DNA of 64,000 nt from Aequorivita capsosiphonis DSM 23843 (GTDB taxonomy: Bacteria; Bacteroidota; Bacteroidia; Flavobacteriales; Flavobacteriaceae). The stretch covers positions 119,903-183,902 of the forward strand of contig NZ_KE386849.1 in the NCBI RefSeq assembly GCF_000429125.1, written 5' to 3'. The first letter of the stretch is position 1; each line of letters opens with the position of its first letter. The notes below the pieces were generated by a model. It worked only from the letters and a program-made list of their open reading frames with translations, was not told the DNA's origin and did no database searches. Positions 1 through 64,000 of the stretch are shown here, piece by piece. The position numbers and the translations under genes are program-made.

Positions 1-7
1 CAGGACG

Positions 8-93
8 TACCCCCCGCCCTAAAGGGAGCTGAATACGGCTAGTTATTAAAATGGGTTCGAAATTTTTATACTCTCCTTTAGGGGACGGGGGTA
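8..93. repeat. Palindromic intergenic element, copy 1
   Basis: An imperfect inverted repeat. The left arm at 8-27 reads TACCCCCCGCCCTAAAGGGA and the right arm at 71-93 is its near reverse complement (CTCTCCTTTAGGGG followed by ACGGGGGTA). A related palindrome lies at 3318-3391, also between genes of the same glycan cluster. It may act as a hairpin or transcription terminator downstream of the first glycosyltransferase, but its recurrence suggests a dispersed repeat. Nothing else is recognisable in bases 1-201. Confidence 0.6.
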
Positions 94-201
94 ATGACGG
101 ATCCCTATAAAATGCAGGTAGGTTTGCATACTTATAACTTTGGGAGTGGTGAAAATCTTTAGTCATAGTGATTTAGGAAAAACATTTTTTTTTGCTGCAA
201 A

Positions 202-1308
202 TTACTGATTAAATAAATCAAGCCACTTATCAAATACTTTTTCGTTTTGAAAACGCTCTACATTTTGTTTTGCGGCAAACCCCATTTTTTTTCGTAATTC
301 CTTATTTTGAATCATTGTGCTTAAAGCTATTACAAATTCCTCACGATTGTTATATTCAACTAGAAATCCGTCTTTTTGATCGGAAATAATGTGTCTGGGG
401 CCTGTTGGACAATCATAAGAAACAATGGGTAAGCCTACGGACAAGGCTTCTAACAATACAGTGGGGAAGCATTCGGTTTCCGAAGTCATCGCAAGAACAC
501 TATATTCTTGCATCACTTCTGGCAGATTGTTTACACTATGCTTTAAAAACACCGTGTGCTGGAGACCTAATGATTTGATTTGTGCTTTCAATTGCTTCTT
601 CGTGTTTAAGTAATCCTGTCCATAAATATGCAATTCCCAGTCGGGGAATTTTTTATGGATGGTTTTCCAAATAGCAATGAGCTCTTCAAATCTTTTCACC
701 GGTGCCAAGCGTCCGGCTGCTATAACTGTATTATTTTCCATTGGAGCGGTTAAACTGGTTTTTTCCACTCCATTGGGTATTAGCACTGCATTTGAACCTT
801 TTGTATAATCTTTCTCGTCTTGATTTAAAACAACTACATGATCGTATTTCTTATCTATCCACGCATCAAACTTTTGTTTTGTCTTTTTTATAAAAGACTT
901 TTCTTTGTTTAGACCGTGAGGTTTATAAATACTATTATGCCGTTCTTTAATCAGTGTAGCTTCGTTTTTTATAAAAGGCAACCAATAATGATCGAAATTA
1001 AAATTTGGTGATAAAATTATATCCGGTTTAATTTTATGGAAAATTTTCTTTTGTAAACGATAATGCGTTATGGCTTTTTTTAAGTTACCAAAAGTTAAAT
1101 AAGATTTTTTTCGATTGTAATTAATGCCTAAGTCTAGAAGTTTGATATTAGAATCTAATTCATACCGCGGGGCTTTCTTTTGTTGCTCCGTGGTCAAGAT
1201 AAATACCTCGTAACCGGGTTGTTTTACAAAATAATTAGCTCTTTCCGTAATTGATTTTTCAATACCGCCGTGCAGATAAATATGTCCGGTATTAAAAAGC
1301 ACTTTCAT
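202..1308 (-). CDS. GT4-family glycosyltransferase
   Basis: A 368-residue retaining glycosyltransferase of the GT-B fold, expected to add a sugar from a nucleotide donor to a lipid-linked glycan on the cytoplasmic side. The N-terminal acceptor domain carries the loop HGGIEK near residue 13. The C-terminal donor domain has AAGRLAPVKRF near residue 195 and the GT4 E-x7-E motif (ECFPTVLLEA) near residue 277. Its ATG overlaps the stop of the upstream glycosyltransferase by 4 bases (ATGA), so the two are translationally coupled. It is the last gene of the minus-strand glycan run visible here. The sugar and acceptor cannot be told from sequence. Confidence 0.9.
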   Translation of the reverse strand: MKVLFNTGHIYLHGGIEKSITERANYFVKQPGYEVFILTTEQQKKAPRYELDSNIKLLDLGINYNRKKSYLTFGNLKKAITHYRLQKKIFHKIKPDIILSPNFNFDHYWLPFIKNEATLIKERHNSIYKPHGLNKEKSFIKKTKQKFDAWIDKKYDHVVVLNQDEKDYTKGSNAVLIPNGVEKTSLTAPMENNTVIAAGRLAPVKRFEELIAIWKTIHKKFPDWELHIYGQDYLNTKKQLKAQIKSLGLQHTVFLKHSVNNLPEVMQEYSVLAMTSETECFPTVLLEALSVGLPIVSYDCPTGPRHIISDQKDGFLVEYNNREEFVIALSTMIQNKELRKKMGFAAKQNVERFQNEKVFDKWLDLFNQ

Positions 1309-2393
1309 TTTACTATTTCCTTATATAGTGCTACCCATTGTTCAATTATGGGATTTACTGCAAATCGGTTTACGTTAGCCTGTGCTTTTTGTCCCATTTC
1401 CTTTCTTAAATCGGGGTTATCCATTAAGCGCTCTAGGTATTCTTGCAGTTGTTCCAGGTTTCCATTTTCAGCTAAAAAACCATCTTCTTCATGTTCTAGG
1501 ATGTCCGCGGGGCCATAGGGACAAGCAAAACTAACACAGGGCAAGCCGCAAGTCATCGCTTCTATTAAGACCATTCCAAATCCTTCGTATCGCGAGGACA
1601 TTACATAGATGGAGCTATTCTGGTATTTTTCTTCGATATTTTTTTGAGCCGGGAAAAACCTAACTTGTGCTGGCAGGTCATTGGTATTTAAAAATGATAA
1701 ATTCTCTGCTCCATATAAATGTAATTCCCATTCTGGATAATCAGGCTGAAGTTTTTCCCATACTTGCAATAATAAATCCTGTCCTTTTTGATAAGAGATC
1801 TTGCCAATACTTATAATCACTTTTTTGTCTAGATCTGCTCTTTTCTCCTCGATAAACGAACGCGGATTCGGAATAACCTTAAGGTTTTTTACACTGGTCC
1901 ATTCTATTTTTTGATCTTCTGTCAAGATTACAAAACAATCAAATTTTGGAGCAAGTCTTTCAGTTAATAGAAACTGAATTTTCGTAAATAGCTTTGATCT
2001 ATTTCGACTTAAAGAATTGATCTGTGCTAATTTGGAATTATGACGTTCGTAAATTAATTTTGCCTTAGTTTTTAAAAAAATCGGAATAAAAAATGCTTTA
2101 AGCCCATTGTCGCAAACAGAAATAATATCGGGCTGAAGTTCATCTACTACCCTTTGAATCCCTTTTCTATATTGGATAATATATTTTACCGGGTTTTTAG
2201 GAGTTGCAACAGGGATGCTAACAAAATTAATCTTGGGGGAAAACTCAAAAAAGGGATTTTCATTTCCTTTATTCAATCCTAAAACCGTAATCTCAAAACC
2301 ATGTTTTTCAACTAAGTGCAAAGTCTTTATAGTTAAAACACGTTCAAGACCACCAGGACCGTTTATGCCATTTGTAATGTAAAGCAGCTTCAC
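1305..2393 (-). CDS. GT4-family glycosyltransferase
   Basis: A 362-residue GT-B glycosyltransferase, clearly related to the gene that follows it. The N-terminal loop is GPGGLERV near residue 12, the donor-domain start reads SIGKISYQKGQD, and the E-x7-E motif appears as EGFGMVLIEAMTCG. Both neighbours share the phrase ERHNS in the middle of the protein, suggesting they arose by duplication and act one after the other on the same oligosaccharide. It is separated by 74 AT-rich bases from the GT29-like gene upstream. Donor and acceptor are unknown. Confidence 0.9.
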   Translation of the reverse strand: MKLLYITNGINGPGGLERVLTIKTLHLVEKHGFEITVLGLNKGNENPFFEFSPKINFVSIPVATPKNPVKYIIQYRKGIQRVVDELQPDIISVCDNGLKAFFIPIFLKTKAKLIYERHNSKLAQINSLSRNRSKLFTKIQFLLTERLAPKFDCFVILTEDQKIEWTSVKNLKVIPNPRSFIEEKRADLDKKVIISIGKISYQKGQDLLLQVWEKLQPDYPEWELHLYGAENLSFLNTNDLPAQVRFFPAQKNIEEKYQNSSIYVMSSRYEGFGMVLIEAMTCGLPCVSFACPYGPADILEHEEDGFLAENGNLEQLQEYLERLMDNPDLRKEMGQKAQANVNRFAVNPIIEQWVALYKEIVK

Positions 2394-2467
2394 TTAATTG
2401 TAGAACTTTGTAGGTTTAAAAAGACCGCAATATCAGAAAATTAATTTAATATTAACTTTATTTTTAT

Positions 2468-3211
2468 CTAATTATGGTTAATGATTTCATCTAAGACATT
2501 ATCTAGCCGGATAATGGATTTATTTTTAAGGTATAAATTTTTAAAATAAGCGTATTCTCTCTCTGGATTATGGGATTTAGGACTATTATTAAAATGTTTT
2601 TTGAATTCTTCTATATTCTGAGGCCTATAAATTCCATTGTGTGGGGTTTTAAAGAAAGTTATTCCCGAAATATAAAGCTCTTTGGGTTTACAGTTTAAGA
2701 TAGTATTTATGGCAATAAAACCAGTTGTTGGACATTGTGGAGCTAAAGCTTCTAGGCTCTTCATATAAAGATCTTTAGGCAAATTCGAAAATTTAGTTTT
2801 ACCCCCTGATTTTTTTCCGAAGAGGATAATATCATAAATCCCCTCTTCCGCAATCCGATAGTTTTTTGAATATACAATATGTTGAACCTTGTGCTTTTTC
2901 CATAAATCTACAGTGATTGGGCTAGAGCCAATTTCTTTGGAATTGTCTAAAAAAGAATGAAAAAGTATATCTGTTTTGGTACCCACATAGTCCTTTTGTT
3001 TATCAATGAGTTCTACCCCCTTATTAATACGGACAACTACATCAAAATCATCTATAAAATCACCGTGTTTTTGCTGTAAAACCGAATCGGCACCACCGAT
3101 TAGCGCTATTCGTTTGTTACTAAACCATTCCGGATTAAATTTATAAAGTAGTTTGTTGATGTAGAAATCTGCTTGTTTTTTTCGGATTTGATGTTTTAAA
3201 GTTGTAATCAT
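2468..3211 (-). CDS. GT29 (sialyltransferase-family) glycosyltransferase
   Basis: A 247-residue protein that I assign to the GT29 sialyltransferase superfamily by motif. A sialylmotif-L-like stretch at residues 35-65 starts IALIGGADSV and ends VVVRINKG. A motif-S-like stretch at 160-187 contains PTTGFIAINT and ELYISGITFF. A motif-VS-like H-x4-E occurs as HNPERE at 214-219. GT29 enzymes move sialic acid from CMP-sialic acid to a glycan. The cluster encodes two CMP-sugar synthetases, so a CMP-nonulosonate donor is the natural inference. There is no signal peptide or membrane anchor, unlike Golgi GT29 proteins. The family call is fairly safe; the donor is inferred. Confidence 0.65.
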   Translation of the reverse strand: MITTLKHQIRKKQADFYINKLLYKFNPEWFSNKRIALIGGADSVLQQKHGDFIDDFDVVVRINKGVELIDKQKDYVGTKTDILFHSFLDNSKEIGSSPITVDLWKKHKVQHIVYSKNYRIAEEGIYDIILFGKKSGGKTKFSNLPKDLYMKSLEALAPQCPTTGFIAINTILNCKPKELYISGITFFKTPHNGIYRPQNIEEFKKHFNNSPKSHNPEREYAYFKNLYLKNKSIIRLDNVLDEIINHN

Positions 3212-3875
3212 TCTTCAAATAAATATTTTTTTAATGTTAAACGGTAAATTCATTATTGCATATCCGCTTTTAGTTATAAGAATTAAAAATCGATAACGCA
3301 AAGCCGATTTTTTGTTTGCCCCGCCCTAAAGGGAGAAAAAATCTCAATTAATTTATCAATTTGAGAATAAGCCACCCTTTAGGGTTGGGGCAAGGCTTAT
3401 TCGGAATTTAAATAACTCATCTCAATTTTATAGGATTAATTACGGATATGCAAATTCTTTATAAAGTAATGTTAAGTGCCGGTTTTACTGATGATTAAAG
3501 TTAAACTAAAAAGCGAAACCTTGATTTTTAAATTCTAGACTTACTTCCGAGAAAAGACAAGTTATCACTAAGTTTAAGTATTTGTTTTTCAATAAATTAA
3601 CATTCATTCTTACGTGTTTAATCGCGAATTACCATATTTTTAAAATACGGGTATATTTTACAATTTTAGTACTAGGGTTGAGGTTTGAAGAGCTGTTCTT
3701 CCTAAATTTATGCTTTTTTTATTTAAATTTATAGAAACATAATGTTTATTTAAATTTTAAATATTTTTTAACTCTATAAATTAAGTTTGCATACTGCTGC
3801 CCCCTGCTGTAACTACAAAATGGAGCTCCGAAGAAATTGAGCAATAATAACGCCATAAATAGGAAAGTTGGCAGT
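3212..3875. other. 664-base gene-free stretch inside the glycan cluster
   Basis: No open frame of useful length and no homology I recognise. It holds the second copy of the palindromic element (3318-3391) and long AT-rich runs. It interrupts an otherwise tight minus-strand gene run, and may mark a lost gene or a separate promoter for the genes to its left. Confidence 0.5.
3318..3391. repeat. Palindromic intergenic element, copy 2
   Basis: The left arm at 3318-3335 reads GCCCCGCCCTAAAGGGAG and the right arm at 3374-3391 (ACCCTTTAGGGTTGGGGC) is its imperfect reverse complement, with an AT-rich centre of about 40 bases. It shares the CCCCGCCCTAAAGGGAG core with the element at 8-93. Confidence 0.6.
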
Positions 3876-4508
3876 TTAGCGTAAGGAATTAAAACTATCG
3901 ATATAATTATCTGACTTTTCTTTTAAATCAGGGTTGTTAAACCCGAAAAAAGCAATATCGTTACCTTGGGCCGCCTCCAAGTCATTGATAGAATCCCCTA
4001 TCAAACAGACGTCCTTATTTTTGTATTCATATTTTTTTATGATATCTGCCACCAATTTATTTTTTGGCGTCGGGGAACCTTTGATAGTTTTAAAATAAGA
4101 ACGGATGTTTAATCCACTACATATTTTATTGAGTTCCTTTTCATCAGATCCAGAAACAATGTGGAACTTTTGGTTTTGGAAATTTTCTTTGATAAAATTT
4201 AAACTTTCCTCAATCAGGTATTTAGGGTTTATCAAATTTTCTAACATGATCTTCGAAAATCGGATGGCTAATTCTTGAACCTGCTTTTCGGAAACCGTTT
4301 CTCCTCTGATGTCTTCAAAAAAGTGGCGAAATTTAACAAAGCGCGATAGGCCGCCTTGTGCCCGATGGAATCTTAACAAACGCGCTACTTGCTCTGTAGG
4401 ATAATCTTTTAAAACCTGTTCAAAACCACTATCCCTGATGGGCATGGAGTCCATAATAACGCCATCAAAATCCCATAAAATGACACGATATTCAGTGAAG
4501 TGCTTCAT
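3876..4508 (-). CDS. HAD-superfamily phosphatase
   Basis: A 210-residue HAD hydrolase with a helical cap domain. Motif I is WDFDGVIMD (nucleophile Asp13, acid Asp15). Motif II is the Ser in HIVSGSDE, motif III is a Lys in PTPKNK, and motif IV is GDSINDLEAA. Such enzymes remove phosphate from small phosphosugars or cap-specific substrates. The gene overlaps the upstream CMP-sugar synthetase by 17 bases, so both probably act in one pathway, for example dephosphorylating an ulosonic acid phosphate before CMP activation. That role is an inference. A pyrophosphatase or phosphoglycolate-type activity cannot be excluded. Confidence 0.8.
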   Translation of the reverse strand: MKHFTEYRVILWDFDGVIMDSMPIRDSGFEQVLKDYPTEQVARLLRFHRAQGGLSRFVKFRHFFEDIRGETVSEKQVQELAIRFSKIMLENLINPKYLIEESLNFIKENFQNQKFHIVSGSDEKELNKICSGLNIRSYFKTIKGSPTPKNKLVADIIKKYEYKNKDVCLIGDSINDLEAAQGNDIAFFGFNNPDLKEKSDNYIDSFNSLR

Positions 4509-5175
4509 ATATTTTTGCTGCTGTATTAAAATCTTCCTCCCAATCTATATCCATACTTTCCAAGGAATTGAGTTCTAATAAATATGGATTTTTCCCGATG
4601 CGATCTTGCTGAGATAGATAATTTTCGTGACTATTAATAAAAATACCGCTGTTAACGGCATAAAGTGGGTTTAAGTCCTGCGTTCTTGGCCATTTAATTT
4701 GAGATCGGTCAAAATTAATTGCTGAATTTACATTTTTATCCCATAAGAACTCCTGGATTTTGGTTACGCTCATTAAGCTGTCGTAACCTTGGTTTAGGTA
4801 TTCTAAATATTTATCCAGTGCTTTTTGATATAATTCCGCAGTTATAAAAGGAGAGGTTACATGGGTCCAAATAATATGTTTGGCATCAGTAATTGTAGGG
4901 ATGTAGTTTATTAAATCTTGTAGATCTGTATTGGACTGTGAAAGTATTTCAGGACGCTCTATGATTTGGATACGCGGACTTGCAAAAGATTGAGCCAAGC
5001 CGATTGTTTTTGGATCATTGGTCGAAATTAAAATAGGAATATTGGGTACTTGTAAAAGTTGCTCTATTTTTAAGGAGACAAGCCCCCCTTGATACCCTGC
5101 AAATTGACGTGTGTTTTTATGTTTTATTCGCTCACTGCCTTTTCGGGTAGGTAAAAAGAAGGTAAAGTTTGACAT
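4492..5175 (-). CDS. CMP-ulosonate cytidylyltransferase (NeuA-like)
   Basis: A 227-residue nucleotidyltransferase of the acylneuraminate cytidylyltransferase family. The CTP-binding loop is PTRKGSERIKHKN at residues 9-21. HVTSPF at 105-110 matches the family's xxPTSPx segment. NSGIFI lies at 175-180, and MDIDWEEDF at 208-216 supplies the metal-binding aspartates (compare IDIDxxxDF in NeuA). It would form a CMP-activated nonulosonic or octulosonic acid. It sits between the aldolase fusion gene and the HAD phosphatase, away from the NeuB-type synthase, and is the second such enzyme in the cluster, which suggests a second acidic sugar. Confidence 0.8.
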   Translation of the reverse strand: MSNFTFFLPTRKGSERIKHKNTRQFAGYQGGLVSLKIEQLLQVPNIPILISTNDPKTIGLAQSFASPRIQIIERPEILSQSNTDLQDLINYIPTITDAKHIIWTHVTSPFITAELYQKALDKYLEYLNQGYDSLMSVTKIQEFLWDKNVNSAINFDRSQIKWPRTQDLNPLYAVNSGIFINSHENYLSQQDRIGKNPYLLELNSLESMDIDWEEDFNTAAKIYEALH

Positions 5176-5383
5176 CTAATTGTTTTTAACTATGCGATAA
5201 GTCCTTGTTAATTTTTTTCTAATTTAAAAACCATTCTTGTTCGGTTTAGTATTTTGAAATTTCTGTTAAGTTTCCTTTTCTCTGATAATTACAGATAAAC
5301 TAAATCTAGGTACCTCTCTGTTAGAGTTCTAGATACCTAATATAAAAGTCAGTTCTTCCTAATCTCAGAACAACGTTTCCTGT

Positions 5384-6919
5384 CTATTTTGATAGTCTAT
5401 AAAATAAATTATTATGAGTGATCAAATCATAGTGAGTCTTGGTGAGGGAAGAAAAGTCTGAGATAAATTCACTTAATTTTCTGAATAAATATTGATTCTC
5501 CTCAATCAACTCTATCTCTTTTTGAGTGATGATTTCAGGTTTATACCCATCATAACCAATCAAATAAAGATGCTCCGGTTTGCAGTTTAAAGCTATTTGC
5601 AATGCCAAGGTAGTGTGGGCATCGAAGTATTTATCGGTGAACCAAATTTTCTCCAATTCTTGGGTTTTATCTTTTATAGCATCTGGCACATAAGTTTCCA
5701 TTTTACGTGGAAAAGGTGGTACTATACAAACTCCATTGAAATGGGATAAATCTTTCAAAATAGTTTCCAATCGTCTGCCTTCGTTCCCTACCAGGCAAAA
5801 ATATTGTTTGTTTTTTAGGTTTTTGAAATAGCCTGCATTTTTAGCACTTGCATGAATAATAATGATATCAGGATTGTTTTCAACAAACCGTAAAATTCCG
5901 TCAATATGCTGGGCTATTGAACCACCACCACCTATTACAGTAACTTTATCTGTTTTTGGAAAGGAACAGACTGGAAATTTTTCATTGTTATTTGTTAAAT
6001 TCCTTTCATTTTTCAATCCTCGGATAACTGCATTTAAGGCGTAATAGCGCACCGTTGTCAATTCCATAACTTCTTTTTGGGGCAGAGAATAAGCACCCGA
6101 AATCATATAAGGCAGGCTGGTTCCCCAATTATATTTTTCTTTGAGAGGTTTAAAAGCCGTGACAGCTTTTTCTAATTCATTAAAATTAACTTCAAGATCA
6201 TTTTTTTGATTGAGGACTGTCAGTAACAATTCGGTTTTCAAATTTCCTGCACCACGTCCCATGCCCATGATTGTGCTGTCAATAAATTCCACCCCCAAGT
6301 CAATCGCCATCAAACTATTGAGCAAAGCGGCCTCTAAATTATTATGTCCATGAAAACCCAATTTGCAATCTAATTTGGATTTTAATAGCTTAATTGGTCC
6401 CTTTAATTCATTAGGTAAAATACTACCATAGGAATCTACCATATAAAGGACGTCAATTAATCCATTTAATTTTTCCAGGGAATTCATAAAGTTTTTATCG
6501 AATTTCCATTTTGATAAGTACATCAAATTAAAGCTGATTTCAAAACCATAAACTTTGATTTTCTTGACCAAATCAATAGCTCGATCCAGGTTTTCAGGCT
6601 TAATAGCCAATCGTATCATATCTACTAAGCCCACTAAAGGTTCGATTAAATCTGGAATGTCCTGCTCTTGAATATCATTTTCATTGAGAATGATAGCCAG
6701 TTTTTTATGTGTTTTATTTCTGATATCTCTTAACTCGTAGAGTGGTAAATAAAAGTATTTTCCATAATAGGAGTCTTGCAATGGACTGCGATAGCCCAGT
6801 TCAATGTAATCAACCGGTAATTTATTAAGTGCAAATATGTATTGGTCAACGACAGACTTGTCAAAGTCCCATTGGGTGTAGTAACCACCATCGCGTAAAG
6901 TACAGTCTAATATTTTCAT
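5384..6919 (-). CDS. DRE-TIM aldolase fused to a glycosyltransferase-like domain
   Basis: A 511-residue two-domain protein. Residues 1 to about 265 are a DRE-TIM metallolyase (HMGL-like) barrel: CTLRDGG at 6-12 provides the first catalytic segment, and HGHNN at 190-194 is the metal-binding HxHxN. The relatives best known for this fold include 4-hydroxy-2-oxovalerate aldolase, which joins or cleaves pyruvate and an aldehyde. Residues about 325-500 begin with a Rossmann-like VTVIGGGGSI and include ALNCKPEHLYLIGY at 443-456. The latter is very close to the motif-S region of the GT29-like protein in this cluster (ILNCKPKELYISGI), so I read it as a sialyltransferase/DUF115-like domain. Making an ulosonic acid by pyruvate condensation is a hypothesis. 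Confidence 0.75.
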   Translation of the reverse strand: MKILDCTLRDGGYYTQWDFDKSVVDQYIFALNKLPVDYIELGYRSPLQDSYYGKYFYLPLYELRDIRNKTHKKLAIILNENDIQEQDIPDLIEPLVGLVDMIRLAIKPENLDRAIDLVKKIKVYGFEISFNLMYLSKWKFDKNFMNSLEKLNGLIDVLYMVDSYGSILPNELKGPIKLLKSKLDCKLGFHGHNNLEAALLNSLMAIDLGVEFIDSTIMGMGRGAGNLKTELLLTVLNQKNDLEVNFNELEKAVTAFKPLKEKYNWGTSLPYMISGAYSLPQKEVMELTTVRYYALNAVIRGLKNERNLTNNNEKFPVCSFPKTDKVTVIGGGGSIAQHIDGILRFVENNPDIIIIHASAKNAGYFKNLKNKQYFCLVGNEGRRLETILKDLSHFNGVCIVPPFPRKMETYVPDAIKDKTQELEKIWFTDKYFDAHTTLALQIALNCKPEHLYLIGYDGYKPEIITQKEIELIEENQYLFRKLSEFISDFSSLTKTHYDLITHNNLFYRLSK

Positions 6920-7178
6920 GTATTAAGTTCTAAAATACTTGTTGGGTTTACCATGAGCGAACAAAGTTAATAATATCTTGGACGCTTTGCCCCCAAGTTC
7001 AACCAATAAGTGCGTCTTAACTTAAAAATTATTGTGATTAAGCTCTAATAATTTAGATAAATACCGAATTTTTGTCGCAATGAAAAAACAGAAATAGTTT
7101 AAATTCGAGCAAAAGAACTATACAGAAACCTTATTAAAGGCTGGTAAAGATAATGATGAGAGAGCCAAGATGATTTTC

Positions 7179-8111
7179 TTAATTATTCAAAGCTCCTCTT
7201 CTTAAAATACCATGTCTATTTTTCAACCTCTCAATTTCCTTATTATAATTTTCTTTTGAAGCGAGAGATTTTAGCTCGTCCTCTTGGTAGTTTTTTAAAA
7301 TTTTATCTCCTAGTTTATTATTAAAAAGAGGGACTATGTGCTTGCGGCTTCTGAAATACAAGGCTTTCTTGTATTTAAACTCTGGAACATGCTCAAATAA
7401 ACGATTGAGCGTAAAGTTAAACTTTAAAGAGTTTGAAGATTTTGCAGTGTTTATTTGTTCTGCTTCCAACTTCAAATCCTTTTCGACTAAAGTTTTTTCT
7501 GTCAACTGTAAAAGAGCTAATGTAATTTCTTTCCATTTGGATTTATAATCTTCAAAGGTGAAAAAATGAAGATCTTCTGAGAATCCTTTGTTTAAAAGTG
7601 CTATGATTTCAGACCAACGATTTTCAGCAATATTTTTGTTGTTGAAATAGCTGTTTATGGTAGCACTCATTTCTCCGTGTCCCAACTCCTGTTTATAAGT
7701 AGAGCGTAAAAAGTCATCGTAATTCCTGATAGCATAAACTGGAAGTACGTTGTGTTCCTTTAAAATTTCACAGTAAATAGGAATGATTTTATCGGCATGT
7801 GGATAAATTACAGAATGTGCCAAGTGATTGTGGTAGCCCAAGCATCCTTCATAAGAAATGATGGCGCAATCATAACCAGCAATTTCTCGATTTAGGCAGT
7901 CTTGAATCCAAGTTTTGGTTTTTTCTAAAGGAAATTCCTTATAATAAATATTTTCGGCCAAGGCATCTGCTTTTTCTTGTAAGCCTTCAATTTCTTGAAA
8001 TCTAAAATATGCAATTCCATTTTGATTTAAGAATTCCCTGTTTAACGCCAGGTTAAACTGTAAATGTGTGGAAGCTGTTTTATGCGCGCCGAAATGGAAA
8101 ATTATTTTCAT
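7179..8111 (-). CDS. Sulfotransferase-family protein
   Basis: A 310-residue protein whose N-terminus, IFHFGAHKTASTHLQ at residues 4-18, matches the PAPS 5'-phosphosulfate-binding loop of carbohydrate sulfotransferases (HxGxxKTGTTxLQ). A second conserved segment, AIRNYDDFLRSTYKQ in the middle of the protein, fits the 3'-phosphate-binding RxxxDRxxS region. It would transfer sulfate from PAPS to a sugar hydroxyl. The PAPS-making genes cysC/D/N and the PAP-removing cysQ lie at 19.6-23.3 kb. Its start overlaps the upstream P-loop gene by 4 bases. The acceptor is not known. Confidence 0.7.
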   Translation of the reverse strand: MKIIFHFGAHKTASTHLQFNLALNREFLNQNGIAYFRFQEIEGLQEKADALAENIYYKEFPLEKTKTWIQDCLNREIAGYDCAIISYEGCLGYHNHLAHSVIYPHADKIIPIYCEILKEHNVLPVYAIRNYDDFLRSTYKQELGHGEMSATINSYFNNKNIAENRWSEIIALLNKGFSEDLHFFTFEDYKSKWKEITLALLQLTEKTLVEKDLKLEAEQINTAKSSNSLKFNFTLNRLFEHVPEFKYKKALYFRSRKHIVPLFNNKLGDKILKNYQEDELKSLASKENYNKEIERLKNRHGILRRGALNN

Positions 8112-8887
8112 AAGGACTTCTGGCTTTTAAAATAATCGGTCATAAAATCATCTATTAGCTCCGAGTTTTTAGAAAGGCTGTTTTCGGTGTTAATTTCGAG
8201 TATATGCGCTCCATTTTGCTTAAGCATTTGCACATCCTTTTCCCGCTGCACTAAATGCTCTTGAAGTTGTAGATGCAATAGTTTTGAATCTCGATTTTGA
8301 TGAACGGGTCGGATGGTGTCCGTTCGATTCCGTTTCTCTATATATTCTATGATTTTTTCTGGAGAAGCTTTGCAATAAATAATAATTCTATTTCGCAGAA
8401 ATGCTTGTTTTTGCTCAGTTTCCTTTAGGCGAATAAAATCATTTGCAAAAAACTTAAAAACATGTTGATCTAAAATCACCTGCGTTTCTGACAGATAATT
8501 TCGGATAAAAAAATCAATTTTAAGGCTGTTGTAAAAAAGATTTAGCCGTCTATTCGTCTTTATAAAACTTTCCTGCGCTTCACTGAGTTCTTTTAATTTG
8601 GCAGAAAATAAAAGCCCATATATCTCTTCTTTTCCTTTTGATTCATCTAATTTGAGATCATATTTTTTTAAATCTTCTTCGGTCATTATTTCTCCTTTAA
8701 AAGGAAATTTATGATGTTTTAAATAAAAATCTCTGAGCGTAGTTTTTCCTACACCAGAAGGGCCCATAAATTCGACAATAACATTATTTTTAGCTATTAC
8801 GGATAATGGAAGTGGTTTTAGCTGCTGTCCGCGCACTAGCCTTAAGCCAAATAATTTCTCTAATGCTTTATTTAGTATAGTTAACAA
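8108..8887 (-). CDS. P-loop NTPase, kinase-like
   Basis: A 259-residue protein I do not recognise as a named enzyme. A Walker A motif, MGPSGVGKTT, lies near residues 41-50 after a hydrophobic beta strand (VIVEF), as in small-molecule kinases. Later segments such as QVILDQHVFKF and RNRIIIYCKA fit the Walker B and lid regions of a nucleoside- or sugar-kinase-like fold. It is coupled to the sulfotransferase by an ATGA overlap, so it may phosphorylate or otherwise prepare the same glycan or precursor. A role in nucleotide metabolism is equally possible. Confidence 0.6.
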   Translation of the reverse strand: MLTILNKALEKLFGLRLVRGQQLKPLPLSVIAKNNVIVEFMGPSGVGKTTLRDFYLKHHKFPFKGEIMTEEDLKKYDLKLDESKGKEEIYGLLFSAKLKELSEAQESFIKTNRRLNLFYNSLKIDFFIRNYLSETQVILDQHVFKFFANDFIRLKETEQKQAFLRNRIIIYCKASPEKIIEYIEKRNRTDTIRPVHQNRDSKLLHLQLQEHLVQREKDVQMLKQNGAHILEINTENSLSKNSELIDDFMTDYFKSQKSL

Positions 8888-8926
8888 ATCTATTTTTTTT
8901 AACTAAGATAATTGATATGCCATAAA

Positions 8927-10249
8927 CTATTCGGTATATAAAAATTTTTTTATCGAGGCAGCTATGTTTTTTGTATTCTGCTCTGGTGTAAAACCTGGGA
9001 CCAAATCGAAGTAATACGAAATAGGAAAAACAATGCCTTTGCCTGTTTTGCTTTTGAGTTGGGTTGCCTCTTTTTCAAGTTGGTCGTGATCTATTTGATT
9101 TGCTAATAGTTCATTATAGTCTGGATTATCTTCAAAATAAAACACACCAGGGAAGGTTTTATACCAAACTCCCCAGCCAAATATCAATACATTTTTACCT
9201 CCGGTAATCGCCTCCCACCCCATGGTTCCGGAAATGGTTGAAACAAACAAACAGTTTTTAATCAAGTCGTACGTATTGGTTTCATTGGGAACCAAAACCA
9301 GCTTTTTAATCCTTTGCAAACGCTTATAGAAAAGTTCACCGCGCATAACGTAGGTTTGCTTGGGGTTTTCTTTGACATAAATTTTAACATCATCAGGGAT
9401 AAACTCTGATAATCTCTCAAGTGCCAAAAGCTGATCTACATACTCCCCGCCCCAAGCAGAAGTGGTTTGTTCGGGTTGAAGATGCAAACCAAAATAAATG
9501 AACTTCTCCTTAAGATCAATAGGTTGGTTGTATTTTTCTCGATTCCTTTTAAATTTATGTTTTAAATCATAGCGATAAATGGCTTGTCCTCTAAAAGCTT
9601 TATGCGTTAGTTGAGAGAGCATACGAATGCTAGGATTATTTTCATAAAACTTCTTGTATTTTTGTTTTAGGCTTAACTTTTCTTCATCCATATAAGAAAG
9701 TTCTTTCTCATATTTCTTTTCAATTTTAACTGGCTTGGAAGGAGCAATTACTTTGGAAGTTGAAAATTCACCAAAATCCTTAAAGTTCAAGTACATAAAG
9801 TATCGATTCGGAAAATGGGATTGTTCTAAAAATAAAGTTTTGATGTTTAGAACTTCGGCCACACAAACGGCAATTAAATCAAAACCCAGATGAGGCCCAC
9901 GAGTCATTACCAATAAATTAATATTGTTTTTTGTGTAAAAATTATAATACACATTGATATAAATGGAAAACAGGTTTAGGTAATCGTGATAATTGTATTC
10001 CTCATAATCAAACTCACTTAATGCAGAAGTTCGGCTTTTCATATCGATAAACTGCGGTAGAAAAGCATAAAGCCGATCTAAAATATCTTTCGGAATATAT
10101 TTTTTAATATACTGGGGCTGATAGAATTCTTCTTCCTCTATAAATCTTGTACTGACAAAAACTTGATCCCACAATTTTTCCTTTTGGAAATAGTCTATAA
10201 TGGGTTTTTCCCATCCGTATTTTCTGGTGTAAAAATAAACATTGTCCAT
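8927..10249 (-). CDS. Capsule-type glycosyltransferase, KpsS/LipB-like
   Basis: A 440-residue soluble protein resembling the GT-B enzymes of capsule loci. The C-terminal half contains KFIYFGLHLQPEQTT, a DVKIYVKENPKQ segment, and SGTMGWEAITGGKNVLIFG, a donor-site pattern shared by KpsS/KpsC-type and related transferases (xSGTxxxEA). KpsS-type enzymes use CMP-Kdo, so a CMP-ulosonic donor would fit the neighbours, but this is inferred. The spacing to the upstream cytidylyltransferase gene is only 3 bases. It could instead be an uncharacterised capsule transferase with another donor. Confidence 0.55.
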   Translation of the reverse strand: MDNVYFYTRKYGWEKPIIDYFQKEKLWDQVFVSTRFIEEEEFYQPQYIKKYIPKDILDRLYAFLPQFIDMKSRTSALSEFDYEEYNYHDYLNLFSIYINVYYNFYTKNNINLLVMTRGPHLGFDLIAVCVAEVLNIKTLFLEQSHFPNRYFMYLNFKDFGEFSTSKVIAPSKPVKIEKKYEKELSYMDEEKLSLKQKYKKFYENNPSIRMLSQLTHKAFRGQAIYRYDLKHKFKRNREKYNQPIDLKEKFIYFGLHLQPEQTTSAWGGEYVDQLLALERLSEFIPDDVKIYVKENPKQTYVMRGELFYKRLQRIKKLVLVPNETNTYDLIKNCLFVSTISGTMGWEAITGGKNVLIFGWGVWYKTFPGVFYFEDNPDYNELLANQIDHDQLEKEATQLKSKTGKGIVFPISYYFDLVPGFTPEQNTKNIAASIKKFLYTE

Positions 10250-10252
10250 GAT

Positions 10253-11086
10253 TTAAGCCTTTTTATTTTTATCCAATAATTTTGCGGCTCTGATTAGATC
10301 TAAACGCGTCAACACCATTTTGGCCTCTTCCACCTCTGCTGAGAGCGAATTGGTAGGATTTTTATGGAAGTTTCCCTTATTCGCCTCAAATATCCACGGA
10401 TATTGATTGTAAACTTTTTCAATTAAGGAAATTCCTTGGTCTTTTCCGCCTTCCGAAAAACTAAGAATACTGGAAGCTACTAAAAAATCTGACGGATAAT
10501 CTACGGTGACGCGTAAATCTTGAAGCTTAGGATTTACTTGAGGTTTATAATTACCCTTTTTATACTGTTCCTTCTCTAAAAAATACAAGGTAACATGCTC
10601 CCTGTCCATTTCTGATAATTCAACTTGCGTCAATTCCAAAAGCGGTTTTCTTTTTATGATTTCAACATGCACCCCCAAAGGTAAACCTGAGGTGTAAGTA
10701 ATGTCAAAATCGTTTTCAATATGAAAATCAATAGCATTTTTAATAATTTCACTATCTACAAAAGGATTGTCCGCGGTATATCTGACGATATGCTCGTAAT
10801 CTCCTTTTTCGGTAATTTCTTGGTAGCGACTCAATACATCCTTCTCTGAACCTCTGTAGTATTGCACCTTATGGAGTTGGCAAAAAGAAACTATCGCATC
10901 ATCTTCAGGATGCTGAGTAGTGGCGACAATAATAACCTTTTCCAAAGCTACTTTTTGCAAACCGTCAACTACCCATCCTAACAGCGGTTTTCCACTTTTT
11001 AAAGGAAGTGGAAGCATCACCTTTCCCGGTAAACGAGTGGATTGCATGCGGGCTTGAATGATGATCGCAATTTTCTTTATTGCCAT
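10253..11086 (-). CDS. SpsF/NeuA-like cytidylyltransferase
   Basis: A 277-residue nucleotidyltransferase of the KdsB/NeuA/SpsF group. The nucleotide-binding start is IIIQARMQSTRLPGKVMLPL (residues 8-27). YTADNPFVD in the first half supplies the aspartate pair expected near the metal site. SpsF-like proteins accompany NeuB in many glycan clusters and are taken to make the CMP sugar. Here the order NeuB, KdsC-like phosphatase, SpsF-like enzyme gives a plausible three-step route: condensation, dephosphorylation and CMP activation. The gap to the phosphatase gene is 64 bases. The exact nonulosonic acid is not determined. Confidence 0.75.
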   Translation of the reverse strand: MAIKKIAIIIQARMQSTRLPGKVMLPLPLKSGKPLLGWVVDGLQKVALEKVIIVATTQHPEDDAIVSFCQLHKVQYYRGSEKDVLSRYQEITEKGDYEHIVRYTADNPFVDSEIIKNAIDFHIENDFDITYTSGLPLGVHVEIIKRKPLLELTQVELSEMDREHVTLYFLEKEQYKKGNYKPQVNPKLQDLRVTVDYPSDFLVASSILSFSEGGKDQGISLIEKVYNQYPWIFEANKGNFHKNPTNSLSAEVEEAKMVLTRLDLIRAAKLLDKNKKA

Positions 11087-11150
11087 GGTTGCATTTTTGG
11101 AAAGTTAGGGTTTTATGTAATTTAATGGGGAGCGAATAATTCGCGATTTC

Positions 11151-11684
11151 TTATTGTTTTACAAAGTGTTCTTCCACAAAATTTCCCAAATCCATATTTT
11201 CTGATATGAGATACTCTATATATTCGCGAAAAACACCTTCTCCGCCTTTTTTGCTTAAAACTAAATCTACTTTATTTTTGATATAATCTGGCGCGTCTAT
11301 TGGAACTGCACTATGAGCGGTATTTTTGAGCAAGTGTAGATCATTGAAGTCATTTCCAATAAAAGCGGCTTCTTCAGCTAAATCGATTCGATGCTTTTTA
11401 CAAAAATCCTGTGCAGCTTTAAACTTATTTTTTACGCCGGATAACACGAATTTTATTTTTAATTTCTCCGTCCTTCTTTTAACGGAATCGGAGTCTTCTC
11501 CTGTAATTACCACCAACAAAATATTCAGTTTCCTAAGAAAAAGAACTCCAGCACTATCAGACGTATTGAACTTTTTGAAGGCTTCTCCCTCGTCATTATA
11601 AAACATGCCACCATCCGTCCAGACGCCGTCTATATCGGTAAAAACTACTCGAATATTATGGTTATTTAATTTTATCATGTTCAA
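11151..11684 (-). CDS. KdsC-like HAD phosphatase
   Basis: A 177-residue HAD phosphatase of the small, cap-less KdsC type. The nucleophile segment is FTDIDGVWTDG (Asp17, Asp19), TGEDSD holds motif II, Lys87 fits motif III, and GNDFNDL at 110-116 is motif IV. The family includes Kdo-8-phosphate phosphatase and the KDN-9-phosphate phosphatase of Bacteroides. Next to NeuB it most likely dephosphorylates a nonulosonate 9-phosphate. The start at 11684 overlaps the NeuB gene by 23 bases; an internal Met at residue 3 is an alternative. It is distinct from the second HAD enzyme at 3876-4508. Confidence 0.85.
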   Translation of the reverse strand: MNMIKLNNHNIRVVFTDIDGVWTDGGMFYNDEGEAFKKFNTSDSAGVLFLRKLNILLVVITGEDSDSVKRRTEKLKIKFVLSGVKNKFKAAQDFCKKHRIDLAEEAAFIGNDFNDLHLLKNTAHSAVPIDAPDYIKNKVDLVLSKKGGEGVFREYIEYLISENMDLGNFVEEHFVKQ

Positions 11685-12702
11685 TCAATTCGTTTTTAAG
11701 AATAGCTGTTTTTGCTTTTTTACCGATAACCTGGTTTCGTTCGGACCAGCGAAAGCCTGTGCCCGGACTCAATAAATGGAGATCATCTTCCTTAATTATA
11801 CTGTCTTTAGCGATAGGTTTATTGGCGGCAATAGACCGCTCTAATTTCCCTTTAGCGTCGTTAACCACCGGATTGATAAACATAGCTTCTGTGCCAATCG
11901 CTTTTTCTACATTTCGTATGTCACGCATCATCCTAAAAATCCCTTCCGGAGCCAAGGAACCTTGTTGATCCGTTCCTTTTAAGGTACGATCTAAAGTAAT
12001 ATGCTTTTCAATGACTTCTGCTCCCATAGCTGCGGCAACAACCGGAACCATAATCCCAATGGAATGATCGGAATATCCAATGGTATATTGTGGATAGCGC
12101 TTTTTAAGAAAAGGAATACTATTTAAATTTATATGTTCAAATTCGGCTGGATATTGTGAAAGACAATGGAGAATCGTGATGTCACCGTGGTAGCCATTTA
12201 TGGTTTCCAAGGCTTGATCCAATTCGTCTACGCCGCCCATTCCAGTGGAGAGGACAATTGGGATTTTGGTTTCTGCCATTGCAGCTAACAACGGCAAATT
12301 GGTCAAATCTCGAGAAGCTACTTTTAGTTTGTCAGGGGTAAAAAGCGTTAATAAACTTAAACATCCTGAAGAACATAAGGTTTCTATAAAATCCAAACCT
12401 TTAGATTTGGCATATTTATATAACTCGAAATGTTCTTCATCGCTCAGTTCAAGAAAAGCCCGATGTTCTCCATAAGTTTTGCCAAAGGAGTTGGGCGAAT
12501 TATAAGGAGACGCCATTTCTGAAGCGGTCAACTCTTCGGTTAAATCTCTTTTGGTAAATTTTACCGCATTTACTGGAATGGGGTTATATCCTAGGTTATG
12601 GCTCATAATAGTAGTTATAGAGGCATCAATTATGTTTTTTGCCAGTTCAACTGATCCATTGTGGTTTTGACCGATTTCCCCAATCACGTAAGTTTGTTTC
12701 AT
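11662..12702 (-). CDS. neuB: NeuB-family nonulosonate synthase
   Basis: A 346-residue synthase condensing phosphoenolpyruvate with an N-acyl or neutral hexose to a nine-carbon acid. The TIM barrel shows EIGQNHNGSVELAK near the start, HCLSQYPAEF, GYSDHSIG and EKHITLDRTLKGTDQ, all typical of NeuB. Residues about 285-346 form the antifreeze-like SAF domain (RSIAANKPIAKDSII, LLSPGTGFRW). The following KdsC-like phosphatase suggests a phosphorylated substrate, as in KDN-9-phosphate or Neu5Ac-9-phosphate routes, rather than the free ManNAc used by many bacterial NeuB enzymes. The ATG overlaps the upstream gene by 4 bases. It could make sialic, legionaminic, pseudaminic or KDN-type acids. Confidence 0.85.
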   Translation of the reverse strand: MKQTYVIGEIGQNHNGSVELAKNIIDASITTIMSHNLGYNPIPVNAVKFTKRDLTEELTASEMASPYNSPNSFGKTYGEHRAFLELSDEEHFELYKYAKSKGLDFIETLCSSGCLSLLTLFTPDKLKVASRDLTNLPLLAAMAETKIPIVLSTGMGGVDELDQALETINGYHGDITILHCLSQYPAEFEHINLNSIPFLKKRYPQYTIGYSDHSIGIMVPVVAAAMGAEVIEKHITLDRTLKGTDQQGSLAPEGIFRMMRDIRNVEKAIGTEAMFINPVVNDAKGKLERSIAANKPIAKDSIIKEDDLHLLSPGTGFRWSERNQVIGKKAKTAILKNELIEHDKIK

Positions 12703-14003
12703 AAACTATCATTCTCTTTAAAGTTTCCCGAGACTTGCAAAATTTTCTTTTTCAGTAATATTTCCACCACGGGAATCAACTCTTTGATAGGAATTTTGCT
12801 GCGCTCTGAAATAGCGATCAAATCATATTCGCCATCCGATAAATTAAGGATCCACATCATCGCATCTACAAAAGCCCTTTCTCCTTTTTTGGATAACGTA
12901 GGATACAATCCTCGTTTCCCCAATTGGGGTTCTCCATAAGGCAGGGTATTAAGGTAATGCGAATTCCACTCTAAAACTTGAATCATCTCCAGATATTTGA
13001 GAACAGTTTCCTGCATCGCACCAAAGCTAATAAAATCTTTGTTATCTGCAGAGGTATGGTACTCCGGATAGGTGCTGTGCTTGGTTCGCATTAATGAGCC
13101 AACTGGAAGGTTGAACCCTGGGGAACAATATTGGCGTTCGTCACTTCCCAACGGAGCAAAATCGATGATTTCATAATCCGCCTCGGTCTGTTTTAATACT
13201 ATTGCTGCAGTTCGGTCTGCCAAGCTATCACCTATTCTACTTTTTTTATAGGTGAAATTTCCTGGATCTCCCACACAATTGACAACATATCCAGCTTTTA
13301 GATTGTTTTTCCAATGCGTTCCATAGACCGAAAGATTGTATAAGGCGCCAATTGTTTCAGGGGCAAATAAAAACCGGTAGGTGTATTTTAGGTTTTTCTG
13401 CTTGCGAAGTTCGATATAAATTAAAGCCATTACCAACGGTCCAGACAACTCATTGTTGGCCATAGAAGGATGACAGATATAGGTTGAAAACAAAATCTCT
13501 TGTTTGGATTTTCCTTCAATTACTGCCTCACCTACAGTCATACTACCATTTTTATCTAAGGAAGAATCGATATAGACTTCATAAGTTTCACCCGTATCCA
13601 GCTTTAAAAACTGCTCGTGAGCCAGACAAAAACCCCATCGGCGTTTGTAATATGAAGTCATATATGGAATAAGCTCTGGTTGATCGGGAAGTGTATAGAG
13701 ATGGGGCTCAAGTTCTTCAAAACTTATTTTTCCGTTAAAAGCTTCGGAATAACCCAAAATATGCAGGTTATTTTCTGCCATATCCACAATCACCTGGCCA
13801 TTACTGTCTTTAATCCAGGCTGCTTTGATATTCCACTCTGGAGGAACCTCCCAATCAAAACAGGCGGTGCCAGAAGGAACCTCGGTTAATTTTAAATCGA
13901 TTATTTCGGAAAGAATTTTAAGGCTTTCTCTATTCCCGTCTCCAGTTAAGCTTCTGGTTATAGGCCACAACCGGTCAAAATATGTTTCTAGTTTTTTTTT
14001 CAA
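12699..14003 (-). CDS. DUF4910 aminopeptidase-like protein
   Basis: A 434-residue protein of the DUF4910/DUF2172 group: a zinc-aminopeptidase-like (M28-type) fold with an inserted domain and a C-terminal winged helix. Candidate metal ligands are His178 in STYICHPSMANNELSGP, the acidic Glu185, Glu216 in FAPETIG, Asp288 in GSDERQY and His316 in YHTSAD. The winged helix covers about residues 365-430. Genes of this family recur in surface-sugar clusters, but I know of no settled reaction. Sitting between a carrier-protein acylation set and NeuB, it might hydrolyse or transfer an amide on an amino sugar. That is only an inference. Confidence 0.75.
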   Translation of the reverse strand: MKKKLETYFDRLWPITRSLTGDGNRESLKILSEIIDLKLTEVPSGTACFDWEVPPEWNIKAAWIKDSNGQVIVDMAENNLHILGYSEAFNGKISFEELEPHLYTLPDQPELIPYMTSYYKRRWGFCLAHEQFLKLDTGETYEVYIDSSLDKNGSMTVGEAVIEGKSKQEILFSTYICHPSMANNELSGPLVMALIYIELRKQKNLKYTYRFLFAPETIGALYNLSVYGTHWKNNLKAGYVVNCVGDPGNFTYKKSRIGDSLADRTAAIVLKQTEADYEIIDFAPLGSDERQYCSPGFNLPVGSLMRTKHSTYPEYHTSADNKDFISFGAMQETVLKYLEMIQVLEWNSHYLNTLPYGEPQLGKRGLYPTLSKKGERAFVDAMMWILNLSDGEYDLIAISERSKIPIKELIPVVEILLKKKILQVSGNFKENDSL

Positions 14004-14021
14004 AGCTTGGCTATATATAAT

Positions 14022-14816
14022 TTATTCGGGGTTGAACTTCTCAAACTCGGGATGATTCGCAATGAAAAAATAAGGATTATTCTTTATAACTTCTTCCGAT
14101 ATGCTGATGAAATCCGCAAGTTGATAGCTTCTTACTAATCCATTGCCCACGCTTGCTGTTTTAAGCATATCGTTTTTTGTAAGCGCTGCTTCAATATAAC
14201 CAAAGTTTAGTTCAGCATTAAGGTCTCGATTTCGAACATACATTTTATATGTTTTTTCTTGTGTGGAATCTTGATCCGTGTAAGAACCTGTAAATTCTTT
14301 CCAATAGCGATAAGGTACTTCTTGTTTTTGTTCAATCCAGTGGAAAACAGAATTATATTCAAAACCAGCTCCCAAAAGAAGTAGTTTTGCATCCAGTTTC
14401 ACCAATCGATCGAAAGCACTACCTGGGTCAAAAGCAGCAGCGGTGTCATTTTCTGTGAGATAATCCGCTTGTTTTCCGATTACCGCCACGGACTGCATTG
14501 GGTTAAAACTTCTTTTGGCTTGTGGCAGGGTACGAATATATTCCGAAAAAGCACCCATATTTTTGGAAGGGGTTTCTTGTCTGTTGAAAGCAATTCCTTT
14601 GCAAAAATCAAAATTGAAGGTTGGCACAATTAGGGTTCCTTCCTCACCTATTCTGTCCAAAAGCGTTTGACATAAGAATTCCGTCAGTTTATTTATTTTA
14701 AGATCAGTTGGCCATCCAAACTTTAAAATGTTGGAATGAATAAATAAGACATCTCCTTTGGCTATTCCGATTTCAGAAAAAGCCTTCGTAAATAAATCGG
14801 TTTGGTAAGTCTTCAT
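14022..14816 (-). CDS. AAC(3)-family N-acyltransferase
   Basis: A 264-residue member of the family founded by aminoglycoside 3-N-acetyltransferase. Family segments include GDVLFIHSNILKFG near residue 21, EEGTLIVPTFNFDFC near 78, AVIGKQADY, and a FHWIEQKQEVPYR stretch holding the conserved His-Glu pair. In sugar clusters these enzymes acylate amino groups of sugars rather than antibiotics. Here the gene overlaps a carrier-protein gene by 4 bases, so the acyl donor is probably the carrier-bound thioester made by the adenylating enzyme upstream. It should not be read as a resistance gene. The acyl group and the sugar are unknown. Confidence 0.75.
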   Translation of the reverse strand: MKTYQTDLFTKAFSEIGIAKGDVLFIHSNILKFGWPTDLKINKLTEFLCQTLLDRIGEEGTLIVPTFNFDFCKGIAFNRQETPSKNMGAFSEYIRTLPQAKRSFNPMQSVAVIGKQADYLTENDTAAAFDPGSAFDRLVKLDAKLLLLGAGFEYNSVFHWIEQKQEVPYRYWKEFTGSYTDQDSTQEKTYKMYVRNRDLNAELNFGYIEAALTKNDMLKTASVGNGLVRSYQLADFISISEEVIKNNPYFFIANHPEFEKFNPE

Positions 14817-15085
14817 TCGTCTGACCTATTGAGGGTTTCTTGTTGAATTAAACCGATTAATCCCTTGACGGAGGTGAACTCAGTAGGATCGAGCTCGCTA
14901 AAATCAAATTCTATGGAAAACACATCTTCCAACTCAACCAAGAACTCTAAGAATGAAATGGAATCCATAACCCCTTGACTTAATAAGCTTTCTTCCAAGT
15001 TTACTTCCTCTTGTTTTACACTGAGTTCTTGTAATTTTGGTGCTAAGGCCTTTAATATTTTTTGTTGAATTGTATTCTCCGTCAT
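14813..15085 (-). CDS. Acyl/aminoacyl carrier protein
   Basis: A 90-residue carrier protein of the phosphopantetheine-binding family. The attachment site is Ser42 in GVMDSISFLEF, which resembles the DSL motif of ACPs, followed by acidic helix II (VELEDVFSIEFDFSELDP). It lies 3 bases downstream of the adenylating enzyme and overlaps the N-acyltransferase by 4 bases. That order, adenylation enzyme, carrier, acyltransferase, mirrors DltA/DltC-type and stand-alone NRPS-like loading modules. It needs a phosphopantetheinyl transferase encoded elsewhere. It is unlikely to be the fatty-acid ACP, which would sit with fab genes. Confidence 0.85.
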   Translation of the reverse strand: MTENTIQQKILKALAPKLQELSVKQEEVNLEESLLSQGVMDSISFLEFLVELEDVFSIEFDFSELDPTEFTSVKGLIGLIQQETLNRSDE

Positions 15086-15088
15086 AGC

Positions 15089-16639
15089 CTATTTAATAAG
15101 ATCAATTAATTGTTTGGAATCTATTTTTCCATTCGGATTAAGTGGAAATTCCTTGATAAAAATGATTTCCTTAGGAACCATATAGGAAGTTAATTTTTTC
15201 CGTAAGTGTTGCAAAATATCATTTTTTGAAGGATTTGTGGTTTCTTCTACAAAACAATATAGATGATCTGCCAATCCATTCGTAACGGGATAGGGTATTG
15301 TATAAACCAAATCCGCTCCGGTGAAGGTTTTTACGGCGAGATTTATTTCTTCCAATTCGATTCGAAATCCGCGAACTTTAACTTGAAAATCTTTGCGAGC
15401 AATATAAAAGAGATTTCCTTCTTTCAGCCTTAAAATATCACCTGTCTTGTACCAAATTCGGTCGTCTCCGGGAAATTTAAAATAATTTTCCTCAGTTCTT
15501 TCAGGGTTTTGCCAATATCCCTTGGTGATTTGTGACCCTGTCAAACAGATTTCCCCTTCTGTTTCAAGAATTTGATTGTCTTCATCGATTAGTCGATATT
15601 CTTGAGTAGTGAAAATTTGACCCAAAGAGACAATTCCATTATGGGTTTGAATTTTGTTTTCTTCTTTTGAAAGGCGATAATGGCTTAAACCAATGGTTAT
15701 TTCTGTAGCACCATACTGATTTTCAATAACAGAGTTTGGAGCTGCTTCCTGCCATTCCAATGCCAAAGATTTAGGCAGACTTTCTCCACCGAACAAACTA
15801 TACCTGATACTCGGAAAAGCATTGGTTTTAAGCATTTTAAAGCGTTTCATAAACAAGAGCAAAGAAGGTATGGAAAACCAAGTGGTCAGTTTGTTTTCCT
15901 TGATAAATTTTGCCGGTGCCATTAAGACTTTTTCTGGGATTGGATATAAGCTTGCGCCTACATACCAGCATAAATACATATCGTGAACGCTGGCATCAAA
16001 GGTTAAATCTGATACTTGAGAAAATCGATCTTCCGGACCTAAGTCGTAGCGCTTGGATAAGTAGTTGATATAACTCCACACATTTTTATGGCTCACCGGT
16101 ACTCCCTTTGGAATTCCCGTACTACCTGAAGTGAAAATGATGTAGGCAATGTTTTCTTCAGGCGCCATTATGGGTTTTTCCAAACCATTTGTAAGATCAG
16201 ATTTCGCGTGGATTTTAAATTTATTCTCAAGTTCCTTCGGAATAGCTGTAAGGTCCAGTTCTGGACAAACTAACACCAAATCTTTAGGAAATCCCTCTGG
16301 TTGATTTTGAATTTGCTGCAAGCCTTGTGCATCGACAATCAAAGTTTTAATTTGTGCCAGCTCCAAAATCAGTTGATTGCGAAAAGCGGAGAACTGAGTA
16401 TTTAAAGGAACATAGGTCTTGCCGCAAGCCAAAGTTCCTAAAATTCCAACATAGGCCGAAAAGGAACGACCCGCAAATATACCTATTTGATTTCCATCGC
16501 ACTTTTGAAGAAGATGTGCCATTTGTAAAGCACGGTGATGCAAGCTGGAGTAAGAATATTCAACCTTATCAACAACTAAAGCTGTTTTATCTGGGGCTTT
16601 ATTTTTAGCCTGCTCAAAAACACCAAAAAGGTTTACCAT
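15089..16639 (-). CDS. Amino-acid-type adenylating enzyme
   Basis: A 516-residue ANL-superfamily enzyme that activates a carboxylate as an AMP ester and loads it on the adjacent carrier. Core motif A3 is FTSGSTGIPKGVPVSH (169-184). A4 is FDASVHDM (214-221). A5 reads NQYGATEITIG, A7 WYKTGDILR, A8 KVRGFRIELEEI, and A10 LNPNGKIDSKQL with the catalytic Lys. The Asp in A4 (FDxS) is the residue that in NRPS A domains and DltA contacts the alpha-amino group, which points to an amino acid substrate such as alanine. The substrate itself is not resolved. This is the first gene of the minus-strand run, with a promoter at 16798-16826. Confidence 0.85.
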   Translation of the reverse strand: MVNLFGVFEQAKNKAPDKTALVVDKVEYSYSSLHHRALQMAHLLQKCDGNQIGIFAGRSFSAYVGILGTLACGKTYVPLNTQFSAFRNQLILELAQIKTLIVDAQGLQQIQNQPEGFPKDLVLVCPELDLTAIPKELENKFKIHAKSDLTNGLEKPIMAPEENIAYIIFTSGSTGIPKGVPVSHKNVWSYINYLSKRYDLGPEDRFSQVSDLTFDASVHDMYLCWYVGASLYPIPEKVLMAPAKFIKENKLTTWFSIPSLLLFMKRFKMLKTNAFPSIRYSLFGGESLPKSLALEWQEAAPNSVIENQYGATEITIGLSHYRLSKEENKIQTHNGIVSLGQIFTTQEYRLIDEDNQILETEGEICLTGSQITKGYWQNPERTEENYFKFPGDDRIWYKTGDILRLKEGNLFYIARKDFQVKVRGFRIELEEINLAVKTFTGADLVYTIPYPVTNGLADHLYCFVEETTNPSKNDILQHLRKKLTSYMVPKEIIFIKEFPLNPNGKIDSKQLIDLIK

Positions 16640-16797
16640 AAATGAAATTTTTTGAAATTCAGTAGTTGTTTCTTATGGGTTAAAAAAGCTTTCTTAGACT
16701 GAATGAGCTACTTGAAGCAAAAGATTTTAAAGTATTTTTCGTTCCAAAGTTTAGCATCTAATTTATTCAATAAAAAAACCAAAAATTTGCTTATAGA

Positions 16798-16826
16798 CAA
16801 AGATATCAAATAGAACTATGGTTCAA
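16798..16826 (-). promoter_or_regulatory. Promoter for the nonulosonate operon
   Basis: On the minus strand the box TATCTTTG (16798-16805) matches the Bacteroidota -7 consensus TAnnTTTG, with TTG at 16824-16826, 18 bases upstream, as the -33 element. The leader to the adenylating enzyme start would be roughly 155 bases. Confidence 0.55.
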
Positions 16827-16895
16827 AGAAAGTAAGTAGAAAAATGAGACGGCTGAAATATTTATCACTAATAGTGAGTAGAAATTTTTTATTAC

Positions 16896-16925
16896 TTGTG
16901 AAGCTCCATTTTATATCTAAATTTG
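16896..16925 (+). promoter_or_regulatory. Promoter for the methyltransferase
   Basis: TTG at 16896-16898, a 19-base spacer and TAAATTTG at 16918-16925 fit the Bacteroidota consensus. The gene starts 27 bases further on. Confidence 0.6.
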
Positions 16926-16952
16926 CATTTCATTAAAAATAAATAAATTAAT

Positions 16953-17675
16953 ATGGATGTTTATGGAAAAATGTTAATGGAAGGTGATCTCGACGCTCAT
17001 TTTCAAGTGGAGCGCGAAGATGGTCATGTTAGCACCTATTCATTTAAAGAATGGTTGGGGAAACATCCTAAATTTAATACTTGGGAAAAAGCAATTTTTG
17101 ATTATTTGAACAAAGGAAGCATATTGGACATCGGCTGTGGCACTGGAAAACATGTGGCTTATTCAGAAAGCCTTGGATTTACAGCCAAAGGAATAGATAC
17201 ATCCGAAGACGCCATTAAAATAGGTCAAGAATATGGAAGAGATCTGGAATGTTTGGACTTTTGGAAGTTAGACGAGGAAGCTAAATATGAGAATGTTATC
17301 ATTATGGACAGCACGGTAGGTTTTATAGCTTCTCCTGAAAAACTAAACGAGTTTTTTCAAAAGATGAAAACCATTCTCTCAATTTCCGGTAAGTTGGCAT
17401 TAACGAGCATAAATTGGCCAGAAGCAACCAATTCGGATTATAAAGAATATATTCTAAAGAATAAAAAGAGAGATCAGTATCCAGGCTATGTCAAGCTAAG
17501 ATTTAAAATGGAAAACTTTACCGGAGAATGGTTTGAAGGTTATTATTATGATATGGACTCCCTCATAACAGTTGCCATGAATAACGGTTTTTATCCAAGA
17601 TGGATTGGAGGTAGCGACGCGGTGAAATACACGGTAGTGTTCGAAAATAAAGGGGAAGAAACTTTGACTTTTTAA
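16953..17675 (+). CDS. Class I SAM-dependent methyltransferase
   Basis: A 240-residue methyltransferase with the Rossmann fold. Motif I is ILDIGCGTGKHV near residue 56, which binds S-adenosylmethionine, followed by the acidic GIDTSEDAI. MDSTVGFI fits motif IV. The N-terminal 40 residues and the C-terminal aromatic-rich part are typical of small-molecule methyltransferases with varied acceptors. It is the only plus-strand gene near the glycan operon and has its own good promoter, so it is probably an independent unit. Whether it methylates a sugar of this cluster cannot be told. Confidence 0.75.
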   Translation: MDVYGKMLMEGDLDAHFQVEREDGHVSTYSFKEWLGKHPKFNTWEKAIFDYLNKGSILDIGCGTGKHVAYSESLGFTAKGIDTSEDAIKIGQEYGRDLECLDFWKLDEEAKYENVIIMDSTVGFIASPEKLNEFFQKMKTILSISGKLALTSINWPEATNSDYKEYILKNKKRDQYPGYVKLRFKMENFTGEWFEGYYYDMDSLITVAMNNGFYPRWIGGSDAVKYTVVFENKGEETLTF

Positions 17676-17744
17676 GACTGGATAAGAGAGGTTTTATCTT
17701 AATAAAATATGTTTATTCACTGAGTTTTCTTTGAGAATTGATTC

Positions 17745-19304
17745 CTAATGCGTCTCCATCTTAACCACAATGGCATCTACGCAATTAATTCCATCAATAG
17801 CTGCGGAAATAATTCCGCCAGCATAACCAGCGCCTTCCCCGCAAGGGTACAGTCCTTTTATCTCAACATGCTCAAGAGTTTCTAGGTTTCTGGGAATGGA
17901 GATTGGGGAAGAAGTTCTACTCTCTGGAGCGTGCAGCACGGCCTGATTGGTGTAGTAGCCTTTCATCTTCTTTCCGAAAGCCACGAAGGCTTTCCTTAAT
18001 CTTGTTGAAATTATTGGCGGTAGGACTTCGTTTAAATCAGCAGCAACGATTCCTGGCTGATAGGAAGTCTTTGGAAAGTCTTCAGAAATTTCGCCTTCTA
18101 CGAAGTCCATCATTCGTTGTGCAGGAACTTTTTGGGTCTTCCCTCCTGCTTCCCAACATCGTTTTTCAACTTCCCTTTGAAAATCCAGACACACAAAAGG
18201 ATCGCCTTCCGTATAATTCGGTAAATCTTCAGGGGCCACACTCACTACAATACCACTATTTGCATAGGGATTGTTGCGTTTACTAGGGCTCCAACCATTG
18301 GTTACCACTTCTTCCTGTTCCGTGGCACAGGGAGCAATAATACCACCCGGACACATACAAAAGGAATAAACCCCCATTCCATCCACTTGCTCGACCAAGG
18401 AATAACTTGCCGGGGGCAAATATGGATTCTCATCATCACCGTGATATTGAATACAATCTATAAGTTCCTGTTGATGCTCTACCCGAACCCCAATGGCAAA
18501 ACCCTTGGCTTCAATCTTTATCTTTTTTTCGTGTAGTAAATAAAATATATCACGTGCGGAATGTCCCGTCGCGAGAATTACATTATCAAATTGAAACCAG
18601 CTCTCATCATTAATTTGAATAGATTCGATAGTGTCCTTTTGAATTTTAATATCGGTTAACTTTGAATTAAAGTGCACCTCTCCCCCATTTTCAATAATCG
18701 CTTCCCGCATGGCGGTGATTATCTTGGGAAGTTTATTGGTGCCTATATGTGGATGTGCATCCACCAGAATATTTTCATCGGCTCCAAAATGTACAAACCA
18801 TTCTATTGCTTTTAAAACATTGCCGCGTTTTTTGCTGCGCGTATAAAGTTTCCCATCGGAATAAGTGCCTGCACCTCCTTCTCCAAAACAATAATTACTT
18901 TCGGGATTTACAAATTGATCTTTATTTATTGCTGCTAAATCTCTTCGGCGTTCGCGAACATCCTTTCCACGTTCAAACACAACGGGTTTCAATCCAGCTT
19001 CAATGGCTCGAAGCGCCGCATAAAGTCCGGCTGGGCCAGCGCCAATAATGGCTATTTCTCTCGAATTGGTAACATCTTGAGGTGTAAAAGATGGGATTAC
19101 TTCGCGTTTTTCATCTTTCCCCCACAGTTCAATCTGTAGGTTTATTTTTATTGGCTCCCGTCGAGCATCAATGGATCGTTTGCGAATTCGCCAATCCGAG
19201 ATATTGATTTTCCGAAGTTTCTCTTTCTTTAAAGCGAGTTCAAGAATATAATCTAAGTCTTCTTGCTGTTGCGGTAATATGGCTATTTGAACTAGTTTGC
19301 TCAA
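17745..19304 (-). CDS. FAD-dependent oxidoreductase (COG2509-like)
   Basis: A 519-residue flavoprotein. About 85 N-terminal residues precede the dinucleotide-binding motif AIIGAGPAGLYAALRAIEAG, then VVFERGKDVRERRRD and the family segment SNYCFGEGGAGTYSDGKLYT. An ATGHSARD motif near residue 245 marks the second FAD contact, and CGEGAGYAGGIISAAIDG lies near the C-terminus. These features match a conserved family of uncharacterised dehydrogenases found in many bacteria. A box TATCTTTA (19322-19329, minus strand) 18 bases upstream may be its promoter. It converges with the methyltransferase gene and appears unrelated to the glycan genes. The substrate is unknown. Confidence 0.8.
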   Translation of the reverse strand: MSKLVQIAILPQQQEDLDYILELALKKEKLRKINISDWRIRKRSIDARREPIKINLQIELWGKDEKREVIPSFTPQDVTNSREIAIIGAGPAGLYAALRAIEAGLKPVVFERGKDVRERRRDLAAINKDQFVNPESNYCFGEGGAGTYSDGKLYTRSKKRGNVLKAIEWFVHFGADENILVDAHPHIGTNKLPKIITAMREAIIENGGEVHFNSKLTDIKIQKDTIESIQINDESWFQFDNVILATGHSARDIFYLLHEKKIKIEAKGFAIGVRVEHQQELIDCIQYHGDDENPYLPPASYSLVEQVDGMGVYSFCMCPGGIIAPCATEQEEVVTNGWSPSKRNNPYANSGIVVSVAPEDLPNYTEGDPFVCLDFQREVEKRCWEAGGKTQKVPAQRMMDFVEGEISEDFPKTSYQPGIVAADLNEVLPPIISTRLRKAFVAFGKKMKGYYTNQAVLHAPESRTSSPISIPRNLETLEHVEIKGLYPCGEGAGYAGGIISAAIDGINCVDAIVVKMETH

Positions 19305-19386
19305 CTTCGATACATTTTTCGTAAAGATAATACTTCATTTATATTACAAAGGTTTAATACGAAAAATACTCAGTTGCCTGTGAGGG

Positions 19387-19596
19387 AGTGGTCAGTGGTC
19401 AAATTTAAAACTCCAAAAAACAAATTCCAAGTAAAAAGTGGCTCCTCCTACGCTAAAAACGCTTCGGAGGACAAGAGTGGAGGGAGTTGGGGAAAACCAT
19501 CTATACTAATGTAAAAAAACTCACTAGTTTTCATCAACTTCATCTTCAACTTTGACTTCAACTTCGATTTCGGTTTCGGTTTCGGTTTCGGTTTTT
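19387..19596. repeat. Composite intergenic repeat, copy A
   Basis: Two AGTGGTC heptamers (19387-19400) are followed by CAA-ending heptads (ACTCCAA, ATTCCAA). A GC-richer core follows (GTGGCTCCTCCT, CGGAGGACAA, GTGGAGGGAGTTGGGG), then ACTAATGTAAAAAAAC and a hexamer array ending in TTTCGG units near 19567-19592. Related composites lie near 24.0, 25.4 and 43.4 kb. This accounts for nearly all of the gap between the FAD protein and cysQ. Confidence 0.75.
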
Positions 19597-19602
19597 ATAG
19601 CT

Positions 19603-20391
19603 TTACTTAATTAAAAACCAATTATTCAACAAATTCTCTCGATTATACAACATCTCCTCTTGCGTGTTAAAATCATAAACCGTTTTTCCTGCATACTTGC
19701 AAATTGCTTGTCCGGCAGCGGTATCCCATTCCATGGTTGGGGCAAAACGCGGGTATTGATCTGCTATGCCTTCAGCCACCATACATAGTTTTAGCGAGCT
19801 TCCTTTCGAGATTGTTATAACCTTTCCATGTTCTTTTTCTAATTCCGCAATATAATCTTCTGTTTCTTTAGATAAATGAGATTTACTCGCTACCACTGTG
19901 AAATTTTCTTTCTCTATGGCCAATGGAAGTTTATCAGCTGTTTTTAATATTGTTTCTAAAGAAGAGAATGCTGTAATATCCGCTAATTTAAAAGCCCCCA
20001 ACTCTTTACTCGCAAAATAAAGTTGTTTTAGTACGGGTACATAGATAATCCCCAGGATTGGAATTTGATTTTCAACCAGTGCAATATTTACCGTAAACTC
20101 ACCATTTTTTTTAATAAACTCCTTGGTACCATCAATGGGATCAACGATCCACAGCTTATCCCATGTTTTTCTGATATCATAGGAAAGGTGTTTTCCTTCT
20201 TCAGAAAGAATAGGTATATCCGTTTCCTTTAAATGGCTGATTATAATTTCATGCGAAGCTAAATCTGCTTTGGTCAAGGGAGAGTTATCACTTTTAAAAT
20301 CTACATCAAAACTTTCGTTTTCGTAAATTTCCATAATGCGCTTACCTGCTTCCAAGGAGGCTTGAATGGCTATTCTAAGTAATTGGTTCAT
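19603..20391 (-). CDS. cysQ: 3'(2'),5'-bisphosphate nucleotidase
   Basis: A 262-residue lithium-sensitive phosphatase of the inositol monophosphatase family. The metal-binding signatures are SEEG near residue 63, DPIDGTKEF at 84-92 and EWDTAAGQ near 222. CysQ hydrolyses 3'-phosphoadenosine 5'-phosphate (PAP), the by-product of PAPS-using sulfotransferases, to AMP and phosphate, and so prevents PAP from building up. It is the last gene of the minus-strand cysC-D-N-Q cluster, 60 bases after cysN. That location fits a pathway feeding the sulfotransferase at 7179-8111. Confidence 0.9.
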   Translation of the reverse strand: MNQLLRIAIQASLEAGKRIMEIYENESFDVDFKSDNSPLTKADLASHEIIISHLKETDIPILSEEGKHLSYDIRKTWDKLWIVDPIDGTKEFIKKNGEFTVNIALVENQIPILGIIYVPVLKQLYFASKELGAFKLADITAFSSLETILKTADKLPLAIEKENFTVVASKSHLSKETEDYIAELEKEHGKVITISKGSSLKLCMVAEGIADQYPRFAPTMEWDTAAGQAICKYAGKTVYDFNTQEEMLYNRENLLNNWFLIK

Positions 20392-20451
20392 ACTTTTTAT
20401 TTATGGGAAGTATCCGATTTATTAATTCAATATTGGTGGAAAACGTATAGA

Positions 20452-21708
20452 TTAAATACACATTCCCGCCGCAACGGTTTCATTTGTATTAGGGTTTACC
20501 AAAATAAAACTTCCCGTTTGTCGATTGTTGTTAAACTCATCAATCATTAAGGGGCCAGCAGTTTTTATTGTAATACGCGCAATATCATTCATCTGGATAT
20601 TATTATCATCCGTTAAGCGATTGAGCGTTTCAATATCAATTTTATAAACAATGTCTTTAATCATAGCGGTTTGTTCGTTTGAAGTATGCTGGATTAAAAA
20701 TTTCGTTCTCGGTTGGTAAGCTTCGTTTCCGAGCCAACAAATCATCGCATTGATTTCTTGGGTTTTTTTAGGTACATTATTTTTACGCACAATCATATTA
20801 CCACGGCTTACATCTATATCGTCTTCTAAGGTAATTGAAACTGACATCGGCGCGAAAGCCTCATTAATTGATTCTTTTCCTTTATCGATGGATTTAATTT
20901 TAGAAGTAAACCCAGATGGCATAACCAACACTTCATCTTGAACTTTGAATCTACCAGACTGAATCCTTCCAGCATAGCCTCGATAATCAATAAATTCTTT
21001 GCTTTGTGGTCTAATGACAGTTTGTACAGGAAAACGTGCGTCAATTTTATTGATGTCCGAACCAATATGTAAGGTTTCCAACGTGTGAAGCAGTGGCGCA
21101 TCTTGATACCAATCCATGTTTTTTGATCGGGTTACAACATTGTCTCCGTTTAATGCGGAAATCGGGATAAAACGTACATCCTTAATCATCATTTTTGAAG
21201 CAATGGACTTATACTCCTGAATTATTTCATCAAAGCGTGCTTCGCTATAATCAACGAGATCCATTTTATTGATACATACAATTACGTGTGGAATTTGAAG
21301 TAAGGAAGCGATATAGGAATGTCTTCTTGTTTGTTCCAAGACTCCATGTCTTGCATCTATTAGCAATAAAGCCGCATTTGCGGTAGAAGCACCTGTTACC
21401 ATATTCCGGGTGTATTGAATATGACCAGGCGTATCTGCGATTATAAATTTTCTTTTGGGGGTAGTAAAATAACGGTAGGCAACATCAATGGTAATACCTT
21501 GTTCGCGCTCATCTTTTAGGCCGTCCGTAAACATAGCAAGATCCACCTCGTGTTCCCCTTTAATCTGACTTCTTGTTTTAATAGCGTCAAGTTGGTCTTC
21601 GAAAATTGATTTTGAATCGTAAAGTAATCGACCGATCAGGGTACTCTTACCATCATCTACACTTCCAGCTGTTGTAAATCGTAATAATTGGTTATTGTCA
21701 GTTTCCAT
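20452..21708 (-). CDS. cysN: Sulfate adenylyltransferase subunit 1 (GTPase)
   Basis: A 418-residue translation-factor-type GTPase that drives sulfate activation to APS together with CysD. G1 is AGSVDDGKSTLIGRLLYD (residues 14-31), G3 is DTPGH (92-96) and G4 is NKMD (147-150). The effector segment contains DEREQGITIDVAYRYF. The C-terminus holds the EF-Tu-like beta-barrel domains. There is no fused APS-kinase domain, which agrees with a separate cysC upstream. It follows cysD by 73 bases in the same direction. Confidence 0.95.
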   Translation of the reverse strand: METDNNQLLRFTTAGSVDDGKSTLIGRLLYDSKSIFEDQLDAIKTRSQIKGEHEVDLAMFTDGLKDEREQGITIDVAYRYFTTPKRKFIIADTPGHIQYTRNMVTGASTANAALLLIDARHGVLEQTRRHSYIASLLQIPHVIVCINKMDLVDYSEARFDEIIQEYKSIASKMMIKDVRFIPISALNGDNVVTRSKNMDWYQDAPLLHTLETLHIGSDINKIDARFPVQTVIRPQSKEFIDYRGYAGRIQSGRFKVQDEVLVMPSGFTSKIKSIDKGKESINEAFAPMSVSITLEDDIDVSRGNMIVRKNNVPKKTQEINAMICWLGNEAYQPRTKFLIQHTSNEQTAMIKDIVYKIDIETLNRLTDDNNIQMNDIARITIKTAGPLMIDEFNNNRQTGSFILVNPNTNETVAAGMCI

Positions 21709-21781
21709 TTGAAAAACTATTTGAAAATTGGTGATTTATTATTTAAAAAAGTCGATGTAAATTTTTCAGAGGTTTGGATTT

Positions 21782-22687
21782 CTAAAAATAACCTTGTTTT
21801 TTTCTATCCTCCATGGCGGTTTCAGATCGTTTATCATCAGATCGGTTACCGCGTTCCGTACTTCGCATTGCAGAGACCTCTTCTACAATTTTTTCCAAAG
21901 TATCCGCTTCAGACTCTATCCCACCGGTGATGGTAATATCACCAAGTGTTCTAAACCGAATCTTTTTACGTACAACGGCTTCGCTTTCATTTTTTATTAA
22001 ATATTCAGAATCAGGAATCCAAGAATCATTTCTACGGATAACATCTCTATCATGTGCGAAATAAAGGGAAGGAATAGATATGTTCTCTCTCGCTATATAA
22101 TTCCACACGTCCATTTCTGTCCAATTTGAAATTGGAAATGCCCGGAAGTGTTCTCCTTCAAAATGTTTTCCATTAAATATATTCCATAATTCGGCTCTTT
22201 GATTTTTTGGATCCCATTGCCCAAAATCATCTCTATGCGAGAAAAAACGCTCTTTTGCTCTAGCTTTTTCTTCATCTCTTCTTCCTCCTCCAATGGCGCA
22301 ATCAATTTTATTATTTTCTATGGCATCTAAAAGCGTTGTAATCTGCAAACTATTTCTTGTGGCAAATTTTCCTTTTTCTTCTTGCACACGGCCCTCATCG
22401 ATAGAATCTTGAACGGAACCAACGATTAGCTTTGCGCCGAGCGATTTTATTAAGTCATCGCGAAATTGTATGGTTTCAGGGAAGTTATGTCCTGTATCCA
22501 CGTGCAATAAAGGAAAAGGAACTTTTGCGGGATAAAAAGCTTTTTCTGCCAGATAAGTGAGCAGGATTGAATCCTTTCCCCCAGAAAACATAATTACTGG
22601 ATTCGTAAATTGAGCTGCTACTTCACGTAAAGCATAAATAGCTTCGGACTCAAGTTCGTCGAGGTAATTTAAATAATGTTTATCCAT
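21782..22687 (-). CDS. cysD: Sulfate adenylyltransferase subunit 2
   Basis: A 301-residue ATP pyrophosphatase-type subunit that joins sulfate to AMP. The PP-loop is MFSGGKDSILL (33-43), followed by family segments LLHVDTGHNFPETI, AIGGGRRDEEKARAKERFFS and FPISNWTEMDVWNYI. The length equals that of E. coli CysD. It starts 2 bases after the cysC stop, so expression is coupled. With CysN it forms the APS-producing complex in the cytoplasm. Confidence 0.95.
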   Translation of the reverse strand: MDKHYLNYLDELESEAIYALREVAAQFTNPVIMFSGGKDSILLTYLAEKAFYPAKVPFPLLHVDTGHNFPETIQFRDDLIKSLGAKLIVGSVQDSIDEGRVQEEKGKFATRNSLQITTLLDAIENNKIDCAIGGGRRDEEKARAKERFFSHRDDFGQWDPKNQRAELWNIFNGKHFEGEHFRAFPISNWTEMDVWNYIARENISIPSLYFAHDRDVIRRNDSWIPDSEYLIKNESEAVVRKKIRFRTLGDITITGGIESEADTLEKIVEEVSAMRSTERGNRSDDKRSETAMEDRKKQGYF

Positions 22688-22689
22688 TG

Positions 22690-23283
22690 TTATCGTTTTA
22701 TTCGATTTTCTATAATTTTCACAATTGTTAATACGGCTTCTTGAACGGTCAATTCTTCCGTTTTAATAACAAGATTTGGTTCTTTTGGAACTTCATAAGG
22801 CGCATCAATACCTGTAAAGTTTTTAATTTCTCCGCTTCGCGCTTTTGCGTAAAGTCCCTTTACATCACGTTCTTCACAAGTATTTAATGGAGTATCAACA
22901 AAAATTTCAAAAAAATCATCCTCCCCTATTATTTGTTTTACAAGCTCTCTATCTTTCTTCATAGGTGAAATAAATGCTCCTATACAAATTAATCCGGCAT
23001 CGAGCATTAATTTTCCAATTTCAGCAACACGTCTTAAATTTTCATTTCTATCTTCTTCTGAAAAGCCTAAATTATTGTTTATTCCTTTGCGAATATTATC
23101 GCCGTCCAAACAGAATGTGTGGTATCCTTTTTCATTGAGACATACATCCAATTGATTAGCAATAGTGGATTTTCCTGAACCAGACAAGCCCGTTAACCAT
23201 ATCATTATAGGCTTTTGTTGTTTTTGTTGCGCCCGCTTTTCATTTGAAATATTATAGGCTTGTTGATGTACGTTTTCAGTCAT
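22690..23283 (-). CDS. cysC: Adenylylsulfate (APS) kinase
   Basis: A 197-residue APS kinase that phosphorylates APS to PAPS. The Walker A motif GLSGSGKST lies at 32-40, with the family segments CLDGDNIRKGINNNLGFS, EVAEIGKL-like RRVAEIGKLM and the lid region CEERDVKGLYAKARSGEIKNFTGI. The gene lies 9 bases after the DUF2061 gene and 2 bases before cysD. No PAPS reductase or sulfite reductase gene is visible here, so the cluster looks directed to sulfation rather than to cysteine synthesis, though reductive genes could be elsewhere in the genome. Confidence 0.95.
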   Translation of the reverse strand: MTENVHQQAYNISNEKRAQQKQQKPIMIWLTGLSGSGKSTIANQLDVCLNEKGYHTFCLDGDNIRKGINNNLGFSEEDRNENLRRVAEIGKLMLDAGLICIGAFISPMKKDRELVKQIIGEDDFFEIFVDTPLNTCEERDVKGLYAKARSGEIKNFTGIDAPYEVPKEPNLVIKTEELTVQEAVLTIVKIIENRIKR

Positions 23284-23292
23284 TTCTTTAAA

Positions 23293-23685
23293 TTAACTTA
23301 ATCCATAATTTGATTTATACCAGACACGCTCGTGGAGATAATAAAGCACTAGTTTTGTAAACACTTCGAAACCGCCAATTGTCAAGCCGACAGAGGCATC
23401 TCCTGTTATCCACCAACTTAAACAGATAGTATCTAAAGTACCAATAAGCCGCCAAGTGATGGTTTTTAAAATATGTCGAACACGGCTTGCCCCTTCTTTA
23501 AAAACCCTTAATTTAAACCATACGCGTTCGTGTAAGTAATACAATATCATTTTGGTAAAGAGTTCGGCAAAGCCAATCTGTAAACCGGCTTCTAAATCTC
23601 CCGAAACAAGGAAACCAATAGTTATTGTATCTATTGTTCCAACAATTCTCCAAGTAAGAGTTTTGGCGAGATGTCGTTTATTCAT
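23293..23685 (-). CDS. Tandem DUF2061 membrane protein
   Basis: A 130-residue protein built of two homologous halves of about 60 residues. Each half begins with a matching segment (LAKTLTWRIVGTIDTITIGF and ILKTITWRLIGTLDTICLSW) and ends with YYLHERVW. Each half has one or two hydrophobic helices, so it is probably an inner-membrane protein. DUF2061 genes are often found beside cysC/D/N, and the position as first gene of this cluster supports a link to sulfate activation. The molecular function is not known to me. A promoter-like TACTTTTG lies on the minus strand about 160 bases upstream. Confidence 0.85.
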   Translation of the reverse strand: MNKRHLAKTLTWRIVGTIDTITIGFLVSGDLEAGLQIGFAELFTKMILYYLHERVWFKLRVFKEGASRVRHILKTITWRLIGTLDTICLSWWITGDASVGLTIGGFEVFTKLVLYYLHERVWYKSNYGLS

Positions 23686-24015
23686 CTATAGTATTTATAG
23701 CTTTTTTAAATATGTTTCTTATTGATTCTTGAATTATGAAAAAATCAGTTATCTCCGGATTAAATTTTTTAAAAGCGGGATTTCCATAAAGGACAGCCAG
23801 CGTTCGTTTTGAATCTCAATTTTACGAAAAACTTAGATATTTGAACAAAAGTAACAACTTTAGCTGACAGGCCACTATCAGACATCTATTAAAATTGCTT
23901 CGCTGCTGTATAGTGAGTTGTGAAAATGAAAATTCCAAATAACAATACCGTAGAACGGGTAGATAAATACGAAATAGAAAGCGGCGGTGGGTTATTGATT
24001 GGGGATTAGGGAAAA

Positions 24016-24285
<270 letters not shown>

Positions 24286-24338
24286 TTGTCAGTAGAGGGA
24301 AGGAATTCAAAATCTATCAATCTCGATAAACATTTAAT

Positions 24339-24346
24339 TATCTTTG
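24339..24346 (+). promoter_or_regulatory. -7 promoter box for lipoate ligase
   Basis: TATCTTTG matches TAnnTTTG and lies 18 bases before the ATG at 24364. It falls inside a longer open frame that starts at 24286, which argues against the longer start. Confidence 0.6.
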
Positions 24347-24363
24347 TACAAAACCTAAAAAAA

Positions 24364-25365
24364 ATGATTTTTATAGAAAACGAAGGTAACACCGATCCCA
24401 AGTTAAACTTAGCTTTAGAAGAATATGCGTTGCGGAATTTTAGTGCCGAGAACGATTATTTACTTTTTTACATTAATGAACCGTCTATTATTATAGGTCG
24501 CAACCAAAATACACTGGAAGAAGTTAACCAACAATATGTTGAAGATAACAACATTCATATTGTGCGACGTGTTTCGGGCGGTGGCGCGGTATATCACGAT
24601 TTTGGAAACCTTAATTTTAGCTTTATCACGAATCACGATGTAAAAAGTCTAAGCAATTTTAAAAAATTTACCGCACCTGTAATTAAAGTTTTAAACAGTT
24701 TAGGTCTAAGTGCCGAGTTAAAAGGTAGAAACGACATCCAAGTGGATGAGAAGAAAATCTCTGGTACGGCCCAGTTTTCTACAGGTAAGCGGATGGTGAG
24801 CCATGGCACTTTATTATTGGATACCGATTTAGGAGAAGTGGTAAATGCACTCAACGTAAAGATGAGCAAGATAGAATCCAAAGGCCATAAATCCGTAAGA
24901 AGCAGAGTAGCAAATATTTCAGAATTTTTGGAGAAACCTCTAAGTATTGAAGAATTTCGGCAACTTGTATTGGAAGGACTCTATGAGGACAGTGAAGCTT
25001 TTGAACGCTATCACTTAACCCCTGAAGAATGGAAAGCAGTCCATCAATTAAAAGAAGAGAAGTATGACACCTGGGAATGGAACTATGGCCGCTCCCCAAA
25101 ATTTAATATTCAGCGCAGCAAACGTTTCCCAATTGGAGAAATAGATGTTCGGATTTTTGTTGAAAAAGGACATATCACGAATTTTAAAATCTTTGGAGAT
25201 TTCTTTGGAAAAGAACCTGTGGAAAAACTCGAACAACTTCTTACTGGTTCCCGTTATGAACAGTCTAGTATCTGGGAATTGCTAAAAGATGTTGAGATGA
25301 AAGAATACTTTGGGGAAATTCAAAAAGCTGACTTTATTGAATTGGTTTATGGTGAGGATGTTTAG
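24364..25365 (+). CDS. lplA: Lipoate-protein ligase A
   Basis: A 333-residue ligase that attaches lipoate to E2 subunits and GCVH using ATP. The family motif RRVSGGGAVYHD appears about 70 residues in, followed by NLNFSFIT and GRNDIQVDEKKISGTAQF, which contains the lysine contacting lipoyl-AMP. A C-terminal accessory domain follows. I place the start at 24364 (MIFIENEG) rather than 24286, because a Bacteroidota -7 box at 24339-24346 would lie within the longer version and the extra 26 residues are low-complexity. It stands alone, between two composite repeats. Confidence 0.9.
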   Translation: MIFIENEGNTDPKLNLALEEYALRNFSAENDYLLFYINEPSIIIGRNQNTLEEVNQQYVEDNNIHIVRRVSGGGAVYHDFGNLNFSFITNHDVKSLSNFKKFTAPVIKVLNSLGLSAELKGRNDIQVDEKKISGTAQFSTGKRMVSHGTLLLDTDLGEVVNALNVKMSKIESKGHKSVRSRVANISEFLEKPLSIEEFRQLVLEGLYEDSEAFERYHLTPEEWKAVHQLKEEKYDTWEWNYGRSPKFNIQRSKRFPIGEIDVRIFVEKGHITNFKIFGDFFGKEPVEKLEQLLTGSRYEQSSIWELLKDVEMKEYFGEIQKADFIELVYGEDV

Positions 25366-25370
25366 TAGGG

Positions 25371-25600
25371 AGTGGTCGGTAGACATTAGACGGTAGATGG
25401 ATAGACGGTAGACGAATTTAAGTAACAAATTCCAAATAAAAGCTGGCAGTGGTCAGTGGTCAGTGGTCAAAAATAAAAAAGTAACAGTAGCCAATAATAG
25501 TAAACAGTGGGGATTGGGTAGAAAAACAAAAACCACGGTAAAAATAATTCACCAAAATTCATCGACTTCAACTTCGATCTCGATTTCAATTTCAGTTTTT
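25371..25600. repeat. Composite intergenic repeat, copy C
   Basis: Starts 6 bases after the lplA stop with heptads AGTGGTC, GGTAGAC, ATTAGAC and GGTAGAT (25371-25413), then three AGTGGTC units (25448-25468). A core related to copy D follows (GTGGGGATTGGGTAGAAAAA), ending in an ACTTCAACTTCGAT hexad run. It fills most of the 382-base gap before the azurin gene, which converges from the right. Confidence 0.7.
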
Positions 25601-25696
25601 ATCACATCTAAAATCGAACTTCTCTCACCTCCAAGGTTGTGATTTCAAGCAGCCTTGTTTAAAAACTCGAGACTTAAATAAATTATTTCGAAAAAA

Positions 25697-25726
25697 AAAA
25701 AGCCGCAACGGAAATTACGGCTTTTT
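25697..25726 (-). terminator. Rho-independent terminator of the azurin gene
   Basis: The stem AAAAAGCCG / CGGCTTTTT (25697-25705 with 25718-25726) is followed on the minus strand by a run of about ten T residues, 22 bases after the azurin stop. Confidence 0.85.
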
Positions 25727-25747
25727 GAGATTTATATGTAGTTGAAA

Positions 25748-26272
25748 TTATTCAACAATAAATTTTCCTTGCATTAGTGCGTAGTGACCTGGGAAAGTAC
25801 ACATAAAAGTGTATGTTCCTGGCTCACTTGGAGCTTCAAATTCAATAGTATCGCTTTCACCACCACCTAGCATTTTTGTATGAGCAATAAATTTGTCTTT
25901 CATATCAGCAGGAATATAATCAGTATCTGCAGCAGTAGCAGAAGCTTGACCTACAGCAGCCATATCGGCATCTTTTGTCAATAGCGCCCAATTATGACCC
26001 ATAACGGCTTTATCCATTTTACCTACATGCTTTAGAGTAAGTTTTACCTTTTGTCCAGCCTTTACGCGAATCTCGCTTTTGTTGAATTTCATTTGGTCGT
26101 TCCCCTCTAGAGTTACGACTGCCTCTTTTGAATCAGAATCGGTGGTAGCTTCTACTGGAGTAGTTTTCTCCTCTACTTGCGTACCAATTTTCATACCCGG
26201 TTTTTCCTCTTTCTTGTTCTCGCCACAGCTAACTGCTAAAGCGGCCATAAATACTAAAACTAATTTTTTCAT
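25748..26272 (-). CDS. Azurin-family blue copper lipoprotein
   Basis: A 174-residue type I copper protein that carries electrons outside the inner membrane. A lipoprotein signal ends at Cys16 (ALAVSCGEN). A flexible Thr/Glu/Lys-rich linker of about 30 residues precedes the cupredoxin domain. Copper ligands are all present: His93 (MGHNWALL), Cys158, His163 and Met167 in FMCTFPGHYALMQG (C-x4-H-x3-M). Classical azurin is soluble and periplasmic; here it is lipid-anchored, which is common in Bacteroidota. It is a single gene with its own promoter and terminator. Confidence 0.92.
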   Translation of the reverse strand: MKKLVLVFMAALAVSCGENKKEEKPGMKIGTQVEEKTTPVEATTDSDSKEAVVTLEGNDQMKFNKSEIRVKAGQKVKLTLKHVGKMDKAVMGHNWALLTKDADMAAVGQASATAADTDYIPADMKDKFIAHTKMLGGGESDTIEFEAPSEPGTYTFMCTFPGHYALMQGKFIVE

Positions 26273-26307
26273 ATAATATTGAATTTAGATTGATTTTAAA
26301 TTAAGGA

Positions 26308-26337
26308 CAAAATTAACTGCTATTTATATGATTACAA
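26308..26337 (-). promoter_or_regulatory. Promoter of the azurin gene
   Basis: Minus-strand TAATTTTG (26308-26315) with TTG at 26335-26337, spaced by 19 bases, in the Bacteroidota arrangement. It lies 36 bases upstream of the azurin ATG. Confidence 0.6.
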
Positions 26338-26399
26338 AATCAATTACCTTAAACTTCAAGAATATTATGATTTTGCTAACAGTTTTTACGATTTCAGCG

Positions 26400-26438
26400 G
26401 TCAGTTGTCAGTTGTCAGTTGTCAGTTGTCGGTTGTCC
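26400..26438. repeat. Heptamer array (GTCAGTT)
   Basis: In-register heptads GTCAGTT x3, GTCGGTT, GTCCATT and GTCCAT. The register does not slip over 39 bases. Confidence 0.8.
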
Positions 26439-26758
26439 ATTGTCCATGCCAAAATAGCATTGAGTTTCCCTGCAGTAGTGGCTCACTTTAGTCTTGTTTC
26501 CCCTCAAGTCTCGTTTCAGAATTAAATGAAAAGCGCATATTTTGGAACATATAAGTCTCCTGGAAATTCTTGAATTATTTATTTACTAAAACTGAAATAC
26601 TAGGTTTTTTATTGGCTGCAAAAAAGGTTCGACTATAGTCAATACTGAGAGAAGCCTACTGACCAAGAGAAACTACGTTCAGGGATCAGCTTGAATTGCA
26701 AAGAAATGTACAGGAAGTAATTCCAGTGTTAAAAAATTACGATTTTGGAATTAACTCT

Positions 26759-29137
26759 TTATCCTCCAAAAATACTTCGCCAAGTTTTCTTTTTAGTATT
26801 GCCGTAAGTATACCCGTATTTGTTGCCGTATCCAAAATTGGTCATAGACACATTGTTTAATACAAAGCCTATATTTTTAAGTTTGCCATTTTTCTTATTG
26901 TCCAACGGATAATTGAGTAAATTCTTTTCTGTGTACCCAGCTCTTAAGGTATAAAGTGTTACATCTGCATATTTATTGATCAATAGTGTATCTGTCACCA
27001 GCATCGCGGGAGCAGTATCTACAACTACATAGTCAAATTTTGAGGCTAGTTCATCGAACATATCTCCTGCACGATCCTGCATCCATAGTTCTGCAGGGTT
27101 TGGTGGAATGGTTCCTGACACCATTAACCAAAGGTTCTTTTGATTGGTGGCTGGCTGTAGATAGTCATCCGACGCACTATCTGGATAGACCAAATATTCC
27201 ACAACGCCTTTATTAGTAAAATCACCATCAATATAACGTTGTAGCTGCGGATTTCGAATATCAGCCCCAACAATCACTACTCTTGCCCCACCATTAGCAA
27301 GGGTAACAGCGAGGTTGGCTGAAACAAATGTTTTACCCTCTCCTTTTACAGTAGATGTTACAAAAATAATTTTCCCTCTATCCTCACTTTTTACTTTATC
27401 CAGTAACAGATATTTTAGATTCGTACTTAAAATTCTAAAGGATTCAGCCAAGACAGAAGTATCGTTTGTTTTTATTAAATCCACTTCTTTCTTACCCAAT
27501 TCAGGGATCTCTCCAACTATGGAAACATCTCCACCATGGCGCTCCACGTAGGCACGACCTCTTATTTTATCATCTAAAAGTTGGCTTAGATATATTGTAA
27601 TTGCTGGGAGTAATAATCCAGCAAAAATGGCACCTAAAATTATTACAGATTTTTGAGGAGATATGGGAATGGATTGACTGTATGCCGAATCCACAATTTT
27701 GGCTTTTGGAGCCGTTACTGCAAGGGTAATCGCATTCTCTTCCCGCTTTTGAAGTAAATACAAATAAAGTGATTCTTTAATTCCCTGTTGACGGCTTATA
27801 CTTCTAAATTCTTTCTCTTTTTCAGGTATCTTATGAATCTTTGAGCCGATATTTCCCTGCTCATTATTGATCTCTCTTAAGCTAACTCCAAGGGATCTTT
27901 TGGCGTTTACCATACTTTCCAACACATTGTTGCGTACCTCTCCAATCTGTTTGTCTAAACCAACAACCAATGGATTTTTTGTGGTGCTACTCTGTAAGAG
28001 ACGATTACGATCTATTATTAATTGATTGTACCTATTTACTTCTGTCCCAAAACTCTCTTTCCCCACTCCTAGGTTTGTCGGCAATAAATCCGTTTCTGAA
28101 CTATTTTTCAAATAATCCATCATGGTATTGACCAAAGCTATTTGGGTCTCAATCTCCATTTGTTGTTTATTGGCAAGATTGGCATTTTGAAGAAAAATCT
28201 GACTTTCTGCCTCAATATCTGTAAGACGATTTTCTTCTTTATAATCTACCTTACCGGTTTCAACACTATCAAGTTCGTTGGTTATTATTTCCAATCTGCC
28301 CTGAATAAAGTTAGCGGTATTGCGAGATATTAAGTTCCGATCGTTCATAGAGTCTGCATTGTATTGCTCTATAAGTTCATTTAGAATTGCCCTCGCCTTT
28401 TCAGGAACGGTAGAGACCATTGTAAGTCTAACCACACTACTTCTATCCGTCATCGATTTAACTTGAATAGCAGCGCGAATGCCTGCCGCAACACCATCCC
28501 GACTCCCAATGGATACACGTACTTCTCCAAAATCATCATCTAGTTCAGCTCTCTTTAAGATTTCAACATTTGGAGTAACCATAATAATACCCCATCCTAA
28601 ATCTATCAAGTCTCCAAAATTATAAACATCACTCTTCTCCTTGACCTTAACTTTTAGACTAAATTGCGTAGTTGATATCGGCTCAATATATAAAGGACCT
28701 GAAGGCCTACTCGTCTCTTCTGGCGGGGATACTACCTTTACTTCGAAGGGTTTGTTATTAAACATTTCAGAATCTAAAATACTACCCTCTCTGAAATACG
28801 AAACGCTAAGATTAAGTTCATCCACCACCTTTTCACTAAGAGTCTTTGAGCTTAAAACAATCTTTTCATTCTCAAAATCGACTACATTCATCATATCTAC
28901 CAAGCCCAAATCCTTAAATGCGCCCAATTCTGAAGCAGAAGTGCTGCCTTGGTTTTTTATTAATATGGTGGCCGTAGCACTATAGGTAGAAGGAGTGTAC
29001 CTAAGATATAAAAGAGCAATCAATAGGGCTATAAAAACAGCGAATAAAAACCAGGGCCACTTTCTTAGATAGACATCAATATGCTCTCGAATGGAAGTTT
29101 CTTGGCCTTGATTTGTATTTTGTGGTAGGTTTTGCAT
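26759..29137 (-). CDS. wzc: Wzc-type polysaccharide co-polymerase/tyrosine kinase
   Basis: A 792-residue inner-membrane protein controlling chain length and export of a polysaccharide. TM1 lies near residues 33-48, a large periplasmic Wzz-like region with coiled coils follows, and TM2 lies near 505-525 after the proline-rich PISPQKS. The C-terminal BY-kinase domain shows Walker A VKGEGKTFVSANLAVTLA near 597 and a Walker B-like YVVVDTAPAMLVTD. The last 25 residues are Tyr-rich (YGYGNKYGYTYGN-like), the site of autophosphorylation. It follows the Wza gene by 4 bases. Together they form the outer part of a Wzy-dependent export system. Confidence 0.92.
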   Translation of the reverse strand: MQNLPQNTNQGQETSIREHIDVYLRKWPWFLFAVFIALLIALLYLRYTPSTYSATATILIKNQGSTSASELGAFKDLGLVDMMNVVDFENEKIVLSSKTLSEKVVDELNLSVSYFREGSILDSEMFNNKPFEVKVVSPPEETSRPSGPLYIEPISTTQFSLKVKVKEKSDVYNFGDLIDLGWGIIMVTPNVEILKRAELDDDFGEVRVSIGSRDGVAAGIRAAIQVKSMTDRSSVVRLTMVSTVPEKARAILNELIEQYNADSMNDRNLISRNTANFIQGRLEIITNELDSVETGKVDYKEENRLTDIEAESQIFLQNANLANKQQMEIETQIALVNTMMDYLKNSSETDLLPTNLGVGKESFGTEVNRYNQLIIDRNRLLQSSTTKNPLVVGLDKQIGEVRNNVLESMVNAKRSLGVSLREINNEQGNIGSKIHKIPEKEKEFRSISRQQGIKESLYLYLLQKREENAITLAVTAPKAKIVDSAYSQSIPISPQKSVIILGAIFAGLLLPAITIYLSQLLDDKIRGRAYVERHGGDVSIVGEIPELGKKEVDLIKTNDTSVLAESFRILSTNLKYLLLDKVKSEDRGKIIFVTSTVKGEGKTFVSANLAVTLANGGARVVIVGADIRNPQLQRYIDGDFTNKGVVEYLVYPDSASDDYLQPATNQKNLWLMVSGTIPPNPAELWMQDRAGDMFDELASKFDYVVVDTAPAMLVTDTLLINKYADVTLYTLRAGYTEKNLLNYPLDNKKNGKLKNIGFVLNNVSMTNFGYGNKYGYTYGNTKKKTWRSIFGG

Positions 29138-29141
29138 TATT

Positions 29142-29903
29142 TTATTTAATAAAAACTACAATTAAACTAACTAACAACGATACTATACTAAGGATTGTTC
29201 TAGTACCTGTTCCAAAAGGACCAGGAGATTGTATTGCGGCGTTATTGGGCTCAACGTATATTAAGTCATTTTGTTGCAGGTAAAAATAATCGCTTTCCAT
29301 TATCTTAGCATCACGCAGATCCAAATAAGCAAAGTCTTTTTTACCATTATTCTCTCGAAGTACTAACACATTGTCTCGTCTTCCGTACATACTTAAATCC
29401 CCAGCTCGACTGATCGCTTCGGTTAAAGTAAGCCGTTCCCCTTGCACCCCAAAAGTACCAGGCCTATTGACGGCTCCAAGAATACTCACTTGGAAGTTTA
29501 GAATATTAATGGTAACAATGGGGTCTAAAATATATTCAGAAATTTTTTCGGTTAACTGGTTGCCTAACTCCGCTCTTGTTAGACCTGCTGCTTTTATTTT
29601 TCCTAATACTGGGAAATTAATATAACCGTCCGCGCCTGTTAAATAACCTTGGTTTTGGGCTAAAACGCCACCTTGGGACTCCAAAACTAAGTTAAATGGC
29701 TTTACCGCTGCGGGATCATAGGCTGATACCGTAATATTCAAAATGTCATTAGGTTTTATCTTAAAATTACTCTGCACACTGTCAAGTTGTGAAAGTACTT
29801 CAGGAAGATTCTGAAAATAAATTATTTCTTTTTTAGATACACAGGATCCTAAAAGCAGTAGCAAAAATGCCGTAAAAAGTATCTTAATCGCGGTTCGTAT
29901 CAT
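29142..29903 (-). CDS. wza: Wza-type polysaccharide export lipoprotein
   Basis: A 253-residue outer-membrane lipoprotein with a signal ending at Cys21 (LLLLLGSCVSKK). The poly-export domain (KIKPNDILNITVSAYDP) and a SLBB domain (VSILGAVNRPGTFGVQGERL) follow, and a C-terminal hydrophobic helix of about 20 residues ends the protein. E. coli Wza is larger (379 residues) and ends in an amphipathic helix; the short form is usual in Bacteroidota. A -7 box lies 17 bases before the start. It works with the Wzc protein encoded immediately downstream. Confidence 0.9.
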   Translation of the reverse strand: MIRTAIKILFTAFLLLLLGSCVSKKEIIYFQNLPEVLSQLDSVQSNFKIKPNDILNITVSAYDPAAVKPFNLVLESQGGVLAQNQGYLTGADGYINFPVLGKIKAAGLTRAELGNQLTEKISEYILDPIVTINILNFQVSILGAVNRPGTFGVQGERLTLTEAISRAGDLSMYGRRDNVLVLRENNGKKDFAYLDLRDAKIMESDYFYLQQNDLIYVEPNNAAIQSPGPFGTGTRTILSIVSLLVSLIVVFIK

Positions 29904-29919
29904 CTAAAATAATTTGATG

Positions 29920-29927
29920 CAAATATA
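29920..29927 (-). promoter_or_regulatory. -7 promoter box for wza-wzc
   Basis: Minus-strand TATATTTG, 17 bases upstream of the wza ATG. I find no convincing -33 TTG. It suggests wza-wzc can be expressed apart from the PglF-like gene upstream. Confidence 0.45.
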
Positions 29928-30077
29928 AACTTTTATCCATAGTGTTAAAATAGTAATGATAAAAATACTACTATGTTGTGTGTTTTTCAGTTTTCAGTTC
30001 AGAAAGGTGAGTCTTGAGTTATGATTTATGAGGTTTGGTGATATTTATATAAAATATATTTAGAGGCCATTTAACCT

Positions 30078-32030
30078 TTAATCCAGCGCATTGAACTCAG
30101 AATTTTGGCTGACAAATTCAGGTACTAATTGTTTTAGTCTTAAAATGATGTCCGTTTTTTTACCATTGCAATCTGCCATAGCTTCCAATTCATCAATTGC
30201 TGTATTGATAATTATATAATCATGAGCCACTGTGCTACAGACCATAATTTTTGGATGGTACGTAGGGAGTGTAGTTTCGCCATCATTCAAAAGTTCCTCA
30301 TAAAGTTTTTCGCCTTGTCTAAGCCCTACTATTTCAATAGGAACATCAATATAAGGTTTTAAACCGCTCAATTTTATCATTCTTTCAGCAAGATCTAGAA
30401 TTTTAACGGGTTTTCCCATATCAAAAACGAAGATTTCCCCCCCCTTGCCCATCGTTCCAGCTTGAAGGACCAACTGACAAGCCTCCTCGATAGTCATAAA
30501 GTAGCGGATAATATCCTTATGGGTTACCGTTACAGGACCTCCGTTTTTTATTTGTTGTCTAAAAAATGGAATTACAGAACCATTGCTCCCCAATACATTT
30601 CCAAAACGTGTTGTTATAAACCTTGTTTTTACATCAGTCGATCGCTGCATAGCTTGTACTAGCATTTCAGCCGCACGTTTAGAGGCACCCATGACGTTGC
30701 TGGGATTCACTGCTTTATCTGTAGAAACCATCACAAATCGTTCACAATCATATTTTACAGCTAACTCTGCTAAATTTCGTGTGCCAAGAATATTAGTTCT
30801 AATAGCTTCTCTTGGGTGGCGCTCCATCATAGGCACATGTTTATAGGCAGCCGCGTGATACACCACATCAAATTTAAATTTGCTAAAAATCCCTTCCATG
30901 CGACCTTTTTTTGTAACATCAGCCAAGTAGATGCGATAGTTGAGCTTAGGAAATTGTTTTTTCAAATACACCTCGATTGTATGTAGCGGGCTTTCGCCAT
31001 TGTCTAAAACAACAAGTAACTTTGGATTGAAGGCGGCAATTTGACGAACAAGCTCACTGCCAATACTCCCAGCACCTCCAGTAATAAGTATCTTTTTATC
31101 CTGTAGATCCTTGGATATGTTTTCCGTATCTATTTCAATCACACTACGATCAAGAAGATCCTCAATTTTAAGAGGAACAATTTTTAATGGTTTATCATCA
31201 AAATCATTCCATTGTTCTGGCAGGGAAAGATTATAAACTTCAAGGTCTAATGAAAAACAAGCTTCGGCAATCCAAGAGCGCTCTGCAACTGAAAGCTGAT
31301 CACTGACAAGTAAGATACCTTCAGCATTAAATTTTTCCTTAATTTTTTGAAGATTTTTCTCTAGATTTTTATCCGTAAAGCATACAGGAAGATTCATGAT
31401 CTTAAAACTCCTACGCCGCTCCTTTGTTGTCAAAAATGCCACTGGCCTATAGCCTGAAAGGGAGTCGGAAAGAATCGCTTGCGCGAGAGATATTGTTTTA
31501 TCATCCGTTCCCAAAACTATAACTCTTTTCTTTAAGTTTCCAGAGGCGGCTGCACGAAGAAACCTATAGGTCTCTTTTATAAAAATACGAAATCCCAGCA
31601 AAAGAGTTAAGGAAATAAATGAGTAAAGAAGTAAGGTGGTGGAAAGGAATAATTTAACATCGTTATAATAGTAAAATATCATGTTTCCTACCGAAGTAAT
31701 AACTAAAAAGGTAATCGTGGCTTTGGCAAAACGATAAACGTCTGAAAAGGTACTATGTCTAATTATACCAGAATAGGTACGAAACAATATAAAACACACA
31801 AAATGAATCGAAATAAGAATTATAGCCTTTTGATAAATTGATAGATACTGGTTGAAGAAAACCGGCGTTTCATTCAAAATAAACCAAGTTATCAGGAATG
31901 ACAACGCAGAGATTATCACATCGTTAAGCGCCACAATCCATCTAGGCAAATAGCTCTGTCCCAGAATATTTTTTCTGAAATTACTATACAGTCTAGCAAT
32001 AACTAAAGTAGATTTATTTGGTCTACCCAT
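30078..32030 (-). CDS. Nucleotide-sugar 4,6-dehydratase (PglF/WbpM-like)
   Basis: A 650-residue membrane-anchored dehydratase, probably converting UDP-GlcNAc to the 4-keto-6-deoxy sugar. Four N-terminal TM helices occupy about residues 30-150, followed by a Rossmann-type domain (VIVLGTDDKT) and then the catalytic SDR domain beginning ITGGAGSIGSELVRQI near residue 312. The active site shows STDKAVNPSNVMGASKR; Met in place of the usual SDR Tyr (M-x3-K) is characteristic of PglF/WbpM. The gene is followed after 174 bases by wza. With the aminotransferase and acetyltransferase upstream it would make a diacetamido-trideoxyhexose such as bacillosamine. Confidence 0.88.
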   Translation of the reverse strand: MGRPNKSTLVIARLYSNFRKNILGQSYLPRWIVALNDVIISALSFLITWFILNETPVFFNQYLSIYQKAIILISIHFVCFILFRTYSGIIRHSTFSDVYRFAKATITFLVITSVGNMIFYYYNDVKLFLSTTLLLYSFISLTLLLGFRIFIKETYRFLRAAASGNLKKRVIVLGTDDKTISLAQAILSDSLSGYRPVAFLTTKERRRSFKIMNLPVCFTDKNLEKNLQKIKEKFNAEGILLVSDQLSVAERSWIAEACFSLDLEVYNLSLPEQWNDFDDKPLKIVPLKIEDLLDRSVIEIDTENISKDLQDKKILITGGAGSIGSELVRQIAAFNPKLLVVLDNGESPLHTIEVYLKKQFPKLNYRIYLADVTKKGRMEGIFSKFKFDVVYHAAAYKHVPMMERHPREAIRTNILGTRNLAELAVKYDCERFVMVSTDKAVNPSNVMGASKRAAEMLVQAMQRSTDVKTRFITTRFGNVLGSNGSVIPFFRQQIKNGGPVTVTHKDIIRYFMTIEEACQLVLQAGTMGKGGEIFVFDMGKPVKILDLAERMIKLSGLKPYIDVPIEIVGLRQGEKLYEELLNDGETTLPTYHPKIMVCSTVAHDYIIINTAIDELEAMADCNGKKTDIILRLKQLVPEFVSQNSEFNALD

Positions 32031-33177
32031 TTCGTCTTTCTTTTAAGTACATTGTTACAGCAACTAAAATTCGGTGACGTTCTTCATCGTCCAGATTACT
32101 TCCCGAAGGTAAACACAATCCTGTTTCAAAAAGTTTTTCACTAACCCCATTTCCGTAAAATGGAGTTTCATTAAATATTGGTTGCAAATGCATGGGTTTC
32201 CACAAGGGTCGTGATTCAATGTTTTCTTTTAACAATGCACTTCGCAGACCATCAGGATTAAAACCAGGCTTTGTAGAAGCAAAGGTTATACAGCTTAACC
32301 AATGATTACTATAAAGTTCGTCAGTTGGTTCTACAAAAACATTAATTTCTTCAATATCACTAAAAAGCTTTTGATAAAAAAGATTCATTTTTCGGCGTAA
32401 AGCCACATGGGAATCCAGCACTTCCATCTGTCCGCAGCCTATACCCGCACTTATATTGCTTAGCCTATAGTTGTACCCTATTTCAGAATGTTGATAATAT
32501 GGTGCTTGATCTCGTGCTTGGGTGGCAAGAAAAATAGATTTATTCTTTTGATCTAAATTTTTAGATACTAAAGCCCCACCGCCAGAGGTAGTTATTATTT
32601 TGTTTCCATTAAAGGATAAAACTGAAATATCACCGAAGGTTCCGCATTTTTTTCCTTTGTAACTCGATCCCAATGCCTCCGCGCTATCTTCTATAATGGG
32701 AATATCGTATTTTTCAGAAATCGTCCTCAATTCTTCTACTTTATACGGCATGCCGTACAGATGCACAGCAACTATAGCTTTTGGTTTTTTTCCCTTTGCC
32801 TGTCTATCTAAAATTGCTGTTTCCAAAAGATCCGGACACATATTCCATGTTTCTCGCTCACTATCTATAAATACAGGGGTTGCACCTTGATAAACTATCG
32901 GATTTGCCGAAGCCGAGAAGGTCATGCTCTGGCATAGCACTTCATCATCTTTGCCAACGTCCAACAAGATTAGAGCTAAGTGAATGGCCGCGGTACCTGA
33001 ACTAAGAGCGGATACATGGTTTCCAACTCCCAAATAGTCCTCCAGTGAAATTTCAAATTGAGTCACATTGGGTCCCAAAGGAGCAATCCAATTGGCGTAG
33101 AATGCCTTGTTTATATAGTTTATCTCATTGCCTCCCATATGTGGAGATGAGAGATATATTTTCTTTTTCATTAGCAC
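32023..33177 (-). CDS. DegT/DnrJ-type aminotransferase (PglE-like)
   Basis: A 384-residue PLP-dependent sugar aminotransferase. The PLP lysine lies in SFNGNKIITTSGGGALVS, HLYGMP and EDSAEALGS are further cofactor contacts, and the N-terminal segment is SPHMGGNEINYINKAF. PglE-type enzymes put the 4-amino group on UDP-4-keto-6-deoxy-GlcNAc, which is the product of the dehydratase encoded next. The genes overlap by 8 bases. A minus-strand TATCTTTG at 33306-33313 could start a transcript here. Met3 is an alternative start. Confidence 0.88.
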   Translation of the reverse strand: MLMKKKIYLSSPHMGGNEINYINKAFYANWIAPLGPNVTQFEISLEDYLGVGNHVSALSSGTAAIHLALILLDVGKDDEVLCQSMTFSASANPIVYQGATPVFIDSERETWNMCPDLLETAILDRQAKGKKPKAIVAVHLYGMPYKVEELRTISEKYDIPIIEDSAEALGSSYKGKKCGTFGDISVLSFNGNKIITTSGGGALVSKNLDQKNKSIFLATQARDQAPYYQHSEIGYNYRLSNISAGIGCGQMEVLDSHVALRRKMNLFYQKLFSDIEEINVFVEPTDELYSNHWLSCITFASTKPGFNPDGLRSALLKENIESRPLWKPMHLQPIFNETPFYGNGVSEKLFETGLCLPSGSNLDDEERHRILVAVTMYLKERRNG

Positions 33178-33305
33178 TTAGATAATTGAAAAATCTTTAA
33201 ATTCCTATCTTGCAAATAATGGCAGAACCGACCAAATGCTTTTAGACTATCTTTCATTCAGGTTAATCAATCAGATTTTCAAAAAAATCCAATTCAGGGA
33301 GGGAT

Positions 33306-33313
33306 CAAAGATA
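33306..33313 (-). promoter_or_regulatory. Possible -7 promoter box before the aminotransferase
   Basis: Minus-strand TATCTTTG, about 130 bases before the aminotransferase start, in a 240-base gap. There is no clear -33 element. Confidence 0.35.
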
Positions 33314-33417
33314 TGAAATTTATATAAATTTCTACATCTATTGATTACTAGTCATAAACTTTGCTTTTTCTTACTTCTAGGATTCAGAAATCTTTAGAGA
33401 AACAAAATTATAATAAT

Positions 33418-33981
33418 CTAAAGAAATACTTTGATGGTTTTTTTGGCACACATTCTTAATATGTGAATATCGTAACCTATGGATCTACGGTGATAATAAT
33501 CAAGATTCATTGCCACTTTATCTGGAAAAATAACCTTGTTGTTATAATCCATTGGGCTTAGCTGTTGGGCTAAAAGCGTTTCCTCATTATGATATTTTAT
33601 TGCCGCCATACTACAAAGACCTGGTTTTAGCTGCAATAGCTTTCGAGCTTCTCCTTGCAAGCTGTTGTAATAGCCGGGAATATCAGGTCTTGGCCCTACA
33701 AAACTCATCTGTCCAAAAAGAATATTAATCAATTGAGGCAATTCATCGAGTTTGGAGTTTCGTAAAAATCTTCCATAAGTTGAAATTCTTCGGGTTTTTG
33801 CATGCACGGTGCGTATTTTGAAAATATTAAATGGTTTTCCGTATTGTCCTATTCGCTTCTGAAAAAAAAGAGGGTAGCTGCCAGAGTCAAGAACAGTGAT
33901 TAGAATAAAAAGAAGTATAAGCCATCCAAAGACTAACAATCCAATAATAGAAAATGTTAAATCGAAAAGTCTTTTAAACAT
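33418..33981 (-). CDS. Monotopic phosphoglycosyltransferase, second copy
   Basis: A sugar-1-phosphate transferase of the bacterial sugar transferase (PglC/WcaJ C-terminal) family. One hydrophobic re-entrant helix (residues about 8-30 of the chosen start) is followed by FFQKRIGQYGKPFNIFKIRT and the catalytic Asp-Glu pair in SKLDELPQL, then SFVGPRPDIPGYY. I choose the start at 33981 (MFKRLFDL), which overlaps the acetyltransferase stop by 8 bases, over an upstream frame whose extra 15 residues look non-coding. A second enzyme of this family lies at 34587-35189. One of them may initiate a different glycan or have other specificity. Confidence 0.82.
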   Translation of the reverse strand: MFKRLFDLTFSIIGLLVFGWLILLFILITVLDSGSYPLFFQKRIGQYGKPFNIFKIRTVHAKTRRISTYGRFLRNSKLDELPQLINILFGQMSFVGPRPDIPGYYNSLQGEARKLLQLKPGLCSMAAIKYHNEETLLAQQLSPMDYNNKVIFPDKVAMNLDYYHRRSIGYDIHILRMCAKKTIKVFL

Positions 33982-34585
33982 CATTGGACGTAGCGTATTT
34001 AATAAGCCTTGCCGGATTACCAACAACTACTGCAAAATCAGGAACATCTTTAGTCACTACCGCTCCCGCACCAATCATTGCCCATTTTCCAATTTTGATA
34101 CCTTGTAAAACACACGCTCCTATACCAATGTGGGCTCCTTCACACACCGAAACCTCTCCGGCTAAACTTGAATTAGGTGAAATATGAACAAAATTTCTTA
34201 AGACACAATCATGTTCAATTACAGCTGAACTATTTATAATACAATGCTCCCCTATCTTCACACCAGCATTTATTACCGTCTTAGCCATTACAACAGTTCC
34301 AACACCTATAGTAGATCTGTTAGAAATACTAGATGATTTATGCATTAAAGCACCATAAACAACATTTAACTTGGAACTTAGGGTCTTGCGTATTTCATTA
34401 TTTCCAATTGAAACAATCCACTTTTCATCAGTGTGATTGACATCATTCGCAAACTTGATCACTGGTATTTCAAATAGGTTATCGACCCTAGGATTATCAT
34501 CATAAATACAACGTATTGGTTCGTTTACTGATTCAGCAATATCAATGACAGATTTGCAATGTCCGCTTGCACCATATAAAATCAT
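33974..34585 (-). CDS. PglD/NeuD-type sugar acetyltransferase
   Basis: A 203-residue left-handed beta-helix acetyltransferase. The N-terminal sugar-nucleotide domain starts ILYGASGHCKSVIDI. From about residue 95 hexapeptide repeats follow (GVGTVV, GVKIGE, IGIGAC), with the catalytic-type His in IEHDCVL. PglD acetylates the 4-amino group of the UDP-amino sugar made by PglF and PglE, and the neighbouring genes supply both. It starts 1 base after the stop of the upstream phosphoglycosyltransferase. Confidence 0.85.
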   Translation of the reverse strand: MILYGASGHCKSVIDIAESVNEPIRCIYDDNPRVDNLFEIPVIKFANDVNHTDEKWIVSIGNNEIRKTLSSKLNVVYGALMHKSSSISNRSTIGVGTVVMAKTVINAGVKIGEHCIINSSAVIEHDCVLRNFVHISPNSSLAGEVSVCEGAHIGIGACVLQGIKIGKWAMIGAGAVVTKDVPDFAVVVGNPARLIKYATSNDV

Positions 34586-34586
34586 A

Positions 34587-35189
34587 TTAGTTTCCTTTAA
34601 ATATTTCGGCCGTAGCCTGACCGTCTTGATTTACACCCTCTTTTTTCAATACTTTTACTACAGTCATAATGAGTATCCTTATGTCCTGCATAAAGCTCTG
34701 ATTGTTAACATACCAAACATCGTATTTAAACTTTTGTTCCCAAGACACTGTGTTTCTTCCATTCACCTGGGCCCACCCAGTAATTCCAGGCTTTACTTTA
34801 TGTCTTTGACTTTGAAGTTGGTTGTAAAGTGGCAAATACTGGGGCAGTAAGGGCCGGGGACCTACAAAACTCATATCACCTATTAAAACATTTAACAATT
34901 GTGGCAACTCATCCAGAGAAGAAGAACGTACAAAGCGACCAACCGTGGTGAGTCTATCGGCATCAGGCAACAATTGACCATGGACGTCTCTCTTGTCGTT
35001 CATTGTCTTAAACTTTATTATTTTAAAAATTCTTTCATTTTTACCTGGTCTTTTTTGAAAGAAAAAAGGTTTGCCATCGTTGACAATTGCTAAGGACAAG
35101 GTGACCAAGATAAAAATTGGCGACAAGATCAAAAGGCCTGTAAGTGCGGCAAAAAAATCAAGTATAGGTTTAAACACTTTTCTGTACAT
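34587..35189 (-). CDS. Initiating phosphoglycosyltransferase (PglC-like)
   Basis: A 200-residue monotopic phosphoglycosyltransferase that transfers a sugar phosphate to undecaprenyl phosphate. The hydrophobic N-terminal helix covers residues about 8-34, then FFFQKRPGKNERIFKIIKFKTM, the catalytic SSLDELPQLLN pair, SFVGPRPLLPQYLPLY and the family C-terminus GITGWAQVNGRN. Size and motifs match PglC without the WcaJ membrane extension. With PglD, PglE and PglF orthologues beside it, the first sugar is probably di-N-acetylbacillosamine or a close relative. Confidence 0.9.
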   Translation of the reverse strand: MYRKVFKPILDFFAALTGLLILSPIFILVTLSLAIVNDGKPFFFQKRPGKNERIFKIIKFKTMNDKRDVHGQLLPDADRLTTVGRFVRSSSLDELPQLLNVLIGDMSFVGPRPLLPQYLPLYNQLQSQRHKVKPGITGWAQVNGRNTVSWEQKFKYDVWYVNNQSFMQDIRILIMTVVKVLKKEGVNQDGQATAEIFKGN

Positions 35190-35417
35190 TCCTAACTATT
35201 CTATTATTTCTATCTAAAACCAAACTGCAAAGCATTTATTCCTCCTTGCGTCACACCATCAAAACCCTACTACTTCCTAATATTTCGATTCTATGATCTA
35301 TTTTTATGATTAAAAGAATAAAAAAACAATTTATAGAATTGAATCTCAGGTCTTAGCTTTTAGAGGTCAGCATTTTTTCAATCGAAAATTATTCATAATC
35401 TTCAAATTTACCATAAG

Positions 35418-36509
35418 TTACACTACAACTATTATATAGTTCATCAAAAAAGTAAAAGAGTAATAAAGAATCAATAATAGCCCAATTTTTTTATGTTGTC
35501 TTGTCAGAATAAACTGCTTTAATAAAGGATAAAGAATAACCAAGCTAATCATAAACCAAGACAGGTAAGCAAATCTATTTGAAAACTGAGCCCGAATTAC
35601 CAAAATCCAAAATGCATTGGAAAGGATATAGGTATTAAACAACCAAAAATATATTTTGTCATTATAATTTCTTTTAAATATATAAAACCACCCAGCAAAT
35701 ACGGCGGTAGCACTATATAGTAAAAAATCCCATCTAAAGCCAGTGCTCGCAAATTTAACATTATAAATATTTTCTTCAGTCAGATAAGCCGTCCTATCAT
35801 CAAAACCCAAAGTCCCAAAAAATGACACAAAACTACCTCCAGCGACTAATGAAAGCGGAATGCATAAAATCCATATATTTATTAAAAATTTGGGGTTATT
35901 ATAAAAATTTGCTAGTAAAAAGGCCGCGGCAGGCAGCATCATAGTTCTATGCACACTGATGGCCAATAAAATAATCAGTATCTGCCAAACTTTTTTCTCA
36001 CGAGACATTCCCAACAGAAATATAGAACCGGCGATACCATTTCGAATTCCATTTGTTCCAAAAGACCAAAATGCATAAGATGAAATTAAAAATAGGAAGC
36101 CGTAAAACCAATAATCCTTAAACCATTTTTTACATACAAAAACCAAGGGTATTATATATAAAGCCTCACATATTAAAAAATAAACACGAGCACTCATAAT
36201 CCGTGAACTAATCAAAGTAAAGAACTGGAAGAGGATATCATTGCTAGTCGTTATTTGAGCCCCATGAGCATAACGTTCGAACCTAGTATTGTAAGTCAAC
36301 ATATCAATGAAAATTCCACTTATTGGTCTTGTCCCCATATATAAGAGTAGGAATATTAAGTACATCGACCCCATAACCTTCATATACCGAAAATTCTGAT
36401 CACTGTCTATAGGTTGACTTTGTGAATGGATGAATGTGAATAAAACCAACAGTAATAATAGAATATAATGTAGTTGCACATAATATTCTAATGAAACCCA
36501 ATCAAACAT
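35418..36509 (-). CDS. EpsG-family polysaccharide polymerase (Wzy-like)
   Basis: A 363-residue hydrophobic protein with about nine or ten TM helices and few charged loops. Near the N-terminus is FIHSQSQPIDSDQNFRYMK, and the periplasmic loop contains MGTRPISGIFIDMLTYNTRF, a region matching the EpsG family (RPxxxGxDxxxYxxxF). Such proteins join repeat units on the periplasmic side. A 228-base gap separates it from the PglC-like gene. It is the only candidate polymerase in the window. A flippase that would supply its substrate is not seen. Confidence 0.75.
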   Translation of the reverse strand: MFDWVSLEYYVQLHYILLLLLVLFTFIHSQSQPIDSDQNFRYMKVMGSMYLIFLLLYMGTRPISGIFIDMLTYNTRFERYAHGAQITTSNDILFQFFTLISSRIMSARVYFLICEALYIIPLVFVCKKWFKDYWFYGFLFLISSYAFWSFGTNGIRNGIAGSIFLLGMSREKKVWQILIILLAISVHRTMMLPAAAFLLANFYNNPKFLINIWILCIPLSLVAGGSFVSFFGTLGFDDRTAYLTEENIYNVKFASTGFRWDFLLYSATAVFAGWFYIFKRNYNDKIYFWLFNTYILSNAFWILVIRAQFSNRFAYLSWFMISLVILYPLLKQFILTRQHKKIGLLLILYYSFTFLMNYIIVVV

Positions 36510-37041
36510 ATTTTGAATTATCTATATTATAAATGGTTTAAGCAATAATTTAGATTTACGTCAAGTGTTAAGAAATCTACTTCTTTCAATTTGTGAGATT
36601 CTTTCCTCCTTGCATTGTTCTTAATAAGATACTTTCTATTCTCTTTAGTCACTACACTTAATCATTTCCTTTGATCTTTAATACAACTAATCGTTTGAAT
36701 TTTAAGAAATATATGATCTGTTTCAGCTCTAATATATCTGGATTACCCTTCCGTATTCTTGAACAAAGATTTGAAAACAAAATATCTTATTGGGACATAA
36801 TTTCTCCATTAATTTTAAAATATATCCTTTCGAGCTCTTAAAACTGTTTTAATTATTTATATAAAAAATCAAGTGATAAAATATCGATAACTTGTTCAGC
36901 AAATATAAAATAATTTCCTCCAAATGATATCAATAAAAAATGGTCTTCTTTGAAAATCAAAAAAGACCATTCTTGCTTATATATTTTCTTATAAACGAAA
37001 CGTATTTAATTTATTAAAAAGACACGCTTTGTCAAATAAAT
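36510..37041. other. Gene-free leader region
   Basis: 532 AT-rich bases between the EpsG gene and the outer-membrane protein gene, both on the minus strand. It holds the terminator at 36939-36971 and a minus-strand TATATTTG at 36900-36907, which would give the EpsG operon a leader of about 390 bases. I see no frame and no other motif. Confidence 0.45.
36939..36971 (-). terminator. Terminator of the 37 kb outer-membrane gene
   Basis: The stem AATGGTCTT / AAGACCATT (36939-36947 with 36963-36971) is followed on the minus strand by a T run, about 70 bases after the gene's stop. Confidence 0.75.
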
Positions 37042-37707
37042 TTAATCTTCGTAATACCAATCGGCGTGGTTATCCCTTTTACCAAAACTGTAGCTCAAAC
37101 CAATACCAAAATTGAATAAGCCACCAGTTTTATGCTCGTAACTAGCATCTATAAGATCTCCATTATAGGCATAGTGCTGCTTCAGGTTAGCTTGGAATGC
37201 CAAATCTGCAAATACGGTAAAGTTTTTTGAAATTTTAACCTGAGGCATAAGCCCTCCTATAATATTTCCAATATGATCCGTACCTTTGGAACCAGTAGGA
37301 TTGGCAAACGTAACTCCTGCATCTAAGTGAAACAAAAGTCCAAAAGTTTTTTTGAAATCACCTTTTATATTACCAACTTTCCAGAGATTCGCAACACCAC
37401 CAATAGTTACGCGATTGAACTTTATATTGCCCGGGTTATCTGAGTTTTCAAATTTAAGAAAGGAGTAATTTGCTCTTATACCATAAGTATCCGAAATCAT
37501 ATACCGAACACCACCTTGAAATTGCTCAAAAGCACCACCATAATCGCCTAATTTAACAAAATCACTTGGAGCCGCAGGGATATGGTAACCAGTTTGTACC
37601 TCTATAGACCATGGATTGTATGGACGCTCATAATTTTGGGCAGATACAGCCGCACCAATTAGCAAAAATGCCGTAATCGAAAGTATTTTAATATTCAAGA
37701 ACTTCAT
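37042..37707 (-). CDS. OmpA-like beta-barrel outer-membrane protein, no OmpA domain
   Basis: A 221-residue protein with a signal peptide cleaved near LIGAAVSAQ. The rest is a short barrel of alternating hydrophobic strands (WSIEVQTGYHIP, YGIRANYSFLKF, LFNFGIGLSYSF). It is a paralogue of the protein at 42773-43426; both share the pattern ADWY at the C-terminus and GNI in the middle. In larger flavobacterial relatives the HADWY segment is followed by a thrombospondin type-3 and OmpA peptidoglycan-binding region, which is missing here. The function is probably structural. A possible -7 box TATTTTTG lies at 37771-37778. Confidence 0.75.
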   Translation of the reverse strand: MKFLNIKILSITAFLLIGAAVSAQNYERPYNPWSIEVQTGYHIPAAPSDFVKLGDYGGAFEQFQGGVRYMISDTYGIRANYSFLKFENSDNPGNIKFNRVTIGGVANLWKVGNIKGDFKKTFGLLFHLDAGVTFANPTGSKGTDHIGNIIGGLMPQVKISKNFTVFADLAFQANLKQHYAYNGDLIDASYEHKTGGLFNFGIGLSYSFGKRDNHADWYYED

Positions 37708-38158
37708 ATTGGATAGTTTATTTTTTGATTTTTGATTTTTCTTTAGCTTGTTTTATTAACAAACAAGTGGCAAAAATAAGATTATTTTTTTTGAATACTA
37801 ATTTTTTCACAACATATATGGCTTCAATTGTAGGAAAAAGATGAAAAACTCTTCCCTAGGATGTATTATACGGAACATTTATATTAATTTTCACCTAGTA
37901 TTTTCAACTCTTGAACGTGGAGAAATGATTGGAATTACACTCTAAGTGACAAGATAAAAATGTTAGAATAATTAAATGTTAAGTTATGGATCAAATTTAA
38001 GAGCGTTTCCAAATTTCAAGAAACAATTCTACTATCAATAATACTGAAACGAATAAGGCTTTTGTTAATGTTTCCCTCCCGTTCATTATCTAAGTAGGGT
38101 TTTCACCCATTTAAGCTGGACAATAAATTTGGTTTTTTAGAGATTCAGTGTATAAAAC
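37708..38158. other. Gene-free spacer, 451 bases
   Basis: It contains only the possible promoter of the outer-membrane protein gene (TATTTTTG on the minus strand at 37771-37778) and, next to it, a small palindrome CTTGTTttattAACAAACAAG-like. The rest is AT-rich with no gene. Confidence 0.4.
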
Positions 38159-39160
38159 TTAGTCTTTCAAATTTTCCCAATACCATTTTGCGGCTTCGCC
38201 AATACCAGAGTCAATAGCGTGTGTGGGTTTATAACCTAAAAGTCTTTCTGCTTTTTCCACAGAGGCAAGGGAGTGAGGAATATCTCCTTTGCGGTTTGGA
38301 CCGTGTATAATCGCTACTTCTTGGATTTTTTCATCAAAGAAACTCAAGTGTTTTTTGAGCAATTCTGTAAGTTGTACCAATGTAGTTCTATCTCCTACAG
38401 CCGTATTGTACACCTGATTTAAGGCATCTTCATTTTCAGTAGTAATTGATAGCAGATTCATCTGCACTACATTATCTATATAGGTGAAATCTCGAGAATA
38501 GCTCCCATCACCATTAATTACTGGACTAACGTGATCCATAAATTGCTTTACGAAGAGCGGAATTACAGCTGCATATGCACCATTAGGATCCTGACGTCTT
38601 CCGAAAACGTTGAAGTACCGTAAACCAATGGTGTTCAGGCCGTAAGTAGTATTAAATATTTCGGCGTAAAGCTCATTTACATATTTTGTGATCGCATAAG
38701 GAGACAAAGGTTTTCCTATCTTGTCTTCTTCTTTAGGTAAAGATTCACTATCGCCATAAGTAGAGCTACTTGCGGCATAAATAAAACGTTTTACACCTTT
38801 ATCTCTTGCCGCAACTAACATATTTAAAAAACCGCCTACGTTCACATTATTTGAAGTAATTGGGTCATTAATGGAGCGCGGAACCGAACCTAGAGCTGCC
38901 TGATGTAACACGAAGTCTTGATTTAAGCAGGCTTGTTGGCAAGTTTTTAAATCGCAAATATCACCCTCTATCAAGGCGAAGTTTTTATGGCTGAGAAAAG
39001 GAGCGATATTGTGTTTATGTCCGGTAGCAAAATTATCTAAACAGGTAACATTTGCATTTAAGCTTAAAAGCGCTTCGCAGAGGTTAGAGCCTATAAAGCC
39101 GGCTCCACCGGTTACAAGGATATTTTTTTTTGCTAAATTTCTAAATTGTTCTAAATCCAT
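38159..39160 (-). CDS. wbpP: UDP-GlcNAc(A) 4-epimerase (WbpP/TviC-like)
   Basis: A 333-residue SDR epimerase. The NAD-binding motif VTGGAGFIGSNLCEAL follows an N-terminal extension of about 12 residues. The active site is SSSTYGD with YAITKY (Tyr-x3-Lys), and VGDRTTL and RKGDIPHS are sugar contacts typical of the GlcNAc-type epimerases WbpP and TviC. It interconverts UDP-GlcNAc and UDP-GalNAc or their uronic forms. It follows the WbpO-like dehydrogenase by 74 bases, giving a route to UDP-GalNAc uronic acid. Confidence 0.88.
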   Translation of the reverse strand: MDLEQFRNLAKKNILVTGGAGFIGSNLCEALLSLNANVTCLDNFATGHKHNIAPFLSHKNFALIEGDICDLKTCQQACLNQDFVLHQAALGSVPRSINDPITSNNVNVGGFLNMLVAARDKGVKRFIYAASSSTYGDSESLPKEEDKIGKPLSPYAITKYVNELYAEIFNTTYGLNTIGLRYFNVFGRRQDPNGAYAAVIPLFVKQFMDHVSPVINGDGSYSRDFTYIDNVVQMNLLSITTENEDALNQVYNTAVGDRTTLVQLTELLKKHLSFFDEKIQEVAIIHGPNRKGDIPHSLASVEKAERLLGYKPTHAIDSGIGEAAKWYWENLKD

Positions 39161-39173
39161 TATTTTCTAGATG

Positions 39174-39208
39174 TGAGACTTGAGACTTTAGATTTGAGAC
39201 GTGAGATG
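39174..39208. repeat. Heptamer array (TGAGACT family)
   Basis: Five in-register heptads, TGAGACT, TGAGACT, TTAGATT, TGAGACG and TGAGATG, in the 74-base gap between the WbpO-like and WbpP-like genes. Confidence 0.75.
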
Positions 39209-39234
39209 TTAAAAATTCACCAGCTACCGTCTAG

Positions 39235-40620
39235 TTACAGTTTTCCAGAAGCATTCTTCAACACGCCCTTTACGTCATATACTATTGCCGTTTCTTTCTT
39301 AAAAGGTTCTAGGTCTAGGTTCAAAAACTCATTATGTGCTACTCCCAAAATGATTCCATCGAACTTGCCATTCTTTAATGAGTCGATAGTTTCTATTCCG
39401 TATTCCTTTTTAACTTCCTCAGGCTTTGCCCAAGGATCATATGTAGTCACTTTAATACCGTAATCACAAAGGGATTGCACTACATCAACAATTTTCGTAT
39501 TTCGTACGTCTGGGCAATTTTCCTTAAAGGTAACCCCTAGCATCAACACTTCTGCCGAACCGATAGCAATTCCTTTTTTAATCATACATTTCACAACTTG
39601 TGAGGCTACATATTCACCCATGGAGTCGTTCAATCTTCGACCCGCCAAAATAATTTCGGGATGATAGCCTAGTTCTTGGGCTTTTTGCGCTAAATAATAA
39701 GGATCTACACCAATACAATGTCCCCCAACTAATCCTGGTTTAAATGGTAAAAAGTTCCATTTGGTTCCGGCAGCTTTAAGAACTTCATGAGTATCGATTT
39801 CAAGAAGATTAAAGATTTTTGCGAGTTCATTCACAAATGCAATATTGATATCGCGCTGCGAATTCTCAATAACTTTAGCAGCTTCTGCTACCTTAATGCT
39901 CGGTGCCAAATAAGTTCCTGCTGTGATTACTGAAGCGTATAGCTCATTAATAGCCTTAGCAGATTCTGATGTAGAACCTGCAGTTATTTTAAGTATTTTA
40001 TCTACGGTATGTTGCTTATCGCCCGGATTGATTCGTTCTGGAGAATAACCCACAAAGAAGCCGGTGTTAAACTTTAAACCACTCTCTTTTTCCAAAACTG
40101 GAACACATTCCTCTTCTGTAACTCCTGGGTAAACAGTAGATTCATAAATAACGGTATCGCCTTTTTTCAGAACATGCCCCACAGTTTCGCTTGCCGCGTA
40201 CAATGGTCTTAAAACTGGCCGGTGATTCTTATCAACAGGCGTTGGAACAGTTACTATAAAGTAGTTGCAACCTTGAATATCCATAAGATCGGTACTGCAA
40301 AAGAGACCGTTCTTTATAATTTCTGATTTGCTTTCTATTCCTTCTTCCTCCAATATATTAGCGAGTGCGCCAATGGGATTCGCATTAAGTAACACTTTCT
40401 GCAATACTTCATCTTCTACTTCTAGCGTACTATCGTGACCACTTTGGAGCTCTTCCACCCTACTTTTATTGATGTCAAAACCTACAACCGGATATTTTGT
40501 AGCGAAGAGACGGGCCAAAGGTAGCCCTACATAGCCTAATCCTATAACGCCAATCTTTATTGCTTTATCGCTACTTGATTCCTGCGACTGATTTTTGGGG
40601 GATGATTTAAAAACTTCCAT
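39235..40620 (-). CDS. wbpO: UDP-N-acetylhexosamine 6-dehydrogenase (WbpO/TviB-like)
   Basis: A 461-residue nucleotide-sugar dehydrogenase making the uronic acid. The NAD-binding motif [17 protein letters not shown] begins near residue 25. The catalytic Cys is in [16 protein letters not shown] near 300, and the C-terminal UDP-binding domain contains [16 protein letters not shown]. The [11 protein letters not shown] segment and overall length place it with UDP-GalNAc/GlcNAc dehydrogenases rather than with UDP-glucose 6-dehydrogenases. Upstream, a TATCTTTG box lies at 40701-40708 on the minus strand. Confidence 0.88.
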
Positions 40621-40700
40621 AAGTATTTGTTGTCTTTTGTTAAATCCAGAATTATTGAGTCACAGTATAATATCTATACCAGACTTAAATTTGGTGGCCG

Positions 40701-40708
40701 CAAAGATA
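40701..40708 (-). promoter_or_regulatory. -7 promoter box for wbpO-wbpP
   Basis: Minus-strand TATCTTTG, about 80 bases before the dehydrogenase start. A -33 element is not clear. Confidence 0.45.
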
Positions 40709-41101
40709 AAAAACCCTATTTGTTAAAATACTAAATTTTGAAGGTTAAATGTTAATTGTTTGTTTCCGACTATGGAGCGCTTCCGCTTATCTCGATTATA
40801 ATTTCTATTTCACCAACTCCTTCCTCATATAAAAAATTGATATCACATTCCCGAAAGTTCCTTGCCGCAGAGTTTAGCAATCATGCTATTGCTCCAGTGT
40901 CTCGCTAAATTTAAAATCAAACTAGATGAATAGGCCGATTTCAGCTATTTCGTTTTCGATTTCGATATGGATTTCGATATAGAACTTTTAATATGGCAAT
41001 TAATTATCAAATCATTACAAATGAAGTTAATATGCAAAAGTATGAGGGCAACGAATTTTGAGAACCTAAGCATAGTCATAATTGAATATTTTTCTTTTTT
41101 A

Positions 41102-41109
41102 TATATTTG
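41102..41109 (+). promoter_or_regulatory. -7 promoter box of a decayed gene
   Basis: TATATTTG lies 31 bases before the ATG of the pseudogene at 41141, so the original promoter seems kept. Confidence 0.4.
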
Positions 41110-41140
41110 CCGATAAAATTGGCCTCTCTAAATAACCTAC

Positions 41141-41660
41141 ATGAAAGAAAAACTACTTTCTCTATATCTCTTACTATTTTCTTTCTCCGTCGTTTCCCAA
41201 AATGAAGATGCTGCAAAAGCTTTTGATAGTATCTTCTAGTTATGTTTTTTGCTATTATTCCAATTGTTTTATTTTTTTGCAACTTATAACTATCGAAAAA
41301 GCAAGGATATATTAAAGGTCGCTGGAAGTTTAACTAATTATATTTCTAAATAGAATCCAAATAATAATAAAACAAGCGATTTAAATATTCCTCAAAAAAC
41401 AGCCGAGGATATTCTACTGAAGTTAAAAGAGTATAAAGCTTCACACAAATTTTTAGACAAAAACATGTCCTTTTCAAGGTTAGTGTCAGGTTAAAATAGC
41501 TACGAAAAGTATTTGCAACAGGTTCTTAGAAACGATAGAAACACTTATATAAATGACAAACGAATCCAATAAAATTGTCAACAAGTTAAAAACAGATCCA
41601 AAGTATTTAATCTACAAAAATAAGTTACTTAACAAAAGAAAGCAGCTTTTCTTCGCATAG
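41141..41660 (+). pseudogene. Decayed AraC-type regulator with membrane segment
   Basis: A remnant of the Bacteroidota regulators that carry a signal peptide, TPR repeats, one TM helix and an AraC-type helix-turn-helix. The frame opens with MKEKLLSLYLLLFSF and a signal-peptide end, then a TAG at 41237. In the same frame a hydrophobic segment with a YNYRKSK tail follows, then a TAG at 41351. A linker and first helix with IPQKTAEDILLKLKEYKAS then HKFLDKNMSFSRL come next, and a TAA at 41492. EKYLQQVLRNDRNTYINDKR follows, with a frameshift near 41571 into NKIVNKLKTDPKYL. The whole TPR region and the second half of the DNA-binding domain are gone. Three stops, a shift and two losses make function unlikely. 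Confidence 0.8.
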
Positions 41661-41813
41661 TAAGTTTTCCGCAGATTTCAAACGTGATTTAATCTAATCG
41701 CCTTCCGAAATTATCTCTAGTTTAAAGAAATAAATCTCATTTTCATTTTTGAAAATTTTTAAAGAAACAACATTAACTCCAAAGTTAAAAAAAGGCTAAA
41801 CCCTCTCTTATAA

Positions 41814-41844
41814 TTGCGCTACAAGAAGGCTTTGGTTATCTTTG
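41814..41844 (+). promoter_or_regulatory. Promoter of the Dps-like gene
   Basis: TTG at 41814-41816, a 20-base spacer and TATCTTTG at 41837-41844, a very good Bacteroidota promoter. The ATG lies 24 bases further on. Confidence 0.7.
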
Positions 41845-41868
41845 GGAAAACCTTTAAAAACAAACAAC

Positions 41869-42366
41869 ATGGGCTATTTAAACCTCGATAAAGAGAAAAC
41901 TACACATACTGCAAAAGAACTAAATATCCTCTTGGCAGATTATCACTTATACTATCAAAAACTTAGAAATTTTCACTGGAATGTTGTTGGGAATAACTTC
42001 TTCGATCTTCATATAAAATTTGAAGAAATGTATGAAGATGCGAAACTAAAAGTGGATGAAATTGCCGAACGTATTTTAACGCTTCGTTTTCAACCGACAA
42101 GTAATTTTACCAATTACTTAAAAATGAGCAGTATTAAAGAATCTTCGGAAGAGACTAAAGATATGGAAATGGTAAAAATATTACTCGAAGATCACGGAAA
42201 GCTTCTGAAGCAAATGCGAAAAGTGATTGAAAAAGCAGACAAGGCAGGCGATGAAGGAACAATTGATATGATTGGTGGATTTATTGGTCATATTGAAAAA
42301 ATAAGTTGGATGCTCGATGCTTGGACTATGAAGACTGGAGCAAGTCATCCGGAAGCTGAAAAGTAA
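41869..42366 (+). CDS. Dps-like ferritin-family protein
   Basis: A 165-residue four-helix-bundle protein that oxidises and stores iron and can protect DNA. The ferroxidase segment is RNFHWNVVGNNFFDLHIKFEEMYED, written here in two parts: the His of NFHWNV and the Asp/Glu of DLHIKFEEMYED. A helix WMLDAW lies near the C-terminus. I start at the ATG at 41869 (MGYLNLDK), since the frame opened by TTG at 41842 begins inside the -7 box. The gene has its own strong promoter and terminator, so it is monocistronic. Confidence 0.88.
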   Translation: MGYLNLDKEKTTHTAKELNILLADYHLYYQKLRNFHWNVVGNNFFDLHIKFEEMYEDAKLKVDEIAERILTLRFQPTSNFTNYLKMSSIKESSEETKDMEMVKILLEDHGKLLKQMRKVIEKADKAGDEGTIDMIGGFIGHIEKISWMLDAWTMKTGASHPEAEK

Positions 42367-42772
42367 ACGCTAAGAAGTAGAAAGAATATAAATTAGAAAA
42401 CGGGGGAAGATTGAAAGTAAATTCAATCTTCCCCCGTTTTTGATTAGGGCGTATTGCTTAAAAATTATAAGAAATTGGACTTTATTTTTTGTATTTATAG
42501 ATTTGGAGCACTAAACATCATTATCTTTTAGCCGCCCTTTCCAAATCCGAGAGAGCCTATCGTCGCTTTGAGCCTAACTAGCTTCGGAAAGTTTAAACTT
42601 TATTCACTTATATCGGAGGTTCTTCAACTCAATTTGTTAATCAAAAGCCAAACAAAGGTTAAGCTAATGCGTTTATAACAAAAAGCATTTATTTTCGCCG
42701 AGGTGAAATAAACCCCAATCCTACTTTAATGTTGGATTTTTAATTAACCCGAAATTTTTCTTTATCAAAAAA
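42367..42772. other. Gene-free spacer, 406 bases
   Basis: The Dps terminator occupies 42397-42441. The remainder is AT-rich. Near 42690 a palindrome-like TTTATTTTCGCCGAGGTGAA is followed by ATAAA, overlapping an imperfect -7 box (TATTTTCG), which may be the start region of the barrel protein gene. Confidence 0.4.
42397..42441 (+). terminator. Strong terminator after the Dps-like gene
   Basis: A near-perfect stem of about 19 bp (arms 42397-42415 and 42422-42440, core CGGGGGAAGATTGAA) with a short loop and a T run follows the gene by 30 bases. Confidence 0.9.
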
Positions 42773-43426
42773 GTGACCTTATTGCATTATCTTCCCTACT
42801 ATTTCGTTTTCCTTTATTTACTATGTGGTTCCACTATGATGGCCCAAGATTCCAAATTCAACCATTGGTCAGCTGAGCTTACGACTGGTATTCATGCACC
42901 TTTAACCCGCAGTAAAGGCCCTTCGCGTTCAGAATATATAGCCTTTAAACAATTTGAGTTGGCGGGTAGGTATATGTTTTCTGAAAATTTTGGAATAAAA
43001 GGGCATTACGCCTATAATCGTTTTGCCGATCCAAATAACTCCCAAATGGGAATAAGCCTGAACAGAATAGGCTTGGAAGGAGTTGCCAATATTGGCAAGC
43101 TATTAAATGTAGATTACCGTCTTCGTGAACTTCTTGGACTACTGTTCCACACAGGTTTGGGAGTTACACTGGCCAGTCCATCTAGCGCTAACGATATTGA
43201 TAAAATAGGTAATGTTATCCTCGGCTTTACTGGGGAAATAAAGTTAAATGATCGCTTCACACTCTTAGGAGACATGACCTACGTTGCCAACTTTAAACAA
43301 CAATACCGTTTCAATGGAACAGTGGTAAAAAACATTGAAAGCCTTGAAATACAAAGCTTTGTCAACTTAAGCATCGGTTTAATGTACAATTTGGGAGATG
43401 GAAAATATCACGCTGATTGGTATTAG
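42773..43426 (+). CDS. OmpA-like beta-barrel outer-membrane protein, no OmpA domain
   Basis: A 217-residue barrel protein paralogous to 37042-37707. Its hydrophobic leader (YYFVFLYLLCGSTMMAQ) looks like a signal peptide. Strands such as WSAELTTGIHAP and FGIKGHYAYNRF align with the other copy. It ends at HADWY, exactly where OmpA-domain relatives continue. No ATG precedes the leader in frame; GTG at 42773 (or TTG at 42782) must be the start, so the start is uncertain. The stop codon TAG is also the first three bases of a TAGTCGG heptamer array. Confidence 0.7.
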   Translation: MTLLHYLPYYFVFLYLLCGSTMMAQDSKFNHWSAELTTGIHAPLTRSKGPSRSEYIAFKQFELAGRYMFSENFGIKGHYAYNRFADPNNSQMGISLNRIGLEGVANIGKLLNVDYRLRELLGLLFHTGLGVTLASPSSANDIDKIGNVILGFTGEIKLNDRFTLLGDMTYVANFKQQYRFNGTVVKNIESLEIQSFVNLSIGLMYNLGDGKYHADWY

Positions 43427-43477
43427 TCGGTAGTCGGTAGTCGGTAGTCGGTAGTCGGTAGTCGGTAGTCGGTAGTC
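43424..43477. repeat. Heptamer array, 7.7 x TAGTCGG
   Basis: Seven perfect TAGTCGG units and a partial eighth, in strict register. The first unit overlaps the stop codon of the barrel-protein gene. It opens composite copy D. Confidence 0.9.
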
Positions 43478-43660
43478 AAAAATAAAAATTCCAAATGGCG
43501 AGCACCAAATAATAAAAAACTACAAAAAACAAATACTAAAATCAAGTGAAAATGTGGCAGGTGGCATTAGCAGTAGGCAGTGGAGATTTGGTAAAAAAAC
43601 AAAGGACACTATAATAACAATTCACTAATTTTCTTCAACTTCAACATCAGGTTTTTTTAT
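43424..43660. repeat. Composite intergenic repeat, copy D
   Basis: The heptamer array is followed by CAA-ending heptads (ATTCCAA, ATGGCGA, GCACCAA), further heptads GTGGCAG, GTGGCAT, TAGCAGT and AGGCAGT (43555-43582), a core GTGGAGATTTGGTAAAAAAAC and a TTCAACTTCAAC hexad run. After it, a GC-rich palindrome-like stretch at 43701-43760 separates the convergent genes. Confidence 0.7.
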
Positions 43661-43764
43661 TACGAGATTTTTTTAGTAAACAGGCTTCAAATATGGAATA
43701 AGTATTCCCCCTTGGGCTTATCTGCCCTCCTCCGGCGGGTAAACTGGGAGGAAAGGGCAAGGGT

Positions 43765-46700
43765 CTAAAAATCAAAGCCCAATCCAAATGCAACGCGCGT
43801 ACTTTCTTTTGAATTGAATGCACTCACGTTGGCATGAAGCCCTCCAACTCCATCAATCCAAAAACCGCCACCAAAAGAATTGTGCCACTTTTTTGAAATA
43901 TTATCTTTTAGCCAAACTCTTCCTAAATCAGCACCTCCATATATCCCCATTTGAAAAGGTCTTACTCCAATTTTAAAAGATGGTAGGGTATATCTAAGAT
44001 CGGCATTTCCCACCAAAAAGGATTTTCCGGTAAAGCGTTGTTCCCTAAATCCACGTAAGCCATTGTCTCCTCCTAAGCTATTGGCTTGATAAAACTGATA
44101 ATTCTCTTGGAAATTAACTTGATAGCGGAGATTCGTTTTTAGTATTATCTTTCTGTTTTGGGTGAGTGTATTATAAAACCCAATCCGCGTTTTTAAAAAC
44201 CCGAAAGCCTTATCCATATTCTCCAAGTTATCCGTCACCCCCACTTTTAAATCGAACATCATCCCAACAGTAGGATTGACAGCGTCATCATAACTCCTAT
44301 AATTGTAGATTCCTTCTAAAGTGCCGTAATACGAAGTTTCCCCTTTATTCCATACAGGAACCGCTGATATAAAATTATTTGGTAGCTTATTTACTTCATA
44401 AGCATCAAATGAAGCCTGTAATTTAAAGAAACTACCAAAATTACTGTTGCGAAGCAAACCTAGATTCGCCGACATTTGCTGTACTTCTACCCTATTGTAA
44501 GAATAGCCTTCGGCAGCCTGCCAATTTTTTGTTTCATTACCATAGCCGAAAAAGTTTCTGGTGTAATTCGGACTTGTAAAACGGCCACCAAGACTCAGGT
44601 TTAAATTGTTAATTACATTAGCAAACTCTCCTTCATAAGTGACCTCAAAGCTATTGCGATCCGTAAAATAAGCAGCGTTAAACCTGTGTTGTTGCGAAAA
44701 AGGATTTCGTTGGTAGCTGTCCACTCTAAAAACATATTGAAGTGCCGCACGAAATCCATCATCGGGATTAAAGCCTATTGCCGAAACTAGGCCGTTGGAA
44801 CGTTCTAATTGTTTTCGATAATCGTAAACATTCAAGTTGTAAACATTTGTAAAGCGTAAATTGCCACCGTTTTTCTCTAAAACAGTATCATCCTTCTTTT
44901 CAAAATCATACACTTTTACGCGTTGGCCTTGCTTCAGCTCATAAACATCACTGCCTTGTCCGCCAATCAATCTTAGAAAGATTAAATTGTTTTCTTTTCC
45001 ATCAACAACAAATTTATCCTTTCCCGACAGCCCATAAATCCACAGCTCTTTGGTGTCTTTTGTTAAAAAAGTGCGGTCGATAAGTGTATCGGACTTTACT
45101 CCATTTATAATATTAAAGCTTCTAACGTTTGTTCTTCCTTCGGGCAAACGCGTTATTTCAAAAAGATCGTCATAGTCTGTTCCTACGATAGTCTGTAAAT
45201 AAGAAAGATACGTGTAATAGTTGTCTGCAATTTCAACCAGATTCTCCTTTCTCTCCTTCAATTTTCCCTTTATTTCTTCCAAAGATTCATCTTGCACTTC
45301 TTTAGGAATAGCATTAAAAGCTTTTTCTATCACTTCATCAGAAATGCTATCCTGCAATATTTTTGCAAGATATTTCCATTGGTTTCTGCCAGAGTTTCTT
45401 AATAAAGCCCTATCCAGAATAACTCCTTCTTTATTAAACCATGGTAGGTTCGTTAAGGTTTTGCCATAGACATGACTTTGTTTGGTTCCACTAAATAAGG
45501 ATCGGGTTATGTCTAGGATATTTCCTTCAAAACTTGAAAAAGCATTATCTCTGTTTGTTGGGATGGGAACAAATACATTCTTTTCTTGTAAATTTTTATA
45601 TTCAGCCCAACGCCAATGGTCAGGGCTACGATCCCAATTTCCTATTAGCATATCGAAGAGGCGTGATTTGATATAATTCTCTTCATCCACAAAAACATCA
45701 CCCGTTTTTCTAGTTTTTGTGAGAATATCATCCGTAGTTTCGACCTCATCTGGATATTTAAACAGTCCTTCCCCTTCGCTTTTCTCTGAAGGTTCAATTG
45801 AAATTAGATATAGTTCATCCCCATAATTTTCATTATAATTTCCGAGTGATTTTTGTTTGGGCACATAATAAAGCTCCGGGCTGGTATAAAAGATATCCAC
45901 TGCCTTCGCCATTTCAGGAATGGATAAAATTGCATAGGGATGTGTAGCGGTATAAAAGGTAAAATCCTGTCCTTTTATAGAAGAAACATCTACACTTTCA
46001 ACTTCAGAAGGCTTATTATCGTCATCTTCAAAAACGATTTGTTTTGAAATCTGAAGTGCCTTCTTGCCCATGGATCTCATTTGGTATCGATTGCCCTTTT
46101 TATCAATTAAAATAAGCGAGTTATAATCGGCAGCTTTATTTTCATATTTTACCTTTAAACCTCCAAACAAAGTATCTAAAGAAGCCACTTGAGCTTTAAC
46201 AGGTTGTGAGTAGGCATCTTTATACTTAGCGCCCCAAACGGTTTTAAAGAACAGAGCTTCCCTTATACTGTCTTGTTTATAGATGGGTACGGTGTATTCC
46301 TGCGGAAATATTTCAGGATATTTTGAAACATCCACGTTTTTTGGTGCGGGAATAACTTCCTTTTGAAAAATAAGCGCTGGTTTAAAGTTTTCTCCTTTAA
46401 CAAAATAACGCACCCAAGAAGAACCATCCTCAAAAACATCCAAAACCGCAAAACCTTGAGCCCCCGTACTGAAAAAGCCATCCTTTCCTGTTGCTGCGTA
46501 AGATTCCTTAGAACCTGCTCCAGAAACAATTTGATAAAATCCATCTTTTTCTATATACTGAAGATTGTGATCGTGACCCGAAACAAAAACCAATCGTTGA
46601 TTGTTTTTAGCCAACTTTTGCAACCTCAACATTAAATTATTGTAAAGCTCATTATACCTGTCCTGCACAGAAACGCCGCCTTGAGAGCGTATTTGGACTA

Positions 46701-47475
46701 CCAGTGAAGAAAGCCCTGGCAACGGAATTTTCTTCTGAAAAGGATATAAATGTTTTTCTAAGGCAAAATAGCCACCGTGGTTCCCATTGGTAAACATGGG
46801 ATGGTGCATGGCAAAAACAATCGTTTTGTTTTGGTTTTTTTCCAGTTCAAGGCCGAGGTCAATAAAGAATTTTTCACGCGTTTTTATATCACAGCCTTGG
46901 TTTATACTCGGATTTTTGTTCCAGTCTTCCAAAAACCACTGGGTATCAATAATAAGCAATTGGATATTATCAGAAACATTTATACTCTCCAAAGGACAAC
47001 CATTGCTGGGTTTAAAAGCATCTTGATCTGGAAATTGAGCTTCCACATAATTCTCTTCCCTAGCAACGCCCAAAACGCCTCCATTATACCATTCGTGGTT
47101 TCCGGGAATGAAAATAGTATGACCCTTGTAATCCTTGACCGCAGTATGCTGCGCATCTATCATGTTTTCAGATTGCTTGCGACGCGGATGATCTTCGGGA
47201 TCCATTCCGGCGGGATAAATATTATCACCTAAGAAAATTGTGTAATTCCCTGTAGTTTTCTGTGTTTTAAGGTAGCCCTTAAAGGTCGTTAAAGCATCGC
47301 TCATTCCACCCATTGGCGAAAGTCCTGCATCGCCTACCAGATAAAAGGTTTTTTCTATTTTCTTAGATGAAGGGTAAATTGGGTTGGCTTCCTTATCCTT
47401 AAACTGAGGTGCAAAAGTGGCACAAGAGCTTAGCACGAAAACTAATAGTAAGAAATAATACTTTTTAAAAATCAT
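43765..47475 (-). CDS. Lipoprotein: phosphoesterase - kinase-like segment - Omp85 barrel (active-site copy)
   Basis: A 1236-residue fusion. The lipoprotein signal ends at Cys18 (VLSSCATF). A calcineurin-like phosphoesterase covers about residues 40-360 with every metal-ligand motif: GDAG, LGDNIYPAG, PGNHEW, MHHPMF and SGHDHNLQ. A middle region, about 390-700, resembles HipA/Fam20C-type kinases (YQMRSMGKKA, MLIGNWDRSPDHWRW, PIPTNRDNAFSSF). A C-terminal Omp85/BamA-like barrel carries the loop motif GLRGFREQRF. The phosphoesterase should be active; the kinase-like call is only by motif. The following tandem gene is its paralogue. Confidence 0.75.
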   Translation of the reverse strand: MIFKKYYFLLLVFVLSSCATFAPQFKDKEANPIYPSSKKIEKTFYLVGDAGLSPMGGMSDALTTFKGYLKTQKTTGNYTIFLGDNIYPAGMDPEDHPRRKQSENMIDAQHTAVKDYKGHTIFIPGNHEWYNGGVLGVAREENYVEAQFPDQDAFKPSNGCPLESINVSDNIQLLIIDTQWFLEDWNKNPSINQGCDIKTREKFFIDLGLELEKNQNKTIVFAMHHPMFTNGNHGGYFALEKHLYPFQKKIPLPGLSSLVVQIRSQGGVSVQDRYNELYNNLMLRLQKLAKNNQRLVFVSGHDHNLQYIEKDGFYQIVSGAGSKESYAATGKDGFFSTGAQGFAVLDVFEDGSSWVRYFVKGENFKPALIFQKEVIPAPKNVDVSKYPEIFPQEYTVPIYKQDSIREALFFKTVWGAKYKDAYSQPVKAQVASLDTLFGGLKVKYENKAADYNSLILIDKKGNRYQMRSMGKKALQISKQIVFEDDDNKPSEVESVDVSSIKGQDFTFYTATHPYAILSIPEMAKAVDIFYTSPELYYVPKQKSLGNYNENYGDELYLISIEPSEKSEGEGLFKYPDEVETTDDILTKTRKTGDVFVDEENYIKSRLFDMLIGNWDRSPDHWRWAEYKNLQEKNVFVPIPTNRDNAFSSFEGNILDITRSLFSGTKQSHVYGKTLTNLPWFNKEGVILDRALLRNSGRNQWKYLAKILQDSISDEVIEKAFNAIPKEVQDESLEEIKGKLKERKENLVEIADNYYTYLSYLQTIVGTDYDDLFEITRLPEGRTNVRSFNIINGVKSDTLIDRTFLTKDTKELWIYGLSGKDKFVVDGKENNLIFLRLIGGQGSDVYELKQGQRVKVYDFEKKDDTVLEKNGGNLRFTNVYNLNVYDYRKQLERSNGLVSAIGFNPDDGFRAALQYVFRVDSYQRNPFSQQHRFNAAYFTDRNSFEVTYEGEFANVINNLNLSLGGRFTSPNYTRNFFGYGNETKNWQAAEGYSYNRVEVQQMSANLGLLRNSNFGSFFKLQASFDAYEVNKLPNNFISAVPVWNKGETSYYGTLEGIYNYRSYDDAVNPTVGMMFDLKVGVTDNLENMDKAFGFLKTRIGFYNTLTQNRKIILKTNLRYQVNFQENYQFYQANSLGGDNGLRGFREQRFTGKSFLVGNADLRYTLPSFKIGVRPFQMGIYGGADLGRVWLKDNISKKWHNSFGGGFWIDGVGGLHANVSAFNSKESTRVAFGLGFDF

Positions 47476-47513
47476 AAATCCGGTTCTCTACTAACTTAAG
47501 GGAAATAATTGAA

Positions 47514-47579
47514 ACTCCAAATGACAAGCACCAAACTCCAAATAAATTCCAAAAACAAATGACAAATTCCAAATAACAA
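47514..47579. repeat. Heptad array (ATTCCAA/ATGACAA family)
   Basis: Consecutive CAA-ending heptads (ACTCCAA, ATGACAA, GCACCAA, ACTCCAA, later ATTCCAA, ATGACAA, ATTCCAA, ATAACAA) with two indels. Confidence 0.7.
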
Positions 47580-47655
47580 CAAATTTCAAAAATATCAAAC
47601 AACAAATCGATTTCATCTTCTTCTACTGGTACAAGCCTAAAGATTTTTCATTTTT

Positions 47656-47697
47656 GACCATTGAACATTGAAAATTGAGTATTGAGTATTGAAAATC
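47656..47697. repeat. Heptad array (GAGTATT family)
   Basis: Six in-register heptads: GACCATT, GAACATT, GAAAATT, GAGTATT, GAGTATT and GAAAATC. Confidence 0.75.
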
Positions 47698-47710
47698 GAA
47701 TTCTTCATAT

Positions 47711-47745
47711 GTCTTAAGTCCCAATCTCATCTCTCACGTCTCACC
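47711..47745. repeat. Heptad array (TCTCACG family)
   Basis: Heptads GTCTTAA, GTCCCAA, TCTCATC, TCTCACG and TCTCACC, ending just before the stop codon of the gene to the right. Confidence 0.65.
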
Positions 47746-47752
47746 TCTAAAA

Positions 47753-50700
47753 TTACATCGAAACCTTAACTCCAAATGTAAACCGCAGGCCTTCATCGCC
47801 GGTGAAAAGGTTGAGTGTTCCGCTCAATAGATCGGCAGTGTTTATCCAAAGTCCTCCCCCGTAGGAATCATGCCAAGCATCGGAAGTATCATTTGGAACC
47901 CATACCCTTCCTATATCATAACCACCAAAAACACCTATTTGAATAGGCGTTAATGCGGTTCGGAATTTATTGAAACTGTATCGTAAATCTACTCCTCCAA
48001 CGGCAGCGGTTCTTCCAGTAAAACGTTCTTTTCGATAGCTGCGCAGTCCAGTATCGCTTCCCAATTGCGCGCCTTGATAAAACTCATAGTTGTTACCAAT
48101 ATTAAACTGACCTTGAACATCTGTTTTTAAAACCAGTTTACGGTTTCTGGTTAGCGCATTGTAAAATATGATTTCAGGTTTTATATATCCAAAAACGCGC
48201 TCGCTATCTTGAACGTTTTGAGTGGCTCCAGCTACAAGACTAAAATCCATTCCTCGCGTTGGATTCACCTTATTATCATAACTCTCATATTGATATTTTC
48301 CTTCCACAGTAGCAAAATATTGTGTTTCGTCCAATTCTGTAAAACTTGGAGTTAGATCTGTAATAAACCTGTCTGGGGTACCTTCCACTTTAATCCCTTC
48401 AAAGCTAGCTTTAAACTGAAACATACTTCCATAAGGCGAGTCCTTTTTAATACCTATGGAACCTCCGTAGCCTCCAATACGAACCCGATTGTAATCTTTA
48501 CCAATATCAAATTCATAATCTGGATTGAAGGTTTCATTTCCGAAGCCAAAGTAGTTTTCAGAAAAATTCGGGTTTTTAAAATAGCCACCTATCAAAAAGT
48601 TCCAACTTCCGAAGATGTTGGCAAACTCTCCTTCGTATGCAGCAATCAAACTATTGGTCGCAAAAAAATAACCCAGTGCCAGCCTGTGTTGTTGCGAAAA
48701 AGGATTACGTTGAAAACCATTTACAGTATACACGTCCGAAATACCTATTTTAAATCCATCATCAGGATTGTAACCCAATGCCGGCAACAATAGATTTACC
48801 GATTGAATCTGTTTTTTAGTATCGTAGGTGTTTAAATCATAGTTATCAGTAAATCTGAAAGCCGCGCCACCTTTTTCCTCGACGGTATTCTTTTTACTCT
48901 TTTGATCGTACACCTTTATTTTTCTTCCGTTTGCAATTTTATAAACGTCGTTGTTTTGCCCACCGATTATACGAATGAAGATTGGATTATTTCCTTTTCC
49001 CTTCACTTCAAAAACATCATCGTCATCTAAACCATATACCCAGATTTCTTTGGTTTCCTTTGCATAAAAGGTTCGATCCACCATCATCACTCCTTTTTCA
49101 CCATTTTTAATTCTATACGTCTTGATATTCGTTTTTCCATCAGACAAACGCATTATTTCGAAATAATCATCTTTATTGGTTCCCGTTACTATTTGAAGTT
49201 TGGCAAGATAATCGTAATATTCGCCTGCTATTTTCACAATATTATCTCTTCTTCCCTTGAGTTTTTGCATTATTTCAGCCGCTGTTTCATCTTGGACTTC
49301 CTTGGGAAGATCTTTAAACGCGTCATCTACAACAGCATCGGTAATGGATTTTTGAATAATCGCTGCTTCTTCTAACCATGCATCTTTTCCGTAGTTTTGA
49401 ATCAGAGCATGATCCAGTTTTATTCCTGCTGAATTAAACCACTTGGTGTTTTTAAGCTCTGCTCCGTACACTTGAAATTGTCTAGAGGTATTGAACAGCG
49501 TTCGCACCACATCCAACAAGCCGCCATCAAAGTTTGAATAAACTTGATCCCTATCTCGAGGGATGGGCTCAAAAGTAACACTGCCATCTTCATTGTCGTG
49601 TTGGGTAAAGCGCCATTGATCGTTGTGTCGATCCCAATCGCCTATCAACATATCAAAAATTCTAGCTCGGATAAATGCCTTTTCGTTTAACTGATACTTT
49701 TCATCTTTATGCAATTTTTCCAAAAGGTCATCTGTACTTTCTACATTGTCAGGATAGTCAAATGTTTCTCCTTTAAAATTTTTATCCGGTCGTTCCACGA
49801 TCATATAAAGTGCATCTCCATAATTTTTATTAAACGTACCCAAGGCTTTTTGTTTTGGCACATAAAAGAGTTTTGGATTTGTGTGAAGAATATCCGCAGC
49901 GCCCGCCAATTTAGGAATGGTAAACGCTCCGTACGGATGTGCCGCAGTATAAAAATCGAGAATCAAATCTTCGGGGATGGTATTTTTAAAATCGTTTTCA
50001 ACTTCCTTGTTTTTTAAAATCACATTCTGAAGAAACTGCACCGCACTTTTTTTCATGGCGCGCATATTATAGGTTTTTCCATCTTTATCTTCCAATCGCA
50101 ACGATCGCGTTTGATGTCCGCCACCAGCTCTAACCACGTGCAAACCTCCATATAAAGTATCTAAAAGAACCGTTTTTGCGGTAACATCGATTCCATAAAC
50201 TTTTCGATAGTGTTCTCCCCAAACTGTTTTATAAAAACCTGTTTTCTCAACCATATCATCGCTATAGATTTTCGCCTTAACTGTTTTGGGTAAATTTTCG
50301 TGAAGTGTAGAAAAGTCATAACCTTGTTCCGCAGGAAAAACTTCCTTTTGAAAAAGTAACTCTGAAGCGCCATTATCATCAGCTTTAAAAAAACGAACAT
50401 CAGACAATCCATCTTTCCCTATATCCAATCTTGCAAAACCTTCTTCGCCAGCAACAAATTGACCATATTGTCCAAGTGAAGCTGCCGTAGCCCCAGAGCC
50501 TGATCCGGAAACAATTTGCTTTACAACCCCTTCTTCGTTATACTGTAAAGATTTGTCGAGTCCTGAAACAAAAACAAGTCGGTCCAGATCTTTTGTGAGT
50601 ACTTTTAAGCGATCCATAAGTTCGTTATAGCGCTCATTGTAACGATCCTGCTTTGAGATTGCGCCTTGAATTTTTATTTGCTTAATAAACGTACTGAAAA

Positions 50701-51430
50701 AATCTTTGTGAATTAAAGGATATTTGCCGCCATGCTCTCCATAAGTTATCAATGGATGATACATAGCCACAATAATGGTCTTTGTTGCATTTTTCTTTAA
50801 TTCGCTTTCAATTTCGGTGAAGAATTTATCGCGGGTTTTTATTTGGCATTTCTTATTCATTTTGGGATAAGCGTCCCAATCTTCCAAAAACCACTGCGTA
50901 TCTATGGTGAGCAAATAAATATCATCATTTATATCAATGCCTTCCAAGGCACAACCATTATTGGGCTGCAAAACATCGGCATCGTCAAAGCGAGCTTTTA
51001 AGAAGTCTTCCTCGAGTTCTAAACCATCTACCCCGCTCTTCCAGTCGCGGTTTCCAGGGAGAACCACCACTTTTCCTTTAAAATCTTTTAAAGCATCTAT
51101 CTGAAGCTGCATGGAGTTTTGGGCCTTTTGTTTGGCCTTATCGTCTTTTGGCTGCATTCCTGAAGGGTAGAAACTATTTCCCAAAAACAATACGTAACTA
51201 TCCTTAGAATTATTTTCAGAAATATAATTTCCAAGGGATTTCATTGATTTTGAAGCTTCCGCCTCGGCATTCCCCGCGTTTCCGATTAGGTAAAATGTTT
51301 TATCAATGGATTTTTTTGAAAGTTCTTTAGAAGGCTCCCCTTGGTTGGTTCTGTACTGGGGCTGGTAGCTTGCGCAGGCAGAAAGAATGGCGGCTGACAC
51401 AAAAGTTATAAAGATGTTAATTTTATTCAT
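47753..51430 (-). CDS. Lipoprotein: degenerate phosphoesterase - kinase-like - Omp85 barrel
   Basis: A 1225-residue paralogue of the downstream gene with the same architecture: lipobox LSACASY (Cys19), phosphoesterase-like domain, middle kinase-like segment, barrel. Its phosphoesterase has lost its metal ligands: GNAG for GDAG, LGNSFYP for LGDNIYP, GNRD for GNHE, MYHP for MHHP, and GLDKS for GHDHN. The kinase-like site, in contrast, is more canonical (MLIGDWDRHNDQWRF, then PIPRDRDQVYSNF). The Omp85 loop reads LRSYRKERF. It is probably a pseudo-phosphoesterase with a structural, regulatory or kinase role. It lies 52 bases from the divergent HD-PycTM gene. Confidence 0.75.
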   Translation of the reverse strand: MNKINIFITFVSAAILSACASYQPQYRTNQGEPSKELSKKSIDKTFYLIGNAGNAEAEASKSMKSLGNYISENNSKDSYVLFLGNSFYPSGMQPKDDKAKQKAQNSMQLQIDALKDFKGKVVVLPGNRDWKSGVDGLELEEDFLKARFDDADVLQPNNGCALEGIDINDDIYLLTIDTQWFLEDWDAYPKMNKKCQIKTRDKFFTEIESELKKNATKTIIVAMYHPLITYGEHGGKYPLIHKDFFSTFIKQIKIQGAISKQDRYNERYNELMDRLKVLTKDLDRLVFVSGLDKSLQYNEEGVVKQIVSGSGSGATAASLGQYGQFVAGEEGFARLDIGKDGLSDVRFFKADDNGASELLFQKEVFPAEQGYDFSTLHENLPKTVKAKIYSDDMVEKTGFYKTVWGEHYRKVYGIDVTAKTVLLDTLYGGLHVVRAGGGHQTRSLRLEDKDGKTYNMRAMKKSAVQFLQNVILKNKEVENDFKNTIPEDLILDFYTAAHPYGAFTIPKLAGAADILHTNPKLFYVPKQKALGTFNKNYGDALYMIVERPDKNFKGETFDYPDNVESTDDLLEKLHKDEKYQLNEKAFIRARIFDMLIGDWDRHNDQWRFTQHDNEDGSVTFEPIPRDRDQVYSNFDGGLLDVVRTLFNTSRQFQVYGAELKNTKWFNSAGIKLDHALIQNYGKDAWLEEAAIIQKSITDAVVDDAFKDLPKEVQDETAAEIMQKLKGRRDNIVKIAGEYYDYLAKLQIVTGTNKDDYFEIMRLSDGKTNIKTYRIKNGEKGVMMVDRTFYAKETKEIWVYGLDDDDVFEVKGKGNNPIFIRIIGGQNNDVYKIANGRKIKVYDQKSKKNTVEEKGGAAFRFTDNYDLNTYDTKKQIQSVNLLLPALGYNPDDGFKIGISDVYTVNGFQRNPFSQQHRLALGYFFATNSLIAAYEGEFANIFGSWNFLIGGYFKNPNFSENYFGFGNETFNPDYEFDIGKDYNRVRIGGYGGSIGIKKDSPYGSMFQFKASFEGIKVEGTPDRFITDLTPSFTELDETQYFATVEGKYQYESYDNKVNPTRGMDFSLVAGATQNVQDSERVFGYIKPEIIFYNALTRNRKLVLKTDVQGQFNIGNNYEFYQGAQLGSDTGLRSYRKERFTGRTAAVGGVDLRYSFNKFRTALTPIQIGVFGGYDIGRVWVPNDTSDAWHDSYGGGLWINTADLLSGTLNLFTGDEGLRFTFGVKVSM

Positions 51431-51482
51431 ATATATATTTGGCGGTTGATTTTTTAGTACTTTGGATATCTAAAATTTTTAT

Positions 51483-52667
51483 ATGAGCGACATTGTTCAA
51501 GCTGCCGATGATTTTATCTTCCAACTTTTTAAAGATGAGCTTCCGAATACCTTTGTGTATCATAATTACACACATTCAAAGCGTGTTTATAAAAGTATAA
51601 ATGAAATCATTGAAAACTCCCAAATTGATGTTAAAGATGCGACTATCCTGCGTTTAGCAGCTTTACTACACGATACAGGCTATACAATTTCACGTAAGAA
51701 GCATGAAGAGGAAGGGGTGAAAATTGCCACTGAATTTCTTGAAGAACACGATGTAGAAAAAGATATTATTGAGGGGGTAAACAGGTGTATTCTCGCCACA
51801 AAATTTAAGGATACGGTTCCAAATTCGGAGCTTGAAAAAATAATCCGCGATGCCGATTCTTCCCATTTTGGGAAAGATTATTTTGAAGAGGCTAGTGAGT
51901 TTTTAAGACAAGAATATCTTTTTCAGAATGTTCACAATTATACTTCTGAGGAATGGTTAGACGAAAACATAAAAGTATTAGTTGAAGAACATCAATATTA
52001 TACAGATTATGCCTTAAAGAATTGGCAACCAGTTAAAGAAGAAAACTTAGCCAAACTTCTGAAAAACCGTAAAAAGAATAAACAAAAACTACAAAAGGAA
52101 AAGGTAAAAGCACAATTAAAGGCCAAATATAAAGACGGTAGCCCTGAACGTGGAATACAGACTTTTTATCGCACTGCGCTTAGAAACCATATGAAACTGA
52201 GTGATATAGCAGACACCAAAGCCAACATCATGCTTTCGGTAAATGCAATTATCATCTCCTTGGTTCTCTCTAATCTTATTTCAAAATTGGACAACAACAA
52301 TTATCTAATTGTCCCTACGGCCATTTTCATCCTTTTTAGTGCAATAACCATGATTTTGGCGGTAATTGCAACAAGACCCAATGTTACCCGAGGCGAGTTT
52401 ACCAAAGAAGATGTTGAAAATAAAACTGTTAATCTTACTTTCTTCGGAAACTTTCATAGCATGGAACTCGAACAATTTGAATGGGCTATTGAAGAGCTTT
52501 TAAAAGATAGAGATTACGTTTACAAGGCACTTACCAAAGATTTATATTTTTTAGGAAAGGTCTTGGATAGAAAATACCGAATATTACGGCTTACCTACAC
52601 CATCTTCGTAGCCGGAACCATAATCTCTTTACTGTCCTTTGCGATATTCTTTTATTTGGAAATGTAA
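51483..52667 (+). CDS. HD phosphohydrolase fused to a Pycsar-type membrane effector domain
   Basis: A 394-residue fusion. Residues 1-185 form an HD domain: His31, LLHDTGY (His63-Asp64), His74, and DAD at 123-125. A Lys-rich linker (188-218) leads to a PycTM-like domain with TM helices near 249-267, 274-296 and 370-392 and the conserved start RNHMKLSDIADTKANIML. PycTM proteins are membrane effectors in cyclic-pyrimidine-nucleotide (Pycsar) defence, where a partner cyclase makes the signal. No cyclase gene lies nearby, so this is an orphan. The HD domain might degrade a nucleotide messenger. The family is also common outside defence in Bacteroidota. Confidence 0.8.
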   Translation: MSDIVQAADDFIFQLFKDELPNTFVYHNYTHSKRVYKSINEIIENSQIDVKDATILRLAALLHDTGYTISRKKHEEEGVKIATEFLEEHDVEKDIIEGVNRCILATKFKDTVPNSELEKIIRDADSSHFGKDYFEEASEFLRQEYLFQNVHNYTSEEWLDENIKVLVEEHQYYTDYALKNWQPVKEENLAKLLKNRKKNKQKLQKEKVKAQLKAKYKDGSPERGIQTFYRTALRNHMKLSDIADTKANIMLSVNAIIISLVLSNLISKLDNNNYLIVPTAIFILFSAITMILAVIATRPNVTRGEFTKEDVENKTVNLTFFGNFHSMELEQFEWAIEELLKDRDYVYKALTKDLYFLGKVLDRKYRILRLTYTIFVAGTIISLLSFAIFFYLEM

Positions 52668-52679
52668 GTCTGTCTTCGA

Positions 52680-52749
52680 TACATTTTGAAAGCAATAAAA
52701 CTTTAGATAATGCATTTAAAGGTTGTTCTGCTTTCAATACACTCAGACA
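52680..52749. repeat. Direct repeat with internal dyad, copy 1
   Basis: A 70-base unit starting TACATTTTGAAAGCAAT and ending CACTCAGACA. It contains arms TTTTGAAAGCA and TGCTTTCAA that can pair, so a hairpin could form. Copy 2 is at 52825-52893. Confidence 0.75.
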
Positions 52750-52824
52750 CCTTTGAGCGATAAAAAGATTGAGAACGGTTTATCGGTGAATTGACAAAGT
52801 GGAAAATCAAAGACCTGTCGTGGG

Positions 52825-52893
52825 TACATTTTGAAAGCAATGAACTTTAGTTAATGAATTCAACGGTTGTTGGACTTTCAAAACACTCAGACA
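52825..52893. repeat. Direct repeat with internal dyad, copy 2
   Basis: A diverged copy (about 80 percent identical by eye) of 52680-52749, with arms TTTTGAAAG and CTTTCAAAA. Together the two copies account for half of the gap between the HD-PycTM and GAF genes. Confidence 0.75.
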
Positions 52894-52947
52894 GCGAAAA
52901 TCTTTGACAGCCGACGAAGTATATAATTCTGAATCAAGCTCCCATCA

Positions 52948-55308
52948 TTAAATTTGGGCCATCAAATCTTCGTAGGTATAATATTCCTTGGTTTTTTCGT
53001 TGTTTTTTGAATATAGAACTTTCACGCGTAAGGCTTTAAGGCCGGTAACACCCTGCAAGTCTTCCAATTCCAACATTTCTATTTCATTTCCAAGCAATTT
53101 CTTGTGTTGTAGAAATGAAATGTATTTCAAATATTCTTCTTCATCTTCCTTTTGGGAATAGATAATCGCCACTTTCCCGGGTTGGGTAATGCGTTCCTGG
53201 GTATTTTTTATATGCGCCTTATCAACACGTTTTTTCACTACTTCATAACGGGCATTGTAAGTGCCATCAACATCAAAACGCTTTTCGTCCATTCTAAAAC
53301 GCAAAGATAACGAGCCATTGAAAGCTAGTATCATGGAGGCTACATCCAGTTTTATTGGGAGTTTATCTTTAAGATGAAAATAACTGTTCTCCATTTCGCA
53401 GACCACTTGAAGCTGCCAGAGCTTCAAATTGTTAAGGTAAATTTTGTTGAAAGAACGGTCCTGGGTAATACTTTCGCCAATATAAAGGTTGTGTTCCACA
53501 CCATCCGTTTTAAAGCGTTCAAAATAATGAGGATACATTTCCTGTGCTTCCTGCTGCTTTTTGTCCATAATGGAAGCGAGCTTTTTATTGATGATCATCA
53601 CGCTTTCGTCATAATCTTTTCGGTGTTTATAAACGAAGCCGGTATTAGAGTCTATTAGTTCATTGTATTCATCTACTAAATTCTTATAGACCTCATCTCT
53701 TTCTCTAATATATTTAAAAAACGGGATAATTTCCGAAGTTAAAAAATTCATTATATTTTTTTCGGTGTCTACTTGAAGGTTTTCTTCTATATCATCCAAA
53801 AATTTGGCGATACTAAATTTCATCTGTTCCAATATAGGAAGTGGACTGTGGTTCATTAATTTCTCCAAAATCCCTCCAATATAAGTCAATTGGAGCGTAA
53901 GGTCTTTTTTTATGGCCTCGTTTCTCGCTTCGGAAGACCCCTTAATATCCGTCTGACCGTAAAGTGGATGTACATCTGCAAAAACAACCTCCCTGAAAAT
54001 GGTAGGGTTTCCTGCAGTTATTGAATTCAAATAGCGTTTGGCTTCCTTTCTAAACTTCCAGTGAACACTGCTATGCAAAGCGGTGCACTCTTCTTGGATT
54101 ATAAGTTCCAATTCGTTTTCGAGATTTTGCTTTGAACGTACTACGGTATCAATTACGAAAGGCATAATATCTCGCAGCTTGTTTGCATTAATCGTGTTTA
54201 ACGCATTGGCTTCTTCTGAAACAAGTTCTAAGACGCCTAAGATTTTACCTTCATAAATTATTGCTGCTAAAATGGCACTCTTTATTCCTTGATCGAGCAT
54301 TTTTTTATAAAGCAAATTATCGGGATATAACTTGTGATAGCGTTCCGAATCTGTTACACAATAAAACTGCTTTTGCTTAAAAATGGTATAATAGGAAGCG
54401 CTACAAAGCGCTTCTTTACTGGCCTGTGATTTTTCTCCATTTAAGAGAAAGCTATCAACTTCTTTAAACAACACCCGCTCAAAATTCTCTGTTTCTTCGT
54501 TGTAGTCAGTAAACCCAACCTTTAAGTTCTTTAAATTGAAAATAGAACGGAAGATGTCGTTAAACTCCGTATTGTAGAAGTCGCCATTTTTTTCAAGACG
54601 CAGTAAATTCGTTTTAAAGTTGGAAATGGAGACATTCATGGTAACATCTATAAGCGTCGCAATAACGAAACCATTAAAAATCCAACTTTTAGGCGGAAAT
54701 TTTTCTTTCCAAACAGAAACATCTTCAAAACTTTCCAAGAGCTCATTGATATCTTTCTCTGTGATATCTTTTGCTTTTGCAGTTTTTTGGATCTCAACAA
54801 AATCGGCGTTGTAGAGGAGGCTATAATTCCGAATCATTCCTCGAGAATCTGGAATGTTATAATAATAGGAACGTCGGAAATCTACCTTTTTCCCATAATA
54901 ATGACTTAAAATAAGACTACACCCCATGATGTAGAATTCATCTTCGTCAAAATTAATAATATTGAGTGGGAAGTCATTCCCGGCGGCTTTCATAATACTT
55001 TTGTAGCGTTCGGTACTTTTAAATGACACTTCTTGATAAGGAATGGTCGCAAATTTTATTTCATTATTCTGTAATACCGAAGGAAATAATGGAGAAAGAA
55101 CAATATCGATCTGTTCTTGATATGCATCCAAGTCGTCAAAATCTGTTATACCTGATGATAAAATAGGGTAATCTTTTTCAACTGAAAATATTTCAGAATA
55201 CCAACTTTTATCAATTCCACTCTTCGCAATCTCCTCCCTATAGGCATCAAAAACTTTTTTGAGGCCTATTCTGGTTTCTAATGGGAAATCATTTTTCACT
55301 TCTTTCAT
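52948..55308 (-). CDS. GAF-domain protein
   Basis: A 786-residue cytoplasmic protein, the large Bacteroidota type with a central GAF domain. The GAF region is about residues 240-400 (KVGFTDYNEE, IYEGKILGVLELVSEEA). The flanking parts are alpha-rich with no TM helix and no output domain I recognise. Such GAF domains often sense small molecules or nucleotides. It ends 281 bases from the end of the convergent HD-PycTM gene and starts divergently from the TlpA-like gene. A link to the HD-PycTM protein is not shown by the sequence. Confidence 0.7.
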   Translation of the reverse strand: MKEVKNDFPLETRIGLKKVFDAYREEIAKSGIDKSWYSEIFSVEKDYPILSSGITDFDDLDAYQEQIDIVLSPLFPSVLQNNEIKFATIPYQEVSFKSTERYKSIMKAAGNDFPLNIINFDEDEFYIMGCSLILSHYYGKKVDFRRSYYYNIPDSRGMIRNYSLLYNADFVEIQKTAKAKDITEKDINELLESFEDVSVWKEKFPPKSWIFNGFVIATLIDVTMNVSISNFKTNLLRLEKNGDFYNTEFNDIFRSIFNLKNLKVGFTDYNEETENFERVLFKEVDSFLLNGEKSQASKEALCSASYYTIFKQKQFYCVTDSERYHKLYPDNLLYKKMLDQGIKSAILAAIIYEGKILGVLELVSEEANALNTINANKLRDIMPFVIDTVVRSKQNLENELELIIQEECTALHSSVHWKFRKEAKRYLNSITAGNPTIFREVVFADVHPLYGQTDIKGSSEARNEAIKKDLTLQLTYIGGILEKLMNHSPLPILEQMKFSIAKFLDDIEENLQVDTEKNIMNFLTSEIIPFFKYIRERDEVYKNLVDEYNELIDSNTGFVYKHRKDYDESVMIINKKLASIMDKKQQEAQEMYPHYFERFKTDGVEHNLYIGESITQDRSFNKIYLNNLKLWQLQVVCEMENSYFHLKDKLPIKLDVASMILAFNGSLSLRFRMDEKRFDVDGTYNARYEVVKKRVDKAHIKNTQERITQPGKVAIIYSQKEDEEEYLKYISFLQHKKLLGNEIEMLELEDLQGVTGLKALRVKVLYSKNNEKTKEYYTYEDLMAQI

Positions 55309-55412
55309 ATTATATAAAATCCTAACAAATAAATATAAGGTTTAAAAATGTTGCAATATGTTAATAAAAAACAAAAACTACAGGCTATTTCTGCTTTCAA
55401 ATAATAAACAAG

Positions 55413-55420
55413 TATTTTTG
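55413..55420 (+). promoter_or_regulatory. -7 promoter box for the TlpA-like gene
   Basis: TATTTTTG, 23 bases before the ATG at 55444. No clear -33 element. Confidence 0.45.
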
Positions 55421-55443
55421 CCGAAATTTAAAAGACTTAATCT

Positions 55444-56559
55444 ATGAGACTCATTTTTGCTTCAATCCTTACACTATCCTTGATATCCTGTAATAAAAAC
55501 AGTGATAGTTATAAATTAGAAGGCGACGCCATTGGCTTTGCGGACGGTACTGAAGTAGTTGTATATACTTTAGAAAACAAACAGCCTAAACCCATTGATA
55601 CATTAATAATAACGGAAGGAAAGTTTTCTGCTGTTTACCCAAATAATGATATCACTCCCTTAAACTTTTTGAGAGTTGGAGATATAAACGCTTCCATTTT
55701 ATATTTTCCTGAAAACGAAGATATAAGAGCAACAATTTATAAAGACAGCATTCAATCATCTCGCATAATTGGTGGGAAGCAAAATGCTGCCTACACAGGT
55801 TTTGTTGAAAAAATGAGTACTTTCAATAATAAGAAGCAAAAAAGCATGGAAAGTTTTCGCGCTGCCAAAGAGACCAATGATACGGAAGCGATTGCGAAAA
55901 TACAGAGTGAAAATCTAAACCTTATGGGGGAGGAAACAGAATATAAAAAGGAATTTTTAAAAGAAAACAACAATTCATTATTTTCGGTTATGCTTATTTC
56001 TGAAATGGCCAGCAGACAGGAAATTACTCCGTCCGAAGCTTCAGAATATCTTGACAAAATGGATCCTTCCATTGCTTCGTCTGATATTGCACAAAACTTA
56101 AAAGCCAATCTTGAAGCCGTTAAAAAGGCCGATATGGGCAATGCAGCTCCCAATTTTAGCGCACCAACACCAACTGGAGAAACATTGTCTTTAAAAGATG
56201 CGCTGGGCAAGTATACCATTATCGATTTTTGGGCTTCTTGGTGCAGACCTTGCCGTATTGAAAACCCAAACGTAGTGAAGGTTTACAATAAATATCACGA
56301 GAAAGGTTTAAACATTATCAGCGTTTCTTTAGATAAGGCTGACCAAAAAGATAAATGGATACAAGCAATAAAAGATGATAATATGGATTGGTATCATGTG
56401 TCTAACCTTAAGTTTTGGCAAGATCCAATCGCACGACAATACAACGTGCGTTCCATTCCCGCAACATTTCTACTTGATGAAAACGGGATGATTATAGACA
56501 AAGATCTTCGCGGGGCTGCTTTGGAGGCAAAGATAGCCTCTCTTTTGGGTGGGGAATAG
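55444..56559 (+). CDS. TlpA-like thiol-disulfide oxidoreductase with DUF4369
   Basis: A 371-residue lipoprotein. The signal ends at Cys16 (LSLISCNKNS), a DUF4369 domain fills about residues 23-110 (GDAIGFADGTEVVVYTL), a helical linker follows, and the thioredoxin-like domain begins near residue 230 with NFSAPTPTGETLSLKD. The active site is FWASWCRPCRIEN (Cys-x2-Cys), with the cis-Pro in VRSIPATFLLD. Such proteins reduce disulfides in the periplasm, for example in cytochrome c maturation. It is probably monocistronic, ended by the terminator at 56631-56662. Confidence 0.88.
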   Translation: MRLIFASILTLSLISCNKNSDSYKLEGDAIGFADGTEVVVYTLENKQPKPIDTLIITEGKFSAVYPNNDITPLNFLRVGDINASILYFPENEDIRATIYKDSIQSSRIIGGKQNAAYTGFVEKMSTFNNKKQKSMESFRAAKETNDTEAIAKIQSENLNLMGEETEYKKEFLKENNNSLFSVMLISEMASRQEITPSEASEYLDKMDPSIASSDIAQNLKANLEAVKKADMGNAAPNFSAPTPTGETLSLKDALGKYTIIDFWASWCRPCRIENPNVVKVYNKYHEKGLNIISVSLDKADQKDKWIQAIKDDNMDWYHVSNLKFWQDPIARQYNVRSIPATFLLDENGMIIDKDLRGAALEAKIASLLGGE

Positions 56560-56561
56560 TT

Positions 56562-56575
56562 GTGAGACGTGAGAC
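56562..56575. repeat. Heptamer pair GTGAGAC
   Basis: Two GTGAGAC units placed directly after the TlpA-like stop codon, similar to the TGAGACT array at 39174. Confidence 0.6.
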
Positions 56576-56630
56576 GTTTCCACCTACGCTAAAGCTTTGG
56601 TGGACGAAGTGACGGATGACGAAATTAAAA

Positions 56631-56662
56631 AAAGCCTCGGTTCTGCTTGGAACCGAGGCTTT
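56631..56662. terminator. Bidirectional terminator
   Basis: A perfect 13-bp stem (AAAGCCTCGGTTC / GAACCGAGGCTTT) with a 6-base loop between two convergent genes, with A runs on the left and T-rich sequence on the right. It can serve both strands. Confidence 0.9.
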
Positions 56663-56714
56663 CTTATTTGAAGAAGTTTTTACAATAAACGTCTAAACTC
56701 TTAAACTCACCGCC

Positions 56715-57398
56715 TTAATTCAACAAAAAGCTAACATTAACGGTAGATTTAATTTCCATTTCACCAAGAGCAATTGATTGATCTCCACTTCCTGAAGAAT
56801 CGCTCATAGCGGCCATTTTATACATAGGCCGCGGTGTTGGTGTATTACTGAATTCACTGATAGAAACAGCTTTCCCAACACTTTGGTTTAAAACTCCTGC
56901 ATATTCTTTCGCTTTCATTTGCGCATTTTCAATAGCTTTTTTGCGCGCTTGGCTTTCTAAAGCTGCTTTATTAGTAGATGAAAAGTCAACGCCGTCAATC
57001 CGGTTGATTCCTGTGTCAACAAGGCCTTTCATTACTTGTTCATACTTTTTTAAATCACGCAGTTTTACCGAAAGAGATTGATTGGCAGCAAAAGTGTAGG
57101 TTTTGGAATTGTAATCGTAATTTTTAGTGAGGTTCATATATTCGGTTCGCACATCTTTATCTTCGATATTCATTTTCTTAAGGAATTTCAGCACATCGTT
57201 AATTGTTGCGTCATTCTGTTCCTTTAAGGATTTGGTGTTCTCTCCCGTATTTTCGACCCGAATATTGATGGTAACTTCATCCGGAACTACACGAACGATT
57301 CCTTCGCCTGTTACATCTACGGTTGGGGTTGGGGTATTTTGTGCCATCATAGTAGTTGTGGTTATTGCTAATATTAAAAGTGTTGTTATTGTTTTCAT
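56715..57398 (-). CDS. SIMPL-domain (DUF541) protein
   Basis: A 227-residue exported protein. The signal peptide (ITTLLILAITTTTMMAQ) is followed by a SIMPL domain, with VDVTGEGIVRVVPDEVTINI at the start and conserved VRTEYMNLTKNYDYN. The fold is linked to oxidative-stress tolerance and to mammalian SIMPL signalling proteins, but the bacterial role is not settled. There is no clear promoter box. The C-terminal end has a Ser/Gly-rich loop (SDSSGSGDQSIALGEMEI). Confidence 0.8.
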   Translation of the reverse strand: MKTITTLLILAITTTTMMAQNTPTPTVDVTGEGIVRVVPDEVTINIRVENTGENTKSLKEQNDATINDVLKFLKKMNIEDKDVRTEYMNLTKNYDYNSKTYTFAANQSLSVKLRDLKKYEQVMKGLVDTGINRIDGVDFSSTNKAALESQARKKAIENAQMKAKEYAGVLNQSVGKAVSISEFSNTPTPRPMYKMAAMSDSSGSGDQSIALGEMEIKSTVNVSFLLN

Positions 57399-57518
57399 AG
57401 TTTATATTTTATTAGATTCTGTACTCGCGCACGCCACGAACCTGCTTGCCGGTAGGCAGTACATGAATTATTTATTATTATTATTATTATGGATTGAGCT
57501 TTTCAGTCATCTTTTCTC

Positions 57519-57546
57519 TTTATTCTTTATTCTTTATTCTTTATTC
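57519..57546. repeat. Heptamer array, 4 x TTTATTC
   Basis: Four perfect TTTATTC units, ending 6 bases before the stop codon of the rhomboid gene. A run of ATT trinucleotides lies just before it (about 57466-57490). Confidence 0.85.
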
Positions 57547-57552
57547 TAAAAA

Positions 57553-58203
57553 CTAAAGTTTCCCCAGCTTATGCATCACAAATAAAACAATCAAAGGAAT
57601 TGCCAAGAGAACTACAATCCATAAACTGGTTTGAAATAATGACGGAGCAATAGCCAGGGTCAAGATATAGCCTCCAACTGCTCCACCAATATGGGCATCG
57701 TGGCCAATATTTCCCAATCTTTTTTTCATGCCGTAGATTGAATACAACAAATATGCCATTCCAAAAAGCCAAGCTGGAATAGCGATGGGAATAAAGAATA
57801 GATAAAGCCCCATATTAGGAAAAAAGAGAATGGCAGAATACAATATCCCCATCACAGCCCCACTTGCTCCTATCGCGCTATAGTGCGGTTCATCTTTATG
57901 AAAATAATAGGATAGTAAATTCCCTGCAAGTAGGCTTACCAGATAAATAACCACAAAAAATGTTACACCAACACTCGCTATGACCACATTCGCAAAAAAG
58001 TAAAGCGTAAGCATATTAAACAGTAAGTGCGAAAAATCGGCATGTAAAAAAGCCGAGCTAACCATTCGTATCTGTTCCCCTCGACGAATTCCGCCGACGT
58101 TGAATTTATACTTTTCAAAAAAAGAAATATCGTTGAATCCCTTTAAAGAAATAATGACGTTAGCAGCAATAATGATTATTGTTGCAATATGAAGGTTTTG
58201 CAT
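57553..58203 (-). CDS. Rhomboid-family intramembrane serine protease
   Basis: A 216-residue membrane protein with six predicted TM helices. The catalytic Ser is Ser114 in GASGAVMGI, and the His is His171 in HDAHIGGAVGG, as in rhomboid proteases. The HADFSHLLFNM segment (residues 54-64) is the conserved loop near TM2. It cleaves membrane proteins inside the bilayer; the substrate is unknown. The start codon at 58203 is directly before a heptad array. Confidence 0.85.
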   Translation of the reverse strand: MQNLHIATIIIIAANVIISLKGFNDISFFEKYKFNVGGIRRGEQIRMVSSAFLHADFSHLLFNMLTLYFFANVVIASVGVTFFVVIYLVSLLAGNLLSYYFHKDEPHYSAIGASGAVMGILYSAILFFPNMGLYLFFIPIAIPAWLFGMAYLLYSIYGMKKRLGNIGHDAHIGGAVGGYILTLAIAPSLFQTSLWIVVLLAIPLIVLFVMHKLGKL

Positions 58204-58209
58204 ATATGG

Positions 58210-58314
58210 TAAATTTGAAATTTAAAATCGGAAATAAGAAATGTAAAAATAGAAATAAGAAACTATAAATAGGAGAGATGAAACGGGAAATATAAAATCA
58301 GAAATACGAAAACA
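58210..58314. repeat. Long degenerate heptad array
   Basis: Fifteen consecutive heptads without a frame slip: TAAATTT, GAAATTT, AAAATCG, GAAATAA, GAAATGT, AAAAATA, GAAATAA, GAAACTA, TAAATAG, GAGAGAT, GAAACGG, GAAATAT, AAAATCA, GAAATAC, GAAAACA. The units differ, but G at position 1 and A at positions 2-4 recur. Confidence 0.75.
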
Positions 58315-58558
58315 AGTTAGTTACAGGTCAGTAAGTTGAACTTAAAAATTCTGGTTTCTCTTAGCTGTTTTTATAAAAGTGACCATAATCGTCACAAGTT
58401 CGCTCGCTTTTTTATTCAATCTTTGTAAAGAATCACGTCATTTCAACCCAGCCTAGCGTATCTCATTTTATCCTTCAAAGTTCGAACTTAGCATTCTTTA
58501 CTCCTTACTCTTTATTCTTTTCATCCTTCAAATTTCCTATTTCAAAAAATAATTTAAG

Positions 58559-58566
58559 TAGTTTTG
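58559..58566 (+). promoter_or_regulatory. -7 promoter box for the LpxL-like gene
   Basis: TAGTTTTG, 14 bases before the ATG at 58581. Confidence 0.45.
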
Positions 58567-58580
58567 CCGTATTCATACCT

Positions 58581-59459
58581 ATGCAAAAACTGCTTTATAT
58601 ACTGGCATATCCACTACTATGGCTGCTTTCAAAATTGCCTATGGGTATTTTGTACTTTAAATCTAGTGCGCTCTATTTTTTGGCTTATTATATAATTGGC
58701 TACCGCAAAAAGGTAGTAAAGGACAACCTAGTCTTGGCTTTTCCTGAAAAAACACAAAAAGAACGCGATCGAATCGCAAAAAATTTCATTAAACATTTAT
58801 GTGATGTGATTTTTGAAACGATCAAGGCTTTTACTATTTCAGAAAAGGAAATACGGAAGCGTTTTGTGGTTACCAATGCCGAAATATTGGACAGTTACTA
58901 TGAAAAAGACCGAAGCATCCTACTGATGGCCGGGCATTACGGAAACTGGGAATGGAGCGGTATTTTAAACAAGTTGATGAAACATCAAGCTCATGCCGTT
59001 TATAAACCTTTGGATAGCCCGCAATTTGATGCCTTAATCAAAAAAACGCGGGAACACTTCGGGGGGATTATTGTAAGCAATAAAAAAATAGTGACGGTTC
59101 TTTTTAGAAAATGGAAAAAAGGGGTTAAAACACTTACCTACATTCTTTCCGACCAAACCCCAAAAATGGGCGCTTTTAAACACCGTGACACTTTTATGGG
59201 AATTGACGTCCCCATGTTTACCGGCACCGAAGAACTTGCCAAAAAATTAGATTTCTCCGTAATGTACTTAAAAGTGGAAAAAGTGAAACGCGGCTATTAC
59301 ACCGCCACTTTCGTCCCTTTGGCTGACAACCCAAAAGAATATCCCGATTTTCAAATTACTAGAATGTTTTTTGATGCCTTGGAAAATCAAATCCGCGAAA
59401 AACCTGATTATTACCTTTGGTCACATAAGCGTTGGAAACTGAGAAATACAACCTCCTAG
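58581..59459 (+). CDS. LpxL/HtrB-type lipid A acyltransferase
   Basis: A 292-residue acyltransferase anchored by an N-terminal hydrophobic helix (residues 2-20). The catalytic H-x4-E lies in MAGHYGNWEWSG near residue 118. Further family segments are ILSDQTPKMG and VPMFTGTEELAKKL. It adds an acyl chain to lipid A precursors at the inner face of the inner membrane. It stands alone, convergent with glmM. Function as a lipid A acyltransferase is likely, though related phospholipid or ornithine-lipid acyltransferases cannot be fully excluded. Confidence 0.85.
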   Translation: MQKLLYILAYPLLWLLSKLPMGILYFKSSALYFLAYYIIGYRKKVVKDNLVLAFPEKTQKERDRIAKNFIKHLCDVIFETIKAFTISEKEIRKRFVVTNAEILDSYYEKDRSILLMAGHYGNWEWSGILNKLMKHQAHAVYKPLDSPQFDALIKKTREHFGGIIVSNKKIVTVLFRKWKKGVKTLTYILSDQTPKMGAFKHRDTFMGIDVPMFTGTEELAKKLDFSVMYLKVEKVKRGYYTATFVPLADNPKEYPDFQITRMFFDALENQIREKPDYYLWSHKRWKLRNTTS

Positions 59460-59480
59460 CCCCTTCCTCTGGCAGGCAAG

Positions 59481-59520
59481 TCCGAAGGGGAAACTATTGA
59501 TTAAAAGTCCCCTTCGGGGA
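59481..59520. terminator. Bidirectional terminator-like palindrome
   Basis: The arms TCCGAAGGGGA (59481-59491) and TCCCCTTCGGGGA (59508-59520) pair between the convergent LpxL-like and GlmM genes. Confidence 0.65.
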
Positions 59521-59529
59521 TTTAGGGGA

Positions 59530-60915
59530 TTATCCTGCTATTTCCCTTATTTCTGAAATAATTCTATCTGCCAACTTATCCGCTTCCTCTTGTGATTTCG
59601 CTTCCGTATAAATTCTGATAATAGGTTCTGTATTAGATTTACGAAGATGAACCCAGTTTTCAGCAAAATCTATTTTTACGCCGTCAATCGTGTTTATATC
59701 TTCAGAAGCATATTTGGCTTCCATCGCTTTTAAAATTGCATCAACATCCAATTGTGGCGTTAATTCAATTTTCTTTTTGCTCATAAAGTAAGCGGTATAT
59801 TTCTTTCTGATTTCGCTAACTGCAATTTTCTGTTCAGCCAAAAAGCTTAAGAATAAAGCAACTCCTACCAAACTATCTCTTCCGTAGTGTAATTCTGGGT
59901 AAATAATTCCACCATTGCCTTCTCCACCAATCACGGCTTTGGTTTCCTTCATCATTTCAACAACATTAACTTCCCCTACAGCACTTGCAGTATAAGTTCC
60001 GCCATGTTTTTCAGTTACATCACGCAAGGCACGAGAGGAAGACATATTTGAAACTGTATTCCCAGGGGTATTTTGAAGTACATAATCTGCAACCGCTACC
60101 AGCGTGTATTCTTCGCCAAACATTTCACCTTTTTCATCAACGAAAGCTAGACGATCAACATCAGGATCTACAACGATTCCGAAGTCAGCACCTTCTTCAA
60201 CTACCAATTCCATCAAATCACCCAAATGTTCTTTTAAGGGTTCAGGGTTGTGTGGAAACTCCCCATTTGGAGTACAGTAAAGTTTTACTGGCTCTACACC
60301 TAAGGCTTCTAACAACAAAGGAATAGCGATTCCTCCTGTTGAATTAACCCCATCAACAACAACCTTAAAACCGCAGGCTTTAATAGCTTCAGCATTTACC
60401 AATGGTAGATCCAAGACTTCATCAATATGCATATCTATATAAGCATCATTTTTATGGATTTCGCCTAGATTGTCAACTTCGGCAAAATCGATATCGCCAG
60501 CTTCAGCTAGGTCAAGGATTTTTTGTCCTTCAGCGGCATTTAAAAATTCGCCTTTATTATTCAACAGTTTTAAAGCGTTCCATTGTTTTGGGTTGTGACT
60601 TGCCGTTAATATAATTCCACCATCGGCGTGTTCCATAATTACGGCCATTTCAACAGTTGGAGTGGTTGAAAGATCTAAATCGATAACCGTAATTCCCATT
60701 CCTACCAGGGTGTTCATTACGAGTTGTTGGATCATTTCACCAGAAATACGGGCATCACGGCCCACTACTACTCTATATGCTTCCTTGTTTCTTTGTAGTT
60801 TTACCCAACTTCCGTAGGCTGCAGCATATTTTACAGCATCAATTGGAGTTAAGTTTTCGCCTTGTGCCCCGCCAATAGTTCCGCGGATTCCTGATATAGA
60901 TTTTATTAATGTCAT
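59530..60915 (-). CDS. glmM: Phosphoglucosamine mutase
   Basis: A 461-residue alpha-D-phosphohexomutase making glucosamine 1-phosphate on the way to UDP-GlcNAc. The phosphoserine is Ser106 in LTASHNPKQWN. The Mg-binding loop is DPDVDRLAF near 249, and the sugar-binding loop is GGEGNGGIIYPE. Phosphate contacts near the C-terminus are RKSNTEPIIRIY. The length (445-465 in the family) and the missing extra domain fit GlmM, but phosphomannomutase/phosphoglucomutase relatives share these motifs. It supplies precursor for every UDP-amino sugar above. Confidence 0.8.
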   Translation of the reverse strand: MTLIKSISGIRGTIGGAQGENLTPIDAVKYAAAYGSWVKLQRNKEAYRVVVGRDARISGEMIQQLVMNTLVGMGITVIDLDLSTTPTVEMAVIMEHADGGIILTASHNPKQWNALKLLNNKGEFLNAAEGQKILDLAEAGDIDFAEVDNLGEIHKNDAYIDMHIDEVLDLPLVNAEAIKACGFKVVVDGVNSTGGIAIPLLLEALGVEPVKLYCTPNGEFPHNPEPLKEHLGDLMELVVEEGADFGIVVDPDVDRLAFVDEKGEMFGEEYTLVAVADYVLQNTPGNTVSNMSSSRALRDVTEKHGGTYTASAVGEVNVVEMMKETKAVIGGEGNGGIIYPELHYGRDSLVGVALFLSFLAEQKIAVSEIRKKYTAYFMSKKKIELTPQLDVDAILKAMEAKYASEDINTIDGVKIDFAENWVHLRKSNTEPIIRIYTEAKSQEEADKLADRIISEIREIAG

Positions 60916-60932
60916 GTTTCCTACTTTTCGGG

Positions 60933-60940
60933 CAAAGATA
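60933..60940 (-). promoter_or_regulatory. -7 promoter box of glmM
   Basis: Minus-strand TATCTTTG, 17 bases before the glmM start. Confidence 0.5.
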
Positions 60941-60986
60941 CTTTAATAAAAAGAGATATCTTTCAGTCAAATTTGTAAATTGTGGA

Positions 60987-61571
60987 ATGAATTTTTTAGC
61001 CCACATCTATCTCTCTGGTGATGAAGAGGAAATTATTATTGGTAATTTTATGGCGGACGGCATTAAAGGTAAACGCTATCAAAATTACCCTCCAAAAATC
61101 GCTAAAGGAATTTTACTGCACCGCGAAATTGACACTTTTACGGATGCCCACCCAACAGTACACCAAAGTACGGCGCGGCTCCATAAAAACTACAGCCATT
61201 ACAGTGGTGTAATAGTAGATATTCTATACGACCATTTTTTAGCCAAGAACTGGGATAAATACTGTGCACAACCGCTCGACGAATATGTACAGGACTTTTA
61301 TGATTTGCTACATAAGGATTTCGATAAATTAACACCCAGAATTCAAAATATGATGCCCTATATGATTGCTGATAACTGGTTGTTTAATTACGCCACCATT
61401 GATGGTATTGCAAAGGTGTTGTCACAAATGAACATCCGCACAAAAGGTATAGTAAAAATGAATTTAGCCGTAAGAGAACTCGAGGAATATTACGACGAAT
61501 TTGAAGCTGAATTCACTTCCTTTTTTGAAGAACTACGAACTTTTTCCAACCAAAAACTCAACGAACTATGA
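60987..61571 (+). CDS. acpH: Acyl carrier protein phosphodiesterase
   Basis: A 194-residue AcpH/DUF479 protein that removes phosphopantetheine from ACP. It starts [14 protein letters not shown] at 60987, with the family motif [10 protein letters not shown] and later [12 protein letters not shown] and DHFLAKNW, which carry the metal-binding acids and histidines. A longer frame from 60909 would run over the glmM promoter region, so the shorter start is chosen. Its last 4 bases overlap the gamma-glutamyltransferase gene (ATGA), so they form a two-gene unit. Confidence 0.85.
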
Positions 61572-63289
61572 GATTGTATTCTATTTTTTTAATTGCGCTT
61601 CTTTTAATCTCTTGTAAAGAAAAATCAGATGCGCAAGTTGTCCCAAGTAAGCAAAATACTGAAGTTAAAGAAGTTAAATCTGTTATTGCCGATAGCGCAA
61701 TGGTGGTTTCTGCACGAGTGGAAGCATCCAAAATTGGTGCAGAAATCATTAAAAATGGTGGCAACGCTTTTGATGCTATGATTGCTACTGAAATGGCTTT
61801 GGCAGTTGCCTACCCGTATGCTGGAAATCTTGGCGGCGGAGGGTTTATGGTTTACAGAACCGAATTTGGCGAAATTGGATCCTTAGATTATCGCGAAAAA
61901 GCCCCAATGGCCGCAACTAAAAACATGTATCTAGATAAAGAAGGAAACGTTATTGACAATAAAAGCTCGGTTGGCGCACTCGCTGTCGGGGTTCCAGGAA
62001 CGGTGGCTGGAATGTTTGCCGTTCACGAAAAATTCGGAAGCCTACCTATGGAAGTCATTCTAAAACCTGTTATCAAGCTGGCTAAGAATGGTTATGTAAT
62101 AACCGAAATGCAAGCCAAAAGATTCGAAAAATTCAGAATTCAATTTGAAGAAGTAAATGGGCAAGGCTCCATTTATACTGAAGTTTACAATGCTGGTGAT
62201 ACACTGAACAATATTGCATTAGCAAATACCTTGGACCGCATTTCCAAAAACGGCCTCTCAGAATTGTATGGAGGCGAAAGCGGTAAAAAGTTGGTTTCCT
62301 ATTTAAAAGAAAAAGGTGGGATTGTTACTTTGGAAGATCTTGAGGCTTATGAAGCACAATGGCGGGAACCTATAGTTTTCAATTATAAAGGTTTAAAAAT
62401 AATTTCCATGGCCCCTCCATCCAGCGGCGGGATTTGCTTGGCACAGATTTTTAAAATGATAGCACCCTATCCCGTTTCTGAATACGGCCATAATAGTGAG
62501 AAATACATCCAGCTAATTGCAGAAGCCGAACGCCGAGCTTATGCCGATAGAAGTTTCTATTTGGGTGATCCTGATTTCGTAAATATTCCTGTAGACTCCC
62601 TGCTTTCAGATGCATATTTAAGCCGAAGAATGGATAGTTTCAGCTTTGATGCCGCGACTCCTTCAACAGAAATAAAACCAGGAGTTATTGCTGGGTACGA
62701 AAGTCCGCAGACCACGCATTATTCCATTGTGGATTCCTTTGGAAATGCGGTTTCTGTTACCACTACTTTAAATTCGGAATACGGTTCAAAACTATATGTA
62801 AATGACCTTGGTTTCTTTTTAAACAATGAAATGGACGATTTCAGTGCAAAACCTGGCGAACCCAATGTTTACGGATTGGTTGGAGGGGAAGCAAATTCAA
62901 TTGCACCCCAAAAACGAATGCTTAGCTCTATGACGCCAACCATCGTTGAAAAAGACGGGAAACTATCTATGGTCGTTGGCACACCCGGAGGTTCTACCAT
63001 TATTACTTCAGTGGCACAAACCATATTAAATGTTTACGAGTTCAATATGAATATGCAGGAAGCGGTGGATGCTCCACGTTTTCACCATCAATGGCTACCG
63101 GATAATATTCGGTATGAAGAAGGAAGATTTCCAAGGGAATTAATTGAAGATCTTAAACAAAAAGGCTATCCTGAAAACACCACAAGTGACCCAATTATTG
63201 GGAAGGTAGATGCCATTTTAGTGCTGCCAAACAGGAAGCTTGAAGGCGGTGCCGATAGTCGTGGTGATGACACTGCAATTGGGTATTAA
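61568..63289 (+). CDS. ggt: Gamma-glutamyltransferase (GGT)
   Basis: A 573-residue exported hydrolase/transferase cleaving the gamma-glutamyl bond of glutathione. A lipoprotein signal ends at Cys16 (LLLISCKEK). The Ntn-hydrolase fold self-cleaves before a Thr: the conserved segment is [15 protein letters not shown] near residue 380, with the nucleophile the second Thr. [10 protein letters not shown] and [10 protein letters not shown] near the start belong to the large subunit, and [12 protein letters not shown] near 475 holds small-subunit contacts. It is translationally coupled to acpH. Being a lipoprotein, it is probably anchored in the periplasm or on the surface. Confidence 0.92.
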
Positions 63290-63360
63290 ATTTAATGTTT
63301 TTTCTGTAAAAATTAACATGCGTGCTATAGCATGTATTCATTAATTTCCAATCAATTGAG

Positions 63361-63368
63361 TACCTTTG
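63361..63368 (+). promoter_or_regulatory. -7 promoter box of uvrA
   Basis: TACCTTTG, only 6 bases before the uvrA ATG. If transcription starts at the usual distance, the leader would be very short. Confidence 0.45.
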
Positions 63369-63374
63369 CAGGCT

Positions 63375-64000
63375 ATGTCAAAAAATGATGATTTTATTGA
63401 AGTTTTGGGCGCACGCGTCCACAACTTAAAGAACATTGACGTTCGTATTCCACGAGAAAAATTAGTAGTAATTACAGGGCTTTCCGGCAGCGGAAAATCC
63501 TCTTTGGCGTTTGATACCATTTACGCCGAAGGGCAACGCCGTTATATTGAAACCTTTTCCGCCTACGCGCGCCAGTTTTTAGGAAGTTTAGAACGACCCG
63601 ATGTCGACAAAATTGATGGACTTTCCCCCGTGATTGCCATTGAGCAAAAAACCACAAGTAAAAGCCCGCGTTCAACCGTTGGCACTATTACTGAAATTTA
63701 CGATTTTCTTCGATTATTTTATGCTCGCGCTAGTGACGCCTATAGCTATAACACGGGTCAAAAAATGATTAGTTATAGCGACGAACAGATAAAGCAACTA
63801 ATTCTTGAAGACTTTGCTGATAAAAAAGTGAGCATTCTCGCGCCGGTTGTCCGTTCCAGAAAAGGACATTATCGCGAGCTTTTTGAACAAATAGCCAAAC
63901 AAGGATTTTTGAAGGTTCGCGTTGATGGAGAAGTACGCGATATTGTGAAGGGAATGAAAGTGGACCGATACAAAAACCATGACATCGAAATTGTAATAGA
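63375..64000 (+). CDS. uvrA: Excinuclease ABC subunit A (5' part)
   Basis: The gene runs off the right edge; 208 codons are visible. The protein starts [20 protein letters not shown]. Its first ATPase motif is [20 protein letters not shown] near residues 33-52. The first signature-insertion segment contains [18 protein letters not shown] and [20 protein letters not shown], all diagnostic of UvrA. UvrA dimers find bulky DNA lesions and load UvrB for excision. The zinc fingers and the second ATPase lie beyond the window. It is probably its own transcription unit. Confidence 0.95.

Follow-up and report, generated by a model that had tools for sequence, protein, structure and literature searches.

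Results

A tandem pair of three-domain lipoproteins

The window, that is, the whole 64,000-nucleotide stretch of Aequorivita capsosiphonis DNA that was analysed, contains two tandem reverse-strand genes for paralogous lipoproteins with an N-terminal phosphoesterase-fold domain, a kinase-like middle domain and a C-terminal Omp85-type barrel (Table 1). The two proteins are 45-46% identical over nearly their full length, and a genome search matched no other members within their own genome. A gap of 277 bp separates them; in 15 loci of relatives, genes of copy 2's clade (clade A) and copy 1's clade (clade B) lie on the same strand, separated by -1 to 66 bp (one sample of tandem loci was selected for tandem appearance, and one protein in the tandem-gap set, L247, was read by eye as intact). 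A first-pass annotation, made from the letters alone, had placed two paralogues of about 1,230 residues here; their extents, the five phosphoesterase motifs and both kinase-loop strings were found in the sequence as it had given them. Structure was modelled for copy 2 only (residues 22-1221; pLDDT 87.4, pTM 0.85), and the bounds of the kinase-like domain and barrel of copy 1 were taken from alignment.

Table 1. Positions in the window of the tandem genes, their domains and candidate sites, and neighbouring genes
Feature	Position	Strand	Remarks
Copy 1 (clade B), phosphatase/degenerate kinase-like/Omp85 lipoprotein	43765..47475	-	1236 aa; second of tandem
Copy 1 Omp85-type barrel, ~residues 890-1236	43768..44808	-	NCBIfam match below cut-off
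Copy 1 kinase-like domain, ~residues 390-757	45205..46308	-	3/7 motif positions kept (DRSHTND)
Copy 1 degenerate catalytic loop NWDRSPDHW	45613..45639	-	Sequence
Copy 1 phosphoesterase domain, ~residues 44-375	46351..47346	-	8/8 scored positions kept
Copy 2 (clade A), pseudo-phosphatase/kinase-like/Omp85 lipoprotein	47753..51430	-	1225 aa; first of tandem
Copy 2 Omp85-type barrel, ~residues 876-1225	47756..48805	-	16 long strands by own count; model
Copy 2 kinase-like domain, ~residues 380-745	49196..50293	-	Structure model; no Pfam family
Copy 2 metal-Asp candidate P624-R-D-R-D-Q629	49544..49561	-	Putative role
Copy 2 catalytic-loop candidate D600-R-H-N-D-Q-W606	49613..49633	-	Putative role
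Copy 2 glycine loop, ~G436-G438, between two strands	50117..50128	-	Nucleotide-loop candidate; putative role
Copy 2 phosphoesterase-fold domain, ~residues 44-365	50336..51301	-	2/8 scored positions kept
Divergent neighbour, HD domain and PycTM membrane domain	51483..52667	+	Conserved beside family
786-aa neighbour, sub-cut-off GAF match	52948..55308	-	Conserved near HD-PycTM gene

Phosphoesterase domain

Purple acid phosphatases share the ligand set GDxG, GDxxY, GNH(D/E), VxxH and GHxH. This set is complete in copy 1 and failed by copy 2, where the eight scored positions read NNYNRYLK against DDYNHHHH. The phosphoesterase assignment itself is supported by Pfam for copy 1, in which Metallophos (PF00149) exceeds its cut-off (E 1.8e-6; 29 vs 21.5 bits), and by fold for copy 2, in which no Pfam phosphoesterase match was found at E up to 1. 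The N-terminus of copy 1 also has a weak phmmer match to tartrate-resistant acid phosphatases (TRAP/ACP5; E 0.0024), from which the window family differs in being a membrane-anchored fusion. Copy 1 is likely a real phosphatase. The best non-barrel match among those listed for the full copy 2 model was Plasmodium GAP50 (PDB 3tgh, titled a membrane anchor), a eukaryotic protein of the same fold. GAP50 is a phosphatase-fold protein with no known enzyme role, and it is not known to have a kinase-like or a barrel domain.

Kinase-like middle domain

The middle region of copy 2 gave a confident model (pLDDT 86.9), which Foldseek matched to the Golgi casein kinase Fam20, PI4KII-alpha and HipT. Each of the ten matches at E no higher than 0.001 has a kinase fold; the Fam20 chains 4kqa and 4kqb gave E 9.8e-5 to 8.9e-4, and the PI4KII-alpha and HipA/HipT-type matches had probabilities of 1.00 and 0.98. 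TM-scores of the Fam20, PI4KII-alpha and HipT entries among the top eleven were modest (0.24-0.32 by query, 0.28-0.44 by target). The Fam20C/HipA-like character proposed for this region in the first-pass annotation is borne out by these matches, and the objection raised there against it, that the region might not fold as a kinase, did not hold, as a kinase fold is what the copy 2 model predicts; CotH, which the annotation had also named, was absent from the 50 structural matches listed.

At the level of sequence, a 90-sequence profile of the domain found no kinase in the PDB at E up to 10, its only match being an esterase (E 0.37). No Pfam or NCBIfam family exceeded its cut-off over the domain in either window copy (P0001, P0002), and of ten other examined proteins the eight that contain it matched no Pfam kinase family either, giving only sub-cut-off, unrelated matches there. 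D600, D626 and K461, candidates for the catalytic Asp, metal Asp and ion-pair Lys of a kinase, are conserved and plausibly placed in the secondary structure of copy 2. The domain may well perform real phosphotransfer. Separately, PADLOC weakly matched the kinase-like region to the defence candidate PDC-M03A (E 5.9e-6).

Barrel and predicted localisation

The C-terminal Omp85 barrel, also anticipated by the first-pass annotation, is supported by BamA and TamA matches of the copy 2 model (Foldseek; TM by target up to 0.76) and by an NCBIfam Omp85_fam match in both copies, which at 58 bits falls short of the curated cut-off of 200; barrel invariants are mostly retained across relatives. Neither copy has a Pfam match to POTRA, although Pfam missed the barrel as well, and neither has one to patatin. 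Residues ~724-839 of the copy 2 model consist of strands only.

Both copies carry a lipobox close to the N-terminus (LSSC-ATF and LSAC-ASY). Surface lipoproteins of Bacteroidota are described as carrying an acidic export signal right after the lipidated cysteine (PMC5080379). None of the 144 family members with a recognisable lipobox has at least two acidic residues between +2 and +6 (the pattern had no match in 27/171 members scored), whereas 3/3 SusD controls from the same genome, counted by eye, do. Because this signal is absent, periplasmic exposure is predicted rather than the cell-surface location that had been suggested for the pair, and the enzyme domains would face the periplasm. ATP is not known to occur in the periplasm or at the cell surface, so a kinase in either place would need an unusual donor.

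Survival of the two sites among relatives

Relatives were surveyed with identical cores merged and ORFs under 1000-1100 aa excluded; one set comprised the 80 best-scoring of 582 relatives, from 79 distinct loci. One protein, L118, with a frame that starts within the phosphoesterase domain, was kept in the 172-protein motif set and left out of the linked-change test, rates, lipobox count, tree and invariants. Both sites are present in 132 of 210 distinct relatives, 54 have the kinase-like site only, 23 the phosphatase site only, and a single divergent protein (L094) has lost both. Thirty genomes were drawn on for the multi-copy count, nine of which were uncounted (seven with one full copy, two with split pieces), as was a third, partial copy in G060. 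Exactly one copy is phosphatase-intact in 21/21 genomes with at least two full copies, and 22/22 of their other full copies are phosphatase-dead with a 7/7 kinase-like motif. The same holds for 16/16 proteins of the copy 2 clade, all with full-length frames, and the objection that the second copy might be intact in other genomes did not hold. The split into a phosphatase and a kinase-like partner, as first proposed, stands at the level of site residues, its activity part being predicted only.

The tree shows at least two origins of kinase-like loss in phosphatase-intact copies, one in the 22-member clade of copy 1 and another in G063. These kinase-degenerate copies also lost R409, G436-G438 and D492, none of which was used to define the group. 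The phosphoesterase/kinase-like divergence ratio, in groups that were hand-picked except for group B, was 1.81 in clade A (95% CI 1.52-2.19; n=11), 2.21 in clade C (1.84-2.67; n=9), 1.27 in single copies (1.06-1.51; n=13) and 0.71 in kinase-degenerate copies (0.59-0.84; n=21). A tree test for linked trait change had no power, as five of its six independent pairs showed no difference in the second trait; in the sole informative pair both traits changed the same way, against reciprocity. The computation supports the domain order and fold as predicted, the repeated, reciprocal loss of sites and an unequal domain constraint.

Gene neighbourhood

New here is the conserved linkage of the family to the HD-PycTM gene, as is its linkage to polyphosphate kinase in other families. 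Outside Flavobacteriales, polyphosphate kinase 1 (PPK1) lies within 13 kb in at least 17/37 genomes with the kinase-like domain; the linked genomes belong to five families, with 12/17 from one. Co-occurrence with PPK1 says little, and only its position is informative, because 136/148 phylum-level genomes have a PPK1 match. Four of the 72 family-bearing genomes have none (G026, G095, G370 and G373); all of these but G373 contain the kinase-like domain.

Discussion

We favour, with a probability of about 0.6, a dual-module family whose duplicates divide phosphatase and kinase-like work. Its members would be outer-membrane lipoproteins in which a POTRA-less Omp85 barrel anchors two phosphate-handling modules of opposite action at the membrane: a phosphoesterase of the purple acid phosphatase type, and an atypical kinase domain resembling Fam20, PI4K and HipA. 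The ancestor would have had both sites intact; after duplication, copy 1 would have retained the phosphatase and become a pseudokinase, and copy 2 would have retained the kinase-like site and become a pseudophosphatase. By analogy with Fam20A and Fam20C, the two copies may act as a complex on a common envelope substrate. The sequences suggest a putative phosphorylation system in the cell envelope. A more speculative and unlikely extension is reversible phosphorylation on the periplasmic side of the outer membrane. A Fam20-like kinase would work there without ATP, using polyphosphate or another envelope donor, opposed by the paired phosphatase, and duplication would repeatedly have divided these activities between a pseudophosphatase-kinase and a phosphatase-pseudokinase.

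The alternatives overlap one another and the favoured explanation, so the odds we give them are not shares of a single total. Subfunctionalisation without a shared pathway, fairly unlikely in our estimate, would have extra copies retained for the kinase-like domain and barrel; one phosphatase per cell would suffice, and the dead domain would persist as a structural spacer. This would fit the single phosphatase-intact copy in all 21 multi-copy genomes counted and the state changes on the barrel tree (phosphatase 8, kinase-like 3), and relatives with the kinase-like domain alone or with kinase-like domain and Omp85 indicate that this part can exist without the phosphatase. The repeated loss of the kinase-like site in phosphatase-intact copies argues instead for a two-way division, and in six Aequorivita copy 2 orthologues constraint on the dead domain comes close to that on the kinase-like part (dN 0.155 vs 0.139; dN/dS is mostly uninformative because dS is saturated).

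The kinase-like domain could alternatively be another transferase, or a phosphate- or polyphosphate-binding sensor acting on the barrel. This reading is likewise fairly unlikely. The periplasm is not expected to contain ATP, and the position of PPK1 outside Flavobacteriales would suit such a role; the recurrently lost invariants, however, include ones expected of a kinase active site, and the family also occurs in genomes with no PPK1 match. Type Vd-like secretion, in which the barrel would export the enzyme domains to the surface and external substrates as in PlpD, is unlikely: an enzyme ahead of a C-terminal Omp85 barrel is the arrangement described for PlpD, a patatin-Omp85 protein, but the window pair, unlike PlpD, has no Pfam match to patatin or POTRA and no surface-export signal, and it carries an N-terminal lipobox. 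Ordinary local decay of one copy without functional meaning, with which the missing Pfam phosphoesterase match of copy 2 would agree, is exceedingly improbable and was rejected on the site states of relatives, the copy 2 clade being uniformly phosphatase-dead with full-length frames and an entire kinase-like motif.

Among known systems, the nearest in layout are the PF00149-Omp85 proteins named the 'Metallo' subfamily by Heinz and Lithgow in 2014, who called the domain a metalloprotease, considered periplasmic proteolysis or virulence and left the function open (PMC4104836). The window pair likewise has the PF00149 domain before the barrel, in copy 1 by Pfam and in copy 2 only by fold and ancestry; unlike the pair, the 'Metallo' proteins are presented, in the examined text of that paper, without a kinase-like middle domain or paired degenerate copies, and 'kinase' and 'calcineurin' have 0 occurrences each in its main text. 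Searches of the open-access literature listed no report of a kinase-like domain in phosphoesterase-Omp85 proteins. The first-pass remark that such a fusion was not known to it from the literature is partly wrong, the phosphoesterase-barrel combination being already in print.

Fam20C and Fam20A, an active kinase and a degenerate paralogue in the secretory pathway, form a demonstrated complex (PMC4421793). The window family resembles them in kinase fold, as its top structural match, and in pairing a putatively active kinase with a degenerate paralogue, but profile searching detected no sequence relationship; the window proteins are fused to a phosphatase and a barrel at the bacterial outer membrane, and their complex is conjectural. 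An atypical kinase fold is also shared with PI4KII-alpha and HipA/HipT, although the middle domain matches no Pfam family above cut-off; PI4K and HipA are cytoplasmic.

It is unexpected that a kinase-like site should be strongly conserved at the outer membrane, beyond the ATP-containing cytoplasm. Reciprocal site loss is a natural dissection, showing which domain is kept in each copy and offering clean assay comparisons, and the 'Metallo' subfamily gains a testable role. The family is common in the survey, with matches, weak and partial ones included, in 251/298 family-level and 72/148 phylum-level genomes.

Paralogous copies divide the phosphatase and kinase-like sites

The observation made in the first-pass annotation holds, and the split between phosphatase and kinase-like sites is widespread in the family of phosphoesterase, kinase-like and Omp85 barrel proteins. 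Both open reading frames have the coordinates it gave them, and the phosphoesterase and kinase-loop motifs that it quoted for each copy are present. The two copies share 45-46% identity and are the only loci with family matches in the host genome (4.04 Mb, 26 contigs); their nearest named relatives are Aequorivita proteins with 74-80% identity. Genes of copy 2's clade (A) and copy 1's clade (B) lie on the same strand; in relatives the gap between them ranges from -1 to 66 bp (15 loci), and in the window it is 277 bp. Tandem copies among relatives occur in the order A-B, A-B-C or B-C, where C is a third clade.

Each protein was scored at eight phosphatase and seven kinase-like positions; a phosphatase retaining at most 5/8 was called dead and a kinase-like motif retaining at most 5/7 degenerate. 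A first set of 172 distinct full-length proteins included one artefact (L118), which was removed, and the 171 kept proteins merged with 43 read from added genomes to give 210. Both sites are found in 132 of these, 54 combine a dead phosphatase with a 7/7 kinase-like motif, 23 combine an 8/8 phosphatase with a degenerate kinase-like motif, and a single protein (L094) has neither. All 16 proteins of copy 2's clade are phosphatase-dead, as are the 14 of clade C, and all 22 of copy 1's clade are kinase-degenerate. A tree built from the barrel only requires eight changes of phosphatase state and three of kinase-like state, with weak support on several deep branches separating the three clades. Counts alone cannot separate gain from loss; the site losses in the clades would be derived, because the degenerate clades nest among lineages with both sites. 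A paired tree test for linked site change had no power, its single informative pair being against reciprocity.

An out-of-sample set of 30 family genomes was drawn from those with two matches in an earlier survey, and 21 had at least two full-length copies. Their second copies were newly read, and four first copies were already in the earlier set (G116 is L016 and G123 is L019; G010 and G128 are apparently L122 and L145). Exactly one copy had 8/8 phosphatase positions in 21/21 genomes, and the other full copies (22/22) had 0-5/8 together with a 7/7 kinase-like motif. The phosphatase-intact copies of G060 and G063 lack the kinase-like motif as well; by clade counts that of G060 belongs to copy 1's clade, and that of G063 is a separate loss. 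Among control genomes with one full copy, the best copy has both sites in 20/20 (one, misaligned automatically, was read by eye), the single-copy status of 15 of them coming from a family survey that scored just two candidates per genome.

Constraint differs between the domains

The ratio of phosphatase to kinase-like divergence (column bootstrap intervals) was 1.81 (1.52-2.19) in clade A (11 proteins), 2.21 (1.84-2.67) in clade C (9), 0.71 (0.59-0.84) in kinase-degenerate copies (21) and 1.27 (1.06-1.51) in single copies (13). Invariant positions were compared across the 193 nearer proteins. Of the 32 in the kinase domain, 10 (R409, G436-G438, D492, H602, D604, Q605, D626 and D635) are retained in fewer than 70% of kinase-degenerate copies, and of the 51 in the phosphatase, 13 are retained in fewer than half of phosphatase-dead copies. 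Six of these 13 are scored positions (D49, D84, Y87, N126, H127 and H303), the others being N85, G90, Y130, H233, P251, R263 and K323. This pattern is partly circular, the groups being defined by scored positions; R409, the glycine loop, D492, D604 and D635 did not enter the definition. Barrel invariants are retained (at least 70%) at 32 of 34 positions in each degenerate group.

Domain assignment and predicted structure

Pfam Metallophos matches copy 1 and not copy 2. Among solved sequences, copy 1 comes closest to the tartrate-resistant purple acid phosphatases, a weak match (E = 0.0024, ~35 residues), and the NCBI Omp85 model matches the C-terminus of both copies with a score under cut-off. 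Pfam assigned the middle region of neither copy to a family and gave nothing over cut-off in 8/10 relatives checked, those holding the middle domain; a middle-region profile of 90 sequences found no kinase in the PDB.

An AlphaFold2 model of copy 2's middle region (506 aa, 90-row alignment) reached a pLDDT of 86.9 and a pTM of 0.88. Its ten Foldseek matches at E ≤ 0.001 are all kinase folds, namely five chains of Fam20-type Golgi casein kinase (4kqa, 4kqb), Rio2, PI4KII-alpha (4hnd), two chains of STK33, and COQ8A. HipT (7ab3) followed (E = 1.1e-3). TM-scores are modest, at most 0.44 by target for these Fam20, PI4K and HipT matches; therefore, the model supports assignment to the kinase fold rather than close homology. 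Conserved residues K461, D600-R601-H602-x-D604-Q605-W606 and P624-R-D-R-D628, with a glycine loop at 436-438, appear, in the secondary structure of the model, to be placed like the ion-pair lysine, catalytic loop, metal-binding aspartate and nucleotide loop of kinases, respectively. A model of copy 2 residues 22-1221 (pLDDT 87.4, pTM 0.85) has 16 long C-terminal strands by our count and best matches the BamA and TamA barrels; GAP50 of Plasmodium (3tgh) is the best non-barrel match among the 50 matches listed.

The kinase-like domain also stands alone, in 423-aa proteins with an N-terminal hydrophobic segment, whose genomes belong to one family and carry the fusion too, and in proteins of 498-570 aa. 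It is joined to a barrel without the phosphatase in others (854-918 aa), and an unfused version exists as three adjacent genes. In L092 an intact kinase-like-Omp85 copy is adjoined by a degenerate one, possibly another pseudokinase case. The kinase-like region of copy 2 weakly matches a PADLOC defence candidate.

Features of the window and of relatives' loci (L-numbers)
Feature	Sequence	Positions	Strand	Remark
Copy 1	window	43765-47475	-	ORF, 1236 aa
Copy 2	window	47753-51430	-	ORF, 1225 aa
PADLOC match in copy 2	window	about 49232-49699	-	residues 578-733; PDC-M03A, E 5.9e-6
HD-PycTM gene	window	51483-52667	+	HD and Pycsar-effector-type membrane domains; divergent from copy 2
786-aa protein	window	52948-55308	-	GAF match under cut-off, E 0.0079
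Stand-alone kinase-like, 423 aa	L082	2882-4153
Stand-alone kinase-like, 423 aa	L083	2839-4110
Stand-alone kinase-like, 423 aa	L084	2939-4210
Unfused version	L086	3051-7097		kinase-like, phosphoesterase, Omp85
Degenerate kinase-like-Omp85	L092	1476-4115		intact copy at 4123-6690
PPK1 adjoining family gene	L190	3683-14086		distant relative
PPK1 adjoining family gene	L191	5370-15769		distant relative
PPK1 adjoining family gene	L091	6-5478		distant relative
PPK1 adjoining family gene	L095	946-8409		distant relative
Putative lipoprotein, 303 aa	L105	16528-17439		no NCBIfam match

Known systems and membrane side

Two claims of the first-pass annotation need correction. The phosphoesterase-Omp85 part of the fusion is not new to the literature, PF00149-Omp85 proteins having been described as the 'Metallo' subfamily, called metalloprotease with function left open (Heinz and Lithgow 2014, PMC4104836); we found neither the kinase-like domain nor paired degeneration there, and the main text does not contain the word 'kinase'. 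A study of the BAM complex of Flavobacterium johnsoniae (PMC12611786) uses neither 'phosphoesterase' nor 'kinase' in its main text. The pairing of a working kinase with a dead paralogue has its closest precedent in PMC4421793, where the pseudokinase Fam20A complexes with Fam20C and boosts its activity.

The second claim, a cell-surface location, is not borne out by the lipoprotein signals. A lipobox (our pattern) occurs in 144/171 proteins, and of the 144, 34 have a single acidic residue at positions +2 to +6, 110 have none and no protein has more than one, whereas the acidic surface-export signal reported for this phylum (PMC5080379) is present in 3/3 SusD proteins of the host genome, a small control counted by eye. 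We therefore predict from sequence that the lipid anchor is on the periplasmic side and both enzyme domains are in the periplasm.

Gene neighbourhood

The HD-PycTM gene occurs in 75 of 80 loci (79 relatives' loci and the window), and the host genome has no other PycTM match; the gene for the 786-aa protein occurs in 66/80, and also at some loci in other families. Among 20 further loci, none longer than 19.5 kb, a relative of HD-PycTM was found in 6/6 from Flavobacteriales and 8/14 from outside, three of the latter being partial matches (L183, L184, L197). Outside Flavobacteriales, 37 genomes have the kinase-like domain, and in at least 17 of them (five families, 12 genomes in one) the family gene has polyphosphate kinase 1 (PPK1) no more than 13 kb away; L190 and L191 have the order HD-PycTM, PPK1, family gene, GAF-like gene. 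Two observations count against a direct link: the PPK1 matches of the host genome are on contigs other than the pair's, and 4/72 genomes with a family match (G026, G095, G370, G373) have no PPK1 match. L094 has an exopolyphosphatase-like gene, under the NCBIfam cut-off. In 46/80 loci a relative of the putative lipoprotein of L105 is encoded downstream, on the opposite strand.
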